From Corallococcus macrosporus (GTDB taxonomy: Bacteria > Myxococcota > Myxococcia > Myxococcales > Myxococcaceae), in assembly GCF_017302985.1 (NCBI RefSeq), contig NZ_JAFIMU010000007.1, forward strand, positions 310,001 to 374,000: a stretch of DNA of 64,000 bases, read 5' to 3'. The position numbers were made by a program, and so were the translations under genes. The notes below the pieces were generated by a model. It made no database searches, had not been told where the DNA came from, and worked only from the letters and a program-made list of their open reading frames with translations. Shown here in pieces: positions 1 through 64,000 of this stretch (positions are counted from its first letter, which is position 1; the number at the start of each line of letters is the position of its first letter).

Positions 1-174
1 TCAGGACTTTTTTGACAGGGTCCATCGCCGGACCGTCCCCGCTATAGCAGCCCTGTGCTCTCGTACACTAGAGAGGCCCCCCTTCACTCCGGCATACACA
101 CCCCCCACTTTTCGGTGTATCCCTGGCTCCCCCCAACGGGCTTCCCCCCGGCCCGGCCCTCCAGGAGCGCAGCC

Positions 175-564
175 ATGCACCACAGCCGACTCAGCACGTT
201 CGTCCTCGACTGCAAGGTCGAGGACATCGACGCCGCCGCGCGGTTCTGGAGCGCGGCGCTGGGGCGGGCGGTGAAGCCGGCGGATCCGGACTCGCCCTCG
301 TACCGCGAGCTGGAGGCGTCGGACGCGGAGCCCTCGCTGCTCCTCCAGCAGGTGAGCCACGAGAGCAGAATCCACCTGGACATCGAGTCGGACGACCTGG
401 ACGCGGAGCTGGAGCGGCTGGAGGCGCTGGGCGCGAAGCGCATCGCCTACGTGAAGCGCTGGTGGGTGATGGAGGCCCCCACCGGGCAGCGCTTCTGCAT
501 CGTCCGTCCGCAGCGCGGGCCTCTGGAAGGCCGCGCCAACGTGTGGGACGGCGAGGGCCGCTGA
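175..564 (+). CDS. VOC/glyoxalase-like domain protein
   Basis: This is a 129-residue protein with the beta-alpha-beta-beta-beta layout of the vicinal oxygen chelate (glyoxalase/bleomycin-resistance) fold. It opens with STFVLDCKVEDIDAAARFWS and LGRAVK, the usual first half of a VOC monomer, and ends with ...APTGQRFCIVRP, the usual last strand. The start at 175 is chosen because the purine-rich AGGAGCG lies 6 bases upstream and the domain begins directly after it; a longer frame upstream encodes a Pro-rich stretch with no homology look. The family binds a divalent metal or small ligand, often antibiotics or methylglyoxal adducts; the substrate cannot be read here. It converges on the next gene with only 10 bases between stops. 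Confidence 0.85.
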   Translation: MHHSRLSTFVLDCKVEDIDAAARFWSAALGRAVKPADPDSPSYRELEASDAEPSLLLQQVSHESRIHLDIESDDLDAELERLEALGAKRIAYVKRWWVMEAPTGQRFCIVRPQRGPLEGRANVWDGEGR

Positions 565-574
565 GAGAAGCGCC

Positions 575-1198
575 CTACCCCTGCGCCGGGCCCAGCGCGG
601 CCTGGAGCAGGTCCAGAAGCCCCGGCCACGCCTCCGCGGACAGCCACAGCCCCTCCGGAGCGTGCGCCGCGGTCATCTTGAGCGAAGAGGACTCGAAGAG
701 GCGGGCCGCCAGCGCGCCTTCCTTCGGCAGCTTTCCCTCCACCCGGAGCACCTGTCCGTCCCAGGCCAGCTCCGGCGGCAGCAGCCTGCGCGCCAGGGCC
801 TGGAGCGCGGCCTTCCCGGCGCCCGTGCGCAGCGCGCCCATGAGCAGCGACGACGCGCCGGGGGACTCCTCCAGCTCCACCCGGCCCGGCGTGGAGAGCC
901 ACAGCGTGTAGCGCCCCTGCGCCAGCTCCACGCGCTGGGGGGTCGTCTCCACCCGCAGCTTCCAGCCCCGCACGTCCAGCCGCAGGTCGTACACGGCGGG
1001 GCCGCTGTCCCAGGAGCGCAGCGTCAAGCCCTTCACGTTGCGCAGCACGCCGCGCGACAGCGCCTCCACCCGCGCGTGGGACAGGCGCACCCGCCGGCCG
1101 GCGACGTCCACCGCCACCTCCCGGGCCAGCCCCTCCGGCAGGGCCGTGGCCCACGCGAGCGCCCCGTCCAGCATTCCCATCCACGACTGCCCCGCCAT
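575..1198 (-). CDS. hypothetical protein, ~207 residues
   Basis: I do not recognise this protein. It has no signal peptide or membrane segment. The sequence alternates short hydrophobic strands with charged turns (VAVDVAGRRVRL, VYDLRLDVRGWKLRVET), suggesting a beta-rich lipid- or ligand-binding fold similar in feel to DUF2993-type proteins, but this is impression only. The ATG at 1198 directly follows the promoter region of the divergent acyltransferase gene, whose start lies about 110 bp away on the other strand. It is a single gene with no operon partner, and codon use matches its neighbours. Confidence 0.75.
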   Translation of the reverse strand: MAGQSWMGMLDGALAWATALPEGLAREVAVDVAGRRVRLSHARVEALSRGVLRNVKGLTLRSWDSGPAVYDLRLDVRGWKLRVETTPQRVELAQGRYTLWLSTPGRVELEESPGASSLLMGALRTGAGKAALQALARRLLPPELAWDGQVLRVEGKLPKEGALAARLFESSSLKMTAAHAPEGLWLSAEAWPGLLDLLQAALGPAQG

Positions 1199-1310
1199 CG
1201 CGCGTCACTCCCGTGGGGCCCCTCCCGCCGCGGGGGGGCGCCCGTCGGGTGCACAATGGGGGACGCGGGCTCCCCGTGCAAAGCCTCCGCGCGGTGCTAC
1301 GGTGCGCCCC

Positions 1311-2129
1311 GTGCCCCAGAGCGAGTCCCTGTCAGAGCGGGTGGAGCGGTTGGAGCTGCCCTTCAACGAATACGGTGTCGACCCGTACGGCATCTCGAAG
1401 AAGCACCTGAAGCTGGCGCTGGAGTTCTTCGCCTTCCTCTACCGGAACTACTTCCGGGTGCGCTGCACCGGCGTGCAACACATCCCCAAGACGGGCCGGG
1501 GCATGCTGGTGGGCAACCACTCCGGCGGCGTCGCGGTGGACGGGATGATGGTGCTCACCTCCACGATGCTGGAGATGGATCCGCCCCGGCTCGCCCAGGG
1601 CATGGTGGAGCGCTTCATCCACAAGTTCCCCGTGGCCTCGCTGTGGGCCAGCCGCACCGGCCAGTTCACCGGCCTGCCCGAGCACGCGGTGCGCCTCCTG
1701 GAGGACGACCGGCTCCTCATGATTTTTCCGGAAGGGGCCCGCGGCACCGCGAAGCTCTACCCGGACCGCTACTCGCTGGTGGACTTCGGCACGGGCTTCA
1801 TCCGGCTGGCGCTCCAGACGCGCTCGCCCATCATCCCCTTCGCCTTCCTGGGCGGCGGCGCGGCCATCCCCACCATCACCAACGCGTACGCGTTAGGGAA
1901 GCTGATGGGCATGCCGTACATCCCGCTGACGCCGTACCTGCTGCCCATCCCGCTGCCGGTGGGTCTTGAGATCCACTACGGCGAGCCGCTCGTCTTCGAG
2001 GGCACGGGCGACGAGGAGGACCACGTCATCCAGGGCTACGTGGATCAGGTGAAGGCCCGCATCCAGCGGCTCATCGAAGACAACCGCGCCGAGCGCAACC
2101 TGCGCCGGACCCGGAGGCTGTTGCCATGA
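1311..2129 (+). CDS. Lysophospholipid acyltransferase family protein (PlsC-like)
   Basis: This 272-residue protein carries the acyltransferase signature blocks: GNHSGGVAVDG near residue 65 (the catalytic His and a downstream Asp) and FPEGARGTAK near residue 140 (the phosphate-binding EGxR block). The C-terminus holds the usual IHYGEPL strand. The family transfers acyl chains from acyl-CoA or acyl-ACP to glycerophospholipid or other hydroxyl acceptors at the inner membrane. I chose GTG 1311 because the conserved part begins there (PQSESLSERVERLELPF). The longer frame upstream is antisense to the previous gene and looks non-coding. GTG 1302 is an alternative. Its stop overlaps the next start by 4 bases, so the two genes are translationally coupled. 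Confidence 0.88.
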   Translation: MPQSESLSERVERLELPFNEYGVDPYGISKKHLKLALEFFAFLYRNYFRVRCTGVQHIPKTGRGMLVGNHSGGVAVDGMMVLTSTMLEMDPPRLAQGMVERFIHKFPVASLWASRTGQFTGLPEHAVRLLEDDRLLMIFPEGARGTAKLYPDRYSLVDFGTGFIRLALQTRSPIIPFAFLGGGAAIPTITNAYALGKLMGMPYIPLTPYLLPIPLPVGLEIHYGEPLVFEGTGDEEDHVIQGYVDQVKARIQRLIEDNRAERNLRRTRRLLP

Positions 2130-3067
2130 GGGTGTTGATTCCAGGCATCGCCGGCGGCATCGCACGCAGGCTGGCGCTGCGGCTGCGCGAGGGCGGCCAC
2201 GAGGTCGCGGGCATCGACATCCGTCCGTGGCGGGACGCGCCCAAGGACATCCAGGTGCACCCGGTGGATGTCCGCAAGCGCGCCGCCGAGGACGTCTTCC
2301 GCCGCTGGAAGCCGGAGGCGGTGGTGCACATGGCCACGGTGACGGCGTTCACCGTGCCCGGCGGCGAGCGCGGCCGCATCAACCTGGATGGCACCAAGGC
2401 GCTGTTCGACCACTGCGCGACGCACGGCGTGAAGCAGGTGCTCTTCGTGGGCCGGCACACGTTCTACGGCGCGGCGCCGGACTCGCCCCTGTACCACTCC
2501 GAGGACGAACCCCCGCGCGCGCTGGAGGCCATCCCGGAATTGGCGGACCTGGTGGCCGCGGACCTGTACGCGGCGACGGCGCTGTGGCGCATGCCGGACG
2601 TCACCACCGCGGTGCTGCGGCTCGTGTACACGCTGGGCACGCCGGGCACGGGCACGCTCGCGAACCTGCTGCGCGGCAAGCGCGTGCCCATGGTGCTGGG
2701 CTACGACCCGCTCTTCCACGTGCTCCAGGAGGAAGACGTGGTGACGGCGCTGCAACTGGCGCTGGAGAAGAAGGTGCGCGGCATCTTCAACGTCGCGGGG
2801 CCCGCGCCGGTGCCGCTGTCGGTCATCATCCGGGGCACGGGCCGCACGCCGGTGCCGCTGCCCTCGCCGGTGCTGTCCATGCTGCTGGGCCGCGCGGGCT
2901 TCCCCCGGCTGTCGGTGGGGGCCACGGACCACCTGAGGTACCCCATCGTGGTGGACAACAAGCGCTTCCTGGAGGCCACGGGCTTCCAGTACGCCTACGA
3001 CGAGGGCCGCATCCTGCGCGCCTACGCGGACGCGCTGCCGGTGGACCGGACGGGCCATGGTGGCTGA
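2126..3067 (+). CDS. NAD(P)-dependent epimerase/dehydratase (extended SDR, atypical)
   Basis: This 313-residue extended-SDR protein starts with an N-terminal Rossmann nucleotide-binding strand and loop (PGIAGGIARRLALRL), then the acidic strand end GIDIRPW and a VVHMATVTAF strand typical of nucleotide-sugar epimerases. The usual catalytic YxxxK is not evident; the matching region reads DLYAATALWR with no lysine at the expected spot, so it may bind NAD(P) without classic SDR catalysis. It overlaps the acyltransferase by 4 bases (ATGA) and the following MFS gene by 11 bases, giving a three-gene operon. The pairing with an acyltransferase suggests a lipid or glycolipid role, which is inference. 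Confidence 0.87.
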   Translation: MRVLIPGIAGGIARRLALRLREGGHEVAGIDIRPWRDAPKDIQVHPVDVRKRAAEDVFRRWKPEAVVHMATVTAFTVPGGERGRINLDGTKALFDHCATHGVKQVLFVGRHTFYGAAPDSPLYHSEDEPPRALEAIPELADLVAADLYAATALWRMPDVTTAVLRLVYTLGTPGTGTLANLLRGKRVPMVLGYDPLFHVLQEEDVVTALQLALEKKVRGIFNVAGPAPVPLSVIIRGTGRTPVPLPSPVLSMLLGRAGFPRLSVGATDHLRYPIVVDNKRFLEATGFQYAYDEGRILRAYADALPVDRTGHGG

Positions 3068-4286
3068 GAGCGTGGGCGCGTCTCCCGCCGCCTCGCCGGG
3101 CCTGCTGCGCCGGGTGGAGGCGGTGGTGTTCCTCACCGTGTTCCTGGACCTGGTGGGCTTCGGCATCGTCATCCCGATGCTGCCCTTCTACGTGCAGTCC
3201 ATGGGCGGCTCGGCGCGCACGGTGGGCATCCTGCTGGGGTGTTTCAGCTTCACGCAGCTCCTGGCCACGCCGCTGCTCGGGCGGTACTCGGACCGGCACG
3301 GGCGCAGGTCCGTCATCCTGCTGAGCCTGCTGGCGAACGCGGTGGCGATGGCGCTGTTCGCGCTGGCCAGCTACCGGCTGATGCTGCCGCTCCTGTTCGC
3401 CTCGCGCATCCTCGCCGGGGCGACGTCCGGCAACATCGCCGCGTGTCAGGCGGCGCTCGCGGACGTGACGACGAAAGAGACGCGCGCGAGGGCCATGGGC
3501 CGCATCGGCGCGGGCATCGGCCTGGGCATGGTGCTGGGGCCCACGCTGGGCGGATTGTTTTCAGGCCTGGGCCCCTGGGTGCCACCGCTGCTCGCGGGAG
3601 GGCTGGCGCTGGTGGGCTTCGTGGGCGCGCTCGTCGCGATGCCGGAGACGCACCCGGTGGAGAAGCGCGTGGCGGCGAAATCCCAGTCGCGCTGGTCCGC
3701 GATGCAGGACCCGTCCCGGCGCAAGGCATTGGGGATGGTGCTGGGGTTGTTCTTCGCCGTCTTCCTGTCCATGACCACACTGCAGGTGGCGTTCGCGCTG
3801 CTGGTGCAGGCGCGGCTGGGCTGGGGCTCCAAGGAAGTGGGCTACACGTTCGCGGTGGTGGGCGGGCTGGGCATGGTCATCCAGGGCGGGCTCATTGGTC
3901 CGCTGTCGCGCGCGGCGGGTGAGTTCCGGCTGCTCATCACCGGCGCGCTGCTCATGGCGTCCGGCATGGCGCTGCTCGCGGTGGCGTATCAGGCGGTGCC
4001 GATGATGGCCGCCGTGGTGCTGGTGGGCGTGGGCACGGGCTTCTTGCAGCCGTTGATTTCCAGCCAGGCCTCGCAGGTCGCCCCGCCGTCGCAGCAGGGC
4101 GCCGTGCTGGGTCTGGCGCAGTCGTGCGGCGGACTGGCCCGCACGGTGGGTCCGGTGGCGAGCGGCTGGATGTATGCGTCCTGGAGCACCCAGGCCCCGT
4201 TCCTGACGGGCATGGTCTCCGCGCTCGCGGCGGCGGGGTTGAGCGTGTTGCTCCGTCGGGAAACCCGCGACGACGCGGGACGCTAA
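3057..4286 (+). CDS. MFS transporter (TetA-like drug:H+ antiporter family)
   Basis: This 409-residue protein has about 12 hydrophobic segments. The first helix VVFLTVFLDLVGFGIVIPMLPFY is the hallmark of the DHA1/TetA type, and the loop 2-3 motif GRYSDRHGRR is the MFS motif A. Family members export drugs or small metabolites in exchange for protons across the inner membrane. It starts inside the end of the epimerase gene (11-base overlap), so it is the third gene of that operon. A GC-rich hairpin (GACCC/GGGTC) follows the stop at about 4297-4310 but lacks a T run. The substrate cannot be inferred. Confidence 0.92.
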   Translation: MVAESVGASPAASPGLLRRVEAVVFLTVFLDLVGFGIVIPMLPFYVQSMGGSARTVGILLGCFSFTQLLATPLLGRYSDRHGRRSVILLSLLANAVAMALFALASYRLMLPLLFASRILAGATSGNIAACQAALADVTTKETRARAMGRIGAGIGLGMVLGPTLGGLFSGLGPWVPPLLAGGLALVGFVGALVAMPETHPVEKRVAAKSQSRWSAMQDPSRRKALGMVLGLFFAVFLSMTTLQVAFALLVQARLGWGSKEVGYTFAVVGGLGMVIQGGLIGPLSRAAGEFRLLITGALLMASGMALLAVAYQAVPMMAAVVLVGVGTGFLQPLISSQASQVAPPSQQGAVLGLAQSCGGLARTVGPVASGWMYASWSTQAPFLTGMVSALAAAGLSVLLRRETRDDAGR

Positions 4287-4418
4287 AGCCTTTCAGACCC
4301 ACCCGGGTCCCTTCCTTCCCGGAATGCCATACCTCCTTTGGGGGGCTTGTCTTCACCCGACCCGGGGGAGCAGGCTTTTCTTCACGAGGGGCGGTGAAGG
4401 CATCCCCCTCGCGGGGGG

Positions 4419-5621
4419 TTGTGCTTGCCATTGGCGGGAGAGGTCGCGCTGCTGGATGCGTTGGACCGCCAGGCCCGGCGCCGGGCGGAGGGCATCGCGA
4501 CCCTGAGCGTGCTGGAGGGACCGGAGACCCTGGGGGGGAGCCTCTGGAACCAGTGGGCCGCGAGGCACGGTCAGGGGGTGGTGGAGGTCTCCGGGGAGGA
4601 CCCGCATGCGGCGGCGCTCGGCTGGGCTCGGGCGCTGGCGGCGACCCGGGACCTGGGGGCGGACGCGGAGGCGCTGGCGACGTTCAGCCTGACGGCGGCG
4701 AATCCCAGACACACGCCGGTGTTCCGGGGAAAGACAGCGCATGAGCGGCGCGTGTTGTTGGACGCGGTGCCGCCGCCCGCGATGTTGCCGGAAGCCACCT
4801 GGGCGCTGTGCCGGGAGCTGGTGATTCACCGGGAGGCGGCGGAGCCCGGGGCATTGCCAGACGCGGTGCGCACGGCGCTCCAGAAGAACCCGGGCACGGG
4901 GCTGCGCGCGCTGCATGCGCTGGTGCCGCCCGGGAAGGCGCCGGTGGCGCGGGTGGCCGCGGGGCCCGCGCCCTCGTGCCCGGGGCTCACGCTGGCGGCG
5001 AAGTTGAGCAGCGCGGTGCCGTCGCTCGCGGTGGCGTGCGTGGTGTCCAGCGAGGCGCTGGAGGCGTTCCTGGCGGGCGGGGAGACGCGGCTGAAGGCGC
5101 TGGTGCGCGAGGGCGTGCTGACGGTGCCGGAGCCGGCGTCGGCGGCAGTGGGGGCGGTGGCGAAACTCGAGGAACTGGAGCGGCAGGGAGCCTCCGAGAC
5201 GCGACGAGCGCAGGCAGCCGAGGTGGCGCTGGCGGCGCATACCGGCGCGAGCAACCTGTCCGAGGACAGGGTCCGGAGCACCTACGAGGCCTATCTCCGC
5301 GACCGGCTCGCGGAGCACCCGACCACGGCAGGCGTCTTCAAGCTCAATGCCCCTGTCGACACAGGAGGACCTCGCCCGTGGGTGGTGGACTTCCTGAGCC
5401 GGGAGCTGCGGCTCGCGGTGGAGCTCGACGGCTACTACCACTTCAGTGACCGGGACCGGTTCCGGCGCGACCGGCGCAAGGACCTGGATCTGCAACGCGC
5501 TGGCTACTGGGTCTACCGCATCCACGGAGACGACCTGGTGCCCCGGCTCGAAGAAATCCTCCAGACCCTCAACACCCTGATCGATGCCCGCAGGCGTGAG
5601 CTTGCAGAGCGGGAGCGCTGA
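4419..5621 (+). CDS. DUF559/Vsr-like endonuclease-domain protein (first gene of a three-gene nuclease-ATPase cassette)
   Basis: This protein is about 400 residues long. The last 120 residues form a DUF559-type PD-(D/E)XK/Vsr-like nuclease: an early helix (STYEAYLRDRLAEHP), then VVDF (Asp324), AVELDGYYHF (Glu335, Asp337, His341) and RDRRKDLDLQRAGYWVYRI. The first 280 residues (Ala/Gly-rich, with an HERRVLLDAV segment) are not recognised and may be a target or partner-binding domain. No ATG lies near the start; TTG 4419, 4425 or 4431 are all possible behind a G-rich stretch, so the exact N-terminus is uncertain. The next gene starts 1 base after its stop. Stand-alone DUF559 proteins often travel with defence genes. 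A 132-bp gap upstream separates it from the MFS gene. Confidence 0.85.
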   Translation: MCLPLAGEVALLDALDRQARRRAEGIATLSVLEGPETLGGSLWNQWAARHGQGVVEVSGEDPHAAALGWARALAATRDLGADAEALATFSLTAANPRHTPVFRGKTAHERRVLLDAVPPPAMLPEATWALCRELVIHREAAEPGALPDAVRTALQKNPGTGLRALHALVPPGKAPVARVAAGPAPSCPGLTLAAKLSSAVPSLAVACVVSSEALEAFLAGGETRLKALVREGVLTVPEPASAAVGAVAKLEELERQGASETRRAQAAEVALAAHTGASNLSEDRVRSTYEAYLRDRLAEHPTTAGVFKLNAPVDTGGPRPWVVDFLSRELRLAVELDGYYHFSDRDRFRRDRRKDLDLQRAGYWVYRIHGDDLVPRLEEILQTLNTLIDARRRELAERER

Positions 5622-5622
5622 C

Positions 5623-6639
5623 ATGAATACCGACACCTCCGATAGCCGGCTTCAAGGCCTTGCCCTCGCATGGCTGGCGACACGCACTGAGAAGAAGCCG
5701 GGAACACGCAACGACCTGGCGAAGACGCTGCATGGCTTCGTGGAGCACCGCTGGAGCCGGGGAGAGTGGAACGAGCGGTTCGACTCCCTGATGGAGCAAC
5801 TCCTGGGCGCGGGGCTCGTGCAGAAGCGGTCCCGCACCGCGCTGGTGCTGACCGCGCAGGGACGCCAGCAGGCCTTGACGTTCCTGCGGGTGGATTCCCC
5901 CAAGGGCCTCACCTGGAAGCGGGTGCGGCAGCAATACCTGCTCGCGAAGGACCTGGGCCTACCGACCTCCAAGGCGGCGCTGGGACGGCTATCGAACGCG
6001 GATGGCATGCGGGCCCTGCTGCTCAAGCGCACGCATCAGGTCGAGGGCCCTGAGTTCCCGACGCTGGCCCAGGTCCGGGACCGGCTGATGTGGCGGAAGC
6101 TGGGCGTGGAAACGAATGAGAAATTCACCCTGCGAGCCATCCAGGCCCACCTGCTGGGCAAGCTGCTGGAGCAGGAGGTCAGCGATCCGAAGCGCGGCGT
6201 GGAGCAACTGGCGGCACGCGCGGTGGGGGCCTCCCGGGTGGACGCGGAGGCCTTGCGACTGGCGACCCTGCGGAAGTGGGTGCTGCAGGAGCAGGCGCCG
6301 GAGACCGCGAAGAAGTCCGTCCAGACGGTTCCCGTCGAAGTCCCACGGGAGACACCGCCGTCGGACCCCGCATCCTTCGCGAAGAACGTCCTGCGCGTCG
6401 CGAGGGCCCTGCCCACCGGACGCTTCGGGGACGACAAGGTCTTCATCTCGCACGTCTGGAAGGCGATGCAGCCTGGATGGACCCGCCGGGAGGACTTCGA
6501 CTCGGCGCTGCTCGAGGCCAATCGCAAGCGCCATCTGACGCTGACCCGCGCGGACCTCGTGTCGGTGATGAACCCGGCCGACGTGGCGGAGTCCGAGGTC
6601 CGCTTCTACGGCGCCACCTTCCACTTCGTCGTCGTCTAG
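5623..6639 (+). CDS. Uncharacterised winged-helix-like protein, middle gene of nuclease-ATPase cassette
   Basis: I cannot assign this 338-residue protein to a named family. Residues 20-90 (NDLAKTLHGFVEHRW... LGAGLVQKRSRTALVLTAQGRQ) read like a winged-helix domain: a recognition helix followed by a wing. The last 85 residues (KVFISHVWKAMQPGW... LTLTRADLVSVMNP) look like a second winged-helix module ending in the strand VRFYGATFHFVVV. Such bipartite architecture would suit DNA binding or bridging nuclease and ATPase. The ATG at 5623 is preferred over 5584 because it sits 1 base after the nuclease stop with GCGGGAGCG upstream. The ATPase follows 21 bases later. Confidence 0.85.
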   Translation: MNTDTSDSRLQGLALAWLATRTEKKPGTRNDLAKTLHGFVEHRWSRGEWNERFDSLMEQLLGAGLVQKRSRTALVLTAQGRQQALTFLRVDSPKGLTWKRVRQQYLLAKDLGLPTSKAALGRLSNADGMRALLLKRTHQVEGPEFPTLAQVRDRLMWRKLGVETNEKFTLRAIQAHLLGKLLEQEVSDPKRGVEQLAARAVGASRVDAEALRLATLRKWVLQEQAPETAKKSVQTVPVEVPRETPPSDPASFAKNVLRVARALPTGRFGDDKVFISHVWKAMQPGWTRREDFDSALLEANRKRHLTLTRADLVSVMNPADVAESEVRFYGATFHFVVV

Positions 6640-6660
6640 TCCGCCTCCGAAAGAGCCTCC

Positions 6661-9600
6661 ATGCCCACCGACGCGCGTCTTCAAGCATTCCTGGCTGATG
6701 GCCCCGAGGTCTTCGCCAGCGTCCAGCAGGCCCAGTCGTTCTGGAAGCCAGACCCCTTCGACGTCGAGTCCATCAACGTTCCCGCACGCCAGGCCTTCGA
6801 GCGGCTCGTGAAGCGCGCCACGCGGAACCCCGACTCCGGCAAGCTGTTCCTCCTCAAAGGCGAATCCGGCAGCGGAAAAACCCACCTGGTCCGCGCCTTC
6901 CGCCACGGCGTGCACTCCCGGAAGCGGGGATACGTCGGCTACCTCCCCATGACGGTGGATGCCGCCAACTACGACCGGTACATCCTGTCGAACCTCATCG
7001 ACACGCTGGACCGCACGTACGACGTGACCGTGGACGAGGACGACACGGGGCTGACCCGCCTGTCCAACGCGCTCATGAAGTACTGCAAGAGCGCGTTCGA
7101 GCCGCTCATCCACGACGAAGGCATCCTGGAGGAGCACGAGCTTCACGACATGATCCGCTCACTGGCGGATGAGCTTCATGAGAACCCGCTCTTCCGCCAC
7201 GTTGACGTCCAGCTCCTGCGCGCCCTCATCTACCTGCAACGCCGGGAGGCCAAGTACCACCACCGGGTCCTGCAGTGGCTGCGCTGCGAGGACATGGTTC
7301 CCGCCGACCGACAGGTCCTCGGCGACATCGTGCCGCGCACCGCGGACAACGACCCCATGCGCATGCTTACCCATCTGGGAAGGCTCATGGGGGCGATGGA
7401 GCAGGCGCTGGTCCTCTGCGTGGACCAGGTCGAGGACATCAGCGATTTCGAGAAGAACCCCGGCATGGAGACGTCGTTCCGGCGTGCCATCAACAGCCTG
7501 GCCGCTTTCGCGGGCAACGTTCCCTCGGCGGTCATCGTCGTCTGCTGCCTGTCTGACTTCTGGACGGAAATGAGCAAGCAACTCACGCGGGCGATGCTCG
7601 ACCGCATCGAGAACGACCCCGCGCCCGTCACCCTGGACCATCTGCTCACGGAGCAGACCGCGCAGGACATGGTCGCCCAGCGGATGCGCGTGCTCCTCAG
7701 CCATCACGGGCTTGAAGTGGACCCCGGGGATCCGACCTATCCGATTCCTCGCCCCGACCTCGAGCGGTTCAGCGGCCTGCGAGTGCGGGATGCGCTCAAT
7801 GCCTGTCGTCGCTTCCAGGAGCAGGCCTGCCAGGACGGAAAGCTGCCTCGACATCTCCTCCTTCCCGGAGAGGACAAGAAGAAGAAGGACGGCGAGGAGC
7901 TCAAGCTGGTCCAGCAGGCCACCATGGACCAGAAGTGGACCGACTTCCGGGCGAAGTTCAACGGCGCCATCCCTGAAGAGGATGCGGAGATCGTCTCCCT
8001 GCTGGCCTGGGCCATCGAGGCAGGAGGTGACGAACTGGGGGCAACGGATCAATTCAAGGTCAAGCCGCGCACGGAGGCGTCCATCGACGTCGTCCTCCCG
8101 ACCCATGCCCAGGGACTGTTCGTGGCGCTCTGCAATCGCTCGCCCCGAGGTGGCGGGCTCGGCCGTCAGATGGCCGAAGCTCTCCGGTCCGCGGCTCGCA
8201 AGCTGCCGGTCATCCTCCGCACCGCGGAGTTCCCCGGCAATCCCAACGGGCTCGTCGCGGAGCAGGTGGGCGCACTCTTGCGAAGGGGCGGCAGGCGAGC
8301 CGTGGTGAGCAACAGCGACCTGCGAGAAGTCGTGGCCCTGCAGTCCTTCCGGAAGGAGCATCCGGAGGCAGCGTTCCGCGAATGGAGCCGGTCGGCGCGC
8401 CCCCTCACCCGTCTGAAAGTGATCTCGGACGTGCTCGCGCTCGAGAAGCTCCCTCCCTCCCCCCCGCCTGCCCGTGAGCCCCCTCACGCCGCTGACTCCC
8501 CCGGGAAGGCGGCTGCCCCGGCCATCCTGAAACCAGCCCAGGGCGAGCGCCGCACCGCGCAGCTTGAGAGTGCGCGACGCACGGACGCCCCCGTGGAGAC
8601 GGGGTCGGCCGGGGTGCGTGATTCGCAGGACGAGGTCGAACTGGAAGGACGGCGCATCCAGTCCATCAGCGAGCCGCTGGTGAGCAAGGGCCCGGGAAGG
8701 ACCCGGACGCCCACGGAAGTGCAGCAGCAGAAGACCTCCAGCGACACGAAGCCGGGCGCGCTGCGGATCGGCGAGTCCGAAGGGGTCTTCACCAATCCGG
8801 TCTTCCTGCAGACGGAGGAACTGACGAAGCACAGCGCGTTCCTCGGCGGCTCCGGCAGTGGCAAGACGACGCTCGCGTTGAACCTCATCGAGCAACTGCT
8901 CCTGCAGGGCATCCCCGCGCTGCTGGTGGACCGCAAGGGCGACCTTGCCGCGTACGCGCGTGACGAGGCCTGGGAGGAGGAGCTGAAGGACCCCGCGATG
9001 GAGCAGCGCCGGCGTCTGCTGCGAGAGCGCGTGGACGTGGCCCTCTACACGCCGGGACGCACCGACGGCCGGGCGCTCGCGATTCCGGTGGTTCCTCAAG
9101 GGCTGGAAGCACTGCCGCCCGAGGAGCGCGAGCAGAGCGTGCAGCAGGCCGCGGACGCCATCTCTAGCATGCTCGAGTACCGCAACAGCGCCAGGGACAA
9201 GGCCGCGAAGGCGTTGCTTGCGCAGGCCCTGCGGCTGCTCGTGGAACGGCCCATCGGGCAGGAGCTGAGCCTCGACCTGGTGCAGAAGTTCATCGCGTCC
9301 GAGGACATCACCCTCGTCCAGGAGACCAGCGGCATCGACCTCAAGGTGTTCCCGAAGCTCGCCCAGGATCTGGCGACGCTGCGGCTCAACGCGCGGAACC
9401 TCCTGGCCGCCCAGGGCGAGAAGCTGAACATGGAGGAGCTGCTCGGGTTGGGGAGCGCGAAGGTGCCGGGCAAGACGCGGCTGAGCATCATCAGCACCAA
9501 GTTCCTGGGTGGAACGCAGGGCGCGCTCTTCTGGGTGTCGCAGCTGCTCGTGGAGGCCAATCGCTGGGCCAGCCAGCACCCCTCCTCCAAGCTGCAGGCG

Positions 9601-10008
9601 GTCCTGATGTTCGACGAGGCGGACATGTACCTGCCGGCCGTGGGCATCCCCGCGACCAAGCAGCCCATGGAGAACCTGCTCAAGCGCGCGCGCTCGGCGG
9701 GCATCGGCGTGATGCTCGCGACCCAGAGCCCCGGCGACTTCGACTACAAGTGCCGGGAGAACGTGCGCAGCTGGTTCATTGGCCGCGTGCGGGAGGACCG
9801 GGCGCTCGGAAAGCTCCGGCCCATGTTCTCGGATGCGCGCGTGGATCCGGCCACGCGTCTTCCGGCGCAGAAGATGGGCCAGTTCCACGTCCTGCGCGAC
9901 GGCCAGGTGGAGCAGCTCAAGGCGGACCGGAACATCATCAAGACGGACCAGCTCTCCGAGGACGAAATCCTCCAGCTCGCGCGCCGCTCCCGCGAACAGG
10001 GCTCCTGA
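6661..10008 (+). CDS. Double P-loop ATPase: N-terminal AAA/BrxC-like NTPase fused to HerA/FtsK-like domain
   Basis: This 1,115-residue protein has two complete ATPase halves. Half one: Walker A GESGSGKT at 67-74, Walker B VLCVDQVED at 251-259, and an AAA lid-like region up to about 400 (RFSGLRVRDALNACRRF). A middle section (about 420-590) has a small Rossmann-like segment, then a Pro/Ala-rich probably disordered tether (about 605-690). Half two: Walker A GGSGSGKTT at 729-737, strand IPALLVDRKGDLAAYA, Walker B VLMFDEADMYLP near 981-992 and the sensor-like TQSPGDFDYKCRENV at 1021. The IPALLVDRKGD and TQSPGD patterns are typical of HerA/VirB4/FtsK hexameric DNA pumps. It closes the cassette with the nuclease and winged-helix genes. 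Base composition looks somewhat less GC-rich than flanking genes by eye. Confidence 0.92.
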   Translation: MPTDARLQAFLADGPEVFASVQQAQSFWKPDPFDVESINVPARQAFERLVKRATRNPDSGKLFLLKGESGSGKTHLVRAFRHGVHSRKRGYVGYLPMTVDAANYDRYILSNLIDTLDRTYDVTVDEDDTGLTRLSNALMKYCKSAFEPLIHDEGILEEHELHDMIRSLADELHENPLFRHVDVQLLRALIYLQRREAKYHHRVLQWLRCEDMVPADRQVLGDIVPRTADNDPMRMLTHLGRLMGAMEQALVLCVDQVEDISDFEKNPGMETSFRRAINSLAAFAGNVPSAVIVVCCLSDFWTEMSKQLTRAMLDRIENDPAPVTLDHLLTEQTAQDMVAQRMRVLLSHHGLEVDPGDPTYPIPRPDLERFSGLRVRDALNACRRFQEQACQDGKLPRHLLLPGEDKKKKDGEELKLVQQATMDQKWTDFRAKFNGAIPEEDAEIVSLLAWAIEAGGDELGATDQFKVKPRTEASIDVVLPTHAQGLFVALCNRSPRGGGLGRQMAEALRSAARKLPVILRTAEFPGNPNGLVAEQVGALLRRGGRRAVVSNSDLREVVALQSFRKEHPEAAFREWSRSARPLTRLKVISDVLALEKLPPSPPPAREPPHAADSPGKAAAPAILKPAQGERRTAQLESARRTDAPVETGSAGVRDSQDEVELEGRRIQSISEPLVSKGPGRTRTPTEVQQQKTSSDTKPGALRIGESEGVFTNPVFLQTEELTKHSAFLGGSGSGKTTLALNLIEQLLLQGIPALLVDRKGDLAAYARDEAWEEELKDPAMEQRRRLLRERVDVALYTPGRTDGRALAIPVVPQGLEALPPEEREQSVQQAADAISSMLEYRNSARDKAAKALLAQALRLLVERPIGQELSLDLVQKFIASEDITLVQETSGIDLKVFPKLAQDLATLRLNARNLLAAQGEKLNMEELLGLGSAKVPGKTRLSIISTKFLGGTQGALFWVSQLLVEANRWASQHPSSKLQAVLMFDEADMYLPAVGIPATKQPMENLLKRARSAGIGVMLATQSPGDFDYKCRENVRSWFIGRVREDRALGKLRPMFSDARVDPATRLPAQKMGQFHVLRDGQVEQLKADRNIIKTDQLSEDEILQLARRSREQGS

Positions 10009-10187
10009 CGTCCGCTCCACGGCCGCCCCCTTCCCCGCTGGCTTCAGGGCCCGCGGGCAGGGCGGCGGTCGCTTCGCGTGGACCGGACTGGCCCTCGGGC
10101 GGGGAGTCGTCCCGGGTGCCCTCGCGCGGCCTCCGTGGACCGCGAACCCCATACTTCCCCCAGGTGTCTTCCGTGGGGGGAGGCAGC

Positions 10188-12614
10188 ATGGTGGTGCGAC
10201 AGGGCCAGGAGCGGACCACGCACGGGCGCGCAATACCCGGGGAGTGCTCGTCCCTCCAGGCCCTCGAAACCCTGGAGCGCATCTCCGATGCGGTCGTCTC
10301 GCTCGACCGCTCCTGGCGCTTCACCTACCTCAACGCGCGCAGCGAGTGGCTGCTGCGCCGCCCGCGCTCGGCGCTCATCGGGCGTGTCCTGTGGGAGGAG
10401 TTCCCGGAGGCGCGTGGCTCCATCTTCGAGCGGGAGTACCGGCGGGCGCTCGAGGAGCAGGTCGACGTCGCGTTCGAGACCTACTTCGCGCCCCTGGAGG
10501 CCTGGGTTGACGTGCAGGCGTACCCGTCCTCGGAGGGCCTCACCGTCTGTTTCCGGGACGTCAGCGCCCGCAAGCGCGCCGCACGCGCGCTGCATGAGTC
10601 GGAGCAGTTCCTGCGCTCCACGCTCGACTCGCTGTCCACGCACATCGCCATCCTCGATGGCCGGGGCACCATCCTCGCCGTCAATGCCGCGTGGCGCCGC
10701 TTCGCGCACGACAACGGCTGCGCGGAGGTGGACGGGCACAGTCCGTGCGGCGTGGGCGCGAACTACCTGGGCGTGACGGAAGCCTCCAAGGGCGAGTTCT
10801 CCGAGGAGGCGCCGTCCGTGGCGTCGGGCATCCACGACATCATCGCCGGCCGCACCGAGCCGTTCCTCCTGGAGTACCCCTGTCATGACCCATTCAAGGG
10901 CCAGCAGCGCTGGTTCCTGCTGCGCGCCACGCGCTTCGCCGGGCCGGGGCCCCTGCGCGTGGTGGTGGCCCACGAGGACATCACCGGCCGCCACGAAGCC
11001 GACGAGGCCCGGCGCCAGCTGATCCGCGAAGAGGCCGCCCGCGAGGAAGCGGAGGCGGCGCGCGAGCGCATGAACGCGGTGCTCGAGCGCATCACCGACG
11101 GCTTCGCCGCGTTCGACCTGGATGGCCGCTTCACCTACGTGAACCGGCCCGCGGAGGCGCACTTCGGCCGCAAGCGCGAGGCGCTCCTGGGACGGCGCCT
11201 GGAGGAGGTCTTCTCCGGCACCCAGGGCGCGGCCATGGCCTCGCTGCTGCACCGGGCGACGGAGGCGCAGGTCCCCGTGGAGGAGGAGCAGCCCTCGGTC
11301 GTGGACAACCGCTGGCTGCGCGTCGTGGCGTACCCGTCCCAGGAAGGACTCTCCGTCTACTTCCGCGACATCACCGAGCAGCGGCGCGTCGAGCTCTGGA
11401 GCCACTTCCTCTCCGACATGGGCGCCGCCAGCACGCGCTCGCTGGACTGCGGGGACGTGATCCGCGGCGTGGTGACGCACGCGGTGCCCACGCTCGCGGA
11501 CGGCTGCGCCATCACCACGCGGGACGCCTGCTCCGAGGAGGAGCCCTCCACCGAGGCCGTCGCCATGACGCCCGGGCTGGGAGACGCGCTGCGCGCGGCG
11601 TGCGCACCGGGAGCCCAGGGCGCGCTGGGCCAGCTCGTGACGCAGGCGGTGGGCACGGAGTCCGGGGTGTTGATGCAGGAGCCCTCTCCGGGCGCTCCTG
11701 GCGTGGAGTCCGCGGTGGCCGTACCGCTGGCCCTCCAGGACCGCTCCCTGGGAGTGCTGCTGCTGGTGTCCACGCGCCCGGGCGTGCGCTACGGCGCGGA
11801 GAGCCTCCCCCTCGTGAGCGAGCTGGCGCGGAGGACCGCGCTGGCGCTGGAGAACGCGCGGCTGTACCGCACCGCCCGCCAGGCCGTCGGCGCGCGCGAC
11901 GAGACGCTGGGCATCGTGTCCCATGACCTGCGCGCGCCGCTGAACACCATCTCCCTGCTGTCCCGCAGCGCGGAGAAGCGCCTGGTCCAGCGGGCCGAAG
12001 GGGCGGAGGCCGCGGAGGCGCTGCGGAAGATCCGCCTCGTGGTGGGCAACATGGAGCGGCTCATCGACGACCTGCTGGAGGTGGCGCGGGTGGAGTCGGG
12101 GCGCGCGCAGCTGGACGTGGAGCCGCTGGAGGTGCCCCGGCTGCTCGCCCAGGTGCAGGCCTTGAACGAGCTGCTCGCGGCGGACAAGGCGCTGCGCCTG
12201 GAAGTGGACTTCGAGCAGGGCCTGCCGCGGGTGCGCGCGGACCGGGCGCGCGTGGCGCGCATCTTCCAGAACCTGCTGGGCAACGCCATCCACTTCACCC
12301 CGCCTGGAGGCCACATCTTCCTGAAGGCGGAGCGCCGCGGTGAGCAGGTCTGCTTCCGCGTGAAGGACTCGGGCCCCGGCATCGACGCGGCGGCGCTGCC
12401 CCACGTGTTCGACCGCTTCTGGCAGGCCATCCACGCGCGAAAGGCGGGCGCCGGGCTGGGGCTCGCCATCGTCAAGGGGCTGGTGGAGGCGCACGGCGGC
12501 CGTGTCTGGGTGGAGAGCCAGCCGGGCCAGGGCGCCGCGTTCTCCTTCACGCTGCCAGCCCTCCCGGAGCCCCCCGCGAGCGTCCGGCAGGAGGGCGGAG
12601 AGGCCAGTCCCTGA
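10188..12614 (+). CDS. Sensor histidine kinase with three PAS domains and a GAF domain
   Basis: This 808-residue cytosolic kinase has PAS domains at roughly 17-125, 135-265 and 293-395, and a GAF domain at about 405-560. The HisKA segment has phospho-acceptor His579 in VSHDLRAPLNT. The HATPase_c domain (about 680-795) shows the N box NLLGNAIHFTPPGG, G1 DSGPGID and G2 GAGLGLAIV. No membrane segments or receiver domain are present, so it should sense a cytoplasmic signal and pass phosphate to an unlinked response regulator; no regulator gene lies nearby. The ATG at 10188 follows GGGGGGAGG by 4-5 bases; longer upstream frames overlap the ATPase gene and are rejected. A 179-bp gap separates it from that gene. 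Confidence 0.95.
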   Translation: MVVRQGQERTTHGRAIPGECSSLQALETLERISDAVVSLDRSWRFTYLNARSEWLLRRPRSALIGRVLWEEFPEARGSIFEREYRRALEEQVDVAFETYFAPLEAWVDVQAYPSSEGLTVCFRDVSARKRAARALHESEQFLRSTLDSLSTHIAILDGRGTILAVNAAWRRFAHDNGCAEVDGHSPCGVGANYLGVTEASKGEFSEEAPSVASGIHDIIAGRTEPFLLEYPCHDPFKGQQRWFLLRATRFAGPGPLRVVVAHEDITGRHEADEARRQLIREEAAREEAEAARERMNAVLERITDGFAAFDLDGRFTYVNRPAEAHFGRKREALLGRRLEEVFSGTQGAAMASLLHRATEAQVPVEEEQPSVVDNRWLRVVAYPSQEGLSVYFRDITEQRRVELWSHFLSDMGAASTRSLDCGDVIRGVVTHAVPTLADGCAITTRDACSEEEPSTEAVAMTPGLGDALRAACAPGAQGALGQLVTQAVGTESGVLMQEPSPGAPGVESAVAVPLALQDRSLGVLLLVSTRPGVRYGAESLPLVSELARRTALALENARLYRTARQAVGARDETLGIVSHDLRAPLNTISLLSRSAEKRLVQRAEGAEAAEALRKIRLVVGNMERLIDDLLEVARVESGRAQLDVEPLEVPRLLAQVQALNELLAADKALRLEVDFEQGLPRVRADRARVARIFQNLLGNAIHFTPPGGHIFLKAERRGEQVCFRVKDSGPGIDAAALPHVFDRFWQAIHARKAGAGLGLAIVKGLVEAHGGRVWVESQPGQGAAFSFTLPALPEPPASVRQEGGEASP

Positions 12615-12656
12615 CGGCCTTCCACGGGACCCCTCGCGCGGCTCTACACTGGCGCC

Positions 12657-13499
12657 ATGCCCGCGCAGCCCTCCTCCTTCTCCACCGTCACCGTCGATGG
12701 CGTCGTGCAGCGCTGGGAGGACCTGCGCCTCCAGGACTTCGCCCAGGGCTTCTTCTTCGGCGCGGGCTTCTTCACCACCTTCCGCATCGACGCGGGCCAG
12801 CCCCGCTTCCTCGCGCGGCACCTGGCCCGGCTGCGCGCGAGCCTCGACGCGTTCCCCACCGCCGTGCGCGCTCCGGCCCCGGAGTTCCTGTATGAGGACG
12901 CCGTGCGCGAGTCGCTGCGCCGCTGCCTGACGGCGGATGCGGCCCTGGGGCCCCGGTTCTCCGGCGTGGGCAAGCTCGCGGTCAGCGACGGCCACGTGCT
13001 GTGCACCTTCCGGCCCTTCGCCCCGGACCTGGAAGCGCTTCACCGCGAAGGCCGCGAGCTGGACGGCGTGGAGGCCGGGGCCTACCGGCGCGCGGAGCGC
13101 ACCGTGAACCACAAGGGGCTCGCGTACTTCCGCCAGCACGCGCTCCTGCCGCGCCTGCCCGTGCTGACCAACGAGGCGGCGGAGGTCTGCGAGCTGCCCA
13201 CCGCCAACCTCTTCGTGCAGCTCGACGGGGCGCTCGTCACCCCGCCGCCCTCCGCGCCGTGCCTGCCGGGCATCGCGCGCGCGGTGCTCCTGGCCATGGC
13301 CGCCGTGGACGGGCTCCCGGTGGTGGAGCGCGTGCTGCCGCTCGCGGACCTGGCCCGGGCGCAGGCGTGTTTCTACTGCAACGCGGTGGCGCTGGCCGTG
13401 GGCGTGCCCCGGCTGCTGGGGCGGGAGCTCCCCGACAGCCTGCGGCTCGCGGAACGGGCTCGCGCCGCGCTGGAGGCCCGGGCCGTGCGCGAGGGTTGA
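12657..13499 (+). CDS. Aminotransferase class IV (PabC/BCAT fold) PLP enzyme
   Basis: This 280-residue protein has the fold-type IV PLP-enzyme layout: GFFFGAGFFTTFRID near residue 35, the probable Schiff-base lysine in RTVNHKGLAYF (about Lys148), the cofactor strand TNEAAEVCELPTANLFV, and the PGIAR phosphate-binding turn near 205. Aminodeoxychorismate lyases (folate pathway), D-amino-acid and branched-chain aminotransferases share this fold. The GIAR turn and length fit a PabC-like lyase best, but no pabA/pabB neighbour supports it, so no symbol is given. It lies 42 bases after the kinase gene and is probably transcribed separately or by read-through. Confidence 0.87.
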   Translation: MPAQPSSFSTVTVDGVVQRWEDLRLQDFAQGFFFGAGFFTTFRIDAGQPRFLARHLARLRASLDAFPTAVRAPAPEFLYEDAVRESLRRCLTADAALGPRFSGVGKLAVSDGHVLCTFRPFAPDLEALHREGRELDGVEAGAYRRAERTVNHKGLAYFRQHALLPRLPVLTNEAAEVCELPTANLFVQLDGALVTPPPSAPCLPGIARAVLLAMAAVDGLPVVERVLPLADLARAQACFYCNAVALAVGVPRLLGRELPDSLRLAERARAALEARAVREG

Positions 13500-13533
13500 G
13501 CACGTCCCCGGCGAGTGCGGCACACTCGGGGCC

Positions 13534-14109
13534 ATGACCCGCTCCCTCGTCATGGTCCCCCGCTGGGCAGGAAGCCCCGACACGGACTTCTACCCGTGGC
13601 TCACCGCGAAGCTGCGCACGCCCCCTCCCCTCTTCGACGACGTGCGCACGCTGGCCATGCCCACGCCGGGCGCGCCCACCATCGACGGCTGGGTGTCCAC
13701 GCTCGCCTCCGCGGTGAAGCCGGTGCCCGCGCCCTCCACGGTGTTCCTGGGCCACAGCGTCGGCTGTCAGGCGGTGATGCGCTACCTGGCCACGCTGCCC
13801 CCGGGCCACACCGTGGAAGGGGCCGTGTTCGTCGCGGGCTGGTTCGAGGTCGACACGCCCTGGGACACGCTGCGCCCGTGGCTCGACACGCCCATGGACC
13901 TTGAGCGGATCCGCGCCGCGCTCCGCCGCTGCGTGGTGGTGCTGTCCGACGCGGACCCCTTCACCTCCGACTTCCGCCGCAACACGCGCCTCTTCGAGGA
14001 GCGCCTGGGCGCCGAGGTCCGCCTCGTCCCCGGCAGGCGCCACTTCAACAACCCCCAGGAGCCCGCCGTGCTGGCCGTGCTCCAGGAGCGCTTCGACGCC
14101 TCCCGCTGA
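13534..14109 (+). CDS. RBBP9/YdeN-type serine hydrolase
   Basis: This 191-residue alpha/beta hydrolase is of the small RBBP9/YdeN class. The nucleophile elbow is GHSVGCQAV (Ser about residue 74), the acidic residue lies in VVLSDADPFTS, and the catalytic His is likely in PGRRHFNN near the C-terminus. An unusual MVPRWAGSPDTDFYPWL N-terminus matches the family pattern in which a Trp-containing loop precedes strand 1. The physiological substrate of the family is generally unknown. It lies 34 bases after the aminotransferase gene with only a weak purine run (CTCGGGG) ahead of the ATG. Confidence 0.9.
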   Translation: MTRSLVMVPRWAGSPDTDFYPWLTAKLRTPPPLFDDVRTLAMPTPGAPTIDGWVSTLASAVKPVPAPSTVFLGHSVGCQAVMRYLATLPPGHTVEGAVFVAGWFEVDTPWDTLRPWLDTPMDLERIRAALRRCVVVLSDADPFTSDFRRNTRLFEERLGAEVRLVPGRRHFNNPQEPAVLAVLQERFDASR

Positions 14110-14207
14110 GCAGCCGGGCAGCCAGGCGGCGGGCGTGGCAATTTTCGCCACCACCCCCATCTTTGGAGGACTTCGAAGGACTTCCTTCCAACGACAGGGG
14201 GCTCGAG

Positions 14208-14381
14208 ATGGAGACGAAGAAGCCAGACGAGAAGCAGGTCCAGCGCCAGGGCATGAGCGAGGACGAGAACCTGCGCCACAAGGGCCCGGACCGCGAGTCC
14301 GAGGCGGACCGCCACGCCGGCCCGAAGCCCGAGGGCAACGGCGGCACGGGGCAGCCCGCGGCGTTCCCGGAACACAACTGA
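14208..14381 (+). CDS. Small highly charged hypothetical protein (57 residues)
   Basis: This is a short hydrophilic protein rich in Lys, Glu, Asp, Arg and Pro (METKKPDEKQVQRQGMSEDE...), ending in GQPAAFPEHN. There are no hydrophobic segments, so it should be soluble and probably disordered. ATG 14208 is chosen because an AGGGG run ends 7 bases upstream; a TTG-initiated frame at 14163 would add 15 residues. I do not recognise a family. The spacing from both neighbours (about 80-100 bp) suggests its own promoter. A short inverted repeat (GTGGC/GCCAC with an AATTTTC loop) lies at about 14139-14156 just ahead of it. Confidence 0.6.
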   Translation: METKKPDEKQVQRQGMSEDENLRHKGPDRESEADRHAGPKPEGNGGTGQPAAFPEHN

Positions 14382-14459
14382 CACCGGGCGCGTCACGGAT
14401 TTCCACCGGACGGCTCGAAGGCGCTTTCGCGGCAGCGGGGAGCCATTAACCTGGGGCGC

Positions 14460-14927
14460 ATGGCCCCTCCCGCTCCCTACGTCTCCCGCGTCCCCTTCGA
14501 GTCCGTCCACCCGAAGACCCTGGCCGTGTACTGCTCGGACGGGCGCTTCACCGAGGCGGTGGAGGACCTGGCCCACCACCTGGGCCACTCGCGCATCGAC
14601 ACGATGACCCTTCCTGGAGGCCCCGCGCTGCTCAACCGCTGGGCCTCGGACTACCTGGAGAGCGCTGGCTTCACCAAGGCCGCGAACTTCCTCATCGAAG
14701 GCCACCACATCGAGGACGTGCTGCTGCTGGCGCACGCGGGGTGCGGCTACTACCACGCGAAGCACAGCGCGCTCGGGCCGGAGTTCGCCGTGGAGCAGCA
14801 GCTGAAGGACCTGCACTTCGGCGCGAAGGAGCTGCAGACGGCCTACCCCCACCTGCGCATCCACCTCTTCTACGTGCGCCCCAAGGGCAACACGGTGGAG
14901 TTCGAGCCCATCCCCCGCGAGGCCTGA
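14460..14927 (+). CDS. Carbonic anhydrase-like zinc protein
   Basis: This 155-residue protein has zinc-ligand motifs like those of beta-carbonic anhydrases: CSDGRF near residue 23 (Cys plus the Asp-Arg dyad) and LLLAHAGCGYYHAK near residue 90 (His and Cys ligands), with LPGGPALLNRWAS in between. It is shorter than typical beta-class enzymes (about 200 residues) and its GCGYY differs from the usual GHxxCG spacing, so hydration activity is plausible but not certain. It stands alone; the downstream MFS gene begins 43 bases later on the same strand. Confidence 0.78.
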   Translation: MAPPAPYVSRVPFESVHPKTLAVYCSDGRFTEAVEDLAHHLGHSRIDTMTLPGGPALLNRWASDYLESAGFTKAANFLIEGHHIEDVLLLAHAGCGYYHAKHSALGPEFAVEQQLKDLHFGAKELQTAYPHLRIHLFYVRPKGNTVEFEPIPREA

Positions 14928-14970
14928 AGCTCGCGGCGACAGGCGTGCTCCGGTCTGCTACTGGAGCCCT

Positions 14971-16155
14971 GTGAAGACGCAAGACGTAGGCCGGGCGCTC
15001 CTGGCGCTGTCCCTGGGTGGCTTCGGCATCGGGACGACCGAGTTCGCCACCATGGGCATCCTCCCGCAGATCGCGAGCGGGCTCGGAACGACGATTCCCC
15101 GGAGCGGGCACGTCATCGCCGCCTATGCGATGGGCGTGGTCGTGGGGGCGCCGCTGGTCGCCATCGTGACGGCGCGGATGTCGCGGCGGGCGCTGCTGCT
15201 CGTGTTGATGGCGGCGTTCACCGTGGGCAACACGGCCTCGGCGCTGGCGCCCACCATCGACACGCTCATCGCGGCGCGGTTCATCGCGGGGCTGCCGCAC
15301 GGCGCCTACTTCGGGGTGGGCTCCGTGGTGGGCGCGGAGCTGCTGGGGCCCGGGCGCAAGGGGCGCGCGGTGGCGCTGCTGATGGCGGGGCTCACCATCG
15401 CCAACATCATCGGTGTCCCGGCGGCGACGTTCCTCGGGCAGCAGCTGGGCTGGCGGAGCACGTTCCTGCTGGTGGGGGCCATTGGACTGGTGACGCTCAC
15501 GGCCCTCTGGCTGTGGGTGCCTCACGTGGCCTCGCTGGGAGGCAGCAGCATCCGCCAGGAGCTGTCCGCGCTGCGCCAGCCGCAGGTGTGGTGGACGTCG
15601 CTGGTGGGCGCGGTGGGCTTCGGGGGGCTGTTCGCGGTCTACAGCTACGTCGCGCCGACGCTGACGTTCGCGTCGGGCCTGCCGGAGTCGGCGCTGCCAT
15701 GGGTGCTCGCCCTCTTCGGCGTGGGCATGACGGTGGGGGCGATGCTGGGCGGCCGGCTCACGGACCACTCGGTGACGCTCGCGATGTGGGTGGGGTTTGG
15801 CGCGACGACGCTCGTGATGGGCCTGTTCGCGCTCACGGCCACGTCGCCCTGGGCGGCGGTCCCGCTCGTGTTCCTCATCGGAGTCTCGGCGCAGTTCCTG
15901 GCGCCCGCGGTGCAGGTGCGGCTCATGGAGGCCTCGCCCGGAGCGCCCTCGCTGGCCGCGTCGATGTCCCACTCCGCGCTGAACATCGCCAACGCGGCGG
16001 GGGCGTGGCTGGGAGGCCTGGTCATCGCGGCCGGCTGGGGTTACCTCGCGCCGGCCTGGGCCGCCGTCGTGCTCACCCTCATCGGAGCGGCACTCTTCGC
16101 GGTCGCGAACCGTGGCAACGGGCGTCCCGAACAGGAACGCGCCGGGCGCGCCTGA
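14971..16155 (+). CDS. MFS transporter, DHA1 (SotB/AraJ/YdhP-like) family
   Basis: This 394-residue membrane protein has 12 predicted helices. The first helix contains GGFGIGTTEFATMGILPQIA, the signature of the SotB/AraJ/YdhP group of DHA1 exporters. These export sugars, arabinose-like compounds, purine analogues or drugs with proton exchange. The start is GTG at 14971, placed so the first helix begins after eight residues. The following 163 bp up to the TPR gene hold no recognisable element. No regulator is adjacent. Confidence 0.9.
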   Translation: MKTQDVGRALLALSLGGFGIGTTEFATMGILPQIASGLGTTIPRSGHVIAAYAMGVVVGAPLVAIVTARMSRRALLLVLMAAFTVGNTASALAPTIDTLIAARFIAGLPHGAYFGVGSVVGAELLGPGRKGRAVALLMAGLTIANIIGVPAATFLGQQLGWRSTFLLVGAIGLVTLTALWLWVPHVASLGGSSIRQELSALRQPQVWWTSLVGAVGFGGLFAVYSYVAPTLTFASGLPESALPWVLALFGVGMTVGAMLGGRLTDHSVTLAMWVGFGATTLVMGLFALTATSPWAAVPLVFLIGVSAQFLAPAVQVRLMEASPGAPSLAASMSHSALNIANAAGAWLGGLVIAAGWGYLAPAWAAVVLTLIGAALFAVANRGNGRPEQERAGRA

Positions 16156-16318
16156 GCCAAAGGAAACCGGTCCCCATCGCCGCCGAAACAGGGCCTGCGG
16201 CACGGCTCCATGCACCGAGCGCCCCGTCAGGGGCACCCATCGCCGAAGTCGGGGATCGGGCCTTGGCGCGGCTCAATGAACGGAGCAAGGCGGCTCGCAA
16301 CTGCCGTCCCGAAGCAAG

Positions 16319-17080
16319 TCAGCGCGACCAACCGTCACGGACCGCCGCGTCCTGGAGCCCGCGCCGGAGGGCGTCCAGCAGCGACGGAGGGTCGCCCACG
16401 CGGAAGGCCTGGAGCCCCGCGTCGAAGTCCGCGCGAGCGCCGGTGACATCCCCTCTCTGAAACCGGAGCCCTCCCCGCTCGTACAGCAGCTCGGGGTCCA
16501 CCGCCTCCCCCTGCTGGGACGCAAGGGCTTCAGTGAGGTCCGCTTCCGCCGCGTCCACCCGTCCCGCGCGGACACGACAACGGGCCCGCTGCTGGAGCAG
16601 CCACGGGTTGCCCCGGTCCTCCGCCAATGCGGCCGTCCAGTCAGCCTCCGCCTCGGCCAGCCGCCCCAGCGCTTCGAGCGACTCCGCGCGCTTCATGTGC
16701 AGCACCAGCGCCTTGCGGAAGCCGGCGACCTCCACCTGCGTGAAGCCCTCCACCGCCTCCGCGTGCCGCCCCAGCCGAGCAAGCGCAAGGGCCCGGTGAT
16801 ACCGCGTGGCCACGTGGCCCGGCGCCAGCTCCAGCACGCGGTCGAACCAGGGCAGCGCCTCCGCCGGCTGGCCGCCCCACACGCCCAGCGTCAGCCCCAC
16901 CTCCACCAGCACCCGCACCTGCGACGGGTGCGCCTCCGCCAGGGACCGGGCCAGCGCGAGCGCCGACGTGTAGCGGCCTCCCCGGCGCAGGCGGTCCACC
17001 TCGCGCAGCGGTTCGGACAGCTCCGGGGGCCAGGCCTGTCGTCCGTTGCGTTCCATGGGGCGGGGGCGGTCATCCGGCAT
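16319..17080 (-). CDS. Tetratricopeptide-repeat protein
   Basis: This 253-residue soluble protein is built from about five or six TPR-like helical pairs: GGRYTSALALARSLAEAHP, GQPAEALPWFDRVLELAPGHVATRYHRALALARLGRHAEAVEGF, LEALGRLAEAEADWTAAL, AGRVDAAEADLTEAL and RGDVTGARADFDAGLQAF. There is no signal peptide or catalytic domain, so it should act as a protein-interaction scaffold. It is transcribed divergently from the spermidine-synthase-like gene, whose ATG lies 71 bases away. Confidence 0.88.
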   Translation of the reverse strand: MPDDRPRPMERNGRQAWPPELSEPLREVDRLRRGGRYTSALALARSLAEAHPSQVRVLVEVGLTLGVWGGQPAEALPWFDRVLELAPGHVATRYHRALALARLGRHAEAVEGFTQVEVAGFRKALVLHMKRAESLEALGRLAEAEADWTAALAEDRGNPWLLQQRARCRVRAGRVDAAEADLTEALASQQGEAVDPELLYERGGLRFQRGDVTGARADFDAGLQAFRVGDPPSLLDALRRGLQDAAVRDGWSR

Positions 17081-17151
17081 TTCGCAGGCACGCCCGAGGG
17101 TGTCAAGGCAGCGACTTGACCCGGAAGCCCGGTCGCGAGAAGAGCGCTGAC

Positions 17152-17865
17152 ATGAAGCCCTGGGAAACAGTGGAGCGAGCGCAGGTACCGGACGTGGGCG
17201 AGGTCGTGCTCGCCCGGCGGGATGAGGAGTTCGTGCTGCGCGTGCGCGGCCAGACGTTGATGTCCAGCCGTCAGCATGGCTCGGAGATGGCCATGGCCGA
17301 GGCCGGCTGCGCCAACCTGACGGCGGACGCGCCCGCCCGGGTGCTGGTGGGCGGGCTGGGCTTCGGCTTCACGGTGCGCGCGGTGCTCGACCGGCTGGGG
17401 CCGGGGGCGCGCGTCGTGGTCGCTGAGCTGATGTCGCCGGTGGTGGAGTGGAACCGGGGAGTGCTCGCACCGCTGGCGAAGGCGCCGCTGGAGGACCCTC
17501 GCGTCACCGTGGTGGAGGGGGACGTGGGCAAGGTGATGCGCAGGCAGCAGGGTGCCTTCGACGTCATCCTGCTCGACGTGGACAACGGCCCGAAGGCCAT
17601 GACCCACCCCGACAACGACAGCCTCTACGACCTCACCGGCGTGTCGCACGCCTTCAACTCCCTGCGCTCCAACGGAACGTTGGTGGTGTGGAGCGCCGGG
17701 CCCTCGGTCGCGTACGTGAAGCTGCTGGAAGAGGTGGGCTTCTCCGTCCAGCTCCTCCACCCCACGGCGCACGGCACCAAGGGGACACGTCACACCCTCT
17801 TCGTCGCCCGGCGAGTGCCCAAGGCCAAGAGCACATCGTCGTCCCGGCCGCCGTCCCGCCGCTGA
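17152..17865 (+). CDS. Spermidine synthase-like methyltransferase-fold protein
   Basis: This 237-residue Rossmann-fold protein is of the spermidine synthase/SAM superfamily. The glycine-rich motif I is VLVGGLGFGFTVRAVLD, followed by the acidic strand end VVVAELMSPVVEW (Glu), VVEGDVGKVM and DVILLDVDNGP. It lacks the longer N-terminal beta-sheet domain of true SpeE and is shorter than that family (about 280 residues), so polyamine synthesis is doubtful; a small-molecule methyl- or aminopropyltransferase is possible. ATG 17152 is preferred over 17116 because MKPWETVERA begins the conserved part, after GAGAAGAGCG. It is divergent from the TPR gene. Confidence 0.82.
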   Translation: MKPWETVERAQVPDVGEVVLARRDEEFVLRVRGQTLMSSRQHGSEMAMAEAGCANLTADAPARVLVGGLGFGFTVRAVLDRLGPGARVVVAELMSPVVEWNRGVLAPLAKAPLEDPRVTVVEGDVGKVMRRQQGAFDVILLDVDNGPKAMTHPDNDSLYDLTGVSHAFNSLRSNGTLVVWSAGPSVAYVKLLEEVGFSVQLLHPTAHGTKGTRHTLFVARRVPKAKSTSSSRPPSRR

Positions 17866-17897
17866 AACCCACCACTCCCTTCAGGAGGTCACAGCCC

Positions 17898-18725
17898 ATG
17901 CGGTGCATCCGTCTGTTGTTGCTCGCCGTCGTCCTCGTCAGCGGCGTGGGACACGCCACGGAGCCGGAGCCGATGCCTCCGCATGTGACGTTCCTGCTCT
18001 CGTCGAAGGCGCTCCGGGAGCAGCGCCGCATCAACGTCTACACGCCGCCCGGCTACGCCACGACGAAGGGCGTGCGCTACCCGGTCCTCTACATGCCCGA
18101 CGGCGGCGAGCAGGAGGATTTCCCGCACGTCGCCACCGCCGTGGACACCGCCATCCGAGCCGGAGAGATGCGGCCCGTCATCGTGGTCGGCATCGAGAAC
18201 ACCGAGCGGCGCCGGGACATGACCGGCCCCACGCAGGTCGAGAAGGACAAGGAGATCGCCCCCAGGGTCGGCGGCTCCGCCGCTTTCCGGACCTTCCTCC
18301 GCGACGAGCTCATGCCCCATGTGCGCCGCAAGTACCGGGTCACCGACGAGACGGCCATCCTCGGCGAATCGCTCGCGGGGCTGTTCATCGTGGAGACGTT
18401 CTTCCTCCAGCCCGGGATGTTCGGAACCTCCATCGCGCTGAGCCCCAGCCTCTGGTGGAACAACGACGAATGGGTGCGTAAGGCCGGAGAGCGGCTCAAG
18501 GCGAAGCCGGACCTGAAGGGCACGCTCTACTTCGCGTCGGCCGGTGACGACATCGAGGAGCAGGCCACACGCCTGGCCGAAGCGTTCCGAGCGAACGCGC
18601 CCACAGGACTGAAGTGGAAGTACGAGCCCCGGCCCGACCTGCGCCACGCCAACATCTATCGCTCGCTGGAAGCGAAGGTGTTGAGGGAGGCCTTCGCCCC
18701 CGCCTCCACGAAGGCCGTCCCCTGA
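17898..18725 (+). CDS. Secreted alpha/beta-hydrolase, esterase D/Fes (enterochelin esterase-like) family
   Basis: This 275-residue protein has an N-terminal signal peptide (MRCIRLLLLAVVLVSGVGHA, cleaved near residue 20). The esterase D/IroE-like fold follows: INVYTPPGY strand, VLYMPDGGEQEDF, the nucleophile elbow ILGESLAGLFI, and a C-terminal DLRHANIY that may hold the catalytic His. Family members cleave siderophore esters, acyl esters or acetylated substrates in the periplasm or outside. The ATG follows a strong CAGGAGGT Shine-Dalgarno by 8 bases. It is close to but not overlapping the upstream gene (32 bases). It converges on the GntR gene. Confidence 0.88.
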   Translation: MRCIRLLLLAVVLVSGVGHATEPEPMPPHVTFLLSSKALREQRRINVYTPPGYATTKGVRYPVLYMPDGGEQEDFPHVATAVDTAIRAGEMRPVIVVGIENTERRRDMTGPTQVEKDKEIAPRVGGSAAFRTFLRDELMPHVRRKYRVTDETAILGESLAGLFIVETFFLQPGMFGTSIALSPSLWWNNDEWVRKAGERLKAKPDLKGTLYFASAGDDIEEQATRLAEAFRANAPTGLKWKYEPRPDLRHANIYRSLEAKVLREAFAPASTKAVP

Positions 18726-18836
18726 GCAGGTCGCCAGAAGCGCCATGACGCATCCGAAGTGGCCCCACCGGATGCCCTCCAGGCCGTTCATGCAAACGCC
18801 CCGCAGCGGAGAGCGGACACGAAGTGCGGTCGCTGC

Positions 18837-20000
18837 TCACGACGAAGGGCGTCCCAGGAACCGGGCAATGAAGCGCCAGATGCGCGCAGCCCACCGGCCC
18901 GGGGAGCCCTGGGGGACGTGAAGCGGCCCATCCGCCACGCGGGCCGTGTCGCCAAAGGCCGCGCCCGTTACCTCCCCATCCGCGCACTCCGCACCGGGCT
19001 CACCAGAGACGAGCCCCACGACAGCAGGCACTCGCAGCGCCCCACTGTCGGGCTCCTGGGGAACGTCCTGCACCTGTGAACCGGTGGCAACCCCGGACGC
19101 CTCGGAGTCCGCGGCAGTCGACGCGGAGACTTCGAGGCCATGCGCCTCAACGCAAGGGCACGACTCCAACGCATCGTCCCGCCCAGGCGGTGCCACCGCC
19201 GCGCCGAAGTCACGGGCCTCCAAACAAGGAGGTGTCTCCAAGGTATCGGAATCGCAGAGGGAGTCCTGAGCAAAGTGGGCCTCGGTGGCCGGGGGTTCCC
19301 GAGGAGGAGCGAAGGCGCCCAGCAAGCCCTCATCGCACGCCTTCAGCAACGCCGGCAGCTGGAGCTGGAGCGTCCGCACATCCCGCTCGTTCAGGGCGTG
19401 CATCGCGCACGTGGCCCACTGGCCCAGGGCCTCGCCGCCCATGAAGGACAGCAGCCGTACCGCGTTGCCTCGCAGAGCCCGTTGCAGTGACTGGATGAGG
19501 AGAAGGTGTCCGGGACGCGCTGCCGCATGGGCCGCCAGCCGCAGCAATTCGAATTCCAACTGCGCGCAGCGCGCCCCGGGCTCCCAGCGCGCCGCGTCCC
19601 GGAGCGCGTAACAGACGGACTCCAACTGGCCTATCTGCGACGCGGAGGCCTTCGCGCAGCAGTCAACCAGGAGTTCCACCAGCACCTGCCGCTTGAGGCA
19701 GAAGAAGCCCTCCAGCAGTCGCTGACCCTCCTCGGAGCGCGGGTCATGCAACGCCAGGCCCAGGTTCTCCAGTGTCAGTGACTCGTCCAGCGCCACCGCG
19801 CGCGTCTTGCGCCCGGGACGCTGCACCACCAGGCCCCGCGCCGCCAGCCGCCGGAACGCCTCACGGACGGTGCCTCGACAGCACCCGAATTCACGCGCCA
19901 GCTTCTCTTCCGAGGCGAACTGCCCTCGCGGCAGCATCCCCAGCGAAATGTAGCGCTCCAACTGCTCCTCTACGTACGCAACGAGCCCCACCCGCACCAT
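18837..20000 (-). CDS. GntR/FadR-type transcription regulator with long C-terminal extension
   Basis: This 387-residue protein starts with a GntR winged helix (residues 5-70: YVEEQLERYISLGMLPRGQ, SEEKLAREFGCCRGTVREAFRRLAARGLVVQRPG). An FCD/VanR-like helical ligand domain covers about 90-225. The last 150 residues are unusual for the family: acidic, Ala/Ser/Pro-rich, probably disordered, ending in an amphipathic GRWAARIWRFIARFLG helix. ATG 20000 is chosen because AGGAGGAGG lies 6 bases upstream; longer frames run into the non-coding region. A perfect 25-bp palindrome 121 bp upstream may be its own operator. Effector and targets are unknown. Confidence 0.85.
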   Translation of the reverse strand: MVRVGLVAYVEEQLERYISLGMLPRGQFASEEKLAREFGCCRGTVREAFRRLAARGLVVQRPGRKTRAVALDESLTLENLGLALHDPRSEEGQRLLEGFFCLKRQVLVELLVDCCAKASASQIGQLESVCYALRDAARWEPGARCAQLEFELLRLAAHAAARPGHLLLIQSLQRALRGNAVRLLSFMGGEALGQWATCAMHALNERDVRTLQLQLPALLKACDEGLLGAFAPPREPPATEAHFAQDSLCDSDTLETPPCLEARDFGAAVAPPGRDDALESCPCVEAHGLEVSASTAADSEASGVATGSQVQDVPQEPDSGALRVPAVVGLVSGEPGAECADGEVTGAAFGDTARVADGPLHVPQGSPGRWAARIWRFIARFLGRPSS

Positions 20001-20537
20001 CACCGTCCTCCTCCTCGCCCAAGCCACGCGCATCCAACCAGATGGGTCTGACATGGACATGAGGGCCCACCGTCCTCGCCAACCGCCGACCCGGTCCGCC
20101 CCCCGGACCCATGCGGCGCGAACCTGTCCGACAGTCGGACAGGTTTGTCGGAACCGGGCTCCCGGCGGGCGCGGCTTCCCGCAGGCCCTTCTTCGCGTCC
20201 GCGTCAGCACGACGTCGCGGCGCACCGTGAGAAGGACTGCTCCCGTCTGACCGTGGCGGTGTTCGGAAGGCCTTCCCGATGATGTTCAGCCTCTGGAGGT
20301 CGCGACGCGCGACAGGCGCGGTTCACGTTCTTCAACCAGGGTGTGCAGCCGATGGACCTCCAGGCGCCCGCGGGGCGGCTGCTGGAGTTTGTGACGAGGG
20401 AGGGTGCCATCGACATGGCACACGAAGCGCCCCGGCCGTCTTGGCCTTTCGTGGCATCAACCCTCTTGAGTTGGGGGCCCAAGGCAGCCCCTCAGTCCAC
20501 GCGGCCAGGGCAGCGTCCGGCATCCTGACGCCCGCTG
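20001..20537. other. Non-coding stretch between gntR-like and SDR genes
   Basis: These 537 bases contain no convincing gene. Short frames at 20343-20528 and 20279-20629 lack ribosome sites and family resemblance. The only clear structure is the perfect palindrome at 20121-20145. The left part presumably carries the promoter of the minus-strand GntR gene; the right part follows the stop of the minus-strand SDR gene. Confidence 0.6.
20121..20145. promoter_or_regulatory. Perfect 25-bp palindrome, probable regulator-binding site
   Basis: Two 12-base arms (AACCTGTCCGAC and its exact reverse complement) flank one central A. It lies 121-145 bp upstream of the GntR start. The spacing and symmetry suit a homodimeric repressor; autoregulation by the GntR protein is the simplest inference. 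Confidence 0.6.
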
Positions 20538-21422
20538 CTACGGCGCGAGCCGCGCGGCTCCCGTGCCCGTCGCCGCTCGCGGTCGCATCATTCCTGCCGC
20601 GACACGCAGGCCCAGCCAGCGGGGCGTGAAGCGCGTCAGGTTGGCCTGGAACCAGTTACGCCATCCCGGCACCACCGACGCCCGGCCCTGGTCCAGGGCC
20701 TTGAGGCCGCGCAGCACCACCTCCTCCGCCGTCGCCATGGGGCCCACGGCAGCCTGCTGGGTGCCCACCACTTCGAAGAATGCCGTCCGCACGGGCCCCG
20801 GGCACAGGGCGAGCACTCGCACGCCTCGCTCGCGCGTTTCCTCCGACAGCGCCTCCGTGAAGGACAGCACGAACGCCTTGCTGGCCCCGTAGATGGCCAT
20901 GTACGGCACCGGCTGGAAGCCCGCGATGGAGGCCACGTTGAGGATGCCTCCCACGCCGCGCGCGAGCATGTCCGGCAGGAACAGGTGGCTGGTGTCCACC
21001 AGCGACGTGACGTTGAGCATCACCTGTTCATGCTGCCGCGCGAACGGCGCCGCGTCGAAGGACCCGTGCGTGCCAAAGCCCGCGTTGTTGATCAACAGGT
21101 CCACTCGCAGCCCCTTCTCCTGGCAGCGCGCGTGCAGCTCACGGCCCGCGCCCTCGCGGCCCAGGTCCAGCGCGATGACCTCCGCCTGGATGTCGTGGGT
21201 CTTCGTCAACTCCGCCGCCAGTGCGCGCATCCGGTCCTCGGAGCGGGCCACCAGGATGAGGTCCATGCCGCGCGCCGCCAGCTCTCGGGCGAAGACCTCG
21301 CCCAGGCCGGATGACGCGCCCGTCACGAGCGCTCGATGGCCTGCGTAGGGGAAGGCCTTGCCCCGGGGGGCGGGCGGGGCAACCACGGGACGAACAGGAG
21401 AGGAGGACGAAGTCGTTTGCAT
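20538..21422 (-). CDS. Short-chain dehydrogenase/reductase
   Basis: This 294-residue classical SDR has the cofactor motif TGASSGLG near residue 30, the structural NNAG motif (LLINNAGFGTHG), a catalytic Ser in NVASIAGF and the Tyr/Lys pair in YGASKAF. The PGPVRTAF segment after the active site is usual. It reduces or oxidises a carbonyl/hydroxyl group with NAD(P)H; the closest general look is the DltE/YqjQ-like branch with a C-terminal extension. The ATG at 21422 abuts the TetR operator region and the gene is divergent from the TetR gene, a common arrangement in which the regulator controls the enzyme. Confidence 0.92.
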   Translation of the reverse strand: MQTTSSSSPVRPVVAPPAPRGKAFPYAGHRALVTGASSGLGEVFARELAARGMDLILVARSEDRMRALAAELTKTHDIQAEVIALDLGREGAGRELHARCQEKGLRVDLLINNAGFGTHGSFDAAPFARQHEQVMLNVTSLVDTSHLFLPDMLARGVGGILNVASIAGFQPVPYMAIYGASKAFVLSFTEALSEETRERGVRVLALCPGPVRTAFFEVVGTQQAAVGPMATAEEVVLRGLKALDQGRASVVPGWRNWFQANLTRFTPRWLGLRVAAGMMRPRAATGTGAARLAP

Positions 21423-21429
21423 GGGGTTA

Positions 21430-21477
21430 GAATGTGAGCCAGCGCTCACGTTCTCAACTCGCGTGGTGCTCACATTT
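21430..21477. promoter_or_regulatory. Operator region between SDR and TetR genes
   Basis: An imperfect inverted repeat at 21430-21453 (GAATGTGAGC, four bases, GCTCACGTTC; one mismatch) is followed by a third half-site GTGCTCACATTT at 21466-21477. It occupies the 70-bp divergent promoter region. TetR regulators normally bind such 15-25 bp palindromes next to their own gene, so control of both genes is likely. Confidence 0.7.
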
Positions 21478-21492
21478 CCTTTCGGAGGCCTC

Positions 21493-22164
21493 ATGCCCCG
21501 CCGTCCCCCGCCTTCCCGTCGCAGGGCGCCTCGCCAGGAGCGGGCGCAGGCCACGGTTGACGCCATCCTGACCGCGACTGCTCGCGTTCTGCTCAGGGAT
21601 GGCTACGAGGCCGCGAGCACCAACCGCATCGCCCAGGAGGCAGGGGTGAGCGTGGGTTCGCTCTACCAGTACTTTCCCAGCAAGGAGGGGCTGGTGACGG
21701 CGCTGATGGAGCAGCATCGCGCTCGGGGACTGGCGGACTTCGAGGCGGGCCTGGTGCCGCTGGCCGGGCAGCCGCTTCCGGTGGCGATGCGCGCGCTCAT
21801 CCGGCAGGTGCTCGCGGTGAAGCGGGAGAACCCGCGCCTGCACCAGATGCTGCATGAGCTGATGCCGCGGATGCGCCAGTGGGGCTTGTCGGATGTGTAT
21901 TCGCAGCGGCTGCACCGGCTGGTGCGAGCGTTCCTCGCGCCCCGCTTCGAGGACCTGCGTCCCCGGAACCTGGACATGGCGGTCTTCATCCTGGTGAACG
22001 CGGTGGAGGCGCTGTGCCACACGGCGCTGACGGACCGGCCGGACTACGTGGAGGACGACGCGTTCGTGGATGAAATCGCCGCGCTGGCGATTGGCTATCT
22101 GCGTCCGGAGCCGGCCCTGGCGCGGCCCCGGCGTGCAACCCGGGAGCGGGTGGCTCGGATGTGA
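21493..22164 (+). CDS. TetR/AcrR family regulator
   Basis: This 223-residue protein has a TetR N-terminal helix-turn-helix: RAQATVDAILTATARVLLRDG, then TNRIAQEAGVSVGSLYQYFPSKEGLV at about 40-65. The C-terminal ligand domain (85-205) resembles the AefR-like or TetR_C group (RLHQMLHELMPRMR). ATG 21493 follows CGGAGG by 4-5 bases. The basic MPRRPPPSRRRAPRQ N-terminus may add non-specific DNA contacts. The palindromic operator lies directly upstream, between it and the divergent SDR gene, which is the probable target. Confidence 0.93.
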   Translation: MPRRPPPSRRRAPRQERAQATVDAILTATARVLLRDGYEAASTNRIAQEAGVSVGSLYQYFPSKEGLVTALMEQHRARGLADFEAGLVPLAGQPLPVAMRALIRQVLAVKRENPRLHQMLHELMPRMRQWGLSDVYSQRLHRLVRAFLAPRFEDLRPRNLDMAVFILVNAVEALCHTALTDRPDYVEDDAFVDEIAALAIGYLRPEPALARPRRATRERVARM

Positions 22165-22175
22165 AGGGCACCACG

Positions 22176-22251
22176 TCCTTCCGCGAGGAGGGTCCGACGC
22201 GCGGCCTTGGAGGGGCGTTCGCGCGCGTGGACCCCCTCCTCGCCGGAAGGA
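22176..22251. terminator. Hairpin between convergent TetR and hmuV genes
   Basis: The arms at 22176-22195 (TCCTTCCGCGAGGAGGGTCC) and 22229-22251 are almost perfect reverse complements around a 33-base loop. It sits exactly between the stop of the plus-strand TetR gene and the stop of minus-strand hmuV, as a bidirectional terminator would. There is no clear T run, so termination efficiency is uncertain. Confidence 0.55.
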
Positions 22252-22261
22252 AACCGGTGCG

Positions 22262-23065
22262 TCAGGGCGGCGCGGGTGCGCGGCCCAGCGGAATCACCAG
22301 CGGCCCGGGCAGGTCCGGTCGCGCCAGCACCTCCACCTGCAACCCGAAGGTGCTCGCGATGAGGCCGGGCGTGAGCACATGGGAAGGCGTGCCCGTCTCC
22401 ACGCACCGGCCCTGGTCCAGCACGGCGAGGCGGTCCGCGTACCGCGCGGCCAGGTTCAGGTCGTGCAGCACCGCGAGCACCGCGCCTCCTTCCCGAGCGA
22501 AGGCCCGGGCGCGCTCCAGCACCAGGTGCTGGTGGGACAGGTCCAGGCTCGCCGTCGGCTCATCCAGGAGCAGGTAGCGGTGGCCCTGCGCGGGCGGCGT
22601 CCAGAGCTGGGCCAGCACTCGAGCCAGTTGCACGCGCTGGCGTTCTCCGCCGGAGAGCGTGGTGTACGCGCGTGAGGCCAGGTGCTGCGTGTCGGTGGCG
22701 TCCAGCGCGGCCCGGGCAATCTCCAGGTCGGACTGTTCGCCGCGCCTGCGGGCGTGCGGGCTGCGCCCCAGGACCGCGACTTCCAACGCGGTGAAGCCGA
22801 AGCCCAGGGAGGACTCCTGCGGCAGCACCCCCAGCCGTTGTGCGCGCTCCACGTAGGGCCACTGGCGCAGCGGGCGGCCCTCCAGGAGCACGTCGCCGGA
22901 CTTGCAGCGCAGCTCGCCCGACAGCGCCGCGAGCATGGATGACTTGCCCGCGCCATTGGGCCCCACCACGGCGAGCACCTCGCCGGGGTGCACCTCCAGC
23001 GACAGGGGACCGGCCACCCGGCCCCGTCCCCGCCATACCTCGATGCCGCGCGCCTCCAGGCTCAT
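22262..23065 (-). CDS. hmuV: Heme ABC transporter ATP-binding protein
   Basis: This 267-residue ABC ATPase shows Walker A GPNGAGKSS (about 36-44), the Q loop LGVLPQES, the signature LSGGERQRVQLARVL, Walker B YLLLDEPTASLD and the switch His in LHDLNLAARYAD. It matches the FecE/HmuV type used with FecCD permeases. In this operon it powers heme (or related metal-chelate) import across the inner membrane with HmuU and HmuT. It is the last gene of the operon and overlaps hmuU by 4 bases. Confidence 0.93.
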   Translation of the reverse strand: MSLEARGIEVWRGRGRVAGPLSLEVHPGEVLAVVGPNGAGKSSMLAALSGELRCKSGDVLLEGRPLRQWPYVERAQRLGVLPQESSLGFGFTALEVAVLGRSPHARRRGEQSDLEIARAALDATDTQHLASRAYTTLSGGERQRVQLARVLAQLWTPPAQGHRYLLLDEPTASLDLSHQHLVLERARAFAREGGAVLAVLHDLNLAARYADRLAVLDQGRCVETGTPSHVLTPGLIASTFGLQVEVLARPDLPGPLVIPLGRAPAPP

Positions 23066-24147
23066 GCCGCGCTCTTGCGCGCGAGCAGCGCGATGAAGGC
23101 GGGCACTCCCAGCACCGACGTGAGCGCTCCTACGGGCAGCTCGGATGGAGCGGCCAGGGTGCGGGCTAGCAGGTCCGATGCGAGGAGTAGCGAGGCTCCT
23201 GACAGCGCGGAGGCGGTCAGCAGCCTCCGATGATCAGGACCCAGCGCGATTCTCAGCAGCGCCGGCACCAGCAGGCCCACGAAGCCGATGATGCCGCAGA
23301 AGGCTACCGCTGCCCCCACTCCCAGCGCGGCGGCGAGGATGAGCTTGCGCTTGAGCCGCTCCACGTCCACGCCCAGGTGCCATGCCTCACGCTCGCCCAG
23401 GAGCATCAGGTTGAGTGCTCGTGCTTCGCTCAGGAGCAATCCCAGCGTCACGCTCAGCGGCAACGCCGCGGCGCCTGCCGCTTCCCACGACGCACCGCCC
23501 AGGCTGCCCAGGCTCCAGAACGTGATGGAGCGCAGCTGCGCGTCCGTCGCGCTGTGCGTGAGCAGGCCCATTCCCGCGAACGCTCCCGCGCTCACCGCCA
23601 CACCCGCCAGCAGCACTCGCGGCGTGTCCGTGCGCCCTCCTCCCGTGCCCAGCCGCAGCGCCAGCAGGGTCGCTCCCAGCGCGCCCACGAACGCCGCTCC
23701 CGGCACCACCAGCATCCGGAGCGGTCCCACGCTCGCGGCCAGCGTCACGTCCAGCACGATGGCCAGCACCGCTCCCAGCGCCGCCCCGCTGGAGGTGCCC
23801 AGCAGGCCGGGCTCCACCAGCGGATTGCGGAACAGGGCCTGGAGCGCGGCGCCCGTGGTCGCCAGCACCGCGCCCACCATCACGCCCATCAGCACCCTGG
23901 GCAGGCGGAGGGTGAGCAGCACCGCGCGCTGCGTGGAGTCCAGCCGGTGGGAGGCCTCGCCCAAGCCCAACGCCTCCCAGAGGCTCCCCAGGATGGCGGA
24001 CGGTGGCACCGTCATCGAGCCCACCGCCAGCGACACCAGGACCATCAACCCCAACAGCAATCCCAGCGTCACCCAGGGCCCCGCGCCCGGCAGCCTCGCG
24101 GGCACCGGACGCGACGCGGGGACGGGCATGGCCTCCGACGCGCTCAT
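23062..24147 (-). CDS. hmuU: Heme ABC transporter permease, FecCD family
   Basis: This 361-residue integral membrane protein has about nine to ten helices. It shows FecCD/BtuC hallmarks: LRLPRVLMGVMVGAVLATTGAALQALFRNPLVEPGLLGTSSGAALGAV near 80-125, and the cytoplasmic coupling segment LRIALGPDHRRLLTASALSGA near 310. It should dimerise to form the inner-membrane heme channel. ATG 24147 overlaps the end of hmuT by 4 bases (ATGA). The longer frame upstream runs antisense-free through hmuT in another frame and is not coding. Confidence 0.94.
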   Translation of the reverse strand: MSASEAMPVPASRPVPARLPGAGPWVTLGLLLGLMVLVSLAVGSMTVPPSAILGSLWEALGLGEASHRLDSTQRAVLLTLRLPRVLMGVMVGAVLATTGAALQALFRNPLVEPGLLGTSSGAALGAVLAIVLDVTLAASVGPLRMLVVPGAAFVGALGATLLALRLGTGGGRTDTPRVLLAGVAVSAGAFAGMGLLTHSATDAQLRSITFWSLGSLGGASWEAAGAAALPLSVTLGLLLSEARALNLMLLGEREAWHLGVDVERLKRKLILAAALGVGAAVAFCGIIGFVGLLVPALLRIALGPDHRRLLTASALSGASLLLASDLLARTLAAPSELPVGALTSVLGVPAFIALLARKSAA

Positions 24148-25010
24148 TTGCCGCCGCCCTTCCCGGCCGGCGCCGGCGCCACCGCGTCCTGCACCCGGGC
24201 GACCGCCAGGCCCAGGGCGGGCCCCAGCCCCATGAAGTCCACGTCCTCCACCGTGACGAGCTTCCAGCCCTTCACCTGCGACAGGCCGGGCAGCTTCGCC
24301 AACCCCTCCGCGCCGCCCACCGTCGCCACCGAGCCCGCGGGCAGCAGCACGAACTCCGGCGCCGCCGCCACCACGGCCTCCGCGCCCAGTGGCTTGTAGC
24401 CCTGCAGGGACTCCGCCGCGTTCACCCCGCCCGTCAGGCGGATGAGCGTGTCCGCCACGGTGCCGGCGCCCGCCACCATCATCGCGCCCGCGCCCCTCGC
24501 GTAGATGGCGAGGATGCGCGGCGGCTTCGTGCCCTTCACTCGCGCCGCGCGGGTGGTTGCCTTCGCCAGGTCCGCGTCCAGCTTCGCCACCAGCGCCCGG
24601 CCCTGCTCCGGCATGCCCAGCCGCTCCGCGATGCCCTGGATGCGCGAGCGCGCGGACTCCACCGTGGGCTCGTTGGCGTACGTCTCCACCGTCATGCCCG
24701 CCTGCTTCAACTGCGCCAGCACGGCCGGAGGCCCCGCCTCCGCGGAACCCAGCAGCACACCCGCGCCCAGCGACAGCACTCCTTCCGCGGACAGCGCGCG
24801 CTGGTAGCCCACCGTGCGCACCTTCGACGCCTCCGGCAGCGCCCCGCTGGAGTCGTCCACGCCCACCACCCGGTCGCCCGCGCCCAGCGCGAACACCGTC
24901 TGCGTGATGGCCGGACCAATGGTGATGAGCTTCGGCGCCGGAGGCGCCGCTTGCGCCGCCAGCGCGAACAGCGCCGTGAGCAGGCCCCACCTCGAAGCCG
25001 TGTGCTTCAT
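24144..25010 (-). CDS. hmuT: Heme periplasmic binding protein (TroA-like)
   Basis: This 288-residue protein has a signal peptide (MKHTASRWGLLTALFALAAQA). A class III periplasmic-binding fold follows: PKLITIGPAITQTVFALGAGDRVVGVDDSS at the start and ILAIYARGAGAMMVAGAGTVADTLIRLTGGVNAA in the middle, the usual HmuT/BtuF segments. Its role is to carry heme from the outer-membrane receptor to the HmuUV pump. It overlaps hmuS upstream and hmuU downstream by 4 bases each, so stoichiometric coupled translation is likely. Confidence 0.92.
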   Translation of the reverse strand: MKHTASRWGLLTALFALAAQAAPPAPKLITIGPAITQTVFALGAGDRVVGVDDSSGALPEASKVRTVGYQRALSAEGVLSLGAGVLLGSAEAGPPAVLAQLKQAGMTVETYANEPTVESARSRIQGIAERLGMPEQGRALVAKLDADLAKATTRAARVKGTKPPRILAIYARGAGAMMVAGAGTVADTLIRLTGGVNAAESLQGYKPLGAEAVVAAAPEFVLLPAGSVATVGGAEGLAKLPGLSQVKGWKLVTVEDVDFMGLGPALGLAVARVQDAVAPAPAGKGGGK

Positions 25011-26089
25011 GACGCCACCTCCACCGCGGGCAGCGTCCGGGCCAGTTCCTCCATCAACGCCCGCCACGCGGGGGACTCCAGCTCGCCCGGCTTCCGCTTG
25101 CCGAACAGCAGCGCGATGTTCTCCCCCGCCCGGTCGAACAGCTCCAGCGAGGTGACGTCGCCGTCGCGCGTGGGCTTGCGCACCACCCACGCCGTGTGGA
25201 CGTGGTCCGCTCGGACGTGGAGGTTGAAGCCCGGGTCCATCACGTTCACCCACGGCCCCATGGGCCGCACCGTGCGCACCGGGCCGGTGTGGATCTGGAT
25301 GGCCCCCGGGTTGCCCACGAACACCATGAGGGGCAGCTCCGTCGCCGCGGCTCGCTCCAGCGTCCAGCCCAGCGCGTCCGGCGCCACCGGCTTCGCGAAC
25401 TCCGTCCCCGCGAGCCTCAGCGCCTGCGTGCGCGCCGCCTTGAACCGGCCCAGCAGCGCGAAGAACTCGTGCGTGTCCTGGAGCGCTCGCCAGCCGGCCT
25501 TGAGCCCCTGCACGTCGATCTCCGCGTCCGGCCGGGGGCTGGCGGGGGGCGACACCGGCATCACGCCCAGCACGTGGCCCTGGTCCTCGTGCTGGAGCTC
25601 GCGCACCAAGCCCTCGAAGGCGGCGACGTTCGCGTCGTCCTGGAGGTAGATCTTGTGCACCGCCGTGCCCGCCGCGTCGAAGACCTGGAAGCTGCGGCGC
25701 ACCTGGCCGGCGAGGTCCTCGCGCAGCGCGAACACGAAGCACCAGCGCGACAGGAACAGGCGCAGGTCGATGTCCTCGTCCAGCACCAGCGCCCGCGCGC
25801 CGTGCAACTCCACCTTGCCGTAGACGCCCTTCTTCTCGTGCACGGCGGACGCGTTGCGCGTGAGCGCCATCACCCGGCCCAGCGACTCCAGCCGGGGCAA
25901 CAGCACGTCGAAGCGCGGCTCCAGCCGCACCAGCTCGCCGTTCAGGCCGGTGGCGAGCAGCTCCGCCTCGCTCACGCCCAATTGCTCCGCTGCGTCGCGG
26001 ATGCGCATGCGCGGCTGGGCTTCGCGCAGGGCCACCCAGCGCTCCCTCAGCACGGCGTGCGGGCTCGCCACCTCCTCCGAGCGGTTCAT
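25007..26089 (-). CDS. hmuS: HmuS/HemS family hemin-degrading or heme-carrier protein
   Basis: This 360-residue protein has the two tandem HemS/ChuS repeats. Repeat one holds LGVSEAELLATGLNGELVRLEPRFDVLLPRLESLGRVMALTRNASAVHEKKGVYG. Repeat two holds the matching GNPGAIQIHTGPVRTVRPMGPWVNVMDPGFNLHVRADHVHTAWVVRKPT. Family members receive heme in the cytoplasm and either deliver it or open the ring to release iron. Its presence identifies the operon as heme-directed rather than for B12. It overlaps hmuY upstream and hmuT downstream by a few bases. Confidence 0.93.
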   Translation of the reverse strand: MNRSEEVASPHAVLRERWVALREAQPRMRIRDAAEQLGVSEAELLATGLNGELVRLEPRFDVLLPRLESLGRVMALTRNASAVHEKKGVYGKVELHGARALVLDEDIDLRLFLSRWCFVFALREDLAGQVRRSFQVFDAAGTAVHKIYLQDDANVAAFEGLVRELQHEDQGHVLGVMPVSPPASPRPDAEIDVQGLKAGWRALQDTHEFFALLGRFKAARTQALRLAGTEFAKPVAPDALGWTLERAAATELPLMVFVGNPGAIQIHTGPVRTVRPMGPWVNVMDPGFNLHVRADHVHTAWVVRKPTRDGDVTSLELFDRAGENIALLFGKRKPGELESPAWRALMEELARTLPAVEVAS

Positions 26090-26745
26090 CACGGCTGCCC
26101 CCCGGCCGGCGCGGCCACCTTCGCCCAGAGCAGCTTCACCATCGCGGGCGTGCCCGCGGTGTCGTAATAGGATTGCATCTGTACCTTGAAGTACGTCCCC
26201 GCATCCGAGCGCACGACGTAGAGCTGCGCGCGCGGCATGAGCGTGTGGGACTGGAGGTCGTAGCTGTACCAGCCGTCCCCCGCGTTGAAGACCGTGTCCG
26301 GGCTGTCGCCGGTGTCGGGGCCGTCCGCCGCGTCCGTCAGGTAGCCGGACGCCGGGGCCTGGGTGAGCGCCGCGAAGGACGTGCCCGGCACGATGGCCAC
26401 CTGCACGCCGCCCGTGCCGCTGACACCTCCGCGCGTCTTCACCGTGTAGCGCTGGAAGGACAGGTCCCAGAGCGCGTCGTCCGCCGCGCTCACCTGCTTG
26501 CCGGAGTCCAGATCCACGGCCACCCACAGCGCGCCGTCGGTCGCGTCCACGACGGAGGTGAAGGAGCCGTCGCCGTTGTCCTGGTGCTTCAGGTTCGCGC
26601 CGTCCTGCGGCGTGACGAGGGGGTCGTCGTCCTCGGGCCCCGGCGTGGGCTGGAGGTCGTCACCGCACGCGGTGCCCAGGCCGGCGAGGAGCAGCGCCGC
26701 GCAGGCGCGGCCCAGGAAACCGGGACGGAAGGGAATGGGGAACAT
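26089..26745 (-). CDS. hmuY: HmuY family heme-binding lipoprotein
   Basis: This 218-residue protein has a lipoprotein signal (ACAALLLAGLGTAC, acylated Cys about residue 28) followed by an acidic linker. It contains the HmuY pattern WVAVDLDSGKQVSAADDALWDLSFQRYTVKTRGGVSGTGGVQVA. HmuY proteins are best known from Bacteroidetes as outer-membrane heme scavengers and are also found in myxobacterial heme loci. It would sit on the outer-membrane surface next to the receptor. It lies 29 bases after the receptor gene and overlaps hmuS. Confidence 0.9.
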   Translation of the reverse strand: MFPIPFRPGFLGRACAALLLAGLGTACGDDLQPTPGPEDDDPLVTPQDGANLKHQDNGDGSFTSVVDATDGALWVAVDLDSGKQVSAADDALWDLSFQRYTVKTRGGVSGTGGVQVAIVPGTSFAALTQAPASGYLTDAADGPDTGDSPDTVFNAGDGWYSYDLQSHTLMPRAQLYVVRSDAGTYFKVQMQSYYDTAGTPAMVKLLWAKVAAPAGGQP

Positions 26746-26774
26746 GCGGACTCCTTCAGGGTGCGGGGTGGAAA

Positions 26775-28706
26775 TCAGAACCGGGTGGAGACACCGGCCT
26801 GGAGGGTGCGGGGCGGAATGGGCAGATCCTTCGGATTGCCCGCACCGGTGAGGTTGCTGCCCACAACGAAAAGCTGGAGCCCGCCCGCTGGCATGAGCCA
26901 GGCGACACGGGCGTCCAGGGAGACGGTGGGGCTGGCACGGTAGGAATCCGCCACACCGTCTCCGTTGGTATCCGGGTAGAAGGGGCGCTCGCCCGTGAGC
27001 GCGCCGCGCACGTTGGCCTCCAGGCCCCACGCGCGGTGGCGCCACGTGGCCTGCGCGGTGAGCCGGTGCCGCGCCTGACCTTCCAGCGCGCGGTCCAGCT
27101 CCTGGTCGGTGCCGTCGGTGAGCGCGTAGCCCAGCTCCACGTGCACGCGTCCGGGCAGGGACTGGCGCAGGCCCAGCTCGCCGCCGCGCACGCGGGCCCG
27201 CGCGATGTTGATGTACGAGTAGCGCAGGAAGTCGCCCTCGGACTGGAGCGACGCGGCAATCATGTCGCGCAGCGCGTGCTGGAACGCGCCGGCCCACAGC
27301 ACGGTGTCCCCCGTGGGCCGGGCCTCCACGTTGACGCTGAAGCTGCGCGAGCGCTCGGGCTTCAGGTCCGGGTTGCCTCGCACGGTGTAGCCGACGGACG
27401 GGTTCTCGAAGTCGATGAGCAGGTCCTGGAAGCTCGGCGCGCGGTAGCCCCAGCCGTAGCTGCCTCGCACGGTGAGCCACGACACGGGGTCCACCTTCAG
27501 CGCCACGCGCGGCGTGGCCGCGAGCCCGAACTGCGAGTCCACGTCCAGCCGTCCGCCCGGCACCAGCACCAGCCCGGGCCCTTCCGCCAGCGTCCAGCTG
27601 TCCTGCGCGTACACGGAACCTCGCCCGCGCCGGCCGCCGCCACCGTCCAGACGGTCCGAGCGCAGCCACTCGCCCAGGTACTCGGTGCCCGCCACCAGCG
27701 CGTGTCCGGCGCCGGGCCGCGCGTCCACCTGCGCGCCCACGCGGGCCTGCTGGTCGCGCGTGTCCTCCACGGTGTCCAGCGCGGAGGCGTTGCGCTGGTC
27801 TCGCAGGTAGCGCCGGTCGAAGTGCGCGTAGGAGGCGTCCGCGCGCAGCGTCGCCGTGTCGCCCAGGCGCCAGGACGGAGACAGGCGCGAGGAGAAGCTG
27901 TGGTCCCGGCTGGCGCGGTCGAACACCGCGCCCGCGCCGCCCAGGTCCACGCCGCGTTGGACGCGGTGTGAATAGGACGCGGCGCCCTCCAGCGACATCG
28001 CGCCCGTGCCCCGCCAGTCACCGCGCGCGGACAGGTCGTAGCCGTTCAGCGTGCTGCCCGTGGTGCCGATGTCCGAGACGTCCAGGTCGTAGGCGGAGCG
28101 CCGCTGGAGCCCGGCGCTCATGCGCAGCCCCCAGGCGTCGCCGCGCGTCTCCCCCGTGGCGTCCAGGTCCAGACGGTGGAGCGTGCCGTAGGCGGCGCGC
28201 AGGTCCGCGCCCAGGGTGCGCTGTGCCCGGCGGGTGATGAAGTTCACCACGCCCGCCATCGCGTCGCTGCCGTAGAGCACGGACGCGGGGCCCTTCACGA
28301 TTTCGACCTGCTCGATGTCCTCCAGCGACAGGCGCGACACGTCGATGTTGCCGTCCACCTTGCCGGTGACGCGCTCGCCGTCCACGAGCACCAGCACGTA
28401 CTCCGGGGCCAGCCCCTGCATCGACAGCCCGGCGCCCGCGAAGCCCTGCTGCACCACGAGGCCAGGACGCGTGGAGAGCAGCTCCGAGGCGTCGCGCGCT
28501 CCGCTGGCGACAATCTCCGAACGGGTGATGACCTCCGTGGCCACCGGCGTCTCGCGCAGACGCTCCTGCGTGCGCGAGCCCGTCACCACCGTCTGGAGCG
28601 CGGCGGGTTCGTCCACGCCTCCGTCCATGGACGGCACGTCCTCCGCCCGGGCCTGGCCGGACAGGGCACTCCACAGCAGCGCGCACAGCCACCAACGCCC
28701 GGACAT
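26775..28706 (-). CDS. hmuR: TonB-dependent heme receptor
   Basis: This 643-residue protein has a signal peptide (cleaved near ALSGQARA) and a plug domain (about 45-160: VVTGSRTQERLRETPVATEVI, LVLVDGERVTG, IEQVEIVKGPASVLYGSDAMAGVVNFIT). A 22-strand barrel ends in the terminal aromatic F (LQAGVSTRF), as BAM substrates do. It transports heme with TonB energy. ATG 28706 follows GGGAGG by 8 bases; a longer start at 28748 would disrupt the signal peptide. It is the second gene of the operon, 136 bases after the Com-like gene, with a structured leader in between. Confidence 0.94.
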   Translation of the reverse strand: MSGRWWLCALLWSALSGQARAEDVPSMDGGVDEPAALQTVVTGSRTQERLRETPVATEVITRSEIVASGARDASELLSTRPGLVVQQGFAGAGLSMQGLAPEYVLVLVDGERVTGKVDGNIDVSRLSLEDIEQVEIVKGPASVLYGSDAMAGVVNFITRRAQRTLGADLRAAYGTLHRLDLDATGETRGDAWGLRMSAGLQRRSAYDLDVSDIGTTGSTLNGYDLSARGDWRGTGAMSLEGAASYSHRVQRGVDLGGAGAVFDRASRDHSFSSRLSPSWRLGDTATLRADASYAHFDRRYLRDQRNASALDTVEDTRDQQARVGAQVDARPGAGHALVAGTEYLGEWLRSDRLDGGGGRRGRGSVYAQDSWTLAEGPGLVLVPGGRLDVDSQFGLAATPRVALKVDPVSWLTVRGSYGWGYRAPSFQDLLIDFENPSVGYTVRGNPDLKPERSRSFSVNVEARPTGDTVLWAGAFQHALRDMIAASLQSEGDFLRYSYINIARARVRGGELGLRQSLPGRVHVELGYALTDGTDQELDRALEGQARHRLTAQATWRHRAWGLEANVRGALTGERPFYPDTNGDGVADSYRASPTVSLDARVAWLMPAGGLQLFVVGSNLTGAGNPKDLPIPPRTLQAGVSTRF

Positions 28707-28826
28707 CCCAGGTCCTCCCGGCACGCAAGCCGGGGGGCTTCCGCTCACGGGAAGCCTGTCGGGCGCTGGGCTCGGGGGCCTCGGGCCTCAGGAAACGCAC
28801 TGCACCGGTCCCACGCGGGGGACCCG
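28707..28826 (-). promoter_or_regulatory. Structured leader of the heme receptor gene (possible attenuator or degenerate riboswitch)
   Basis: Read on the minus strand, the 120 bases ahead of the receptor start hold three perfect small hairpins: 28807-28824 (GGTCCC/GGGACC), 28736-28756 (7-bp stem GGCTTCC/GGAAGCC) and 28718-28733 (CCGGC/GCCGG). The last one abuts the GGGAGG ribosome site. The region 28707-28726 loosely resembles the B12 box of cobalamin riboswitches, but the other conserved riboswitch blocks are not convincingly present. Confidence 0.4.
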
Positions 28827-28842
28827 TTCCTTCAAAGCACTC

Positions 28843-29034
28843 TCAGCCGCGCTCACCCCGGGGCACACCGCCCCGCCGTGGCTCCGCCAACGCGGACTCC
28901 AGCGGCACCACCTGCGTCCGGTGACACCGGCGGCACTTCAGCTCCACCCCGCCCGGCACCAGCCGCGCCAGCAGGCTGCCGCACATGCAGCGCAGCTCCC
29001 CGGCACTTCCCTGCGGTCCGCATCCCTCGTGCAT
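28843..29034 (-). CDS. Com-like zinc-ribbon small protein
   Basis: This 63-residue protein has a CxC...CxxC zinc ribbon: LRCMCGSLLARLVPGGVELKCRRCHRTQVV. The pattern matches the Com family (named for the phage Mu translational activator of mom) and related one-finger proteins. It is the first gene behind the Fur-like promoter, so it should be iron-regulated. The start at 29034 (MHEGCG) is preferred because it lies about 20-25 bases after the predicted transcription start; the longer frame would begin upstream of the promoter. Its role is unknown; it might bind metal, heme-operon mRNA or DNA. Confidence 0.75.
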   Translation of the reverse strand: MHEGCGPQGSAGELRCMCGSLLARLVPGGVELKCRRCHRTQVVPLESALAEPRRGGVPRGERG

Positions 29035-29062
29035 CGCGGCTCCCTGCGTTCGATGGGGCCAG

Positions 29063-29091
29063 ACGATATTGATACTGAGTATCAAAGTCAA
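29063..29091 (-). promoter_or_regulatory. Heme operon promoter with Fur-like box in its spacer
   Basis: On the minus strand a -35 TTGACT (29091-29086) and a -10 TATCGT (29068-29063) are separated by exactly 17 bases. Those 17 bases are the perfect palindrome TTGATACTCAGTATCAA (29069-29085). The AT-rich palindrome resembles Fur boxes and would block RNA polymerase when bound. Iron-responsive repression of the whole operon is the natural inference. Confidence 0.75.
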
Positions 29092-29137
29092 AAGACTTCC
29101 GGTGAACACCCCGAGGGAGTGTCCAGGGGCGGACCGT

Positions 29138-30109
29138 CTACTTCGTGCCCGTCTTCGCTTCGGGGCGCGGGGCGGGCGCGGCCTTGGGCACGGGGAGCAG
29201 CGGCACGCGGCCTTCGGGATAGAGCGCGGTGGCGCGGTCGCCGCGCAGCTCCAGCGCGGCCAGGTGGCGGCCGTAGTGGGTGCTGAGGCCCGTGTCGATG
29301 ACGATGACGCGGCCCCCGAAGCGGACGGAGAGCCGGCCGTCCTGCGACGGCGTGTGGCCCATCACCATGCGGCGGGCGCCGAAGCGCTCCAGCACCTGCG
29401 TGAGGCCCGCGTCCCACTTCGCCTCGTCATCGATGGCATAGCCGCGGAACCACACCGGGCCCTGCGGATCCACGCCGCCGCCCGGCGGCTGCCCGGGCGT
29501 CAGGTCCTGCCACACCCAACGGTTCACCTCGTCCAGCGTGGTGCCCGGGACGGTGGGGGCCAGGCCGCCGTGGAGGAAGAGCGTGTCGTTGATGCGGATG
29601 ACGGCGGGGTGCGTGCGCAGCCACTTCCCGTAGCGCCCGTCCGCGGCGTAGGCGGCGGCGTGGCCGTGCCGCCCCTTCGGCTCACCCGGACCGTCCGCTG
29701 TAGGGGATTGATCCGCGAAGGAGGCAAGCTCGCCGGGCGTGACGTAGCGCAGGTCGCCGCGCATGTTCATCAGCTCGTGGTTGCCCAGCAGCGGGTGCAC
29801 GCGGCCGCCCGCCTTGCGCGCCTCGGTCTCCAGGCGCATGAGCAGCTCGAAGGCGTCGCGGGTGCGGTCGCCCCGGTCCGGCAGGTCACCGGTCTGCACC
29901 AGGTGCGCCTTGCCACCAATCCAGCGGTCCTTCGCGTCGATGAGGCCCGCGAGCCGCAGCACCTCCTTCAGCGCGTCCACGTCGCCATGCACGTCCGCGA
30001 CGGCGACGATGCGCTCCACGCCCTGGAAGACGAAGGGCTCCTCCGGCTTCGGAGCGGCGGCACCCGCGAGCGCGGGCAGGAGCAGCAGGGACAGGAGAAC
30101 GGGACGCAC
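29138..30109 (-). CDS. Secreted metallophosphoesterase (PPP-like)
   Basis: This 323-residue protein has a signal peptide (MRPVLLSLLLLPALAGAAA) and the calcineurin-like phosphoesterase motifs in order: VADVHGD (about 40), TGDLPDRGD (about 74), LLGNHELMNMRGD (about 105), VMGHTPSQDG and a final IDTGLS. These ligands bind a dinuclear metal centre. The motif set resembles Shewanella-like protein phosphatases; the periplasmic substrate could be a phosphoprotein or small phosphoester. It is a single minus-strand gene whose stop lies 47 bases upstream of the heme promoter -35 element. Confidence 0.9.
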   Translation of the reverse strand: MRPVLLSLLLLPALAGAAAPKPEEPFVFQGVERIVAVADVHGDVDALKEVLRLAGLIDAKDRWIGGKAHLVQTGDLPDRGDRTRDAFELLMRLETEARKAGGRVHPLLGNHELMNMRGDLRYVTPGELASFADQSPTADGPGEPKGRHGHAAAYAADGRYGKWLRTHPAVIRINDTLFLHGGLAPTVPGTTLDEVNRWVWQDLTPGQPPGGGVDPQGPVWFRGYAIDDEAKWDAGLTQVLERFGARRMVMGHTPSQDGRLSVRFGGRVIVIDTGLSTHYGRHLAALELRGDRATALYPEGRVPLLPVPKAAPAPRPEAKTGTK

Positions 30110-30169
30110 GGGGCTTCCTTCCTTCGCGGTTCGACGAAGGCGGAAAGCCTAGCGCACGTCCCGTCCGGG

Positions 30170-30520
30170 CTACGCCCTGGCGGCGGCGTAGATGTCCAGC
30201 AGCGTGATGCCGGCGACGGCGCCCGTGGCGGCGAGGAGACGGCCCTTGCGCACGCCGGGCTCCTTCAGGCCCTTGCCCATCGTCGCCAGGTCCAGCGCGT
30301 CACCGGCCACGCGCGCCCACAGCCACGGGCGCTTCTTCGCCGGGCTCAGCAGGGCCACGCCCGCGGCCAGCTCCCGCGCGCCGTAGCCGCGCACCAGCTT
30401 GTCCCCGCGCGAGATTCCGAAGAACCGGAGCAGGTTCCACGCTCCCAGCAGCTCCGTGATGCCCAGGCCCACGCTGAACCAGCCCAGCGCGCGCGGCAGC
30501 TTGCTCTTTGCCTTCGCCAT
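30170..30520 (-). CDS. Small membrane protein, 116 residues
   Basis: Three or four hydrophobic segments (LGWFSVGLGITELLGAWNLL, GARELAAGVALL, ATGAVAGITLLDIYAAARA) are joined by basic loops. The segment SVGLGITELLGAW and the mid-protein VRGYGARELAAGVA resemble the membrane part found at the N-terminus of cyclase/dehydrase-type myxobacterial proteins and DUF4267-like proteins. ATG 30520 follows a strong AAGGAGG by 6-7 bases, while longer frames have no ribosome site. Function is unknown. Confidence 0.75.
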   Translation of the reverse strand: MAKAKSKLPRALGWFSVGLGITELLGAWNLLRFFGISRGDKLVRGYGARELAAGVALLSPAKKRPWLWARVAGDALDLATMGKGLKEPGVRKGRLLAATGAVAGITLLDIYAAARA

Positions 30521-30645
30521 GCACCGCCTCCTTGAAGCAGAAAGGTCCGGAGGAAAGTTGGAGGCGCCCCAGGCGCGCGCCAAGACCCTCGGCGGGCCGG
30601 AGGCTGACGCGTCCTGGGAGGCAGGCAGGCGATGGAGCCCCTGCC

Positions 30646-32025
30646 CTACTGGGCGTTGCCCCGGAAGCGGGCCGGGATGGCGCGCAGGAACTGCGGATCC
30701 TTCCAGTCCCAGACGCGCTCCGGCGCGCTGTCCACGTCCACCGGGACGGAGTTCCAGAAGTGCACGTCGTAGGAGGTGGAGGCGCGCCAGTGGAAGAAGA
30801 GGCTGAACGCGGCCGTCACCGCGAGCACGCCTGAGAGCACGCGGTGCTGGCGGGGCGCGTCCAGCGCGAGCTGCACGGGGAACGCGAGGAAGAAGACCAG
30901 GTACGGCAGCACGTCCGTGAAGAAGCGCGGCCCCACGGAGTGCCCCGCCCACCAGATGGGGAACGCGGAGATGGCCACCCAATGCAGGAGCACGATGACG
31001 GCGAAGGCCTTCTCGTACGGTTCAAGCTCCCGGCGGCGCCATCGCTGGACGAAGCCCACCCCGGCCAGCCCCAGGAACGGCGAGTAGAGGATCAACCCGC
31101 GCGACGGGCTCACCAGGTTCGCCGCGAGCGCCATCAGGAAGCGCGGCCCCGCGACGTCCAGCGGGTGCACGTAGTACGGCGACAACAGCGAGCCGTAGAG
31201 GTGCAGGTTGTAGCCGCAGAACGGCAGCGCCACGAGCGCCGCGCCCGCGAAGTACGCGGGCAGCAGCCGCCGGAAGCGCAGGAGGAAGTACGCGGTGACG
31301 ACCACCACCGTGAGCGAGTGCGTGGGCCGGCACACGTACGCGAGCGCGACCGCGAGCCCCGCGACGAACGCCGTGCGCGACGTCTGCGCGGGCCGCGCCA
31401 GCATCAGGACGACACAGGCGATGGCCAGCAGCCCGGGACCGTGCTGCCAGAGGACGCGGCTGGCGGTGGAGTACGCGGTCGTCCCCAGCCCGAAGAGCAG
31501 CACGGTGACGAGCGCCGCGCGGGCGGACACGCGCCGTCGCAGCGCGACGAACAGCACGCCCGCGGCGGCGCACACGTAGAACGAAGCGATGAGCTGCTCG
31601 GTGCGGTGGAAGGAGCCCAGGTCCACCTTGCCCGTGCTCCGGAACAACTCCAGCCACTCCAGCGCCCGAGCCCCGGGCGTGCCCAGGTGCGCGAGCAGTG
31701 GCCGGCCCAGCGAGAACAGCGCCTCCGCGCCCGCCAGGAACGGGAGCGCGGAGACCATCACCCCGGGCGGGTACTCGTAATAGACGTGGCCGCCGTAGAC
31801 GCCTCGCGCGTACGCGGTCGCCTGCGTGAACGACGGCGCGTACTCGTCCAGGTCCGCGTTGCCCTCGTGCAGGATGCTGGCCGCGGACGGGATGGACCAC
31901 AGCGAGTCCGTCTGCATCTGCACCTGGCTCGCGGTGTAGACGCAGAACAATCCCAGGCACAGCAGCCAGGGCGCGAGGGACGAGGCCGCGAGGTCGCGCC
32001 GGGAAGAAGGAGTCGCCGGAAGCAC
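30646..32025 (-). CDS. Multi-pass membrane protein, probable GT-C type glycosyltransferase
   Basis: This 459-residue protein has around 11 hydrophobic helices. An acidic periplasmic loop after helix one (QTDSLWSIPSAASILHEGNADLDEYAP) is characteristic of GT-C glycosyltransferases, which use polyprenyl-phosphate sugars. The C-terminal tail (VDVDSAPERVWDWKDPQFLRA) is periplasmic and short. It may glycosylate lipids or polymers. The UDP-sugar pyrophosphorylase gene directly upstream on the same strand (27-base gap) supports a sugar-linked pathway, though linkage is inference. Confidence 0.8.
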   Translation of the reverse strand: MLPATPSSRRDLAASSLAPWLLCLGLFCVYTASQVQMQTDSLWSIPSAASILHEGNADLDEYAPSFTQATAYARGVYGGHVYYEYPPGVMVSALPFLAGAEALFSLGRPLLAHLGTPGARALEWLELFRSTGKVDLGSFHRTEQLIASFYVCAAAGVLFVALRRRVSARAALVTVLLFGLGTTAYSTASRVLWQHGPGLLAIACVVLMLARPAQTSRTAFVAGLAVALAYVCRPTHSLTVVVVTAYFLLRFRRLLPAYFAGAALVALPFCGYNLHLYGSLLSPYYVHPLDVAGPRFLMALAANLVSPSRGLILYSPFLGLAGVGFVQRWRRRELEPYEKAFAVIVLLHWVAISAFPIWWAGHSVGPRFFTDVLPYLVFFLAFPVQLALDAPRQHRVLSGVLAVTAAFSLFFHWRASTSYDVHFWNSVPVDVDSAPERVWDWKDPQFLRAIPARFRGNAQ

Positions 32026-32052
32026 GACCGCGCTTCTAGCGAATCTTCCCGC

Positions 32053-33222
32053 CTAATGCAGGGCGCCCAGGCGCTGCTGGAGCCGCCTCGCCACGCGGGG
32101 CAGGTCGTCGGGGGCCTTCACCGGCTCGAAGCGGCTGGTCATGGGGTCCATGCGGCCCACCTCCACGAAGGCCACCGACAGGAGCGGCTTCCCGTCCGGC
32201 CCCGTGAGGCTGCTGGCCTCCGCCGTCACCTGCTCGAACTGGAGCACCGGTTGCCCGTCCACCTTCTTGGACACCACCCGGTACGGGATGGGCAACTCCC
32301 GGCCCAGCATCGCCTCCAGCGAGAAGGTGATGTTGTTCGTGGAGATGAAGGGGTGCGCCGAGGGGTCCACCTTCTCCACCAGTTGAAGCTGTCCCCCCAG
32401 GCGCACCGGCGCGGCGCCCGCGTCCAGCGCTCCGCTGGGATTGGCCCTGGGCGTCACCTCCACCGTCATGTCGCAACCCAGTGTCAGGTGCATCCCGATG
32501 ACGGCGGGGTCCAGCGAGGCCGCCAGGTTGTCCACGTTGGAGAAGTACACAAAGCGCACGCCGCGCTGCTGGAGCCGCGCGCCCACGCCGCTCTCGCGCA
32601 GGGCGCGAAAGACGTCGCCGTGACCGGAGGGTGCGAAGGACAGCCGGCCGTCCGATTCACGGAACAGGTCGCCCTTCGGGGTGAGCCTCGGCAGCATCGC
32701 CTGACGGAAGAGCAGCACGTCGTCCATCTGCCCGCGCGAGCCCAGGTGCGCGGCGATGGCGTCGTGCGTGAGGAAGGACGTCATCACCGCCATGGGCACC
32801 GGCCGGCCCATCTGCCTGCCCCAGCGCCGCGCCTCCTCCAGCTTGAAGTCCAGGAAGGTGAGCCCCGCCATGACGGAGACCAGCCCCTTCACGCTGCCGC
32901 CGAAGCGCGTCCCCGCGCCTCCCGCGACCACGAGCGCCGCCACCTGGCCCTGGCGGAAGGCCTCCTCGCCCCGGGCCCGGTACGCGTCGTATTCCGGCGT
33001 GCCCTCGGCCGGGAGCGGACGGATGTCACCCGAGCGCAGCGGATGGAGTACGCCTTCGATCGGCCGTGACTCGCTCAGCTCGCCGCGCTGATAGCGGGCG
33101 AGCAGCATCCGGAAGCGGGCCGCGTCGAAGCCGTCGTGCTGGAGCCTCGGGTCATCCAGCTCTTCGTCCAGGGTCTGGGTATTCACACAGGCCAAGATGG
33201 AGTGCCTTTCGGCCGGAGCCAT
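32053..33222 (-). CDS. UDP-sugar pyrophosphorylase family (UDPGP) protein
   Basis: This 389-residue nucleotidyltransferase is of the eukaryote-like UDPGP/UAP1 family rather than the bacterial GalU type. The nucleotide-binding signature is [21 protein letters not shown] (about 95-115), followed by [30 protein letters not shown] and [10 protein letters not shown]. It would form UDP-glucose or UDP-N-acetylhexosamine from UTP and sugar-1-phosphate. The usual K in GxxxPKG is preserved as SVKG. The start could be ATG 33222 or GTG 33186. It precedes the GT-C-like gene on the same strand. Confidence 0.88.
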
Positions 33223-33409
33223 CGTCCCCGGGGACGGGGGCTGCTGGCGGCGCCTCCGCTCCTGTCGGGCAACCTCACGGCCGGGCGGTGGCCGCTCCCT
33301 CCGAGCGTGGCTGGATGCCCCTCGCCCGGGTCAGCTGGAAGTGCGTCCACTCCGATATGCTCCGGAGCCGAGGGACCGAAGCACCCACCTTCGCTGCGGG
33401 GCTGTCGCC

Positions 33410-34324
33410 ATGCGTTTCCGGACCTGCAGCACCCTCCTGCTCCTGTGTGTCCTCTCGGCCTGCGCGACGTCGGCGCCGCATTCCGGCACGCGGAGCCCGA
33501 GACTCGCCAACCTCCAGCGGGCCGCGAAGCTGCCCTGGACGGACGAGGGACGGTGCGTTGTCCGCGAAGCGTCCCAGCCGTGGCCCGTGCTGATGGAGCA
33601 GTGCTATCCGAGCCTCGACCATGACCGGCTCGAGTTCCACGACACGGAGGGAAGATGCGCGGTCGCCTCCGCGGGCGCGGGGGCCCTGGGAGTCGGGCTC
33701 TGTGTGCTGGCGGCTCCTGAGATTGCCGTGGGAGCTGTCATCGTCCTGGGCGTGGTGGTGGTCGCCGTCGCCATCAAGGAAGAGCTGGACGCGTATGAGC
33801 TTCGACATGCATACCCCGAGGAGGCAGGGACCTCACGAGGAACAAAGGTGTCGTCCCGAGAAGTGGAAGCGCAACACGAGCCTGGCCTGAAGCCGGAGCC
33901 AGCGGGGCAGAACAGGAAGCCCCCGTTGCCGCCCGTACCCGTGGGCCGGACGGGACGCGCCAGTTGCGAGCCCGTTCCAGTCCCCCATGCGGGCGAGGAC
34001 GACGCGCATAACAAGTGCGCCGACAAGGCTCCGCCCAACCGTTACCCAGGCATGGACGTGCTCGTGGGCGGCGTGCGCTTCGATGCGCTACAGGTCGGCG
34101 CGCATGTGCTGTGGGAGATCAAGACCCACCGCTTCGACACGTACTCTGCCTTCATCCAGAGGCGGGAAATCAAGAAGGAAATGGAGCAGATCAAAAAGGA
34201 GCAAGACGCGGCGATGGCCTGCGGATATGGCTACGTGATTGGTGTGAGCACCCAGGCGCATAAGGTCGCGCTGCTCGAAGCGGATCCCTCCCTGGAGATT
34301 GTCGTAACGGGGTGCAAACGATGA
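33410..34324 (+). CDS. Lipoprotein polymorphic toxin with PD-(D/E)XK nuclease end (SitA/DUF6310-like)
   Basis: This 304-residue protein has a lipoprotein signal peptide (TLLLLCVLSAC, acylated Cys18). Two hydrophobic segments follow at about 85-125, then a Pro-rich basic linker (about 165-190). The C-terminal domain carries D225...E236-x-K238 in RFDALQVGAHVLWEIKTHRF and then a long charged helix, the arrangement of restriction-endonuclease-like toxins. Myxobacterial SitA toxins are lipoproteins passed between kin by outer-membrane exchange, with immunity genes directly downstream; the layout here matches. The next gene overlaps by 4 bases. Whether it cuts DNA or RNA is untested. Confidence 0.82.
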   Translation: MRFRTCSTLLLLCVLSACATSAPHSGTRSPRLANLQRAAKLPWTDEGRCVVREASQPWPVLMEQCYPSLDHDRLEFHDTEGRCAVASAGAGALGVGLCVLAAPEIAVGAVIVLGVVVVAVAIKEELDAYELRHAYPEEAGTSRGTKVSSREVEAQHEPGLKPEPAGQNRKPPLPPVPVGRTGRASCEPVPVPHAGEDDAHNKCADKAPPNRYPGMDVLVGGVRFDALQVGAHVLWEIKTHRFDTYSAFIQRREIKKEMEQIKKEQDAAMACGYGYVIGVSTQAHKVALLEADPSLEIVVTGCKR

Positions 34325-35076
34325 CCACGCCTGAGGCACTCACCCTTATCGTCCACGCGCCTGCACTCGTGGAGGAAGACGCCCGCGCGCTCGACGTCAT
34401 CCATGGGATGGAAAAGGCACTCCCCGGTTTGCGCCTGGCGTGGCGAGTCTCCGAAGGCGGGCACCCCATCGCATTGCCGAATCGCGACGCGTGGCTCGCG
34501 AAAATGACGCGGGACGGGAAGTTCCCTCTTCTGTGCAACGGGGACGAGAGCTACCCCGTGACGGTTTTTGGGATGGGGGTGTCGGGACGCCTCAGCCCGG
34601 GCGGTCAGGCACGGCTTGAAGTGCATGCGGAAACGCCATCGGACGCCCCCGTGATCGCGGCAGCGGCGGCGATGCTTGAAGCCGTGGCCGAGGGCGCGCG
34701 TGCGTACTGGGGACACGCGTCACCGTACGGTTACGGCTCGGAGGTCGCGCAGCAGTTTCGCCGTTCGCCTCATGGACCAGAGCGTTCACCCCGTGGGCTT
34801 CCCATGCTCATCCGTCCAGAGAAGCTCTCCGCGCCTGCGACCCCCTGGTTCCTTGCGTGGCTGAACTATTGGTCCGCCGCCGCAGCGCAGGTCATCGGAT
34901 TCCCGGATCCTGCTCGCGACGCCGAGTTGCTTACAAGGGCACGGCGTACGCCGTCAGGTGGGTGGATCGTGCAGCTCACGGATGCGCCGCTCGATTACGA
35001 CAACCCCGCCCACCTGGACGCGCTCCTGCGCGCCTATGAGCGCTTCCCGGAGATCGGCGGACGCGCGGCGCCTTGA
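34321..35076 (+). CDS. Probable immunity protein (DUF5953-like) for the upstream toxin
   Basis: This 251-residue soluble protein has no signal peptide and no hydrophobic segments (MTTPEALTLIVHAPALVEEDARALDVIHGMEKALPG). The family is named DUF5953 as best I recall, found in Corallococcus and Myxococcus next to DUF6310-type lipoproteins. Its start overlaps the toxin stop (ATGA), so toxin and partner are made together, as expected for a self-protection gene. The interaction itself is inference. Its 3' end overlaps the small convergent gene on the minus strand by about 43 bases. Confidence 0.8.
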   Translation: MTTPEALTLIVHAPALVEEDARALDVIHGMEKALPGLRLAWRVSEGGHPIALPNRDAWLAKMTRDGKFPLLCNGDESYPVTVFGMGVSGRLSPGGQARLEVHAETPSDAPVIAAAAAMLEAVAEGARAYWGHASPYGYGSEVAQQFRRSPHGPERSPRGLPMLIRPEKLSAPATPWFLAWLNYWSAAAAQVIGFPDPARDAELLTRARRTPSGGWIVQLTDAPLDYDNPAHLDALLRAYERFPEIGGRAAP

Positions 35077-35243
35077 CCTCCCGCGCAGCGTCCGCGCACC
35101 GCGTCCGCGGCCTGGGCCTCCTCTGACAGGCCCGGAGCGCGCTCACACGCGGAGCACGCGCCCATCGCGAAGCCTCCGGCGAGCGCGGCGACGCCCGCGG
35201 CGATGAGCAGGTATCGGGACGGACGATGGCGTCCGGACGTCAT
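35034..35243 (-). CDS. Small single-helix membrane protein next to flavoprotein
   Basis: This 69-residue protein has one transmembrane helix (RYLLIAAGVAALAGGFAMGACSAC) after a basic N-terminus, then a short polar tail with one more Cys. Its ATG overlaps the stop of the flavoprotein gene by 4 bases, strongly suggesting co-translation. It overlaps the 3' end of the plus-strand immunity gene by 43 bases. No family is recognised. The Cys cluster (ACSACE) could be a lipobox-like or redox feature. Confidence 0.5.
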   Translation of the reverse strand: MTSGRHRPSRYLLIAAGVAALAGGFAMGACSACERAPGLSEEAQAADAVRGRCAGGQGAARPPISGKRS

Positions 35244-36406
35244 GCGTTCTTCCCCAGGGATGGCGGGTTCGGGGCCGCGGAGAAAGGAAGCGGCGCGGGG
35301 GACTGCTGGCGGTTGCGCCAGAAGGGCGCTCCAGCCCAGCGGCGCTCCAGGCGGTAGTAGCCCTCGCGGATGCGCAGGTGCTCCTGGAACTGGTGCCGCA
35401 CCCGCACCTCGTGCAGGCGCAGCGCGGTGGAGTCACCTCGCAGGGACCGGCTCACCGCGTCCGCCGTCTGCTGCGCGGAGCGCAGGGCCTGCGACGTGCC
35501 CTGCAAGGACAGCGGATCAAACGTGCACGCCGCGTCCCCCACCGCGAGCCAGTCCTCACCGTGCAGCCGGTCCAGGCAGGCGACGTTCCCGGGCACCGCG
35601 CGCAGGGACGCGCCGGTGAAGTCACACGCCTCCAGCCGGCGACGCGTCTCGGGCGCTCGCTCCATCCGCGTCCGCCACGCCTGGGGGTCCTTCGCCGTCA
35701 GCCCCTGGAGCGAGTCCCGGTCCCCCATCAACCCGAAGACGACCCGGTCGCCAGGCATCCGCGCGGAGTACCACCAGCCGTCCACGCTCGCCTCCACCAG
35801 CGCGAGCGCATCCACGGTGCGGCCGGGCTGGAGCGCGAACGTGCCGCACAGGCCGAAGGTCCGATCCACCGTGTGGCGCTGGGCCCCCTGCGACGTGGCG
35901 AAGGCGGCGCTCCGGCCCGTGGCATCCACCACGAAGCGCGCATCCACGAAGGCGCCGGACGCATCCCCCTCCACCGGAAGGCGGAGCCGGTGGCCGCCTC
36001 CCTCCAGGGGCTTCCAGACCGTCACCGCCGTGCCGGTGCGCACGTCCACGCCGTGACGCGCGGCCTCGTCCGCGAGCATCCGATCGAACCGCGCGCGGTC
36101 CAGGTGCCAGCCCGTGCCCCACGGCGAGCGCAGGTGGTCGTTGTAGCCCAGCGAGGAGTTGCCCCAGCGCGAACAGGAGCCCATGGAGCGCACGTGCCCC
36201 TGGCGCGCGAAGGCCTCCCAGACGCCCAACTGCGACAGCAGGCGCCGGCTGTCCGGGGGCAGCGTCTCCCCCAGGTGCGCGTGCGCGTAGGTGGAGCGCT
36301 CGAACAGGGCGACGCTCAGGCCCGCGCTCCGGCGCAGCGCCAACGCCAGCGCCGTGCCCGCGGGACCGCCGCCCAGCACGGCGACGTCATACCGGATGCC
36401 GTCCAC
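35240..36406 (-). CDS. FAD-dependent oxidoreductase, LodB/QhpG-like maturase family
   Basis: This 388-residue flavoprotein has the N-terminal FAD-binding motif VAVLGGGPAGTALALALRR, then HLGETLPPDSRRLLSQLGVWEAF, the mid motif VVDATGRSAAFA and the C-terminal LAVGDAACTFDPLSLQGTSQALRSAQ. The pattern is that of LodB/QhpG and tryptophan-halogenase-like monooxygenases. LodB and QhpG mature quinone cofactors by oxidising a Tyr or Trp in a partner protein. No LodA-type oxidase or amine dehydrogenase subunit is adjacent; instead one small gene precedes and one follows it. The start is GTG 36406. Confidence 0.88.
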   Translation of the reverse strand: MDGIRYDVAVLGGGPAGTALALALRRSAGLSVALFERSTYAHAHLGETLPPDSRRLLSQLGVWEAFARQGHVRSMGSCSRWGNSSLGYNDHLRSPWGTGWHLDRARFDRMLADEAARHGVDVRTGTAVTVWKPLEGGGHRLRLPVEGDASGAFVDARFVVDATGRSAAFATSQGAQRHTVDRTFGLCGTFALQPGRTVDALALVEASVDGWWYSARMPGDRVVFGLMGDRDSLQGLTAKDPQAWRTRMERAPETRRRLEACDFTGASLRAVPGNVACLDRLHGEDWLAVGDAACTFDPLSLQGTSQALRSAQQTADAVSRSLRGDSTALRLHEVRVRHQFQEHLRIREGYYRLERRWAGAPFWRNRQQSPAPLPFSAAPNPPSLGKNA

Positions 36407-36409
36407 GCC

Positions 36410-36559
36410 TCAGCCCGCCTGCCACGGCGGAGCCATGGCCCGGGGGGCGTCCCCGGGCTCGTGGCCCGTGGGCAGCAGGGATTCGCGGGGGGAGCGCGTG
36501 CACATGACCCGGCCGCATTGCACCCGGCGGACCAGGAGCACCGTGTCCCCAGGCTCCAT
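36410..36559 (-). CDS. Very small ORF (49 residues) directly upstream of flavoprotein
   Basis: This short frame encodes MEPGDTVLLVRRVQCGRVMC..., containing two Cys and a Trp near its end (APPWQAG). It ends 3 bases before the flavoprotein GTG, so they would be co-transcribed. The ribosome site is weak, and the reading may be spurious. It is listed because a LodB/QhpG-like enzyme with no normal substrate may act on a small peptide, for which this is a candidate. Confidence 0.3.
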   Translation of the reverse strand: MEPGDTVLLVRRVQCGRVMCTRSPRESLLPTGHEPGDAPRAMAPPWQAG

Positions 36560-36596
36560 GCGTGTCGGGGGTTACGCGAAGGGGCCCCGGACGCCG

Positions 36597-36649
36597 GACA
36601 CGTCAGGGCCTGTCCCCTGACGTGTCAGCCCGGGCGATGACGTGTCAGC
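36597..36649. promoter_or_regulatory. Inverted repeat and repeated TGACGTGTCA sites in divergent promoter
   Basis: A 12-base inverted repeat (GACACGTCAGGG at 36597-36608, exact complement at 36615-36626, 6-base loop) is followed by another TGACGTGTCA at 36638-36647. Counting orientations, TGACGTGTCA-type sites occur three times 20-22 bases apart, two helical turns. They lie between the minus-strand flavoprotein group and the plus-strand YaiI gene, so a cooperative regulator-binding site is more likely than a terminator. Confidence 0.55.
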
Positions 36650-36688
36650 ACGCCTGACCTGGACGGAGGAATCAGCGAGGATGCCCGC

Positions 36689-37147
36689 ATGAAAATCTGG
36701 GTCGATGCCGATGCGTGTCCGGGGCCCGTGCGGGACATCCTCCTGCGCGCCGTGCAGCGCGTGAAGGTGCCCATCGTCTTCGTGGCGAACAAACCCCTGG
36801 CGCTGCCCCGGCTGGCGTACGTGTCCACCGTCCAGGTGGGCGCGGGGCTGGACGTGGCGGACCGGCACATCGCCACCTCCGCGGAGAAGGGCGACCTGGC
36901 CGTCACGCAGGACATCCCGCTGGCCGCGCTGCTCGTGCCCAAGGGCGTCGTCGTGATGGATCCGCGCGGGGAGCTCTTCACGCCGGAGAACATCGACGAG
37001 CGGCTGTCGGTGCGGAACTTCATGCAGGAGCTGCGCGACAGCGGCGTCACCACCGGCGGTCCCAGCGGCTTCTCGCAGCAGGACCGCCAGCAGTTCGCCG
37101 CCACGCTGGACCGGGAGCTGACCCGGCTGGTGAAGCAGCAGGGCTGA
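36689..37147 (+). CDS. yaiI: YaiI/YqxD family protein (DUF188)
   Basis: This 152-residue protein has the conserved start MKIWVDADACPGPVRDILLRA and the later segments FVANKPL, ATSAEKGDLAVTQDIPLAALL and VMDPRGELFTPENIDERLS. The acidic residues in VDADACP and TQDIPLA match the PIN/NYN-like nuclease fold proposed for this family; function remains uncharacterised. It is transcribed divergently from the flavoprotein group, and the lipoprotein gene converges on its stop with 5 bases between. Confidence 0.93.
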   Translation: MKIWVDADACPGPVRDILLRAVQRVKVPIVFVANKPLALPRLAYVSTVQVGAGLDVADRHIATSAEKGDLAVTQDIPLAALLVPKGVVVMDPRGELFTPENIDERLSVRNFMQELRDSGVTTGGPSGFSQQDRQQFAATLDRELTRLVKQQG

Positions 37148-37152
37148 GGCGC

Positions 37153-37638
37153 CTACTGTCCGGCGCCGCCGCTGCCCTCCTCCGGTGGCGTCCCCGTGGT
37201 CGGTGACACGGGACTCGTCCCGATGCCCTTGTTGCGGTGCCAGGCCTCCGGGGTGATGTCCAACCGGGCCCCCTCGCTCTGGGAGCGGGCGTGAGCTGGG
37301 GCCAGCGGATCCACGGTGCGCTGATCAATGCTCCCCGAGCCACCCGTCCCCAGCATGTCCACGTCCACGCATTCGAAGTCCTCCGGGTTCGAGGACTTCT
37401 CGATGCCCGAGCCGCCAGTGGCCTCGGCGGAGGCCTGGGCCTCGGCGCCTGCGTCTCCGTAGAAGTTCATGCCGTGCTCGCGGAGCATCTCCTGCGTGCG
37501 CGGGGACTCCTGCGCGTCCCAGGACATCTCATCGCTGGCGAACGCCTCGGACGGGGGTTCCTGCTGGACCGCGGCCGTCTGCGTGGCGCAGCCTCCCAGG
37601 AGGAGCGCGGTCAGCGAGGCCATGAGCGGAAGCTTCAT
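37153..37638 (-). CDS. Small lipoprotein, 161 residues
   Basis: It has a type II signal peptide with lipobox LLLGGC (Cys about residue 17) followed by a polar, Ser/Thr/Glu/Gly-rich, probably disordered body (QAQASAEATGGSG, ENGARLDITPEAW) and a C-terminal Gly/Pro/Ser tail. There are no recognised domains, and the fold is likely absent. ATG 37638 follows GGACAC with a weak purine site; the longer frame has no signal peptide at its start. The acylated N-terminus should anchor it in a membrane. Role unknown. Confidence 0.8.
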   Translation of the reverse strand: MKLPLMASLTALLLGGCATQTAAVQQEPPSEAFASDEMSWDAQESPRTQEMLREHGMNFYGDAGAEAQASAEATGGSGIEKSSNPEDFECVDVDMLGTGGSGSIDQRTVDPLAPAHARSQSEGARLDITPEAWHRNKGIGTSPVSPTTGTPPEEGSGGAGQ

Positions 37639-37749
37639 CGGGGTGTCCTCCAGAAGTGTCGTCCGCCACTCAAGTTGGAGGCACTTGCGTCGGGGGCAAG
37701 CGACGGGGGACCCACCGGGCAAGCGACTCCGTTCCAGCCCGGAGCCTCT

Positions 37750-39084
37750 TCAATGGTCCATGGGAGCACTGCCTCCCTGCAGGCAGGCCAGCGCCGCCAC
37801 GGTGAGTGACTCGCATCCGGTGCGCAGGGAGCCCGCGCGGTCCGGCGCGTAGTGGCCGGAGTGCGGCCCCGGCACGTTGGCCACCTTCTCCAGCAGCGTC
37901 GCCCCCCGCGCGGCCTCCCACGCCTTCGGCGGAGTCACCCCCATGAACCAGTACGCAATGGGCACCGGGTGCTCCGGCCCCTGGGCGAAGAGGGCGAAGT
38001 CCTCGCTCGCGGTGCCCAGCACGCCGGGCACCAGCGCGGCGTGCCCGAACCACTCCGCGTGCGCGTCCCTCACCCGGCCGACGAGCGCCGGGTCGTTCCG
38101 GGTGACCGGCCCGCGATTGAGCACCTCCACCTGGGGAGGCTTCGGCGCGCCCGCCGCCGCCGCCTCGCCCTTCGCGATGCGCTCGATGGCGGCGAGCACG
38201 CGGGCCTGCACCGCGTCGTCCTCCGTGCGGACCGTCAGCTCCAGCACGGCTTCGTCCGGAATCACGTTGGCGCGGGTGCCCGCCTGGAACTGGCCCACCG
38301 TCACCACCGCGGGCTCCAGCGGCGACAGCGCGCGCGACACGATGGTCTGCAGGCGCATCACCACGCTGGCCCCCAGCACCACGGGGTCCACGGACAACTG
38401 TGGCTGCGCGCCGTGCGCGCCCCGGCCGAAGAGGCGCAGGCGCACGTGCGCGGAGCCCATCATCGCCACGCCCTCGCGGTGCATGAACATGCCCACCGGC
38501 AGCGGCGAGGTGTGCTGGCCCAGCACGGCGTCCGGCGTGCCGAAGCGCGCGTAGAGCCCGGCGTCCAGCATCGCCTTCGCGCCCGTCAGCGTCTCCTCCG
38601 ACGGCTGTCCCACCACCATCAGCGTGCCGCGCCACGCGTCGCGCGAGCGCGCCAGCACCGCCGCCGTGCCCACGAGGCACGCGGTGTGGACGTCGTGCCC
38701 GCACGCGTGCATCACCGGCTCGCCTTCCTTCGTCCGCACGCGGCTCGCGTACGGCAGCCCCGTCTTCTCCTCCACGGGCAGCGCATCCATGTCCCCGCGC
38801 AGGAGCACCGTGGGCCCGTCCCCGTTGCGCAACAGGCCCACCACGCCGTGGCCGCCCACGTTCCTGCTCACCTCGTAGCCCTCCGCCTCCAGCCGCCAGG
38901 CCACCTCCGCGGCCGTGCGCGCTTCGTGGCCGGACAGCTCCGGGTGTTCGTGCAGGTCTGCGTAGAGCGCGTCCACGTTGGGCAGCACCGCGTCCAGGTG
39001 CTGGAGGACGTGCCGGGCGCGGGCCTTGAAACCGGAAGGGGCGGACGTGCCCGGGACGGACTGGGGATCGACGGCGTCGTTCAT
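37750..39084 (-). CDS. M20D amidohydrolase (hippurate/N-acyl-amino-acid hydrolase type)
   Basis: This 444-residue metallopeptidase-fold hydrolase shows LHEHPELSGHEARTAAEVAWRLE at about 45, the metal and turn motif VLLRGDMDALPVEE, MHACGHDVHTACLVGTAAVL and GQPSEET (usually QPAEE). The dimerisation domain includes GRGAHGAQPQLSVDPV and GTRANVIPDEAVLELTVRT. These enzymes remove acyl groups from N-acyl amino acids such as hippurate. The start at 39084 precedes the conserved N-terminus; a longer frame is antisense to the barrel gene. It is divergent from the barrel protein gene. Confidence 0.93.
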   Translation of the reverse strand: MNDAVDPQSVPGTSAPSGFKARARHVLQHLDAVLPNVDALYADLHEHPELSGHEARTAAEVAWRLEAEGYEVSRNVGGHGVVGLLRNGDGPTVLLRGDMDALPVEEKTGLPYASRVRTKEGEPVMHACGHDVHTACLVGTAAVLARSRDAWRGTLMVVGQPSEETLTGAKAMLDAGLYARFGTPDAVLGQHTSPLPVGMFMHREGVAMMGSAHVRLRLFGRGAHGAQPQLSVDPVVLGASVVMRLQTIVSRALSPLEPAVVTVGQFQAGTRANVIPDEAVLELTVRTEDDAVQARVLAAIERIAKGEAAAAGAPKPPQVEVLNRGPVTRNDPALVGRVRDAHAEWFGHAALVPGVLGTASEDFALFAQGPEHPVPIAYWFMGVTPPKAWEAARGATLLEKVANVPGPHSGHYAPDRAGSLRTGCESLTVAALACLQGGSAPMDH

Positions 39085-39330
39085 GGCGGTGTGCTCCACG
39101 TCCGGACGCGAGGGGGTCGTGGGCGTCCGGTCCGCCTCAAGGTGGAAGCCGCGTGCCGGACTCCACAAGGGAGGTGGGGAGGGAGGCGGACAGGGGCCTG
39201 GTTCCGGGCACCGCGCGCCCCACCCTCCGGGGCGCCGTGGGCCTCCGGGGTACCGCCTGTCCGTTCGTTGTCCGCCCCTCCCCCGGGGACCACGTTCTGG
39301 CTGCGGACACGACACATGAAGGGAGCGGTC

Positions 39331-39948
39331 ATGAAGCGAGGCATCGCACTGGGTCTCTGCCTGGTGGGACTGACGGGTGGCGCCGCGAGGGCCCAGGACA
39401 CGCCCCTTGATGAACCCATGCGGATGGGACGGGGGGAGTGGAAGGGGCCCTACTTCCTGCTGGGACTGGGCGTGGAGGGCTACACGGGCAAGCTCGCGCC
39501 CAACCTGGATCCAGGACCGTCCTATGGCGTCGTCGTGGGCTACCGCCCCAATGACTACCTGGGCGTGGAGCTGGGCTACAGCGGCGGCACCAGCAACCTG
39601 TCCCTCAGCGACGCGGCGTCCTTCGGCAACCCGGACATCGTCCGCAACGGAGGGCAGGCGGCCCTCACGCTGGGCTTCACCTCCACGCGGGTCCAGCCCT
39701 ATGTGCTGGGGGGCATCGGGGTCGAGCAGTACTCGGTGCGCTCGGGGATGTTCTTCGAGTTCATCGACGATACAGGGGGCTACGCACCCGTTGGCGCGGG
39801 CGTGCGCTTCAAGATCAACCCCCACCTCACGGCCGAGGTGCGCGGCAGCTACAGCTTCCTCTTCGGTCAGGACTTCTCGCCCACGCAGGATGTGGGCGCG
39901 GGAGAGGGCCGCTACGCGGGGCTGCTGATGATTGGTGGCAGCTACTGA
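39331..39948 (+). CDS. Outer-membrane beta-barrel protein (OmpA/OmpW-like)
   Basis: This 205-residue protein has a signal peptide (MKRGIALGLCLVGLTGGAARA). Eight amphipathic strands alternate with turns (YFLLGLGVEGYTGKLA, GVVVGYRPNDYLGVELGYSGG, VQPYVLGGIGVEQYSV, YAPVGAGVRFKINPHLTAEVRGSYSF), and it ends in aromatic Y, as barrel proteins do. No large periplasmic domain is present. ATG 39331 is preferred over 39316 because GGGAGCGG precedes it. The 246-bp gap upstream is the divergent promoter region shared with the amidohydrolase gene. Confidence 0.87.
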   Translation: MKRGIALGLCLVGLTGGAARAQDTPLDEPMRMGRGEWKGPYFLLGLGVEGYTGKLAPNLDPGPSYGVVVGYRPNDYLGVELGYSGGTSNLSLSDAASFGNPDIVRNGGQAALTLGFTSTRVQPYVLGGIGVEQYSVRSGMFFEFIDDTGGYAPVGAGVRFKINPHLTAEVRGSYSFLFGQDFSPTQDVGAGEGRYAGLLMIGGSY

Positions 39949-40011
39949 GGCTCACCAGGCAGGGGGACGGATCCAAGGAGGTCCCGGAGTCCTGAGGTAT
40001 CCTCCGGCCAG

Positions 40012-40041
40012 GCGCGGGGGCCTCCCCCGGCACCCCCGCGC
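40012..40041 (+). other. Strong hairpin just before the synthetase start
   Basis: A 9-bp GC-only stem (GCGCGGGGG at 40012-40020 with CCCCCGCGC at 40033-40041) and 12-base loop ends 11 bases before the synthetase ATG. There is no T run, so it may be either a terminator of the barrel gene or a leader structure. No purine ribosome site lies between it and the ATG; the nearest, AAGGAGG, is at 39975-39981. Confidence 0.5.
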
Positions 40042-40052
40042 CCCCCGCTCCC

Positions 40053-42010
40053 ATGACCGTCACCCTGATTGATCTCCTCGACGAGCGCAGCAGCCGTCAT
40101 CCGGATCCGCGCCTCTACACCTTCCTGGAGGACGACGCGGAGGTGACGCTCACCCGGGCGGAGCTGGCGTCGCGGGCGCACCGCATCGCCGCGGCGCTCC
40201 AGTCGCTGGCGGCACAGGGCGAGCGCGCGGTGCTGCTCTATCCGCCCGGCGTGGACTACCTCTCCGGGTTCTTCGGCTGCGTGTGCTCCGGGCTGGTGGC
40301 GGTGCCGGCGTACCCGCCGGATCCGTCGCGGCTGGAGCGCACCCTGCCCCGCCTGCGGGCGCTCATCGCGGACTCGGGCGCCACGGTGGTGCTGACCACG
40401 TCCGTCATCCTGTCGATGGCGGAGTTCCTCTTCACGGACGCGCCGGAGCTGCGCGCCTTGAAGTGGGTGGCGACGGACGCGCTGGACGCGAGCGACGCGG
40501 CGGCGTGGAAGCGGCCGGACGTGACGGCGGACACGCTGGCCTTCCTCCAGTACACGTCCGGCAGCACGGGGACGCCCCGGGGCGTGATGCTCAGCCACGG
40601 CAACCTGCTGCACAACCTCACGGCCATCCGCCGCGCCTTCCAGACGCGCGACGACAGCGTGGGAGTCATCTGGCTGCCGCCGTACCACGACATGGGGCTG
40701 ATTGGCGGCGTGCTGGTGCCGCTGGCGCAGGGCTTCCACACGGCGCTGATGTCTCCGCTGTCGTTCCTCAAGCGGCCCCGCGCGTGGCTGGAGGCGCTGG
40801 CCCGCTTCGGCGGCACCATCAGCGGCGGGCCCAACTTCGCGTTCGACTTGTGCGTGCGGCGCATCCCGCCGGCGGAGCGGGTGGGGCTGGACCTGAGCCG
40901 CTGGGAGGTGGCGTTCTGCGGCGCGGAGCCCATCCGTCCGGACACGCTGGCGCGCTTCACGGAGGCGTTCGGGCCGTACGGCTTCCGGCGCGAGGCGTTC
41001 TATCCCTGCTACGGCCTGGCGGAAGGGACGCTCATCGTCTCCGGAGGCGCGAAGGAGGCCGCGCCCGTCCTGCGCGACGTGGACGCGCCGTCGTTGGAGG
41101 CGGGCCGGGCCCGGGCGCCGGAGGGCACGGCGCGGACGCTGGTGGGCTGCGGCGCGACGCTGCCGGATCAGTCCCTGTGCATCGTGCAGCCGGACACGGG
41201 CCGCGTGCTCGCGCCCGGCGAGGTGGGCGAGGTCTGGGTCAAGGGGCCCAGCGTGGCGCGGGGCTACTGGAGGCGCGAGGAGGAGTCCGCGCGGGTGTTC
41301 CAGGCGAGGACGGAGCAGGGAGACGGACCGTACCTGCGGACCGGGGACCTGGGCTTCCTGGACGCGGGAGAGCTGTACGTCACGGGGCGCGCGAAGGACC
41401 TGATCATCCTGCGCGGACGGAACCTGTATCCGCAGGACCTGGAGGCGGTGGTGGAGGAGAGCCACCCGGCGCTCAGGCCCGGATGCGGCGTGGCCTTCGG
41501 CGTGGAGGTAGACGGCGAGGAGCACCTCGTCGTGGTGCAGGAGGTGGACTCGCGCAAGTGGGACGGCGACGCGGCCCCGGTGCTGGGCGCCATCCGGGGA
41601 GCGCTGGCGTCACGGCATGAGGTGAGGCCCCACGCGGTGGTGCTCATCGAGCCCGGCAGCCTGCCGAAGACGTCGAGCGGCAAGGTGCAGCGGAGGACCA
41701 CGCGGGAGGCGTTCCTCGCCGGAGCGCTGCGAGAGCTGCACGCGTGGCGGGCGGCGGACCTGGCGGAGTCGGACGCGCACGGCGCGCCTTCGGAGCTGGA
41801 GGCCCGTGTGCTTGCGCGGGTGGCGGCTCGGTTGGGTGCTCGGGTGGAGGAGCTGGATGTCCGTACGCCCCTCACCCACTACGGCCTGGATTCGTTGGCG
41901 GCCGTGGAGCTGGCGCATGCGCTGGAGCAGGCGCTGGGCATGCCTGTTCCGATGGAGTCATTGCTGCGTGGCGCGAGTGTGGCGGAGCTGGTTCGTGACG
42001 CGACGGCCGT
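40053..42010 (+). other. Loading module: FAAL and ACP
   Basis: The fatty acyl-AMP ligase domain (residues about 1-575) has the adenylation core LQYTSGSTGTPRG at 167-177, the FAAL-type YHDMGLIGG, an ACYGLAEGTL-like motif (YPCYGLAEG) and C-terminal YLRTGDLGF, PKTSSGKVQRR. The ACP follows with Ser614 in YGLDSLAAVEL. FAALs make acyl-AMP and hand the chain to the ACP without CoA, the usual way lipopeptide synthesis is started. Chain length cannot be read from sequence. Confidence 0.92.
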
Positions 42011-45000
42011 GCGCGCGGTGCCGCGTCCGGAGGTGGTCCGCGTGCCTCGCGCGGAGGCCATGCCCCTGTCCTTCGCGCAGGAACGCCTCTGGTTCCTCGA
42101 CCGTCTGGAGCCGGGCAGCGCCTTCTACAACATCCCCGTCGTGTCGCGGCTGGATGGAACGCTGGACGTCTCCGCGCTGGAGCGGAGCCTCCAGTTCCTC
42201 GTGCGCCGCCATGAATCCCTTCGCACCGTGTTCGTGGAGACGCGCGGCGAGCCGGGCCAGCGCATCCTCGCGGACCTGACGCTGCCCCTGTCCGTCGTGG
42301 ACCTCACGTCCACGCCCGGCGATACGCGCGAGGCCTCGGCCCGGGAGCTGGCTCGCGAAGAGGCGCGGCGGCCCTTCGACCTCGCCCAGGGCCCGCTGCT
42401 CCGTGTGACGCTGCTCAAGCTCGAGCCCGCGCGGCACTGGCTGCTGCTCACCGTGCACCACCTGGTCGCGGATGGCTGGTCCATGCGCGTCCTCGTGCGG
42501 GAGCTGTCGGAGGCCTATGCGGCGTTCTCCTCGGGCCGTGCCCCTGCCCTGCCCGAGCTGACCTTGCAGTACGCCGACCACGCGGCGTGGCAGCGCGACT
42601 GGCTGCGCGGTGAACGGCACGAGGACCTCCTCGGCTGGTGGCGCCAGCGGATGGCCGGTGCGCCTCCCGTGCTCGACGTCCCCGGCGACCGCCGCCGGCC
42701 CCGCGTGCAGTCGTACCGGGGCGCCCAGTGCGTCCACCGGCTCACGCCGGCCGCCTGGGAGCGGGTGAAGGCCCTGGCTTCGCGCGAAGGCACCACGCCC
42801 TTCGTCGCGCTGCTCGCGGGCTTCCAGGTGCTGCTGCACCGCTACACCGGCCAGGAGGACCTGGTGGTGGGCGTGGACACCGCGCACCGCTCGCGGCCGG
42901 AGACGGCCGGCATCGTGGGCCTGTTCGTCAACCAGCTCCCGCTGCGCGGCGACCTCTCCGGTGAGCCGTCCTTCCGCGAGCTGCTGCGCCGCGACCACCG
43001 CGCGGCGCTGGACGCGTGGGCGCACCAGGACCTGCCCTTCGACGCGATGGTGCGAGGCCTCAACCCGGAGCGCAGCCTCGCGCACGCGCCCCTCTTCCAG
43101 GTGAAGCTGGTCCTCCAGGACGCCGCGTCCGGACCCGTGCGCCTGCCCGGCCTCACGCTGAACAGCACGCTCGGCGACACGGGCGCCACCAAGCTCGACC
43201 TCACGCTCTCCGTCACCGACTCCGGCGAAGGCCTGGAGCTGCTGTGCGAGTACGCCACCGACCTCTTCGACGCGGACACCGTCGCGCGGATGCTCGGGCA
43301 CCTGGAGGCGCTGCTGGACGGCGCGGCGGCGCATCCGGAGCGGTCCATCAGCGCGCTGCCCCTGTGGACGCAGGAGGCCCGGGGTCAGGTGCTGGAGGCG
43401 TGGCGCCCCACCGGTCCCGCCGTGGCTCCGGATCTCGCGCACCGGCTCTTCGAAGCGCAGGCCCGCGCCACGCCGGACGCCGTCGCCGTCGCGCTGGGAA
43501 GCACGACGCTGACGTACGCGCGGCTGGAGGCCCGTGCGAACCAGCTTGCGCGGCACCTCGTCGCCTCGGGCGTCCGCCCTGAAGCGGTGGTGGGCGTGCA
43601 CCTGGAGCGCACGCTCGACTTCGTGGTGGCGCTGCTCGGCGTGCTCAAGGCGGGCGGTGCCTTCCTGCCGCTGGATCCGGCCCAGCCCCCCGCGCGGCTG
43701 GAGGCCATGCTGCGCGAGGCCCGGGCGTCCGTCCTGCTGAGCGACGAATCGCTGGCGGACCGGCTGGCTTCACAGGGCGAGCTGCTCGTCCTCCTGGACG
43801 CGGACCGCGCGGCGCTGGAGGCACGGCCGGAGCTGCCGCTGTCCCCCGCGCCGGCCGTCACACCCGCGAACCTCGCCTACGTCATCTTCACCTCCGGCTC
43901 CACCGGCACGCCCAAGGGAGCGCTGCTCGCGCACCACGGCCTGTGCAACACGGCGCTCGCCACGCGCGACGCGCTGGGCCTGCGTCCCGGAAGCCGTCTG
44001 TTGCAGCTGGCGTCCATCGGCTTCGACGCGTCGGTGAGCGAGGTCTTCTCCACGCTCCTGTCCGGCGCGACGCTGGTGCTCGCGCCCGCGGAGTCCCTGT
44101 TGCCGGGGCCGCCGTTGCAGTCGGTGCTCGCCTCCGAGCGCATCACCGCCCTTACCGCCACGCCCACGTCGCTGGCGCCGTTGGATCCGTCCGCGCTGCC
44201 CCTCCTGGAGGCCGTGGCCTCCGTGGGCGAGGCCTGCACGCCGGAGCTCGCGTCGCGCTGGAAGCCGGGCCGGCGCTTCCTCAACGCCTATGGCCCCACC
44301 GAGGCCACCGTCTGCGCCACCATCGACCTGGACGTGATGCCCGCGCGTCCGTCCATCGGCCGTGCCATCCCGGGCGCACGCGTGGCGGTGCTCGACGCGC
44401 GCGGAGAGCCCGTGCCCGTGGGCGTCCCCGGAGAGCTGTACGTGGGAGGCCCCGGCGTGGCGCGTGGCTACCTGGAGCGGCCCGCGCTCACCGCCGAGCG
44501 CTTCGTGCCGGATCCATTCTCCAGCGAGCCCGGCGCCCGCCTGTACCGCACGGGTGACCGCGTGCGCACGCTGTCCGACGGACGGATGGAGTACCTGGGC
44601 CGCCGTGATGCCCAGGTGAAGGTGAACGGCATCCGCATCGAACTCGGCGAGGTGGAAGCCACGCTCGCGCAGGTGCCCGGCGTGCGACAGGCGGTGGTGC
44701 TCCCTCGCGAGCACGCGGGCGAGACGCGGCTGGCCGCGTGGCTCGTCGCGGACGAATCCCTGGACGTCACCGCCGTGCGCCGCTTCCTCAAGGAGCGGCT
44801 GCCGGACGCCTTCGTGCCGTCCACCTACGTGCGGCTGGATGCGCTGCCGCTCACCCCGGGCGGCAAGCTGGACCGCAACGCCCTGCCCGCGCCCAGCGCC
44901 CCGAAGCCGGCGCCGGATGCCCCCTTCGCCGCGCCTGTCTCCGAGTTGGAGCAGCGCATCGCCGAGGTCTGGGCGCGCGTGCTCGACGTGCCGCGCGTGG

Positions 45001-48000
45001 GCCTGCACGCGCACTTCTTCGAGGACCTGGGCGGAGGCTCGCTCCTGGTCGTGAAGGCCAGCACGCAACTGCGTGAGGCTTTGGGACGCGACGTCCCCGT
45101 CACCCACCTCTTCGAGCACCCCACCGTCGCGAAGCTCGCCGCGAGGCTGGAGCGCGACGTGCCGCCGCCTCCCGGCCCCACGTCCCCACCGCGGGCCCCG
45201 CGTGAGGGGTCTGGTGGAAGCTCCGGCGACATCGCCATCATCGGCATGGCGGGACGCTTCCCGGGCGCTCCGGACGTGCACGCCTTCTGGCGCAACCTGC
45301 GCGACGGCGTGGAGTCCATCACCCGCTTCTCGCACGAGGAACTGGAGCCGTCGCCGCTGTTCCCGGACGCGCTGAGGAGCCACCCCGACTTCGTCCCCGC
45401 GGGCGGCGTGCTGGAGGACGCGGACACGTTCGACGCGGCCTTCTTCGGCCTGTCCCCGCGCGAGGCGCAGTGGATGGATCCGCAGCAGCGCCTGTTCCTC
45501 CAGTGCGCGTGGAACGCCCTGGAGGACGCGGGCTACGACGCGGAGCGCATCGCCGCGCCCGTCTCGCTGTACGCGGGCGCGGGCAGCTCCAGCGTGCACC
45601 TGCTGTCGCTGCTGGGGCAGACGCGCAAGGACCCGGCCTCGCTGTTCGAGGCGCTGGGGACGACCAGCGGCGAGAACGTGGCCACGAAGACGGCCTACAA
45701 GCTGAAGCTCGGCGGAGAGAGCCTCAACGTCTACACGGCCTGCTCCACCGGACTCGTCACGGTGCACCTGGCCTGCCAGTCGCTGCGCACCGGGCAGTCG
45801 GACCTGGCGCTGGCGGGCGCGGTGAAGGTGTCGCTGCCGCAGCGCACGGGCTACCTCTTCCAGGAGGGGATGATCCTCTCCCCGGACGGCCACTGCCGCG
45901 CGTTCGACGCGAAGGCACGAGGCACCGTGCTGGGCAGCGGCCTGGGCGTCGTCGTGCTCAAGCGGCTGTCCGACGCCGTGCGCGACGGGGACCGGGTGTA
46001 CGCGGTCATCAAGGGCTCCGCGCTCAACAACGACGCGGCGTCGAAGGTCAGCTACACCGCGCCCAGCATCCAGGGGCAGAGCGAGGTCATCGCGCGGGCG
46101 CTCGCGGCGGCGGGCGTGGACGCGGACAGCGTGGAGTACGTGGAGGCGCACGGCACGGGGACCGCGCTGGGGGACCCCATCGAAGTGGCCGCCCTCACGC
46201 GCGCCTACCGCGCGCACACGCAGCGCACGGGGTACTGCGCGCTGGGGTCGGTGAAGACGAACATCGGGCACCTGGACACGGCGGCGGGCATCGCGGGCCT
46301 CATCAAGGCCGTGCTCGCGCTGCATCACGGGGAGCTGCCGCCCAGCCTCCACTTCCAGCAGCCCAACCCGGAGATCGACTTCGCGCGCAGCCCCTTCTTC
46401 GTGAACACCGCCCTGCGGCCGTGGGAGAGCAACGGCCAGCCCCGCCGCGCGGCCGTCAGCTCGTTCGGCATCGGGGGCACCAACGCGCACGTCGTGCTGG
46501 AGGAGGCGCCTTCACGGCAGCCCGAGCCCGGCACCCGCCGCTCGCGACAGCTCGTCACGCTGTCCGCCCGCACGCCGACCGCATTGGAGGCAGTGGCGCG
46601 GGAGCTTGCCGACCACCTGGAGGTCCGCGCGGACGTGGACCTGGCGGACGTGGCCTTCACGCGCAACGCGGGCCGCAAGGGCTTCGAGGTGCGCCGCACG
46701 GTCGTGGCGGAGGACGTCACCGGGCTCGTGGAGGCCGTGCGCAAGCCGGGCACGACGTCCACCGTGCGCGACGTGGACGCCCCGCCCGCGCACCGCGTGG
46801 CCCTCCTCTTCCCGGGACAGGGCGCCCAGGCCGTGGGCATGGCTCGCGAGCTGTACGACGCCGAGCCGCGCTTCCGCGAGGTGCTGGAGTCCTGCCTCGC
46901 GCTGCTCCCGGCAGCGGGACTGACGCAGGACCTGCGCCCCGTGCTGTTCCCCGCCGCCGGTGAGGAGTCCCGCGCGGAGGCGGCGCTCTCCGAGCCTCGC
47001 TACGCCCTGCCCGCGCTGTTGTCCGTGGAGGTGGCGCTGGCGCGGTGGTGGATGGCGCTGGGGTTCAAGCCCGGCGCGCTCTTGGGACACAGCTTCGGCG
47101 AGTACGCGGCGGCGCATCTGGCCGGCGTGATGTCGCTGGAGGACGCGCTGCGGCTCGCGGTGGTTCGCGGCGAGCTGATGACGCGGCTGCCGCCGGGCGG
47201 GATGCTCGCGGTGGGGCTGTCTCCGGAGGACGTGACGCCGCTGCTGCCCTCCACGCTGGAGGTGGCCGCGCACAACGGCGTGGACCGGTGCACGGTGTCC
47301 GGGCCCCTGGAGCCGCTGGCGGCGCTGGAGCGGACGCTCGCGGGCCGGAAGGTCGGCGTGGTGCGGCTTGGCGCGTCGCATGCGTTCCACTCGCGCGCGG
47401 TGGAGCCGCTGATGCCCGAGTTGGAGCGGGCCGTGTCGGCCATCGCGCTGAAGGCCCCTGCCCTGCCCTACGTGTCCAGCCTCTCCGGGACGTGGATCCG
47501 CCCGGAGGAGGCCACGTCGCCGCGCTACTGGGCACGCCAGATGCGCGAGCCGGTGCGCTTCTCCGCGGGCCTGGACACGCTGCTGCAATCGGGACACGGG
47601 CTGCTCATCGAGGCCGGGCCTGATCAGGGCCTCACGGCGCTCGCGAAGCTGAGGCTGCGCGCGGTGCAGGACACCGTGGCGGTGCCGTCGCTGCGCCGCT
47701 CGGGCACGTCCACGTCCGACCTCCAGACGCTGCTGGAGTCCGTGGGCACGCTGTGGCGGATGGGCGCGAAGGTGGACTGGGAGGTGCTGCACGCCCACGG
47801 CCCGCGCCGCCGCGTGTCGCTGCCGGCCTACCCTTTCGAGGCCGAGCGGGTCCACCTGGACGTCCGGGCCGCGCTGCCCCTGCCGGAAGTGCCGGCCGTG
47901 GAGGCCGTGCCCGTGGTGGCACCGGCGCCCGTGGCGCCTCCCGTGCCCGTGGCGGTGTCCGCGCCGTCCAACCTCAGTGACATCGAGCTGAAGCTGACGG

Positions 48001-51000
48001 AGCTGTGGCGCGAGCGGCTGGGCCTCACGGACATCGGCCTGGACGACAACTTCCTCGACCTGGGCGGCAACTCGCTGATGGCGGCGCAGCTGCTCACGCG
48101 GCTGCGCGAGACGTTCCGCACGCAGGTGCCGCTGAGCGACCTGTTCGAGGCCCCCACCATCGCGGGCCTCGCCGAGCGCATCGAGGCCCGGCTCCTGGCG
48201 GAGGGACGCTCCCTCACGCAGGAGGAGGAAGCGCGAGGCCCGGCGACGGCCATCCAGCCCTGGCCCCGCACGGGCGAGCTGCCCCTGTCGTACGTGCAGG
48301 AGCGCGTCTGGGAGATGGAGGCGCGGGAGCCGGGCAGCTCGCTGTTCAACGAGCCGCTCGCGGTCCGCATCTCCGGAGCGCTGCGGCCGGAGCTGCTGGA
48401 GCGCGGCGTCAACGAGGTCATCCGCCGTCACGAGTCGCTGCGCACGGTCTTCGTCCAGGAGGGCGGCCGGGGCGTGCCGCGCCTCCTGCCGGAGGTGCGC
48501 ATCTCGCTGCCGGTGGTGGACCTGCGCGGCTTCGCCGGGGACCGCGACGCGGAGGCCCTGCGGCTCGCGCGCATCGAACCCGCGGCGCCGTTCGCGCTGG
48601 ACCGGGGTCCGCTCGTGCGCGTGCGCCTGCTGCGGCTGGCGGACACGGAGCACGTGCTGCTCGTGACCATCCACCACATCGTCGCGGACACGCTGTCGCT
48701 GGTGAACCTCATCCGCGAGTCCGTGGCGCTCTACACCGGCTTCGTGCACGGCGTGTCCGTGCCGCTGCCGGAGCTGTCCATCCAGTACCTCGACTTCGCG
48801 CTGTGGCAGCGGCAGGCGCTGGCCGACGGCACGCTCGCGGATCAGCAGGCGTACTGGCGGATGAAGCTGGCCGGACGTCCGGGGCCGCTGTCCCTGCCGC
48901 TGGACCGGCCTCGCATCCCGGGCGCGAAGCGGCGGGGCGCGCGGCACTCGTTCGCCTTCCCGCCGGAGCTGGGCGTCGCGCTGAACGCGTTCAGCCAGCG
49001 TGAAGGGCTCACCGCGTACATGACGCTGCTCGCCGGCTTCACGGCGCTCCTGGCCCGGTGCTCGGGTCAGGAGGACATCGTCGTGGGCACGTCCATCGGC
49101 AACCGGACCCGCCCGGAGCTGGAGCCGCAGATCGGCTATGTGGCGCACGCGCTGGCGCTGCGCACGAACGTGGATGGCGACCCGGACTTCCGCACGCTGG
49201 CCCTGCGCGTGCGGGACACGACGCTCGCGGCGTTCGCGAACCCGGACGTGCCCTATGAGCAGCTGCTCGAAGAGCTGGAGCCCGGCGACGAGGCATCGCT
49301 GGGCCGGCTCTTCGACGCCATCTTCCTCCTGCACGCGCAGGAGGTGTCGGCGCCCATCGAGGAGTTCCCCGGCCTGCGGCTGGGCTACTTCGACGTCACC
49401 GGGCTGCCCGCGCAGTACGGCACGTCGCTGGCGGACCTCACGCTGCTGATGCGCGAGGACGCGCAGGGCTTCTCCGGGACGCTGGAGTACGCCGTCGACC
49501 TGTTCGACGCGGACACCATCGTGCGCCTGTTGTCGCAGCTGGAGGCGCTGCTCTCCGACGCCGTCGCGTCGCCGCAGAAGCCCCTGTCCCGGCTGTCGCT
49601 GGACGTGATGCCCGCGCGAGCCCGGGCTCCTGAGCCTCGCGCGGCGGACGCCACGTCGGTGCCCGCGATGCTGGAGGTCCGCGCGCGGCAGACGCCGGAC
49701 GCGGTGGCCGTGCGCCAGGACGGAACGGTCCTGACCTGGCGGGCGCTGCGGGAGAAGGCCCTGTCCCTCGCGGCACGGTTGAAGGCCCACGGCGTGGGAC
49801 CGGGTGTCCCGGTCGCCGTGTGCGTGGATGCGTCCCCCGAGCGTGCGGTCGCGCTGTGGGGTGTGCTCGCGGCGGGAGGCGCGTATGCGCTGGTGTCGCG
49901 CGATGGGCTCGGGGAGGTGGCGTCGCTGGGGAACGATGGAGCACCGCCCGTGCTCGTCACCTCCGATGCGCTTCCTTCCGGAGTCACGGGCCCCGTCGTT
50001 CGGCTCGATGGCACGGACGCGGTTCGGACTCCGGCTTCGGGTGGACCGACCCGCGTGGAGGTGGAGGGCCTTGCGTGCCTGGCGCGTGAAGGGACGGAGG
50101 GCTCACGCCCCCGCGTGATGTTGAGCCACCGCAACCTCGTCCATCGTCTGGCCGCGCTGGATGCGCGTGTGGATGCCCGGCCCGGAGAGTCGTGGCTGAG
50201 CACGTCGGACGGCATCGGCGACCCGGCGGACCTGGGGCTGCTCTGGGCCCTGTCCCGCGGGCTTCCGGTGGTGCTGCCACCCCGGTCCATGCCGCGGCCC
50301 TCCGTGCGGCGGGAGGGTGCCGCAGCGAAGCGGTCGCTGGACTTCAGCCTCTTCTACTTCGCCAACGACGCGGAGGCGTCCGGGCGGAAGAAGTACCAAC
50401 TGCTCATCGACGGCGCGAAGTTCGCGGACACGCACGGCTTCAGCGCCATCTGGACGCCCGAGCGCCACTTCCACGACTTCGGCGGTCCCTACCCCAGCCC
50501 CACGGCGACCAGCGCCGCGCTCGCCATGGTCACCGACCGGGTGTCGCTGCGCGCGGGCAGCGTCGTCCTGCCGCTCCATGATCCGCTGCGCGTCGCGGAG
50601 GAGTGGTCCGTCATCGACAACCTCTCCAACGGCCGCGCGGGCGTGTCCTTCGCCACCGGCTGGAACGCGAACGACTTCGTCTTCGCCCCCCACAACTTCC
50701 ACCAGCGCCCGGAGGCCGTGCGGCGCGGCGTGGAGGAGGTGCGCACGCTGTGGAAGGGCGGCACCGTGCGCCGCACCAACGGCGCGGGCGTGGAGGTGGA
50801 CATCGCCATCCGGCCCCGCCCCGTGCAGGCGGAGCTGCCGTTGTGGATCACCGCCGCGTTCAACCCGGAGACGTTCCGGATGGCGGGCGAGCTGGGCGCG
50901 GGCCTGCTCACCAACGTGCTGGGCCTGGGCCAGGACTTCGTGGAGCTGGAACGCAAGGTCGCCATCTACCGCGAGGCCCGGCGCAAGGCGGGCCACCCCG

Positions 51001-54000
51001 GCCGCGGCCACGTCGTGCTCATGCTCCACACCTTCGTGTCCTCCAGCCACGAGGACGTGAAGCACCAGGCGCGTGAACCGCTGACGCGCTACTTCCGCAG
51101 CTCCGTGGAGCTGATCAACGGTCTGGTCGCCAGTCAGGGCCCGGGCTTCGACGTGCGCTCGCTCACGCCGCAGGACATGGAAGCCCTGCTGCAACAGGGC
51201 GTGTCGCGCTACCTCGACGCGGGCGGCCTCTTCGGCACCCCGGATTCGCTCCGCGCGCGCATCGACCAACTGCGCCAGGCCGACGTGGACGAGGTGGCCT
51301 GCCTCATCGACTTCGGCATCGCCCCCGACATCACGTTGGAAGGCCTGCGGCACCTGGACGTGCTGCGCCAGCAAAGCCAGGAGCACACCGCACCGCGTCC
51401 GTCCTCCACGACCGTTGAAGTCGACAGCGCTGGGATGCTCGCGAACCTCCTGCGCACGAGCCCGCCGCCACACCTGCGCGCCTCCGTCGCGGTCGCAAGG
51501 ACGCTCGCGGAGCTGCCGGACGCAGCCGCCGTGCTGGGGCCAGTCCGGACGCTGGTGCTGGACGACTCGGAGGGCCTGCCGGCGGACCTCGCCCGCACGC
51601 TCCAGCGCGCGACCTCCGCGCGGATCGTCTCCCCCGCGCCGTTGCTACCAGAGCCGCAAGAGGCAGCCGCGCCCGGAACGCGCTTCGTGCTGGATGCCTC
51701 CGGCCGCCGCGCGCCCGTGGGCGTGGTGGGTGAGCTGTTCCTGGGCGGTGACGCCGTGCCGCTCGGCTTCTGGAAGGCACCGGAGCTGACCCAGTCGCGC
51801 CTGCGCGTCGCCCCCGAGGGAATAGGCGCACACGTCTACGGTACGGGTGCCCGCGCCCGCTACCGCGCCGACGGCGAAGTGGAGCTCATCACGCCCCCAC
51901 GGCGTGCCCCCGCGCAGCCGTCAGGCCCGAGCACCCGGACCGTGCCCCATCCGGACACCACTGCCTCGAACCTCACAGTTCGTCCGGATGCCCTCGCCCG
52001 TCCGGGCGCTGTGCTCCAGCCGGGCACCTCAGCCTCGAACCTCTCGGAACAGCAGAATGCCGCCGCGCGCGCGGGCGCCGTGCTCCAGTCGGGCACCGCA
52101 ACCTCGGACCTCGCGGCGCGTCCGAATGCCGCCGCGCGGGCAAGCGTTGTGCCTCCGCATGGATCCGCGACAGCCGCGCCGCCGACGGGAGCGCCCACGC
52201 GCACGCCGCCTCGCGCGGCGCCGCCTGCCATGCCGGACGTCCAGGTCATCCAGCGCGTGCCCCGCACGGGGAATCTGCCGCTGTCGTTCGCGCAGCAGCG
52301 GCTGTGGTTCCTGGACCAGTACGAGCCGGGCAGCGCGCTCTACAACATCCCCTCCGCCATGCGACTGGTGGGCACGCTGGACGTGTCCGCGCTGGGCCGG
52401 GCCTTCGCGGAGGTGATGCAGCGCCACGAAGCCCTGCACACCGTCTTCCGCATCCAGGACGGCGACGCCGTCCAGGTCATTGCCCCGTCCGCGAACGCCA
52501 CGCTGGAGGTCGAGGACCTGCGCGACTGGCCCGCCGCCGAGCGCGAAGCCGAAGCCCTGCTCCGAGCCCGCGAAGAGGCTCGCACCGCGTTCGACCTGTC
52601 TCGCGGCCCGCTCCTGCGCACGCGCCTGCTGCGCCTCGCCGACACCGAACACCTGCTGCTCGTGACGATGCACCACATCGTCTCCGACGGCTGGTCCATC
52701 GGCGTGCTCATCCGTGAAGTCGTCACGCTCTATGAGGCCTTCACCGCCGGCCGGTCCGCGACGCTGCCGGAGCTGCCCATCCAGTACGCCGACTACGCCG
52801 TGTGGCAGCGCGACTGGCTCCAGGGCGCGGTGCTGGACAAGCAGCTCGAGTACTGGCGCAAGCAACTGGAAGGCGCGCCTCCCGCGCTGGAGCTGCTCAC
52901 CGACCATCCGCGCACCGCGGACACGTCCAACCCCGGCGCCACGCACCGGGTGGTGTTCCCGCACGCGCTGATGCAGGGCCTGCGCGCCCTGTGCCGCCGC
53001 GAGAAGGGAACCCTCTTCATGGGCCTGCTCGCGGGCCTCCAGGCGCTGCTGTCCCGCTACACCGGCCAGGACGACCTCAGCGTCGGCGCGCCCATCGCCG
53101 GCCGCAACCAGCCGCAGACCGAGGGGCTCATCGGCTTCTTCGTCAACACGCTGGTGCTGCGCACGCAGCTCGACGGCGACCCGACCTTCGTGGAGCTGCT
53201 GCGCCGCGTGAAGGCCGTCACGCTGGGCGCCTACGCGCACCAGGACGTGCCCTTCGAGAAGCTGGTGGAGGTGCTCCAGCCGTCCCGGCAGGGCGGCCAG
53301 ACGCCCTTCTTCCAGGTGACGCTGGTGCTGCTCAACACGCCGATGCCGGAGCTCACCGGCCCGGGCCTCACCTTCCGCCCGGTGGACGTGGACAGCGGCA
53401 CGTCCAAGTTCGACTTCACCCTCGTGTTCACGGAGACGCCGCGCGGCCTCCAGACCGCCTTCGAGTACCGCAGCGACCTCTTCGAGCCCGCCACCGCGCA
53501 GCGGATGATGGAGCACCTCCAGGTCCTCTTGGAGGACGCGGTCGCGAACCCCGAGCGCCGCCTGTCCCAGCTGGAGCTGCTCCCCGCCGCCGAGCGGAAG
53601 CAGATCCTCGTGGACTGGAGCACCACGCCGTTCGACGGTCCGCCCGAGCCGCTGGTCCACGACTCCTTCGAGGCCCAGGCCCGCCGCACGCCCGACGCCG
53701 TGGCGGCACTCTTCGAGGGGGAAGCCCTCACGTACGCGGAGCTGGACCGCCGCTCCAACCAGCTCGCGTGGCACCTGCGCGAGCGCGGCGTGCGTCCGGG
53801 AGACCGGCTCGCCCTGTGCCTGGAGCGTTCGCTGGAGATGGTGGTGAGCGTGCTGGCCGTGCTCAAGACGGGCGCGGCCTTCGTCCCCATGGATCCGGCG
53901 TACCCGGCGGAACGGCTCGCCTTCATGCTGGAGGATGCGGGCGCGAACCTCGTCGTCACGCAGGGGCGGCTCGTGTCGCTCCTCCCCGCGACCGGCGCAC

Positions 54001-57000
54001 AGGTGGTGTGCGTGGACACGGAGCAGGCCACCTTCGACCGGTTGCCGCCGCACGCTCCGCCGCGCTCGGTGTGGCCGGACTCGCTCGCGTACATCATCTA
54101 CACGTCCGGCAGCACGGGGCGCCCCAAGGGCATCGCGGTGGCGCACCGCACGCTGTCGTGGGTGGTGGCGTGGACGCGTCAGCGCTCGCCCAAGGTGGAC
54201 GCCATCACGTTGCAGTTCGCGTCGCTCAACTTCGACATCTCGTACCAGGAGATGTTCACGTCCTGGTCCGTGGGCAGCTCCGTCGTGATTCCCACGTCGG
54301 AGACGCGGCAGGACATGCCCGCGCTGCTCGCGTTCATGGCCCGCCACGGCGTGGAGCGGCTGTTCCTACCGTTCATCGCGCTGCAGAGCATGGCGGATGC
54401 CGTAGCCCACGGCGCGCCCGTGCCGGAGCGGTTGGTGGAGGTCGTCACGGCCGGCGAGCAGTTGCAGGTGACGCCCGCGCTCGTGGCCCTCTTCGAGCGG
54501 CTGCCCCAGAGCATCCTGGAGAACCAGTACGGCCCTTCCGAGGCGCACGTCGTCAGCGCCTACCGCCTGCGCGGCCCGCCGCGCGCGTGGGAGCGGCTGC
54601 CCCCGGTGGGCATGCCCGTGCCCGCGACACGGCTCTACATCGTGGACCCCACCGGCCGCCCCTGCCCCATCGGCGTGCCCGGCGAGGTGATGGTCGGCGG
54701 CGGACAGGTGGCGCTCGGCTACCACGCGCGTCCGGAGCTCACCGCGGAGAAGTTCGTCCCGGATCACCTCTCCGGTGAGGCGGGCACGCGGCTGTACCGC
54801 ACGGGAGACCGCGCCCGCTGGCGCGCGGACGGCGCCATCGAGTTCTTCGGCCGGCTCGACGGTCAGGTGAAGGTGCGCGGCTTCCGCATCGAGCTGGGTG
54901 AAGTCGAAGCGGCCCTGCGCGACGCCCCGGGCGTGCGCGCGGCGGCGGCGATGGTGCGCGAGGACGTGCCCGGCGACAAGCGACTGGTGGGCTACGTGGT
55001 GCTCCAGCCGGACACGGCCTGGGAGCCGGAGGCGCTGCGCCGCAACCTCGCGAGCCGCCTGCCGGAGTACATGCTGCCCACCGCGCTGATGCGGCTGGAC
55101 GCGCTGCCGGTGATGCCCACGGGCAAGCTGGTGCGGCGCCTGTTGCCCGCGCCGGACGTGGACAGCCTGCGGGGCGTGGCGCCGCTCGTCACGCCGCGCA
55201 ACGCGCTGGAGGAACTGCTCGCGGACATCTTCGCGCAGGTGCTGGGCCTGGCCCACGTCGGCATCACCGACAGCTTCTTCGACCTGGGAGGCCACTCGCT
55301 GCTGGCCACGCAGGTGACGTCGCGCCTGCGCACGCAACTGGGCGTGGAGGTGCGGCTGCGCGAGGTGTTCGACGCGCCCACGGTGGAGTCGCTCGCCCGC
55401 CGCATCGAGGGCCGCGTGCCCGAGGCGGAGCGCAGGCCCCGTCCGCCCGCCATCACCGCGCGGCCCGGCGTCACGTCCGCGGAGCTGTCCTTCGCGCAGC
55501 AGCGGCTGTGGTTCCTGGACCAGTACCAGCCCGGCAGCGCGCTCTACAACATGCCCGCCGCGCTGAGCCTGGAGGGCACGCTGGACGTCGCCGCGCTCAC
55601 CGACGCCTTCACGGAATTGGTGCGCCGGCACCAGGTGCTGCGCACGACGTTCCAGGTCATCGACGGCACCGCCGCGCAGGTCTTCGCGCCCCCCGCACCC
55701 TGGACGCTGCCCGTCGAGTCGCTGGAGCACCTGCCGGCGGAGGAGCGCGATGAGGCCGCCGGCGAGCTCGCGAAGGACGAAGCGCGCGAGCCCTTCGACC
55801 TGTCGCGAGGACCGCTGCTGCGCACGCGCCTCTTGCGGCTGGCGGAGCAGGAACACCTGCTGCTCGTGACGATGCACCACATCATCTCCGACGGCTGGTC
55901 CATCGCCGTGCTCATCCACGAGATGGTCGCGCTGTACGAGGCGCGGCTCGCGGGCCGGGCCTCGCCGCTGCCGGAGCTGCCCATCCAGTACGCGGACTAC
56001 TCCGCCTGGCAGCGTGAGTGGCTGCGCGGCGAGGTGCTGGACGCCCAGGTCGACTACTGGCGCAAGCAGTTGGAGGACGCGCCACCCGCGCTGGAGCTGC
56101 CCACGGACCACCCGCGCACGGCGGACTCCCACAACCCGGGCACGTGGCTGGAGGTGGAGCTGTCCTCCGAGCGCGTGCAGGCCCTGAAGACGCTCTGCCA
56201 GAAGGAAGGCGCCACGCTGTTCATGGGCCTGCTCGCGGGGCTCCAGGCGCTCTTGTCCCGCTACTCGGGCCAGGACGACATCTGCGTGGGCGCGCCCGTC
56301 GCGGGCCGCACGCAGGCGGAGACGGAGGGCCTGGTGGGCTTCTTCGTCAACACGCTGGTGATGCGCACGCGGCTGGACGGCGACCCGTCGTTCCGTGAGC
56401 TGCTGGGCCGCGTGAAGGACGTCACGCTGGGCGCGTTCGCGCACCAGGACGTGCCGTTCGAGAAGCTGGTGGAGGTGCTCCAGCCGCCGCGCATGCCGGA
56501 GCGCACGCCGTTCTTCCAGGTGGCGCTGGTGATGCTGAACACGCCCTCGGCGGAGCTCACCGTGCCCGGCATCCAGATGAAGCTGCTGGAGCTGGACAGC
56601 GGCACCGCGAAGTTCGACTTCACCTTCACGCTCAGCGAGTCGCCCCAGGGCATCCGCGGCGCGCTGGAGTACCGCACCGACCTGTACGAAGCGGCCACGG
56701 CCGAGCGGCTGGTGGGCCACCTGCAAGCGCTGCTCGACGGCGCGGTGGCCCGTCCCGACGCGCGCCTGTCCACGCTGTCGCTGCTGTCCCAGGCGGAGCG
56801 GCGGCAGGTGCTGGTGGACTGGAACACCCGTCCGGGCATCTCCGTGGACGCGACGGTCCACGGCCGAGTGGAGGCCCAGGCCGCGCGCACGCCGGATGCC
56901 GTGGCGGTGGTGTTCGAAGGGCAGCGGCTCACGTACGCGCAGTTGGAGCGCCGGGCCAACCAGGTCGCCCACCGGCTGCTGGCGCTGGGCGTGCGCACCG

Positions 57001-60000
57001 GAGACCACGTGGGGCTGTGCGTGGAGCGCTCGCTGGAGATGGCGGTGGGCGTGCTCGCCATCCTCAAGACGGGCGCGGCCTACGTGCCGCTGGACCCCAC
57101 CTACCCCGCGGAGCGGCTGGCGCTGATGCGCGAGGACGCGGGCATCCGCGCGGTGCTGACGCAGGCGCACCTGGACACGCAGGCGCCCGGTGTCGCGGCG
57201 GTGCGGCTGGACACGGAGTCCTCGCTGCTCGCGAGCCTGCCGGAGTCGTCCCCGGCCGTGGCCGTGCCGATGGAGTCGCCCTGCTACCTCATCTACACGT
57301 CGGGCAGCACCGGCAAGCCCAAGGGTGTGGCGATGTCGCACGGCGCGCTGGCGCACCTGCTGGAGTGGCAGTGCCAGCGCGCGGTGAAGCCGGACGCGAC
57401 GACGTTGCAGTTCGCGGCGCTGAGCTTCGACGTGTCGTTCCAGGAGATGCTGTCCACCTGGAGCGCGGGCGGCACGCTGGTGGTGCCCACGGCGGCGGTG
57501 CGCCGGGACATGCCCGCGCTCCTGCGCCTCATGGCGGACGCGGGCGTGGAGCGGCTGTTCCTGCCCTTCGTCGCGCTCCAGTCGCTCGCGGACGCCGTCG
57601 AGCACGGCGCCCCGCTGCCGGAGCGCCTGCGCGAGGTCATCACCGCGGGTGAGCAGTTGCAGGTGACGCCCACGCTGGTGTCCTTCTTCGAGCGGCTGCC
57701 GGGCTGCGTGCTGGAGAACCAGTACGGCCCCACGGAGAGCCACGCCGTCAGCGCGCTGCGGCTGCAAGGCGCTCCGTCGTCGTGGGAGCGGCTGCCGTCC
57801 ATCGGCGCGCCGCTGCCGGACACGCAGCTCTACGTCGTGGACGCGAGCGGCCAGCCCTGCCCCGTGGGCGTGCAGGGCGAGCTGCTCATCGGCGGCCTGC
57901 AGGTGACGCCCGGCTACCACGGGCGTCCGGAGCTGACGGCGGAGAAGCTGGTGCCCGACGCGTTCTCCTCCGTGCCCGGCGCGCGGCTGTACCGCACGGG
58001 CGACCGCGCGCGCTGGCGTGCGGACGGGACGCTCGACTTCCTGGGCCGCGTCGACCATCAGGCCAAGGTGCGCGGCTTCCGCGTGGAGCCGGGAGAGGTG
58101 GAGGCCGTCCTGCGAAGCCTGCCCGGCGTGCGCGACGCGGCGGCCGTGGTGCGCGAGGACGTGGCCGGGGACAAGCGTCTCGTGGGCTACGTCGTCCTCC
58201 CGCCCGACGCGACGTGGGAGCCCGATGCCCTGCGCCGGCAGCTCGCGAGCCGCCTGCCGGAGTACCTGGTGCCCTCCGCGCTGCTGCGACTGGAGGCCCT
58301 GCCGCTCACGCCCAGCGGCAAGCTCGCCCGCCGGATGCTGCCCGCGCCGGACGCGGACAGCCTGCGCGGGGAGGCGCCCTTCATCGCGCCGCGCACGCCG
58401 CTGGAGCAGACGCTGGCGGATGTGTTCGCGCAGGTGCTGGGCGTGCCCCGGCTGAGCGTGACGGATCACTTCTTCAGCCTGGGCGGCCACTCGCTGCTGG
58501 CCACGCAGGTGACGTCGCGCCTGCGCACCGCCCTGCGGCTGGAGGTGCCTCTGCGCGAGCTGTTCGAGTTCCCCACCGTGGAGGGCCTGGCCCAGCGGCT
58601 CCAGGGACGGCTGTCCGCCGGGACGCGCAAGGGGCCGGCGTCCACCATCGCGCCGCGCGCCATCGAAGCGCCGGTGTCCTTCGCGCAGCAGCGGCTGTGG
58701 TTCCTGGACCAGCTCCAGCCGGGCCTGCCCGTCTACAACATGCCCGCCGCGCTGCGCGTGGAAGGGGCGCTGAACGCCGAAGCGCTCCAGCGCGCCTTCA
58801 CGGAGCTGGTGCGCCGGCATCAATCGCTGCGCACCACCTTCCGCGCGCGTGACGGCCGGCCCGTGCAGATCATCGGCCCCGCCGCGGTGTTCCCGCTGAC
58901 GGTGGACGACCTGCGCGGACTGTCGCCGGAAGCGCGCGAAGAGGAGGCGCGGAAGCGCGCTCGCGACGAGGCCCGCACGCCGTTCGACCTGTCGCGCGGA
59001 CCGCTGCTGCGCGCCGGGCTGCTGCGGCTCGCGGAGAAGGAGCACCTGCTGCTCGTGACGATGCACCACATCGTCTCCGACGGCTGGTCCATGGCCGTGC
59101 TGATCCGCGAGCTGGGCGCGCTCTACGAAGCCTTCTCCGCCGGGCGGCCCTCGCCCCTGCCGGACCTGCCGCTCCAGTACGCGGACTTCGCCACGTGGCA
59201 GCGCGACGGGCTCCAGGGGGAGCCTCTGGAGGAGCTGCTCACGTACTGGCGCAAGCAGTTGGAAGACGCCCCGCCGACGTCGGAGCTCCCCACGGACCGG
59301 CCGAGGACCGCGGACGCGGGTCAGCCCGGCGCGCTCCGGCGGGTGTCGCTGCCGCTGAAGCTGACGAAGGACCTCGCGGCGCTGTGCCAGCGGGAAGGCG
59401 CCACGCTGTTCATGGGCCTGCTCGCGGGGCTCCAGGCGGTGCTCGCGCGGCACACCGGCCAGGACGACGTCAGCGTGGGCGCCCCCATCGCGGGCCGCAC
59501 GCAGGCGGAGACCGAGGGCATCATCGGCTTCTTCATCAACACGCTCGTGATGCGCACGCGGATGGACGGGGACCCGACCTTCCGTGAGCTGCTGGGCCGC
59601 GTGAAGGACGTCACGCTGGGCGCCTACGCGCACCAGGAGCTGCCCTTCGAGAAGCTGGTGGAGGCGCTGCAGCCGCCCCGGCGTCCGGGCCTGGCGCCGT
59701 TCTTCCAGGTGGCGCTCACGCTCCAGAACACGCCGGCCGTGGCGCTGGAGCTGCCCGGCGTCACGTTCAAGCCGCTGGACACGGTCCTCGGCACGTCCCG
59801 CTTCGACGTGTCGCTCACGTTCTCCGAAGGGCCCGCTGGCCTGACGGGGCTCCTGGAGTACCGCACCGACCTCTACGACGAGGCGACCGTCACGCGGATG
59901 ATGGAGCACCTGCGGCTCCTGCTGGAAGCCGCGGTGGCGCAGCCCGCGAGACGGCTGTCCACGCTGTCCCTGCTCTCCGACACCGAGCGGCACCGCGTGC

Positions 60001-63000
60001 TCGTGGAGTGGAACGCGACGGGCGTGCCGTATCCGCGCGACACGGCCGTGCACGCCCTGTTCGAAGCCCAGGCCGCGCGCACGCCGGATGCCGTCGCGGT
60101 GGAGTTCCAGGGCCGCACGCTCACGTACGCGCAACTGGACCGCCGGACCAACCAGCTCGCACGGCACCTGCGTGGGAGTGGCGTGAAGCCGGGAGCGCGC
60201 GTGGCGCTGTTCCTGGAGCGCTCCGTGGAGCAGGTCGTCGCCGTGCTGGGCATCCTCAAGGCGGGCGCGGCCTACGTTCCGCTCGACACCGAGTGGCCCC
60301 TGGAGCGGCTGTCCTTCCTGTTGGAAGACACCGGTGCGGCGCGGGTCCTCACCACGGAGGCGCTGGCGGAGCAACTGCCCGCCACGGCTCCCGCGATGTC
60401 GTGGATGGACGCGCAATCCGGGCTGCTCGACGCGGAAGCAGGGACTGCGCTCCCGCCGTCCCTGGGAGGCGATTCGCTCGCGTACGTCCTCTACACGTCC
60501 GGCACCACCGGCCGGCCCAAGGGCGTCTGCGTCCCGCACCGGGCCATCGTCCGGCTGGTGATGGGCACGACGTTCGTCCGGTTCGGACCGGACGAGGTCT
60601 TCCTGCAACTGGCCCCGCTGGCCTTCGACGCGTCCACCTTCGAGCTGTGGGGCTGCCTGCTGCACGGCGGACGGCTGGTGCTCGCGGATCCGAAGGCGGC
60701 CTCGATGGAGGAGCTGGGCCGCACGCTGGACGCGCACCACGTCACCACGCTGTGGCTCACGTCCGCGCTCTTCGAACAACTTGCCGCCGCGCAGCCGGAG
60801 GCCCTGGCCCGCGTGCGCCAGGTGCTCGCCGGGGGCGACGTCCTGAACCCGGAGCGCGTGCGCGAGCACGTGGCCCGGGCGGGTCTGCTGGTGAACGGCT
60901 ACGGCCCCACCGAGGGCACCACCTTCACCACCTGCCACGTGATGACCGACGTGAACCAGGTGGAAGCGCCGGTGTCCATCGGGCGGCCCATCGCGAACAC
61001 GCGCGTGTACGTGCTGGATGCGCTCCTGCGGCCCGTGCCGGTGGGCGTGCCCGGAGAGCTGTACCTGTCTGGAGACGGCGTGGCCTGGGGCTACCTCCAG
61101 CAGCCCGCGCTCACGGCGGAGCGGTTCCTGCCGGATCCGTTCGGCGAGGTGCCGGGAGCGCGGATGTACCGCTCCGGGGACCGGGTCCGCTGGAAGGCGG
61201 ACGGGACGCTGCACTTCCTGGGACGCCGCGACGCGCAGGTGAAGGTGCGCGGCTTCCGGGTGGAGCCCGGTGAAATCGAAGCCGTGCTCTTGAGCCATGC
61301 CCTGGTGCGCGAGGCGGTGGTCCAGGCGCGCGACGACATGCCGGGAGGCCGCGCGCTGGTGGCCTACATCGTGCCGCGCGCCATGCCGGCGGGCGGGGGC
61401 GCCCAGTTGGACGTCGCCGGCCTCAAGACGTGGCTGCGGGAGCGGCTGCCGGCGTACCTGATGCCCTCGGCCCTCGTGGTCATGGCGGCGCTGCCCCTCA
61501 CGCGCAACGGCAAGGTGGACCGCCGCGCCCTGCCCGCGCCCGCGACGTCGGGTGCACAGGAGGGCGTCGTCCAGCCGCGCACGGACACGGAGGTCCGGCT
61601 CGCGGCGCTGTGGAACGAGCTGCTGGGGACGCAGGGCACGGGCGCGCACGACGACTTCTTCGAGCGTGGCGGCCACTCGCTGCTGGCGACGCAGTTGCTG
61701 TCGCGCATCCGCGCCACGTTCGGGGTGGAGCTGCGGCTGCAGGACCTCTTCGAGGCCCGCACGCTGGAGGCGCAGGCGGCGCGGGTGGATGGCACCCTCG
61801 CGCGCTCGGTGCGGCTCCAGGCGCCGCCGCTGCGGCCGGTGCCGCGTGAAGGCAACCTGCCGCTGTCGTTCGCGCAGCAGCGGCTGTGGTTCCTGGACCA
61901 GCTCCAGCCGGGCCTGCCCGTCTACAACATGCCGGTCGCGCTGCGGCTGCACGGCGTGCTGGACATGGCGGCCCTGGAGCGCGCCTTCACGGAGCTGGTG
62001 CACAGGCACGAATCCCTGCGCACCACGTTCGCCTCGCACGGGGGCACGCCGGTCCAGGTCATCTCTCCGCGGGCGGCCTTCCCGCTGCCGGTGGAGGACC
62101 TGCGCGGGTACTCCGGACCGGAGCAGGAGGCACTGGCGCGGCGGCTGGCCGAGGAGGAGGCGCGTCAGCCCTTCGACCTCGCGAAGGGTCCGCTGCTGCG
62201 GGCGCGCGTGCTCCGGCTGTCGGAGCGGGAGAACGTGCTGCTGGTGACGATGCACCACATCGTCTCCGACGGCTGGTCCATCGCGGTGCTCATCCGCGAG
62301 TCGGTGGCGCGCTACGCCGCCACGGTCGCGGGCCAGCCGCTGACGCTGCCGCCGCTGCCCGTGCAGTACGCGGACTACGCGGTCTGGCAGCGCGAGTGGC
62401 TCCAGGGTGACGTGTTGCAGGCGCAGCTCGACTACTGGCGCAACCAGTTGGCGGGAGCGCCGGACGCGCTGGAGCTGCCCACGGACCGGCCGCGCGCGCC
62501 GGGCTCGCGTCAACCGGGCGCGAGCTTCCACCTGTCCCTGCCCCGGAAGCTGGCGCAGGACGTGACGGCGCTGTGCCAGAAGGAAGGCGCCACGCTGTTC
62601 ATGGGCCTGCTCGCGGGCTTCCAGGCCGTGCTCTCCCGCTGGGCGTCCCAGGACGACGTCAGCGTGGGCGCGCCCATCGCGGGCCGCACGCGTGAGGAGA
62701 CGGAAGGACTCATCGGCTTCTTCGTCAACACGCTGGTGCTGCGCACGCGGCTGGACGGCAACCCCACCTTCCGCGAGCTGCTGGGCCGGGTGAAGCGCGT
62801 CACGCTGGACGCGTATGACCACCAGGATGTGCCGTTCGAGAAGCTGGTGGAGGTGCTCCAGCCCAAGCGGCAGTCGGAGCACACGCCGTTCTTCCAGGTG
62901 GCGCTGGTGATGCTCAACACGCCGACGGCGGAGCTGTCGCTGCCGGGGCTGCGCATCGAGCCGCACGCGGTGGACGCGGGCACCGCCATGTTCGACCTTT

Positions 63001-64000
63001 CCGTGACGCTCACGGAGAAGCCGGACGCGCTGGAGGGTTCGGTGGAGTACCGCACCGACCTCTACGACCGGAGCACGGTCGAGCGCCTCATCGGGAACCT
63101 GCGGGTCCTGCTGGAGGAAGCCTGCCGCCATCCGGAGCGGCGCCTGTCGGACCTGCCCCTGCTCACGGAGGAGGAGCGTCGCCAGGTCCTGGTTGAGTGG
63201 TCCCGGTCGCAAGCCGCTGCCCCGCGAGACACGTCCGTGCACGCGCTGTTCGAGGCCCAGGCGAAGGCCACGCCGGACGCGGTGGCCGTGGAGCACGAAG
63301 GCCAGACCGTCACGTACGGGGAACTGGATGCCCGCGCGGATGCGCTCGCCCGAAGCCTGAGGGCCCAGGGAGTGCGCACCGGAGCCAGGGTGGCCCTGTT
63401 CCTGGAGCGCACACACGCGCTGCCCGTCGCGGTGCTGGGCGCGTTGAAGGCAGGCACGACCTACGTGCCGCTGGATCCGTCCGCTCCGCGGGAACGGCTC
63501 ACGTTCCAGTTGGAGGACGCAGGCGCCACGGTGCTCCTCACCGAAGCCCGGCTGCGCAACAAGCTCCCGCCGTTCCAGGGCCGCATTGTTGAAGTCGAGT
63601 CCACGCTGAAGGCTTCGGTCGCGAGCCCGGCGGTCACGGGATTCAATGCCGCGTCCGCGCTGAAGCCGTTCTCGTCAGAAGCGCCGCATCCGGCTTCGGG
63701 CGTAAGCCCGGCGGTCACGAGACTCGATGCCGGATCCACGCCGACGTCCTCGTCGAAGGGAGCACCGAGCCCGGCGAGCGTCATGAGGCTTGAGGCCGCG
63801 TCGACAGTGAAGCCGTCCTCGACGGAAGCGGCGCTTTCTGCCTCGGCCTCGAGCCTTGCTGCTGCGGTCCAGGCACTGGCCGAAACCACCGAGCAGCCCT
63901 CGGTGAACGCCGTGCTCCCGGACGTGCCCGCGGACCTGCCCGCTTACGTCCTCTACACGTCGGGCAGTACGGGCCAGCCCAAGGGTGTGCTGGTGTCCCA
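40053..64000 (+). CDS. Giant FAAL-NRPS-PKS hybrid synthetase (partial, open at window end)
   Basis: One frame runs from ATG 40053 to the last base without a stop, at least 7,982 residues. Domain order: FAAL-ACP, C-A-PCP, KS-AT-ACP, C-A*(monooxygenase), three C-A-PCP modules and a cut C-A. Carrier serines: 614, 1663, 2674, and at nt 55296, 58491 and 61677. The FAAL loads a fatty acid, so the product should be an N-acylated lipopeptide with one malonyl-derived unit. No epimerase, reductase or thioesterase domain is seen in the window. The upstream barrel gene ends 104 bases before it. The gene is uninterrupted by introns or frameshifts, and its high GC matches the surrounding genome, so it looks long resident. 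Hand-read pocket codes are given in the module entries. Confidence 0.97.
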   Translation, partial: MTVTLIDLLDERSSRHPDPRLYTFLEDDAEVTLTRAELASRAHRIAAALQSLAAQGERAVLLYPPGVDYLSGFFGCVCSGLVAVPAYPPDPSRLERTLPRLRALIADSGATVVLTTSVILSMAEFLFTDAPELRALKWVATDALDASDAAAWKRPDVTADTLAFLQYTSGSTGTPRGVMLSHGNLLHNLTAIRRAFQTRDDSVGVIWLPPYHDMGLIGGVLVPLAQGFHTALMSPLSFLKRPRAWLEALARFGGTISGGPNFAFDLCVRRIPPAERVGLDLSRWEVAFCGAEPIRPDTLARFTEAFGPYGFRREAFYPCYGLAEGTLIVSGGAKEAAPVLRDVDAPSLEAGRARAPEGTARTLVGCGATLPDQSLCIVQPDTGRVLAPGEVGEVWVKGPSVARGYWRREEESARVFQARTEQGDGPYLRTGDLGFLDAGELYVTGRAKDLIILRGRNLYPQDLEAVVEESHPALRPGCGVAFGVEVDGEEHLVVVQEVDSRKWDGDAAPVLGAIRGALASRHEVRPHAVVLIEPGSLPKTSSGKVQRRTTREAFLAGALRELHAWRAADLAESDAHGAPSELEARVLARVAARLGARVEELDVRTPLTHYGLDSLAAVELAHALEQALGMPVPMESLLRGASVAELVRDATAVRAVPRPEVVRVPRAEAMPLSFAQERLWFLDRLEPGSAFYNIPVVSRLDGTLDVSALERSLQFLVRRHESLRTVFVETRGEPGQRILADLTLPLSVVDLTSTPGDTREASARELAREEARRPFDLAQGPLLRVTLLKLEPARHWLLLTVHHLVADGWSMRVLVRELSEAYAAFSSGRAPALPELTLQYADHAAWQRDWLRGERHEDLLGWWRQRMAGAPPVLDVPGDRRRPRVQSYRGAQCVHRLTPAAWERVKALASREGTTPFVALLAGFQVLLHRYTGQEDLVVGVDTAHRSRPETAGIVGLFVNQLPLRGDLSGEPSFRELLRRDHRAALDAWAHQDLPFDAMVRGLNPERSLAHAPLFQVKLVLQDAASGPVRLPGLTLNSTLGDTGATKLDLTLSVTDSGEGLELLCEYATDLFDADTVARMLGHLEALLDGAAAHPERSISALPLWTQEARGQVLEAWRPTGPAVAPDLAHRLFEAQARATPDAVAVALGSTTLTYARLEARANQLARHLVASGVRPEAVVGVHLERTLDFVVALLGVLKAGGAFLPLDPAQPPARLEAMLREARASVLLSDESLADRLASQGELLVLLDADRAALEARPELPLSPAPAVTPANLAYVIFTSGSTGTPKGALLAHHGLCNTALATRDALGLRPGSRLLQLASIGFDASVSEVFSTLLSGATLVLAPAESLLPGPPLQSVLASERITALTATPTSLAPLDPSALPLLEAVASVGEACTPELASRWKPGRRFLNAYGPTEATVCATIDLDVMPARPSIGRAIPGARVAVLDARGEPVPVGVPGELYVGGPGVARGYLERPALTAERFVPDPFSSEPGARLYRTGDRVRTLSDGRMEYLGRRDAQVKVNGIRIELGEVEATLAQVPGVRQAVVLPREHAGETRLAAWLVADESLDVTAVRRFLKERLPDAFVPSTYVRLDALPLTPGGKLDRNALPAPSAPKPAPDAPFAAPVSELEQRIAEVWARVLDVPRVGLHAHFFEDLGGGSLLVVKASTQLREALGRDVPVTHLFEHPTVAKLAARLERDVPPPPGPTSPPRAPREGSGGSSGDIAIIGMAGRFPGAPDVHAFWRNLRDGVESITRFSHEELEPSPLFPDALRSHPDFVPAGGVLEDADTFDAAFFGLSPREAQWMDPQQRLFLQCAWNALEDAGYDAERIAAPVSLYAGAGSSSVHLLSLLGQTRKDPASLFEALGTTSGENVATKTAYKLKLGGESLNVYTACSTGLVTVHLACQSLRTGQSDLALAGAVKVSLPQRTGYLFQEGMILSPDGHCRAFDAKARGTVLGSGLGVVVLKRLSDAVRDGDRVYAVIKGSALNNDAASKVSYTAPSIQGQSEVIARALAAAGVDADSVEYVEAHGTGTALGDPIEVAALTRAYRAHTQRTGYCALGSVKTNIGHLDTAAGIAGLIKAVLALHHGELPPSLHFQQPNPEIDFARSPFFVNTALRPWESNGQPRRAAVSSFGIGGTNAHVVLEEAPSRQPEPGTRRSRQLVTLSARTPTALEAVARELADHLEVRADVDLADVAFTRNAGRKGFEVRRTVVAEDVTGLVEAVRKPGTTSTVRDVDAPPAHRVALLFPGQGAQAVGMARELYDAEPRFREVLESCLALLPAAGLTQDLRPVLFPAAGEESRAEAALSEPRYALPALLSVEVALARWWMALGFKPGALLGHSFGEYAAAHLAGVMSLEDALRLAVVRGELMTRLPPGGMLAVGLSPEDVTPLLPSTLEVAAHNGVDRCTVSGPLEPLAALERTLAGRKVGVVRLGASHAFHSRAVEPLMPELERAVSAIALKAPALPYVSSLSGTWIRPEEATSPRYWARQMREPVRFSAGLDTLLQSGHGLLIEAGPDQGLTALAKLRLRAVQDTVAVPSLRRSGTSTSDLQTLLESVGTLWRMGAKVDWEVLHAHGPRRRVSLPAYPFEAERVHLDVRAALPLPEVPAVEAVPVVAPAPVAPPVPVAVSAPSNLSDIELKLTELWRERLGLTDIGLDDNFLDLGGNSLMAAQLLTRLRETFRTQVPLSDLFEAPTIAGLAERIEARLLAEGRSLTQEEEARGPATAIQPWPRTGELPLSYVQERVWEMEAREPGSSLFNEPLAVRISGALRPELLERGVNEVIRRHESLRTVFVQEGGRGVPRLLPEVRISLPVVDLRGFAGDRDAEALRLARIEPAAPFALDRGPLVRVRLLRLADTEHVLLVTIHHIVADTLSLVNLIRESVALYTGFVHGVSVPLPELSIQYLDFALWQRQALADGTLADQQAYWRMKLAGRPGPLSLPLDRPRIPGAKRRGARHSFAFPPELGVALNAFSQREGLTAYMTLLAGFTALLARCSGQEDIVVGTSIGNRTRPELEPQIGYVAHALALRTNVDGDPDFRTLALRVRDTTLAAFANPDVPYEQLLEELEPGDEASLGRLFDAIFLLHAQEVSAPIEEFPGLRLGYFDVTGLPAQYGTSLADLTLLMREDAQGFSGTLEYAVDLFDADTIVRLLSQLEALLSDAVASPQKPLSRLSLDVMPARARAPEPRAADATSVPAMLEVRARQTPDAVAVRQDGTVLTWRALREKALSLAARLKAHGVGPGVPVAVCVDASPERAVALWGVLAAGGAYALVSRDGLGEVASLGNDGAPPVLVTSDALPSGVTGPVVRLDGTDAVRTPASGGPTRVEVEGLACLAREGTEGSRPRVMLSHRNLVHRLAALDARVDARPGESWLSTSDGIGDPADLGLLWALSRGLPVVLPPRSMPRPSVRREGAAAKRSLDFSLFYFANDAEASGRKKYQLLIDGAKFADTHGFSAIWTPERHFHDFGGPYPSPTATSAALAMVTDRVSLRAGSVVLPLHDPLRVAEEWSVIDNLSNGRAGVSFATGWNANDFVFAPHNFHQRPEAVRRGVEEVRTLWKGGTVRRTNGAGVEVDIAIRPRPVQAELPLWITAAFNPETFRMAGELGAGLLTNVLGLGQDFVELERKVAIYREARRKAGHPGRGHVVLMLHTFVSSSHEDVKHQAREPLTRYFRSSVELINGLVASQGPGFDVRSLTPQDMEALLQQGVSRYLDAGGLFGTPDSLRARIDQLRQADVDEVACLIDFGIAPDITLEGLRHLDVLRQQSQEHTAPRPSSTTVEVDSAGMLANLLRTSPPPHLRASVAVARTLAELPDAAAVLGPVRTLVLDDSEGLPADLARTLQRATSARIVSPAPLLPEPQEAAAPGTRFVLDASGRRAPVGVVGELFLGGDAVPLGFWKAPELTQSRLRVAPEGIGAHVYGTGARARYRADGEVELITPPRRAPAQPSGPSTRTVPHPDTTASNLTVRPDALARPGAVLQPGTSASNLSEQQNAAARAGAVLQSGTATSDLAARPNAAARASVVPPHGSATAAPPTGAPTRTPPRAAPPAMPDVQVIQRVPRTGNLPLSFAQQRLWFLDQYEPGSALYNIPSAMRLVGTLDVSALGRAFAEVMQRHEALHTVFRIQDGDAVQVIAPSANATLEVEDLRDWPAAEREAEALLRAREEARTAFDLSRGPLLRTRLLRLADTEHLLLVTMHHIVSDGWSIGVLIREVVTLYEAFTAGRSATLPELPIQYADYAVWQRDWLQGAVLDKQLEYWRKQLEGAPPALELLTDHPRTADTSNPGATHRVVFPHALMQGLRALCRREKGTLFMGLLAGLQALLSRYTGQDDLSVGAPIAGRNQPQTEGLIGFFVNTLVLRTQLDGDPTFVELLRRVKAVTLGAYAHQDVPFEKLVEVLQPSRQGGQTPFFQVTLVLLNTPMPELTGPGLTFRPVDVDSGTSKFDFTLVFTETPRGLQTAFEYRSDLFEPATAQRMMEHLQVLLEDAVANPERRLSQLELLPAAERKQILVDWSTTPFDGPPEPLVHDSFEAQARRTPDAVAALFEGEALTYAELDRRSNQLAWHLRERGVRPGDRLALCLERSLEMVVSVLAVLKTGAAFVPMDPAYPAERLAFMLEDAGANLVVTQGRLVSLLPATGAQVVCVDTEQATFDRLPPHAPPRSVWPDSLAYIIYTSGSTGRPKGIAVAHRTLSWVVAWTRQRSPKVDAITLQFASLNFDISYQEMFTSWSVGSSVVIPTSETRQDMPALLAFMARHGVERLFLPFIALQSMADAVAHGAPVPERLVEVVTAGEQLQVTPALVALFERLPQSILENQYGPSEAHVVSAYRLRGPPRAWERLPPVGMPVPATRLYIVDPTGRPCPIGVPGEVMVGGGQVALGYHARPELTAEKFVPDHLSGEAGTRLYRTGDRARWRADGAIEFFGRLDGQVKVRGFRIELGEVEAALRDAPGVRAAAAMVREDVPGDKRLVGYVVLQPDTAWEPEALRRNLASRLPEYMLPTALMRLDALPVMPTGKLVRRLLPAPDVDSLRGVAPLVTPRNALEELLADIFAQVLGLAHVGITDSFFDLGGHSLLATQVTSRLRTQLGVEVRLREVFDAPTVESLARRIEGRVPEAERRPRPPAITARPGVTSAELSFAQQRLWFLDQYQPGSALYNMPAALSLEGTLDVAALTDAFTELVRRHQVLRTTFQVIDGTAAQVFAPPAPWTLPVESLEHLPAEERDEAAGELAKDEAREPFDLSRGPLLRTRLLRLAEQEHLLLVTMHHIISDGWSIAVLIHEMVALYEARLAGRASPLPELPIQYADYSAWQREWLRGEVLDAQVDYWRKQLEDAPPALELPTDHPRTADSHNPGTWLEVELSSERVQALKTLCQKEGATLFMGLLAGLQALLSRYSGQDDICVGAPVAGRTQAETEGLVGFFVNTLVMRTRLDGDPSFRELLGRVKDVTLGAFAHQDVPFEKLVEVLQPPRMPERTPFFQVALVMLNTPSAELTVPGIQMKLLELDSGTAKFDFTFTLSESPQGIRGALEYRTDLYEAATAERLVGHLQALLDGAVARPDARLSTLSLLSQAERRQVLVDWNTRPGISVDATVHGRVEAQAARTPDAVAVVFEGQRLTYAQLERRANQVAHRLLALGVRTGDHVGLCVERSLEMAVGVLAILKTGAAYVPLDPTYPAERLALMREDAGIRAVLTQAHLDTQAPGVAAVRLDTESSLLASLPESSPAVAVPMESPCYLIYTSGSTGKPKGVAMSHGALAHLLEWQCQRAVKPDATTLQFAALSFDVSFQEMLSTWSAGGTLVVPTAAVRRDMPALLRLMADAGVERLFLPFVALQSLADAVEHGAPLPERLREVITAGEQLQVTPTLVSFFERLPGCVLENQYGPTESHAVSALRLQGAPSSWERLPSIGAPLPDTQLYVVDASGQPCPVGVQGELLIGGLQVTPGYHGRPELTAEKLVPDAFSSVPGARLYRTGDRARWRADGTLDFLGRVDHQAKVRGFRVEPGEVEAVLRSLPGVRDAAAVVREDVAGDKRLVGYVVLPPDATWEPDALRRQLASRLPEYLVPSALLRLEALPLTPSGKLARRMLPAPDADSLRGEAPFIAPRTPLEQTLADVFAQVLGVPRLSVTDHFFSLGGHSLLATQVTSRLRTALRLEVPLRELFEFPTVEGLAQRLQGRLSAGTRKGPASTIAPRAIEAPVSFAQQRLWFLDQLQPGLPVYNMPAALRVEGALNAEALQRAFTELVRRHQSLRTTFRARDGRPVQIIGPAAVFPLTVDDLRGLSPEAREEEARKRARDEARTPFDLSRGPLLRAGLLRLAEKEHLLLVTMHHIVSDGWSMAVLIRELGALYEAFSAGRPSPLPDLPLQYADFATWQRDGLQGEPLEELLTYWRKQLEDAPPTSELPTDRPRTADAGQPGALRRVSLPLKLTKDLAALCQREGATLFMGLLAGLQAVLARHTGQDDVSVGAPIAGRTQAETEGIIGFFINTLVMRTRMDGDPTFRELLGRVKDVTLGAYAHQELPFEKLVEALQPPRRPGLAPFFQVALTLQNTPAVALELPGVTFKPLDTVLGTSRFDVSLTFSEGPAGLTGLLEYRTDLYDEATVTRMMEHLRLLLEAAVAQPARRLSTLSLLSDTERHRVLVEWNATGVPYPRDTAVHALFEAQAARTPDAVAVEFQGRTLTYAQLDRRTNQLARHLRGSGVKPGARVALFLERSVEQVVAVLGILKAGAAYVPLDTEWPLERLSFLLEDTGAARVLTTEALAEQLPATAPAMSWMDAQSGLLDAEAGTALPPSLGGDSLAYVLYTSGTTGRPKGVCVPHRAIVRLVMGTTFVRFGPDEVFLQLAPLAFDASTFELWGCLLHGGRLVLADPKAASMEELGRTLDAHHVTTLWLTSALFEQLAAAQPEALARVRQVLAGGDVLNPERVREHVARAGLLVNGYGPTEGTTFTTCHVMTDVNQVEAPVSIGRPIANTRVYVLDALLRPVPVGVPGELYLSGDGVAWGYLQQPALTAERFLPDPFGEVPGARMYRSGDRVRWKADGTLHFLGRRDAQVKVRGFRVEPGEIEAVLLSHALVREAVVQARDDMPGGRALVAYIVPRAMPAGGGAQLDVAGLKTWLRERLPAYLMPSALVVMAALPLTRNGKVDRRALPAPATSGAQEGVVQPRTDTEVRLAALWNELLGTQGTGAHDDFFERGGHSLLATQLLSRIRATFGVELRLQDLFEARTLEAQAARVDGTLARSVRLQAPPLRPVPREGNLPLSFAQQRLWFLDQLQPGLPVYNMPVALRLHGVLDMAALERAFTELVHRHESLRTTFASHGGTPVQVISPRAAFPLPVEDLRGYSGPEQEALARRLAEEEARQPFDLAKGPLLRARVLRLSERENVLLVTMHHIVSDGWSIAVLIRESVARYAATVAGQPLTLPPLPVQYADYAVWQREWLQGDVLQAQLDYWRNQLAGAPDALELPTDRPRAPGSRQPGASFHLSLPRKLAQDVTALCQKEGATLFMGLLAGFQAVLSRWASQDDVSVGAPIAGRTREETEGLIGFFVNTLVLRTRLDGNPTFRELLGRVKRVTLDAYDHQDVPFEKLVEVLQPKRQSEHTPFFQVALVMLNTPTAELSLPGLRIEPHAVDAGTAMFDLSVTLTEKPDALEGSVEYRTDLYDRSTVERLIGNLRVLLEEACRHPERRLSDLPLLTEEERRQVLVEWSRSQAAAPRDTSVHALFEAQAKATPDAVAVEHEGQTVTYGELDARADALARSLRAQGVRTGARVALFLERTHALPVAVLGALKAGTTYVPLDPSAPRERLTFQLEDAGATVLLTEARLRNKLPPFQGRIVEVESTLKASVASPAVTGFNAASALKPFSSEAPHPASGVSPAVTRLDAGSTPTSSSKGAPSPASVMRLEAASTVKPSSTEAALSASASSLAAAVQALAETTEQPSVNAVLPDVPADLPAYVLYTSGSTGQPKGVLVS
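42057..45160 (+). other. NRPS module 1: C-A-PCP, aromatic-like pocket
   Basis: The condensation domain (SFAQERLWFLDRLEP..., HHLVADG with His802-803) joins the fatty acyl to the first amino acid. The A domain has FTSGSTGTPKG, FDASVSEVF and NAYGPTEATVCAT, with Lys in TPGGKLDR. The hand-read ten-residue pocket is D-A-S-T-A-V-A-V-C-K, closest to Phe/Tyr-type pockets. PCP Ser1663 (EDLGGGSLLV). The specificity call is tentative because the pocket alignment was made by eye. Confidence 0.85.
45228..48190 (+). other. PKS module: KS-AT-ACP, malonyl-type
   Basis: The KS has catalytic Cys1897 (TACSTGL), His2033 (EAHGTGT) and His2073 (NIGHLD). The AT shows GHSFGEY with Ser2347 and HAFH at 2443-2446, the malonyl-CoA-type signature. 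The ACP has Ser2674 (DLGGNSLMA). No ketoreductase, dehydratase or methyltransferase lies between AT and ACP, so this module should leave a beta-ketone on the chain unless a later domain changes it. Confidence 0.93.
50328..51392 (+). other. Luciferase-like FMN monooxygenase domain inserted in A domain
   Basis: This stretch of about 355 residues is of the bacterial luciferase/LLM fold found inside natural-product synthetases. It begins LDFSLFYFANDAEASGRKKYQLLIDGAKFADTHGFSAIWTPERHFHDFGG and continues with SVVLPLHDPLRVAEEWSVIDNLSNGRAGVSFATGW. The TPERHFH and NGRAG segments are typical cofactor-site regions. Such domains oxidise carrier-bound chains. Directly after a ketide module it could hydroxylate or cleave next to the keto group. 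Confidence 0.9.
51957..52163 (+). repeat. Tandem repeat, 3 x 69 bp, in linker after monooxygenase
   Basis: Three consecutive in-frame 23-residue units start at 51957, 52026 and 52095: TTASNLTVRPDALARPGAVL.., TSASNLSEQQNAAARAGAVL.., TATSDLAARPNAAARASVVP... The units share T-x-S-N/D-L near the start and A-R-x-x-V-V/L later. They form an Ala/Pro-rich disordered linker between the decayed A domain and the next C domain. Confidence 0.85.
52269..55440 (+). other. NRPS module 4: C-A-PCP, proline-like pocket
   Basis: The C domain (SFAQQRLWFLDQYEP, HHIVSDG with the first His codon at 52671) is LCL-like. The A domain has YTSGSTGRPKG, FDISYQEMF, LFLPFIAL, and LENQYGPSEAHVVS. The hand-read pocket is D-I-Q-F-V-A-Q-V-V-K, near the D-V-Q-[LF]-I-A-H-V-V pocket of proline domains. 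PCP Ser codon at 55296 (DLGGHSLLA). There is no epimerase domain. The specificity call is tentative. Confidence 0.85.
55470..58640 (+). other. NRPS module 5: C-A-PCP, proline-like pocket
   Basis: The C domain has HHIISDG (His codon 55875). The A domain has YTSGSTGKPKG, FDVSFQEML, FLPFVAL and LENQYGPTESHAVS. The hand-read pocket is D-V-Q-F-I-A-Q-A-V-K, eight of ten matching D-V-Q-F-I-A-H-V-V-K of proline domains. PCP Ser codon at 58491 (SLGGHSLLA). The A domain is strikingly like that of module 4, suggesting duplication. Confidence 0.85.
58668..61810 (+). other. NRPS module 6: C-A-PCP, valine-type pocket
   Basis: The C domain has HHIVSDG (His codon 59064). The A domain has YTSGTTGRPKG, FDASTFELW, WLTSALF, LAGGDVLN and NGYGPTEGTTFTT. 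The hand-read pocket is D-A-F-W-L-G-G-T-F-K, one residue from the well-known valine pocket D-A-F-W-I-G-G-T-F-K. PCP Ser codon at 61677 (ERGGHSLLA, with Arg in place of the usual Leu). Confidence 0.87.
61845..64000 (+). other. NRPS module 7: C domain and start of A domain (cut by window end)
   Basis: The C domain has SFAQQRLWFLDQLQPGLPVYNMP, nearly identical to the same part of module 6, and HHIVSDG (His codon 62253). The A domain starts about 63210 and reaches YTSGSTGQPKG at the very end. A large repeat-containing insertion sits between its core motifs A2 and A3, so no pocket code is available. Confidence 0.9.
63612..63842 (+). repeat. Tandem repeat, two 81-bp units and one 69-bp unit, inside A domain of module 7
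   Basis: In-frame units start at 63612 (ASVASPAVTGFNAASALKPF..), 63693 (ASGVSPAVTRLDAGSTPTSS..) and 63774 (ASVMRLEAASTVKPSSTEAA..; lacks the SPAV segment). They insert an Ala/Ser/Pro-rich loop between A2 and A3 of the adenylation domain, where ordinary A domains have only a short connection. Confidence 0.85.

What the first reader, a model, noticed from the sequence alone, without database searches (positions are those of the whole stretch)
4419..10008. Candidate undescribed nuclease / winged-helix / HerA-like ATPase system
Three genes with gaps of 1 and 21 bases encode a DUF559-type nuclease, an unassigned protein with winged-helix-like ends, and a 1,115-residue ATPase with two P-loop halves. 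HerA-like pumps paired with nucleases (for example HerA with Sir2 or DUF4297) are established anti-phage systems, but I know none with this three-part composition. The flanking genes are ordinary chromosomal genes, and the cassette looks slightly less GC-rich, as an inserted module would.
Basis: partly seen in the sequence, partly recalled or inferred. Interest (0 to 1): 0.8.

Follow-up and report, generated by a model that had tools for sequence, protein, structure and literature searches.

The report
Three-gene DNA-pump and nuclease defence candidate
Three neighbouring bacterial genes encode a DNA-cutting enzyme, a DNA-binding partner and a large DNA-pumping motor that travel together in very distant bacteria, probably a machine that destroys invading DNA; the general kind was predicted on computers before, but this exact form was not found described in the papers searched and has not been tested.

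Summary
Genes A (DUF559 nuclease), B (winged helix) and C (1,115 aa: STAND/ORC-like AAA+, middle domain, HerA/FtsK motor) lie tandem at 4419-10008. Among 35 full-length C loci, B adjoins C in 35 and A adjoins B in 32, in three phyla. Nuclease and ATPase residues are invariant. Pfam and PADLOC match parts of A and C, nothing in B; the motor resembles Mad8. A distant myxobacterium keeps A, B and the AAA half but has a motor closer to DndH, the signature of published "HerA/FtsK capture" anti-invader systems (PMC10853773), whose domain list this partly matches. In Corallococcus it is no recent insert: C is in 12 of 12 genomes, at one site where compared, among housekeeping genes; yet between allele groups the trio differs far more than its flanks (most extreme of 15 pairs: trio 71% identity, dS 0.52; flanks 95%, 0.11). 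Best reading: a DNA-restriction machine without a modification gene, a new variant of a predicted kind. Defence is inferred, not shown; the inactive-nuclease reading of C's middle is unconfirmed.

The parts
4425..5621 (+).
   Evidence: profile of A: PDB 3hrl 9.4e-9, 3r3p 0.0026; DUF559 in 24 of 24 rows of A3
5379..5573 (+). DUF559 nuclease domain of A (residues 321-385)
   Evidence: D324, E335, D337, H341, D351, R352 (and E290 upstream) invariant in 24 of 24 rows
5623..6639 (+). Gene B: winged-helix protein, 338 aa
   Evidence: no family match
5635..5883 (+). N-terminal winged helix of B (residues 5-87)
   Evidence: Z 10.1, rmsd 2.0, 76 aligned
6661..10008 (+). Gene C: AAA+ / middle domain / HerA-FtsK motor, 1,115 aa
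6778..7860 (+). C, STAND/ORC-like AAA+ domain (about residues 40-400), Walker A GESGSGKT, Walker B VDQ
   Evidence: K73, T74, D255, Q256, R315 invariant in 28 of 28
7981..8304 (+). C, middle domain (residues 441-548), predicted helix, three strands, helix, strand as in REase folds; possible inactive REase
   Evidence: over 23 rows the only invariant acidic residue is E458 and no lysine is invariant; not confirmed by sequence
8443..8754 (+). C, low-confidence variable linker (residues 595-698)
   Evidence: pLDDT under 50
8746..9984 (+). C, HerA/FtsK/VirB4-type motor (residues 696-1108), Mad8-like
   Evidence: Z 27.1 VirB4, 26.5 DndH-C, 26.2 HerA, tied; mad8 in 28 of 28

Best explanation
A, B and C form one anti-invader complex. 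Proposed steps: the B winged-helix protein and the AAA+ half of C recognise or load on incoming DNA; the HerA/FtsK half of C forms a ring that pumps that DNA; nuclease A, fed or triggered by the motor, cuts it. No methylase or other DNA-modifying gene was found among 9 flanking proteins, so self is probably not marked by modification; discrimination would rest on the state of the DNA or on the recognition parts. Shown: the three genes, their cross-phylum linkage, intact active-site residues, a motor of another type on the same chassis in a relative, and divergent alleles at a fixed site. Inferred: complex formation, DNA pumping, cutting, and defence itself.
For: B adjoins C in 35 of 35 and A adjoins B in 32 of 35 full-length C loci (7, in two of which A is cut by the contig end; 3; 25), in three phyla. 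Nuclease residues invariant in 24 of 24 rows, both Walker sites in 28 of 28. Motor closest in fold to VirB4, DndH-C and HerA, tied; best PADLOC match mad8 (1.4e-24; DndH 0.0066). In G082 the same A, B, AAA and middle parts (HMM E 1.6e-27, 3.1e-20, 5.3e-30, 1.8e-8) carry a motor that our motor profile sees only at 3.6e-5 (E-values for the frames of 11 loci only) and that matches DndH at 9.9e-24, mad8 at 3.7e-16 and DptH 7es4 at 5.7e-9: the motor exchange described for HerA/FtsK capture systems. Fixed site but divergent alleles: mean dS of the trio exceeds that of the flanks in 15 of 15 species pairs, most in L052 vs L053 (trio aa 71%, dS 0.52; flanks 95%, 0.11). Purifying selection: mean dN/dS A 0.45, B 0.24, C 0.23. 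Patchy in the family: full-length C in 21 of 49 genomes, two copies in 5.
Against: No function test exists. The neighbours identified are housekeeping genes. C is in every genome of the window's genus that was searched (12 of 12), unusual for a defence system. Within the two allele groups (W, L001, L052; L053, L054) the trio's protein identity about equals that of the flanks (0.89/0.89, 0.89/0.89, 0.89/0.91, 0.91/0.92). Six B-C loci lack A beside them (L059, L061, L064, L081, L084, L096); three of those genomes hold A with their other copy, G076 has no A match, and G082 holds an A homologue (L095) with no B or C found on the stretch fetched. C's middle domain has no detectable sequence kin. 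The PADLOC scan of neighbours was mixed (114 proteins, 103 models matched at 1e-15, 25 shown: PD-T4-6, mad6, other kinase and PtuA-type models), so a defence context is neither shown nor excluded.
Confidence: 0.6

Rival explanations
1. A chromosome-maintenance machine: a HerA-NurA-like motor with a nuclease that processes DNA ends or stalled forks, kept as a core function in Corallococcus.
For: C in 12 of 12 genomes of the genus, fixed site, purifying selection; HerA of HerA-NurA is among the close folds of the motor.
Against: No full-length C was found in 28 of 49 family genomes (some genomes are incomplete); divergent alleles; a DndH-like motor on the same chassis in a relative; 6 B-C loci lack A; A matches only DUF559 and MTES_1575 in Pfam, not NurA.
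Confidence: 0.2
2. A DNA uptake, release or transfer motor, relative of type IV coupling proteins, suited to a predatory bacterium.
For: TrwB and VirB4 are close folds; Pfam TrwB_AAD_bind in 28 of 28 at E up to 0.01.
Against: No secretion, pilus or relaxase gene among 9 flanking proteins; hydropathy gives no convincing membrane span: 6 of C's 19-residue windows and 3 of A's reach 1.6 or more, C's best around residues 277-280 in the AAA core.
Confidence: 0.08
3. An abortive-infection form of the same defence idea: A is a toxic nuclease that attacks host DNA or RNA once the AAA+ sensor is triggered, rather than cutting the invader. This overlaps the best explanation in being anti-invader; the odds given are not exclusive.
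For: STAND-like matches of the AAA domain (nSTAND1 in 23 of 28, NACHT in 28 of 28 at E up to 0.01); B-C loci can lack A; a HerA-DUF4297 paper links such complexes to signalling (PMC12198126, seen only in a search listing).
Against: A DNA pump is not obviously needed for an abortive toxin; nothing here separates the two.
Confidence: 0.3

Closest known systems
ORC/CDC6-HerA/FtsK 'capture' systems (PMC10853773, 2024, computational prediction)
   Same: AAA+ of the STAND/ORC type, HerA/FtsK motor, wHTH protein and active nuclease in one locus; motor of different types on like systems in relatives
   Different: Active nuclease here is DUF559 (the words DUF559 and MTES do not occur in the main text); AAA, middle domain and motor fused in one protein; fixed chromosomal site within genera; iREase and ORC-type C-terminal wHTH not confirmed
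DndFGH / DptFGH
   Same: HerA motor fold (DndH-C Z 26.5); a relative in G082 carries a DndH-like motor; wHTH partner
   Different: No DndF or DndG match for A or B; DndH models match C only in the motor; no DNA-modification gene among 9 flanking proteins
MADS (Mad8)
   Same: Motor domain of C matches mad8 in 28 of 28
   Different: No methyltransferase or Ser/Thr kinase among 9 proteins beside the window trio; only the motor is shared
HerA-DUF4297, SIR2-HerA (Nezha), HerA-NurA
   Same: Nuclease or other effector plus HerA motor
   Different: Partner is DUF559; a third gene B; an extra N-terminal AAA+ and middle domain on the motor

Membership tests
ORC/CDC6-HerA/FtsK capture system (PMC10853773) | ORC/CDC6-family AAA+ ATPase | tested here: inconclusive
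   AAA_22 and AAA_16 in 28 of 28, nSTAND1 in 23 of 28; ORC-specific inserts not examined
ORC/CDC6-HerA/FtsK capture system (PMC10853773) | Inactive REase between AAA+ core and a C-terminal wHTH | tested here: inconclusive
   Predicted helix, three strands, helix, strand; only one invariant acidic residue and no invariant lysine; no profile match; domain not folded alone; wHTH after it not examined
ORC/CDC6-HerA/FtsK capture system (PMC10853773) | Active REase of one of two families (one AbiJ-type) | tested here: inconclusive
   An active-looking DUF559 nuclease is present; the second family is not named in the text read
ORC/CDC6-HerA/FtsK capture system (PMC10853773) | HerA/FtsK domain | tested here: met
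ORC/CDC6-HerA/FtsK capture system (PMC10853773) | wHTH component | tested here: met
   B N-terminus
[quoted passage not shown]
   Mad8-like in the window clade, DndH-like in L094; one case, long branches
ORC/CDC6-HerA/FtsK capture system (PMC10853773) | Mobile gene neighbourhood | tested here: inconclusive
   Fixed sites within genera, different sites between genera, divergent alleles in one slot, three phyla
DndFGH | DndF and DndG genes beside DndH | tested here: not met
   A and B give no DndF or DndG match up to E 1
MADS | Methyltransferase and further mad genes (composition recalled) | tested here: not met
   No methyltransferase among 9 flanking proteins (Pfam); only a mad8-like motor
HerA-DUF4297 / SIR2-HerA | DUF4297 or SIR2 partner | tested here: not met
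   A matches only DUF559 and MTES_1575; B matches nothing
HerA-NurA | NurA nuclease partner | tested here: not met
Any anti-phage system | Protects against phage or plasmid | not testable with these tools
   needs experiment

The most novel reading that the evidence does not exclude
A cross-phylum defence family without a modification gene (DUF559 nuclease, winged-helix protein, AAA+-HerA motor) with an exchangeable motor, held in myxobacteria as a permanent chromosomal slot whose alleles are swapped between species: a genus-wide innate immunity locus rather than an island passenger.
Probability: 0.35. Interest if true: 0.7.

Novelty: new variant of a known kind. Interest (0 to 1): 0.52.

Why it matters
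If right, it adds a concrete, compact and testable member to a class of DNA-pump restriction systems that the papers seen here describe from computation, links Mad8-like and DndH-like motors as interchangeable parts of one chassis, and shows such a system fixed across a bacterial genus with swapping alleles, which would suggest how non-mobile immunity keeps pace.

Tried and rejected
Homology of A's or B's unassigned parts with C: none by profile comparison. Middle of C against PDB profiles: best E 0.2, not an REase. Phage records: no match to C at E 1e-5. Repeats, promoters and terminators at the locus: 40 direct and 29 inverted short imperfect repeat families, none a clear insertion boundary; 0 promoter-like and 4 terminator-like sites against 2.8 expected. 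Papers: PMC10853773 passages and section 22; PMC12839542 passages; PMC11980395 passages; all others only as search listings. Searches for this trio or its class in print. The MADS gene list, and the reading of PD-T4-6 and mad6 as kinases, are recalled. The name HtrA-like for the protease beside A-less loci is my reading of the sequence, not a family search.

Rows dropped or set apart: one record with runs of N (L047) is in alignments A1 and A2 and was left out of A4-A7. The HerA-only loci (L042-L046, L049-L051) and the split locus L047/L048 are outside the 35-locus count; L081, L084, L094 and L096 are told apart from it, and L082 and L083 are cut by contig ends so that A could not be judged. 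The trees left out L002, L004, L005 and L007. The PADLOC neighbour scan used 114 proteins, drawn from the 180 listed. In L005 the frame of A runs on without its stop, so its A may be broken or misread.

Full report
Observation. A carries a C-terminal DUF559 domain, B matches no family, C has two P-loop ATPase parts. The trio is poorer in GC than the window (68.5 against 71.9%) and its GC3 is 88-89% against 94-97% for the seven neighbouring genes measured. The 9 flanking proteins scanned are ordinary.

Naming. I call its genus Corallococcus because G007, listed as the same genus, has its match at the coordinates of the Corallococcus interemptor locus L001.

Is it a unit? The single-protein scan of genome contigs gave 7 loci, all Corallococcus or Myxococcaceae, all with A, B and C (A cut by the contig end in two). 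A search of the plasmid collection with C gave 3 records, from Tsukamurella, Nonomuraea (an 11.9-Mb record labelled plasmid) and Methylobacterium; all three have the same order, DUF559 protein, middle protein, AAA-HerA protein, at 22-24% identity to our C. In Tsukamurella the trio sits inside a ribosomal-protein gene cluster. I fetched 35 longer stretches, 33 from the window's own family and 2 from one genome of its order; 25 hold a full-length C. Over 7 + 3 + 25 = 35 loci, B adjoins C in 35 and A adjoins B in 32. The three exceptions (L059, L061, L064) put B-C beside a divergent protease-like gene, and each of those genomes has one strong A match, in its other, complete copy (one also has a weak partial match). 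Two more distant loci, L081 and L084, have B-C without A. Against tight linkage, G082 also holds an A homologue (L095) with no B or C found on the stretch fetched.

Distribution. C is found in 12 of 12 genomes of the window's genus counting the own one, once in the own genome. In 49 family genomes 33 match at E 0.001, but 12 of these match only in or near the motor; full-length C is in 21 of 49, and 5 of those hold two copies (42 of the 49 genomes are at least 90% complete and at most 5% contaminated). In 58 genomes of the phylum 27 match, many by short pieces. No phage record matches; viral contigs gave two motor-only matches.

Parts. A: DUF559 and MTES_1575 in 24 of 24 homologues, PDB relatives by profile 3hrl (9.4e-9) and the mobile-intron protein 3r3p (0.0026); E290, D324, E335, D337, H341, D351 and R352 are invariant in 24 of 24. 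The first ~280 residues are unassigned. B: predicted N-terminal winged helix, further helical parts and a poorly modelled end. C: the AAA domain has Walker A GxxGxGKT and a VDQ Walker B, invariant in 28 of 28, with weak STAND matches. Residues 441-548 are predicted as helix, three strands, helix, strand, the order of restriction-enzyme folds; over 23 rows the only invariant acidic residue is E458 and no lysine is invariant. This is suggestive only, since no profile search confirmed it. Residues 595-698 have pLDDT under 50. Residues 696-1108 superpose on VirB4 (Z 27.1, rmsd 3.5, 333 aligned), DndH-C 7es4 (26.5) and HerA 4d2i (26.2), which are tied; PADLOC mad8 matches 28 of 28 with the best E-value of the models shown.

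Motor exchange. One distant genome (G082) has, besides a C with our type of motor (L084), a second system (L094) in which A (E 1.6e-27), B (3.1e-20), the AAA domain (5.3e-30) and the middle domain (1.8e-8) match our profiles while the motor matches ours only at 3.6e-5 (E-values for the frames of 11 loci). That motor matches DndH at 9.9e-24 and mad8 at 3.7e-16, the reverse order of the window's C (mad8 1.4e-24, DndH 0.0066), and DptH 7es4 at 5.7e-9. It also matches, at 32% identity, the DUF87 protein that follows dptF and dptG in a Priestia plasmid and pairs with it in the tree at 100/100, with the tool's warning about long branches. A further G082 locus (L096) and a Xanthobacter plasmid locus (L098) hold B and the same kind of AAA protein without A; in the latter the AAA protein is short and IS genes lie just downstream.

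Evolution at the site. Within each genus the trio lies at one site, between genera at different sites. In the window's genus the left neighbour is the MFS gene wherever the contig reaches it; on the right the PAS kinase follows C directly in W, L001, L002, L052, L053 and L054, while in L003, L004, L006, L007 and L055 several other genes lie between C and that kinase. In the six loci with usable flanks (W, L001, L052-L055) mean dS of the trio exceeds that of the flanks in 15 of 15 pairs, from 0.27/0.21 to 0.52/0.11 (for L055 only the two left genes count as flank). At the protein level the trio is about as divergent as the flanks inside the groups W-L001-L052 and L053-L054, but far more divergent between groups: L052 and L053 share 95% of flank residues and 71% of trio residues. 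Lower codon bias in the trio may account for part of the dS excess in the close pairs, hardly for the four- to fivefold ones; exchange of divergent alleles in a fixed slot is the simplest reading. Selection is purifying (mean dN/dS A 0.45, n 8; B 0.24, n 8; C 0.23, n 7).

Context. Ten neighbour proteins from other loci are glutathione synthetase (two), a glycosyltransferase, anthranilate synthase, an FAD enzyme, a lytic-transglycolase-like protein, a PolyA polymerase-like protein, a subtilase and two without family. PADLOC on 114 neighbours matched 103 models somewhere at 1e-15; the 25 shown are mainly PD-T4-6, mad6 and other kinase models (3-4 proteins each) and PtuA-type ATPases (4); I did not resolve whether any is a true defence gene.

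Comparison. PMC10853773 (section 22) describes loci with an ORC/CDC6 AAA+ ATPase, an inactive REase set in it, an active REase, a HerA/FtsK domain and wHTH proteins, in one or several polypeptides, with motors captured from several clades; the passages read propose that they intercept invading DNA. The trio works like that class and meets three listed features; three more are unconfirmed and one (mobile neighbourhood) is ambiguous. PMC12839542 describes further HerA/FtsK-centred systems with BREX parts such as PglZ (passages); no such part was matched here. By their partner genes the trio is not DndFGH, MADS, HerA-DUF4297, SIR2-HerA or HerA-NurA.

Verdict. A real, conserved, probably functional three-gene DNA-pump nuclease system; most likely anti-invader (0.6). 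New variant of a predicted kind. Its most interesting features are the exchanged motor and the genus-wide fixed slot with divergent alleles.

Noticed in passing
L059 10372-11406, L061 8038-9066, L064 10123-11100: B-C pairs without nuclease A, each next to a divergent gene that reads like an HtrA-type serine protease; the same genomes carry a complete trio elsewhere.
   Followed up: partly
L095 6837-8261: An A homologue (475-residue frame) in G082 with no B or C detected on the 8.7-kb stretch fetched.
   Followed up: no
L082 3467-5593, L083 1778-4096: In G076 a second AAA gene with weak similarity to C's AAA domain follows C, recalling published pairs of ORC/CDC6 proteins.
   Followed up: no
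L098 5841-8562: Xanthobacter plasmid pXAUT01 holds a B homologue and a short C-type AAA protein; IS genes lie just downstream and part of C's middle domain appears only as a separate short frame.
   Followed up: partly
L042, L043, L044, L046, L049, L051, L085, L087, L088: Another myxobacterial family of roughly 700-950 aa proteins with a Mad8-like motor and no AAA half detected; its gene neighbours were not identified.
   Followed up: no
window 10188-12611: The PAS histidine kinase right of the trio has the highest mean dN/dS of the seven flanking genes measured (0.58).
   Followed up: no
window 34001-35000: A dip in GC to 64.3% in a 72% window; not examined.
   Followed up: no
L009 6247-11215: In Tsukamurella the trio lies inside a ribosomal-protein gene cluster on a record labelled plasmid, next to a VapBC pair and a DEAD/DEAH helicase.
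   Followed up: no
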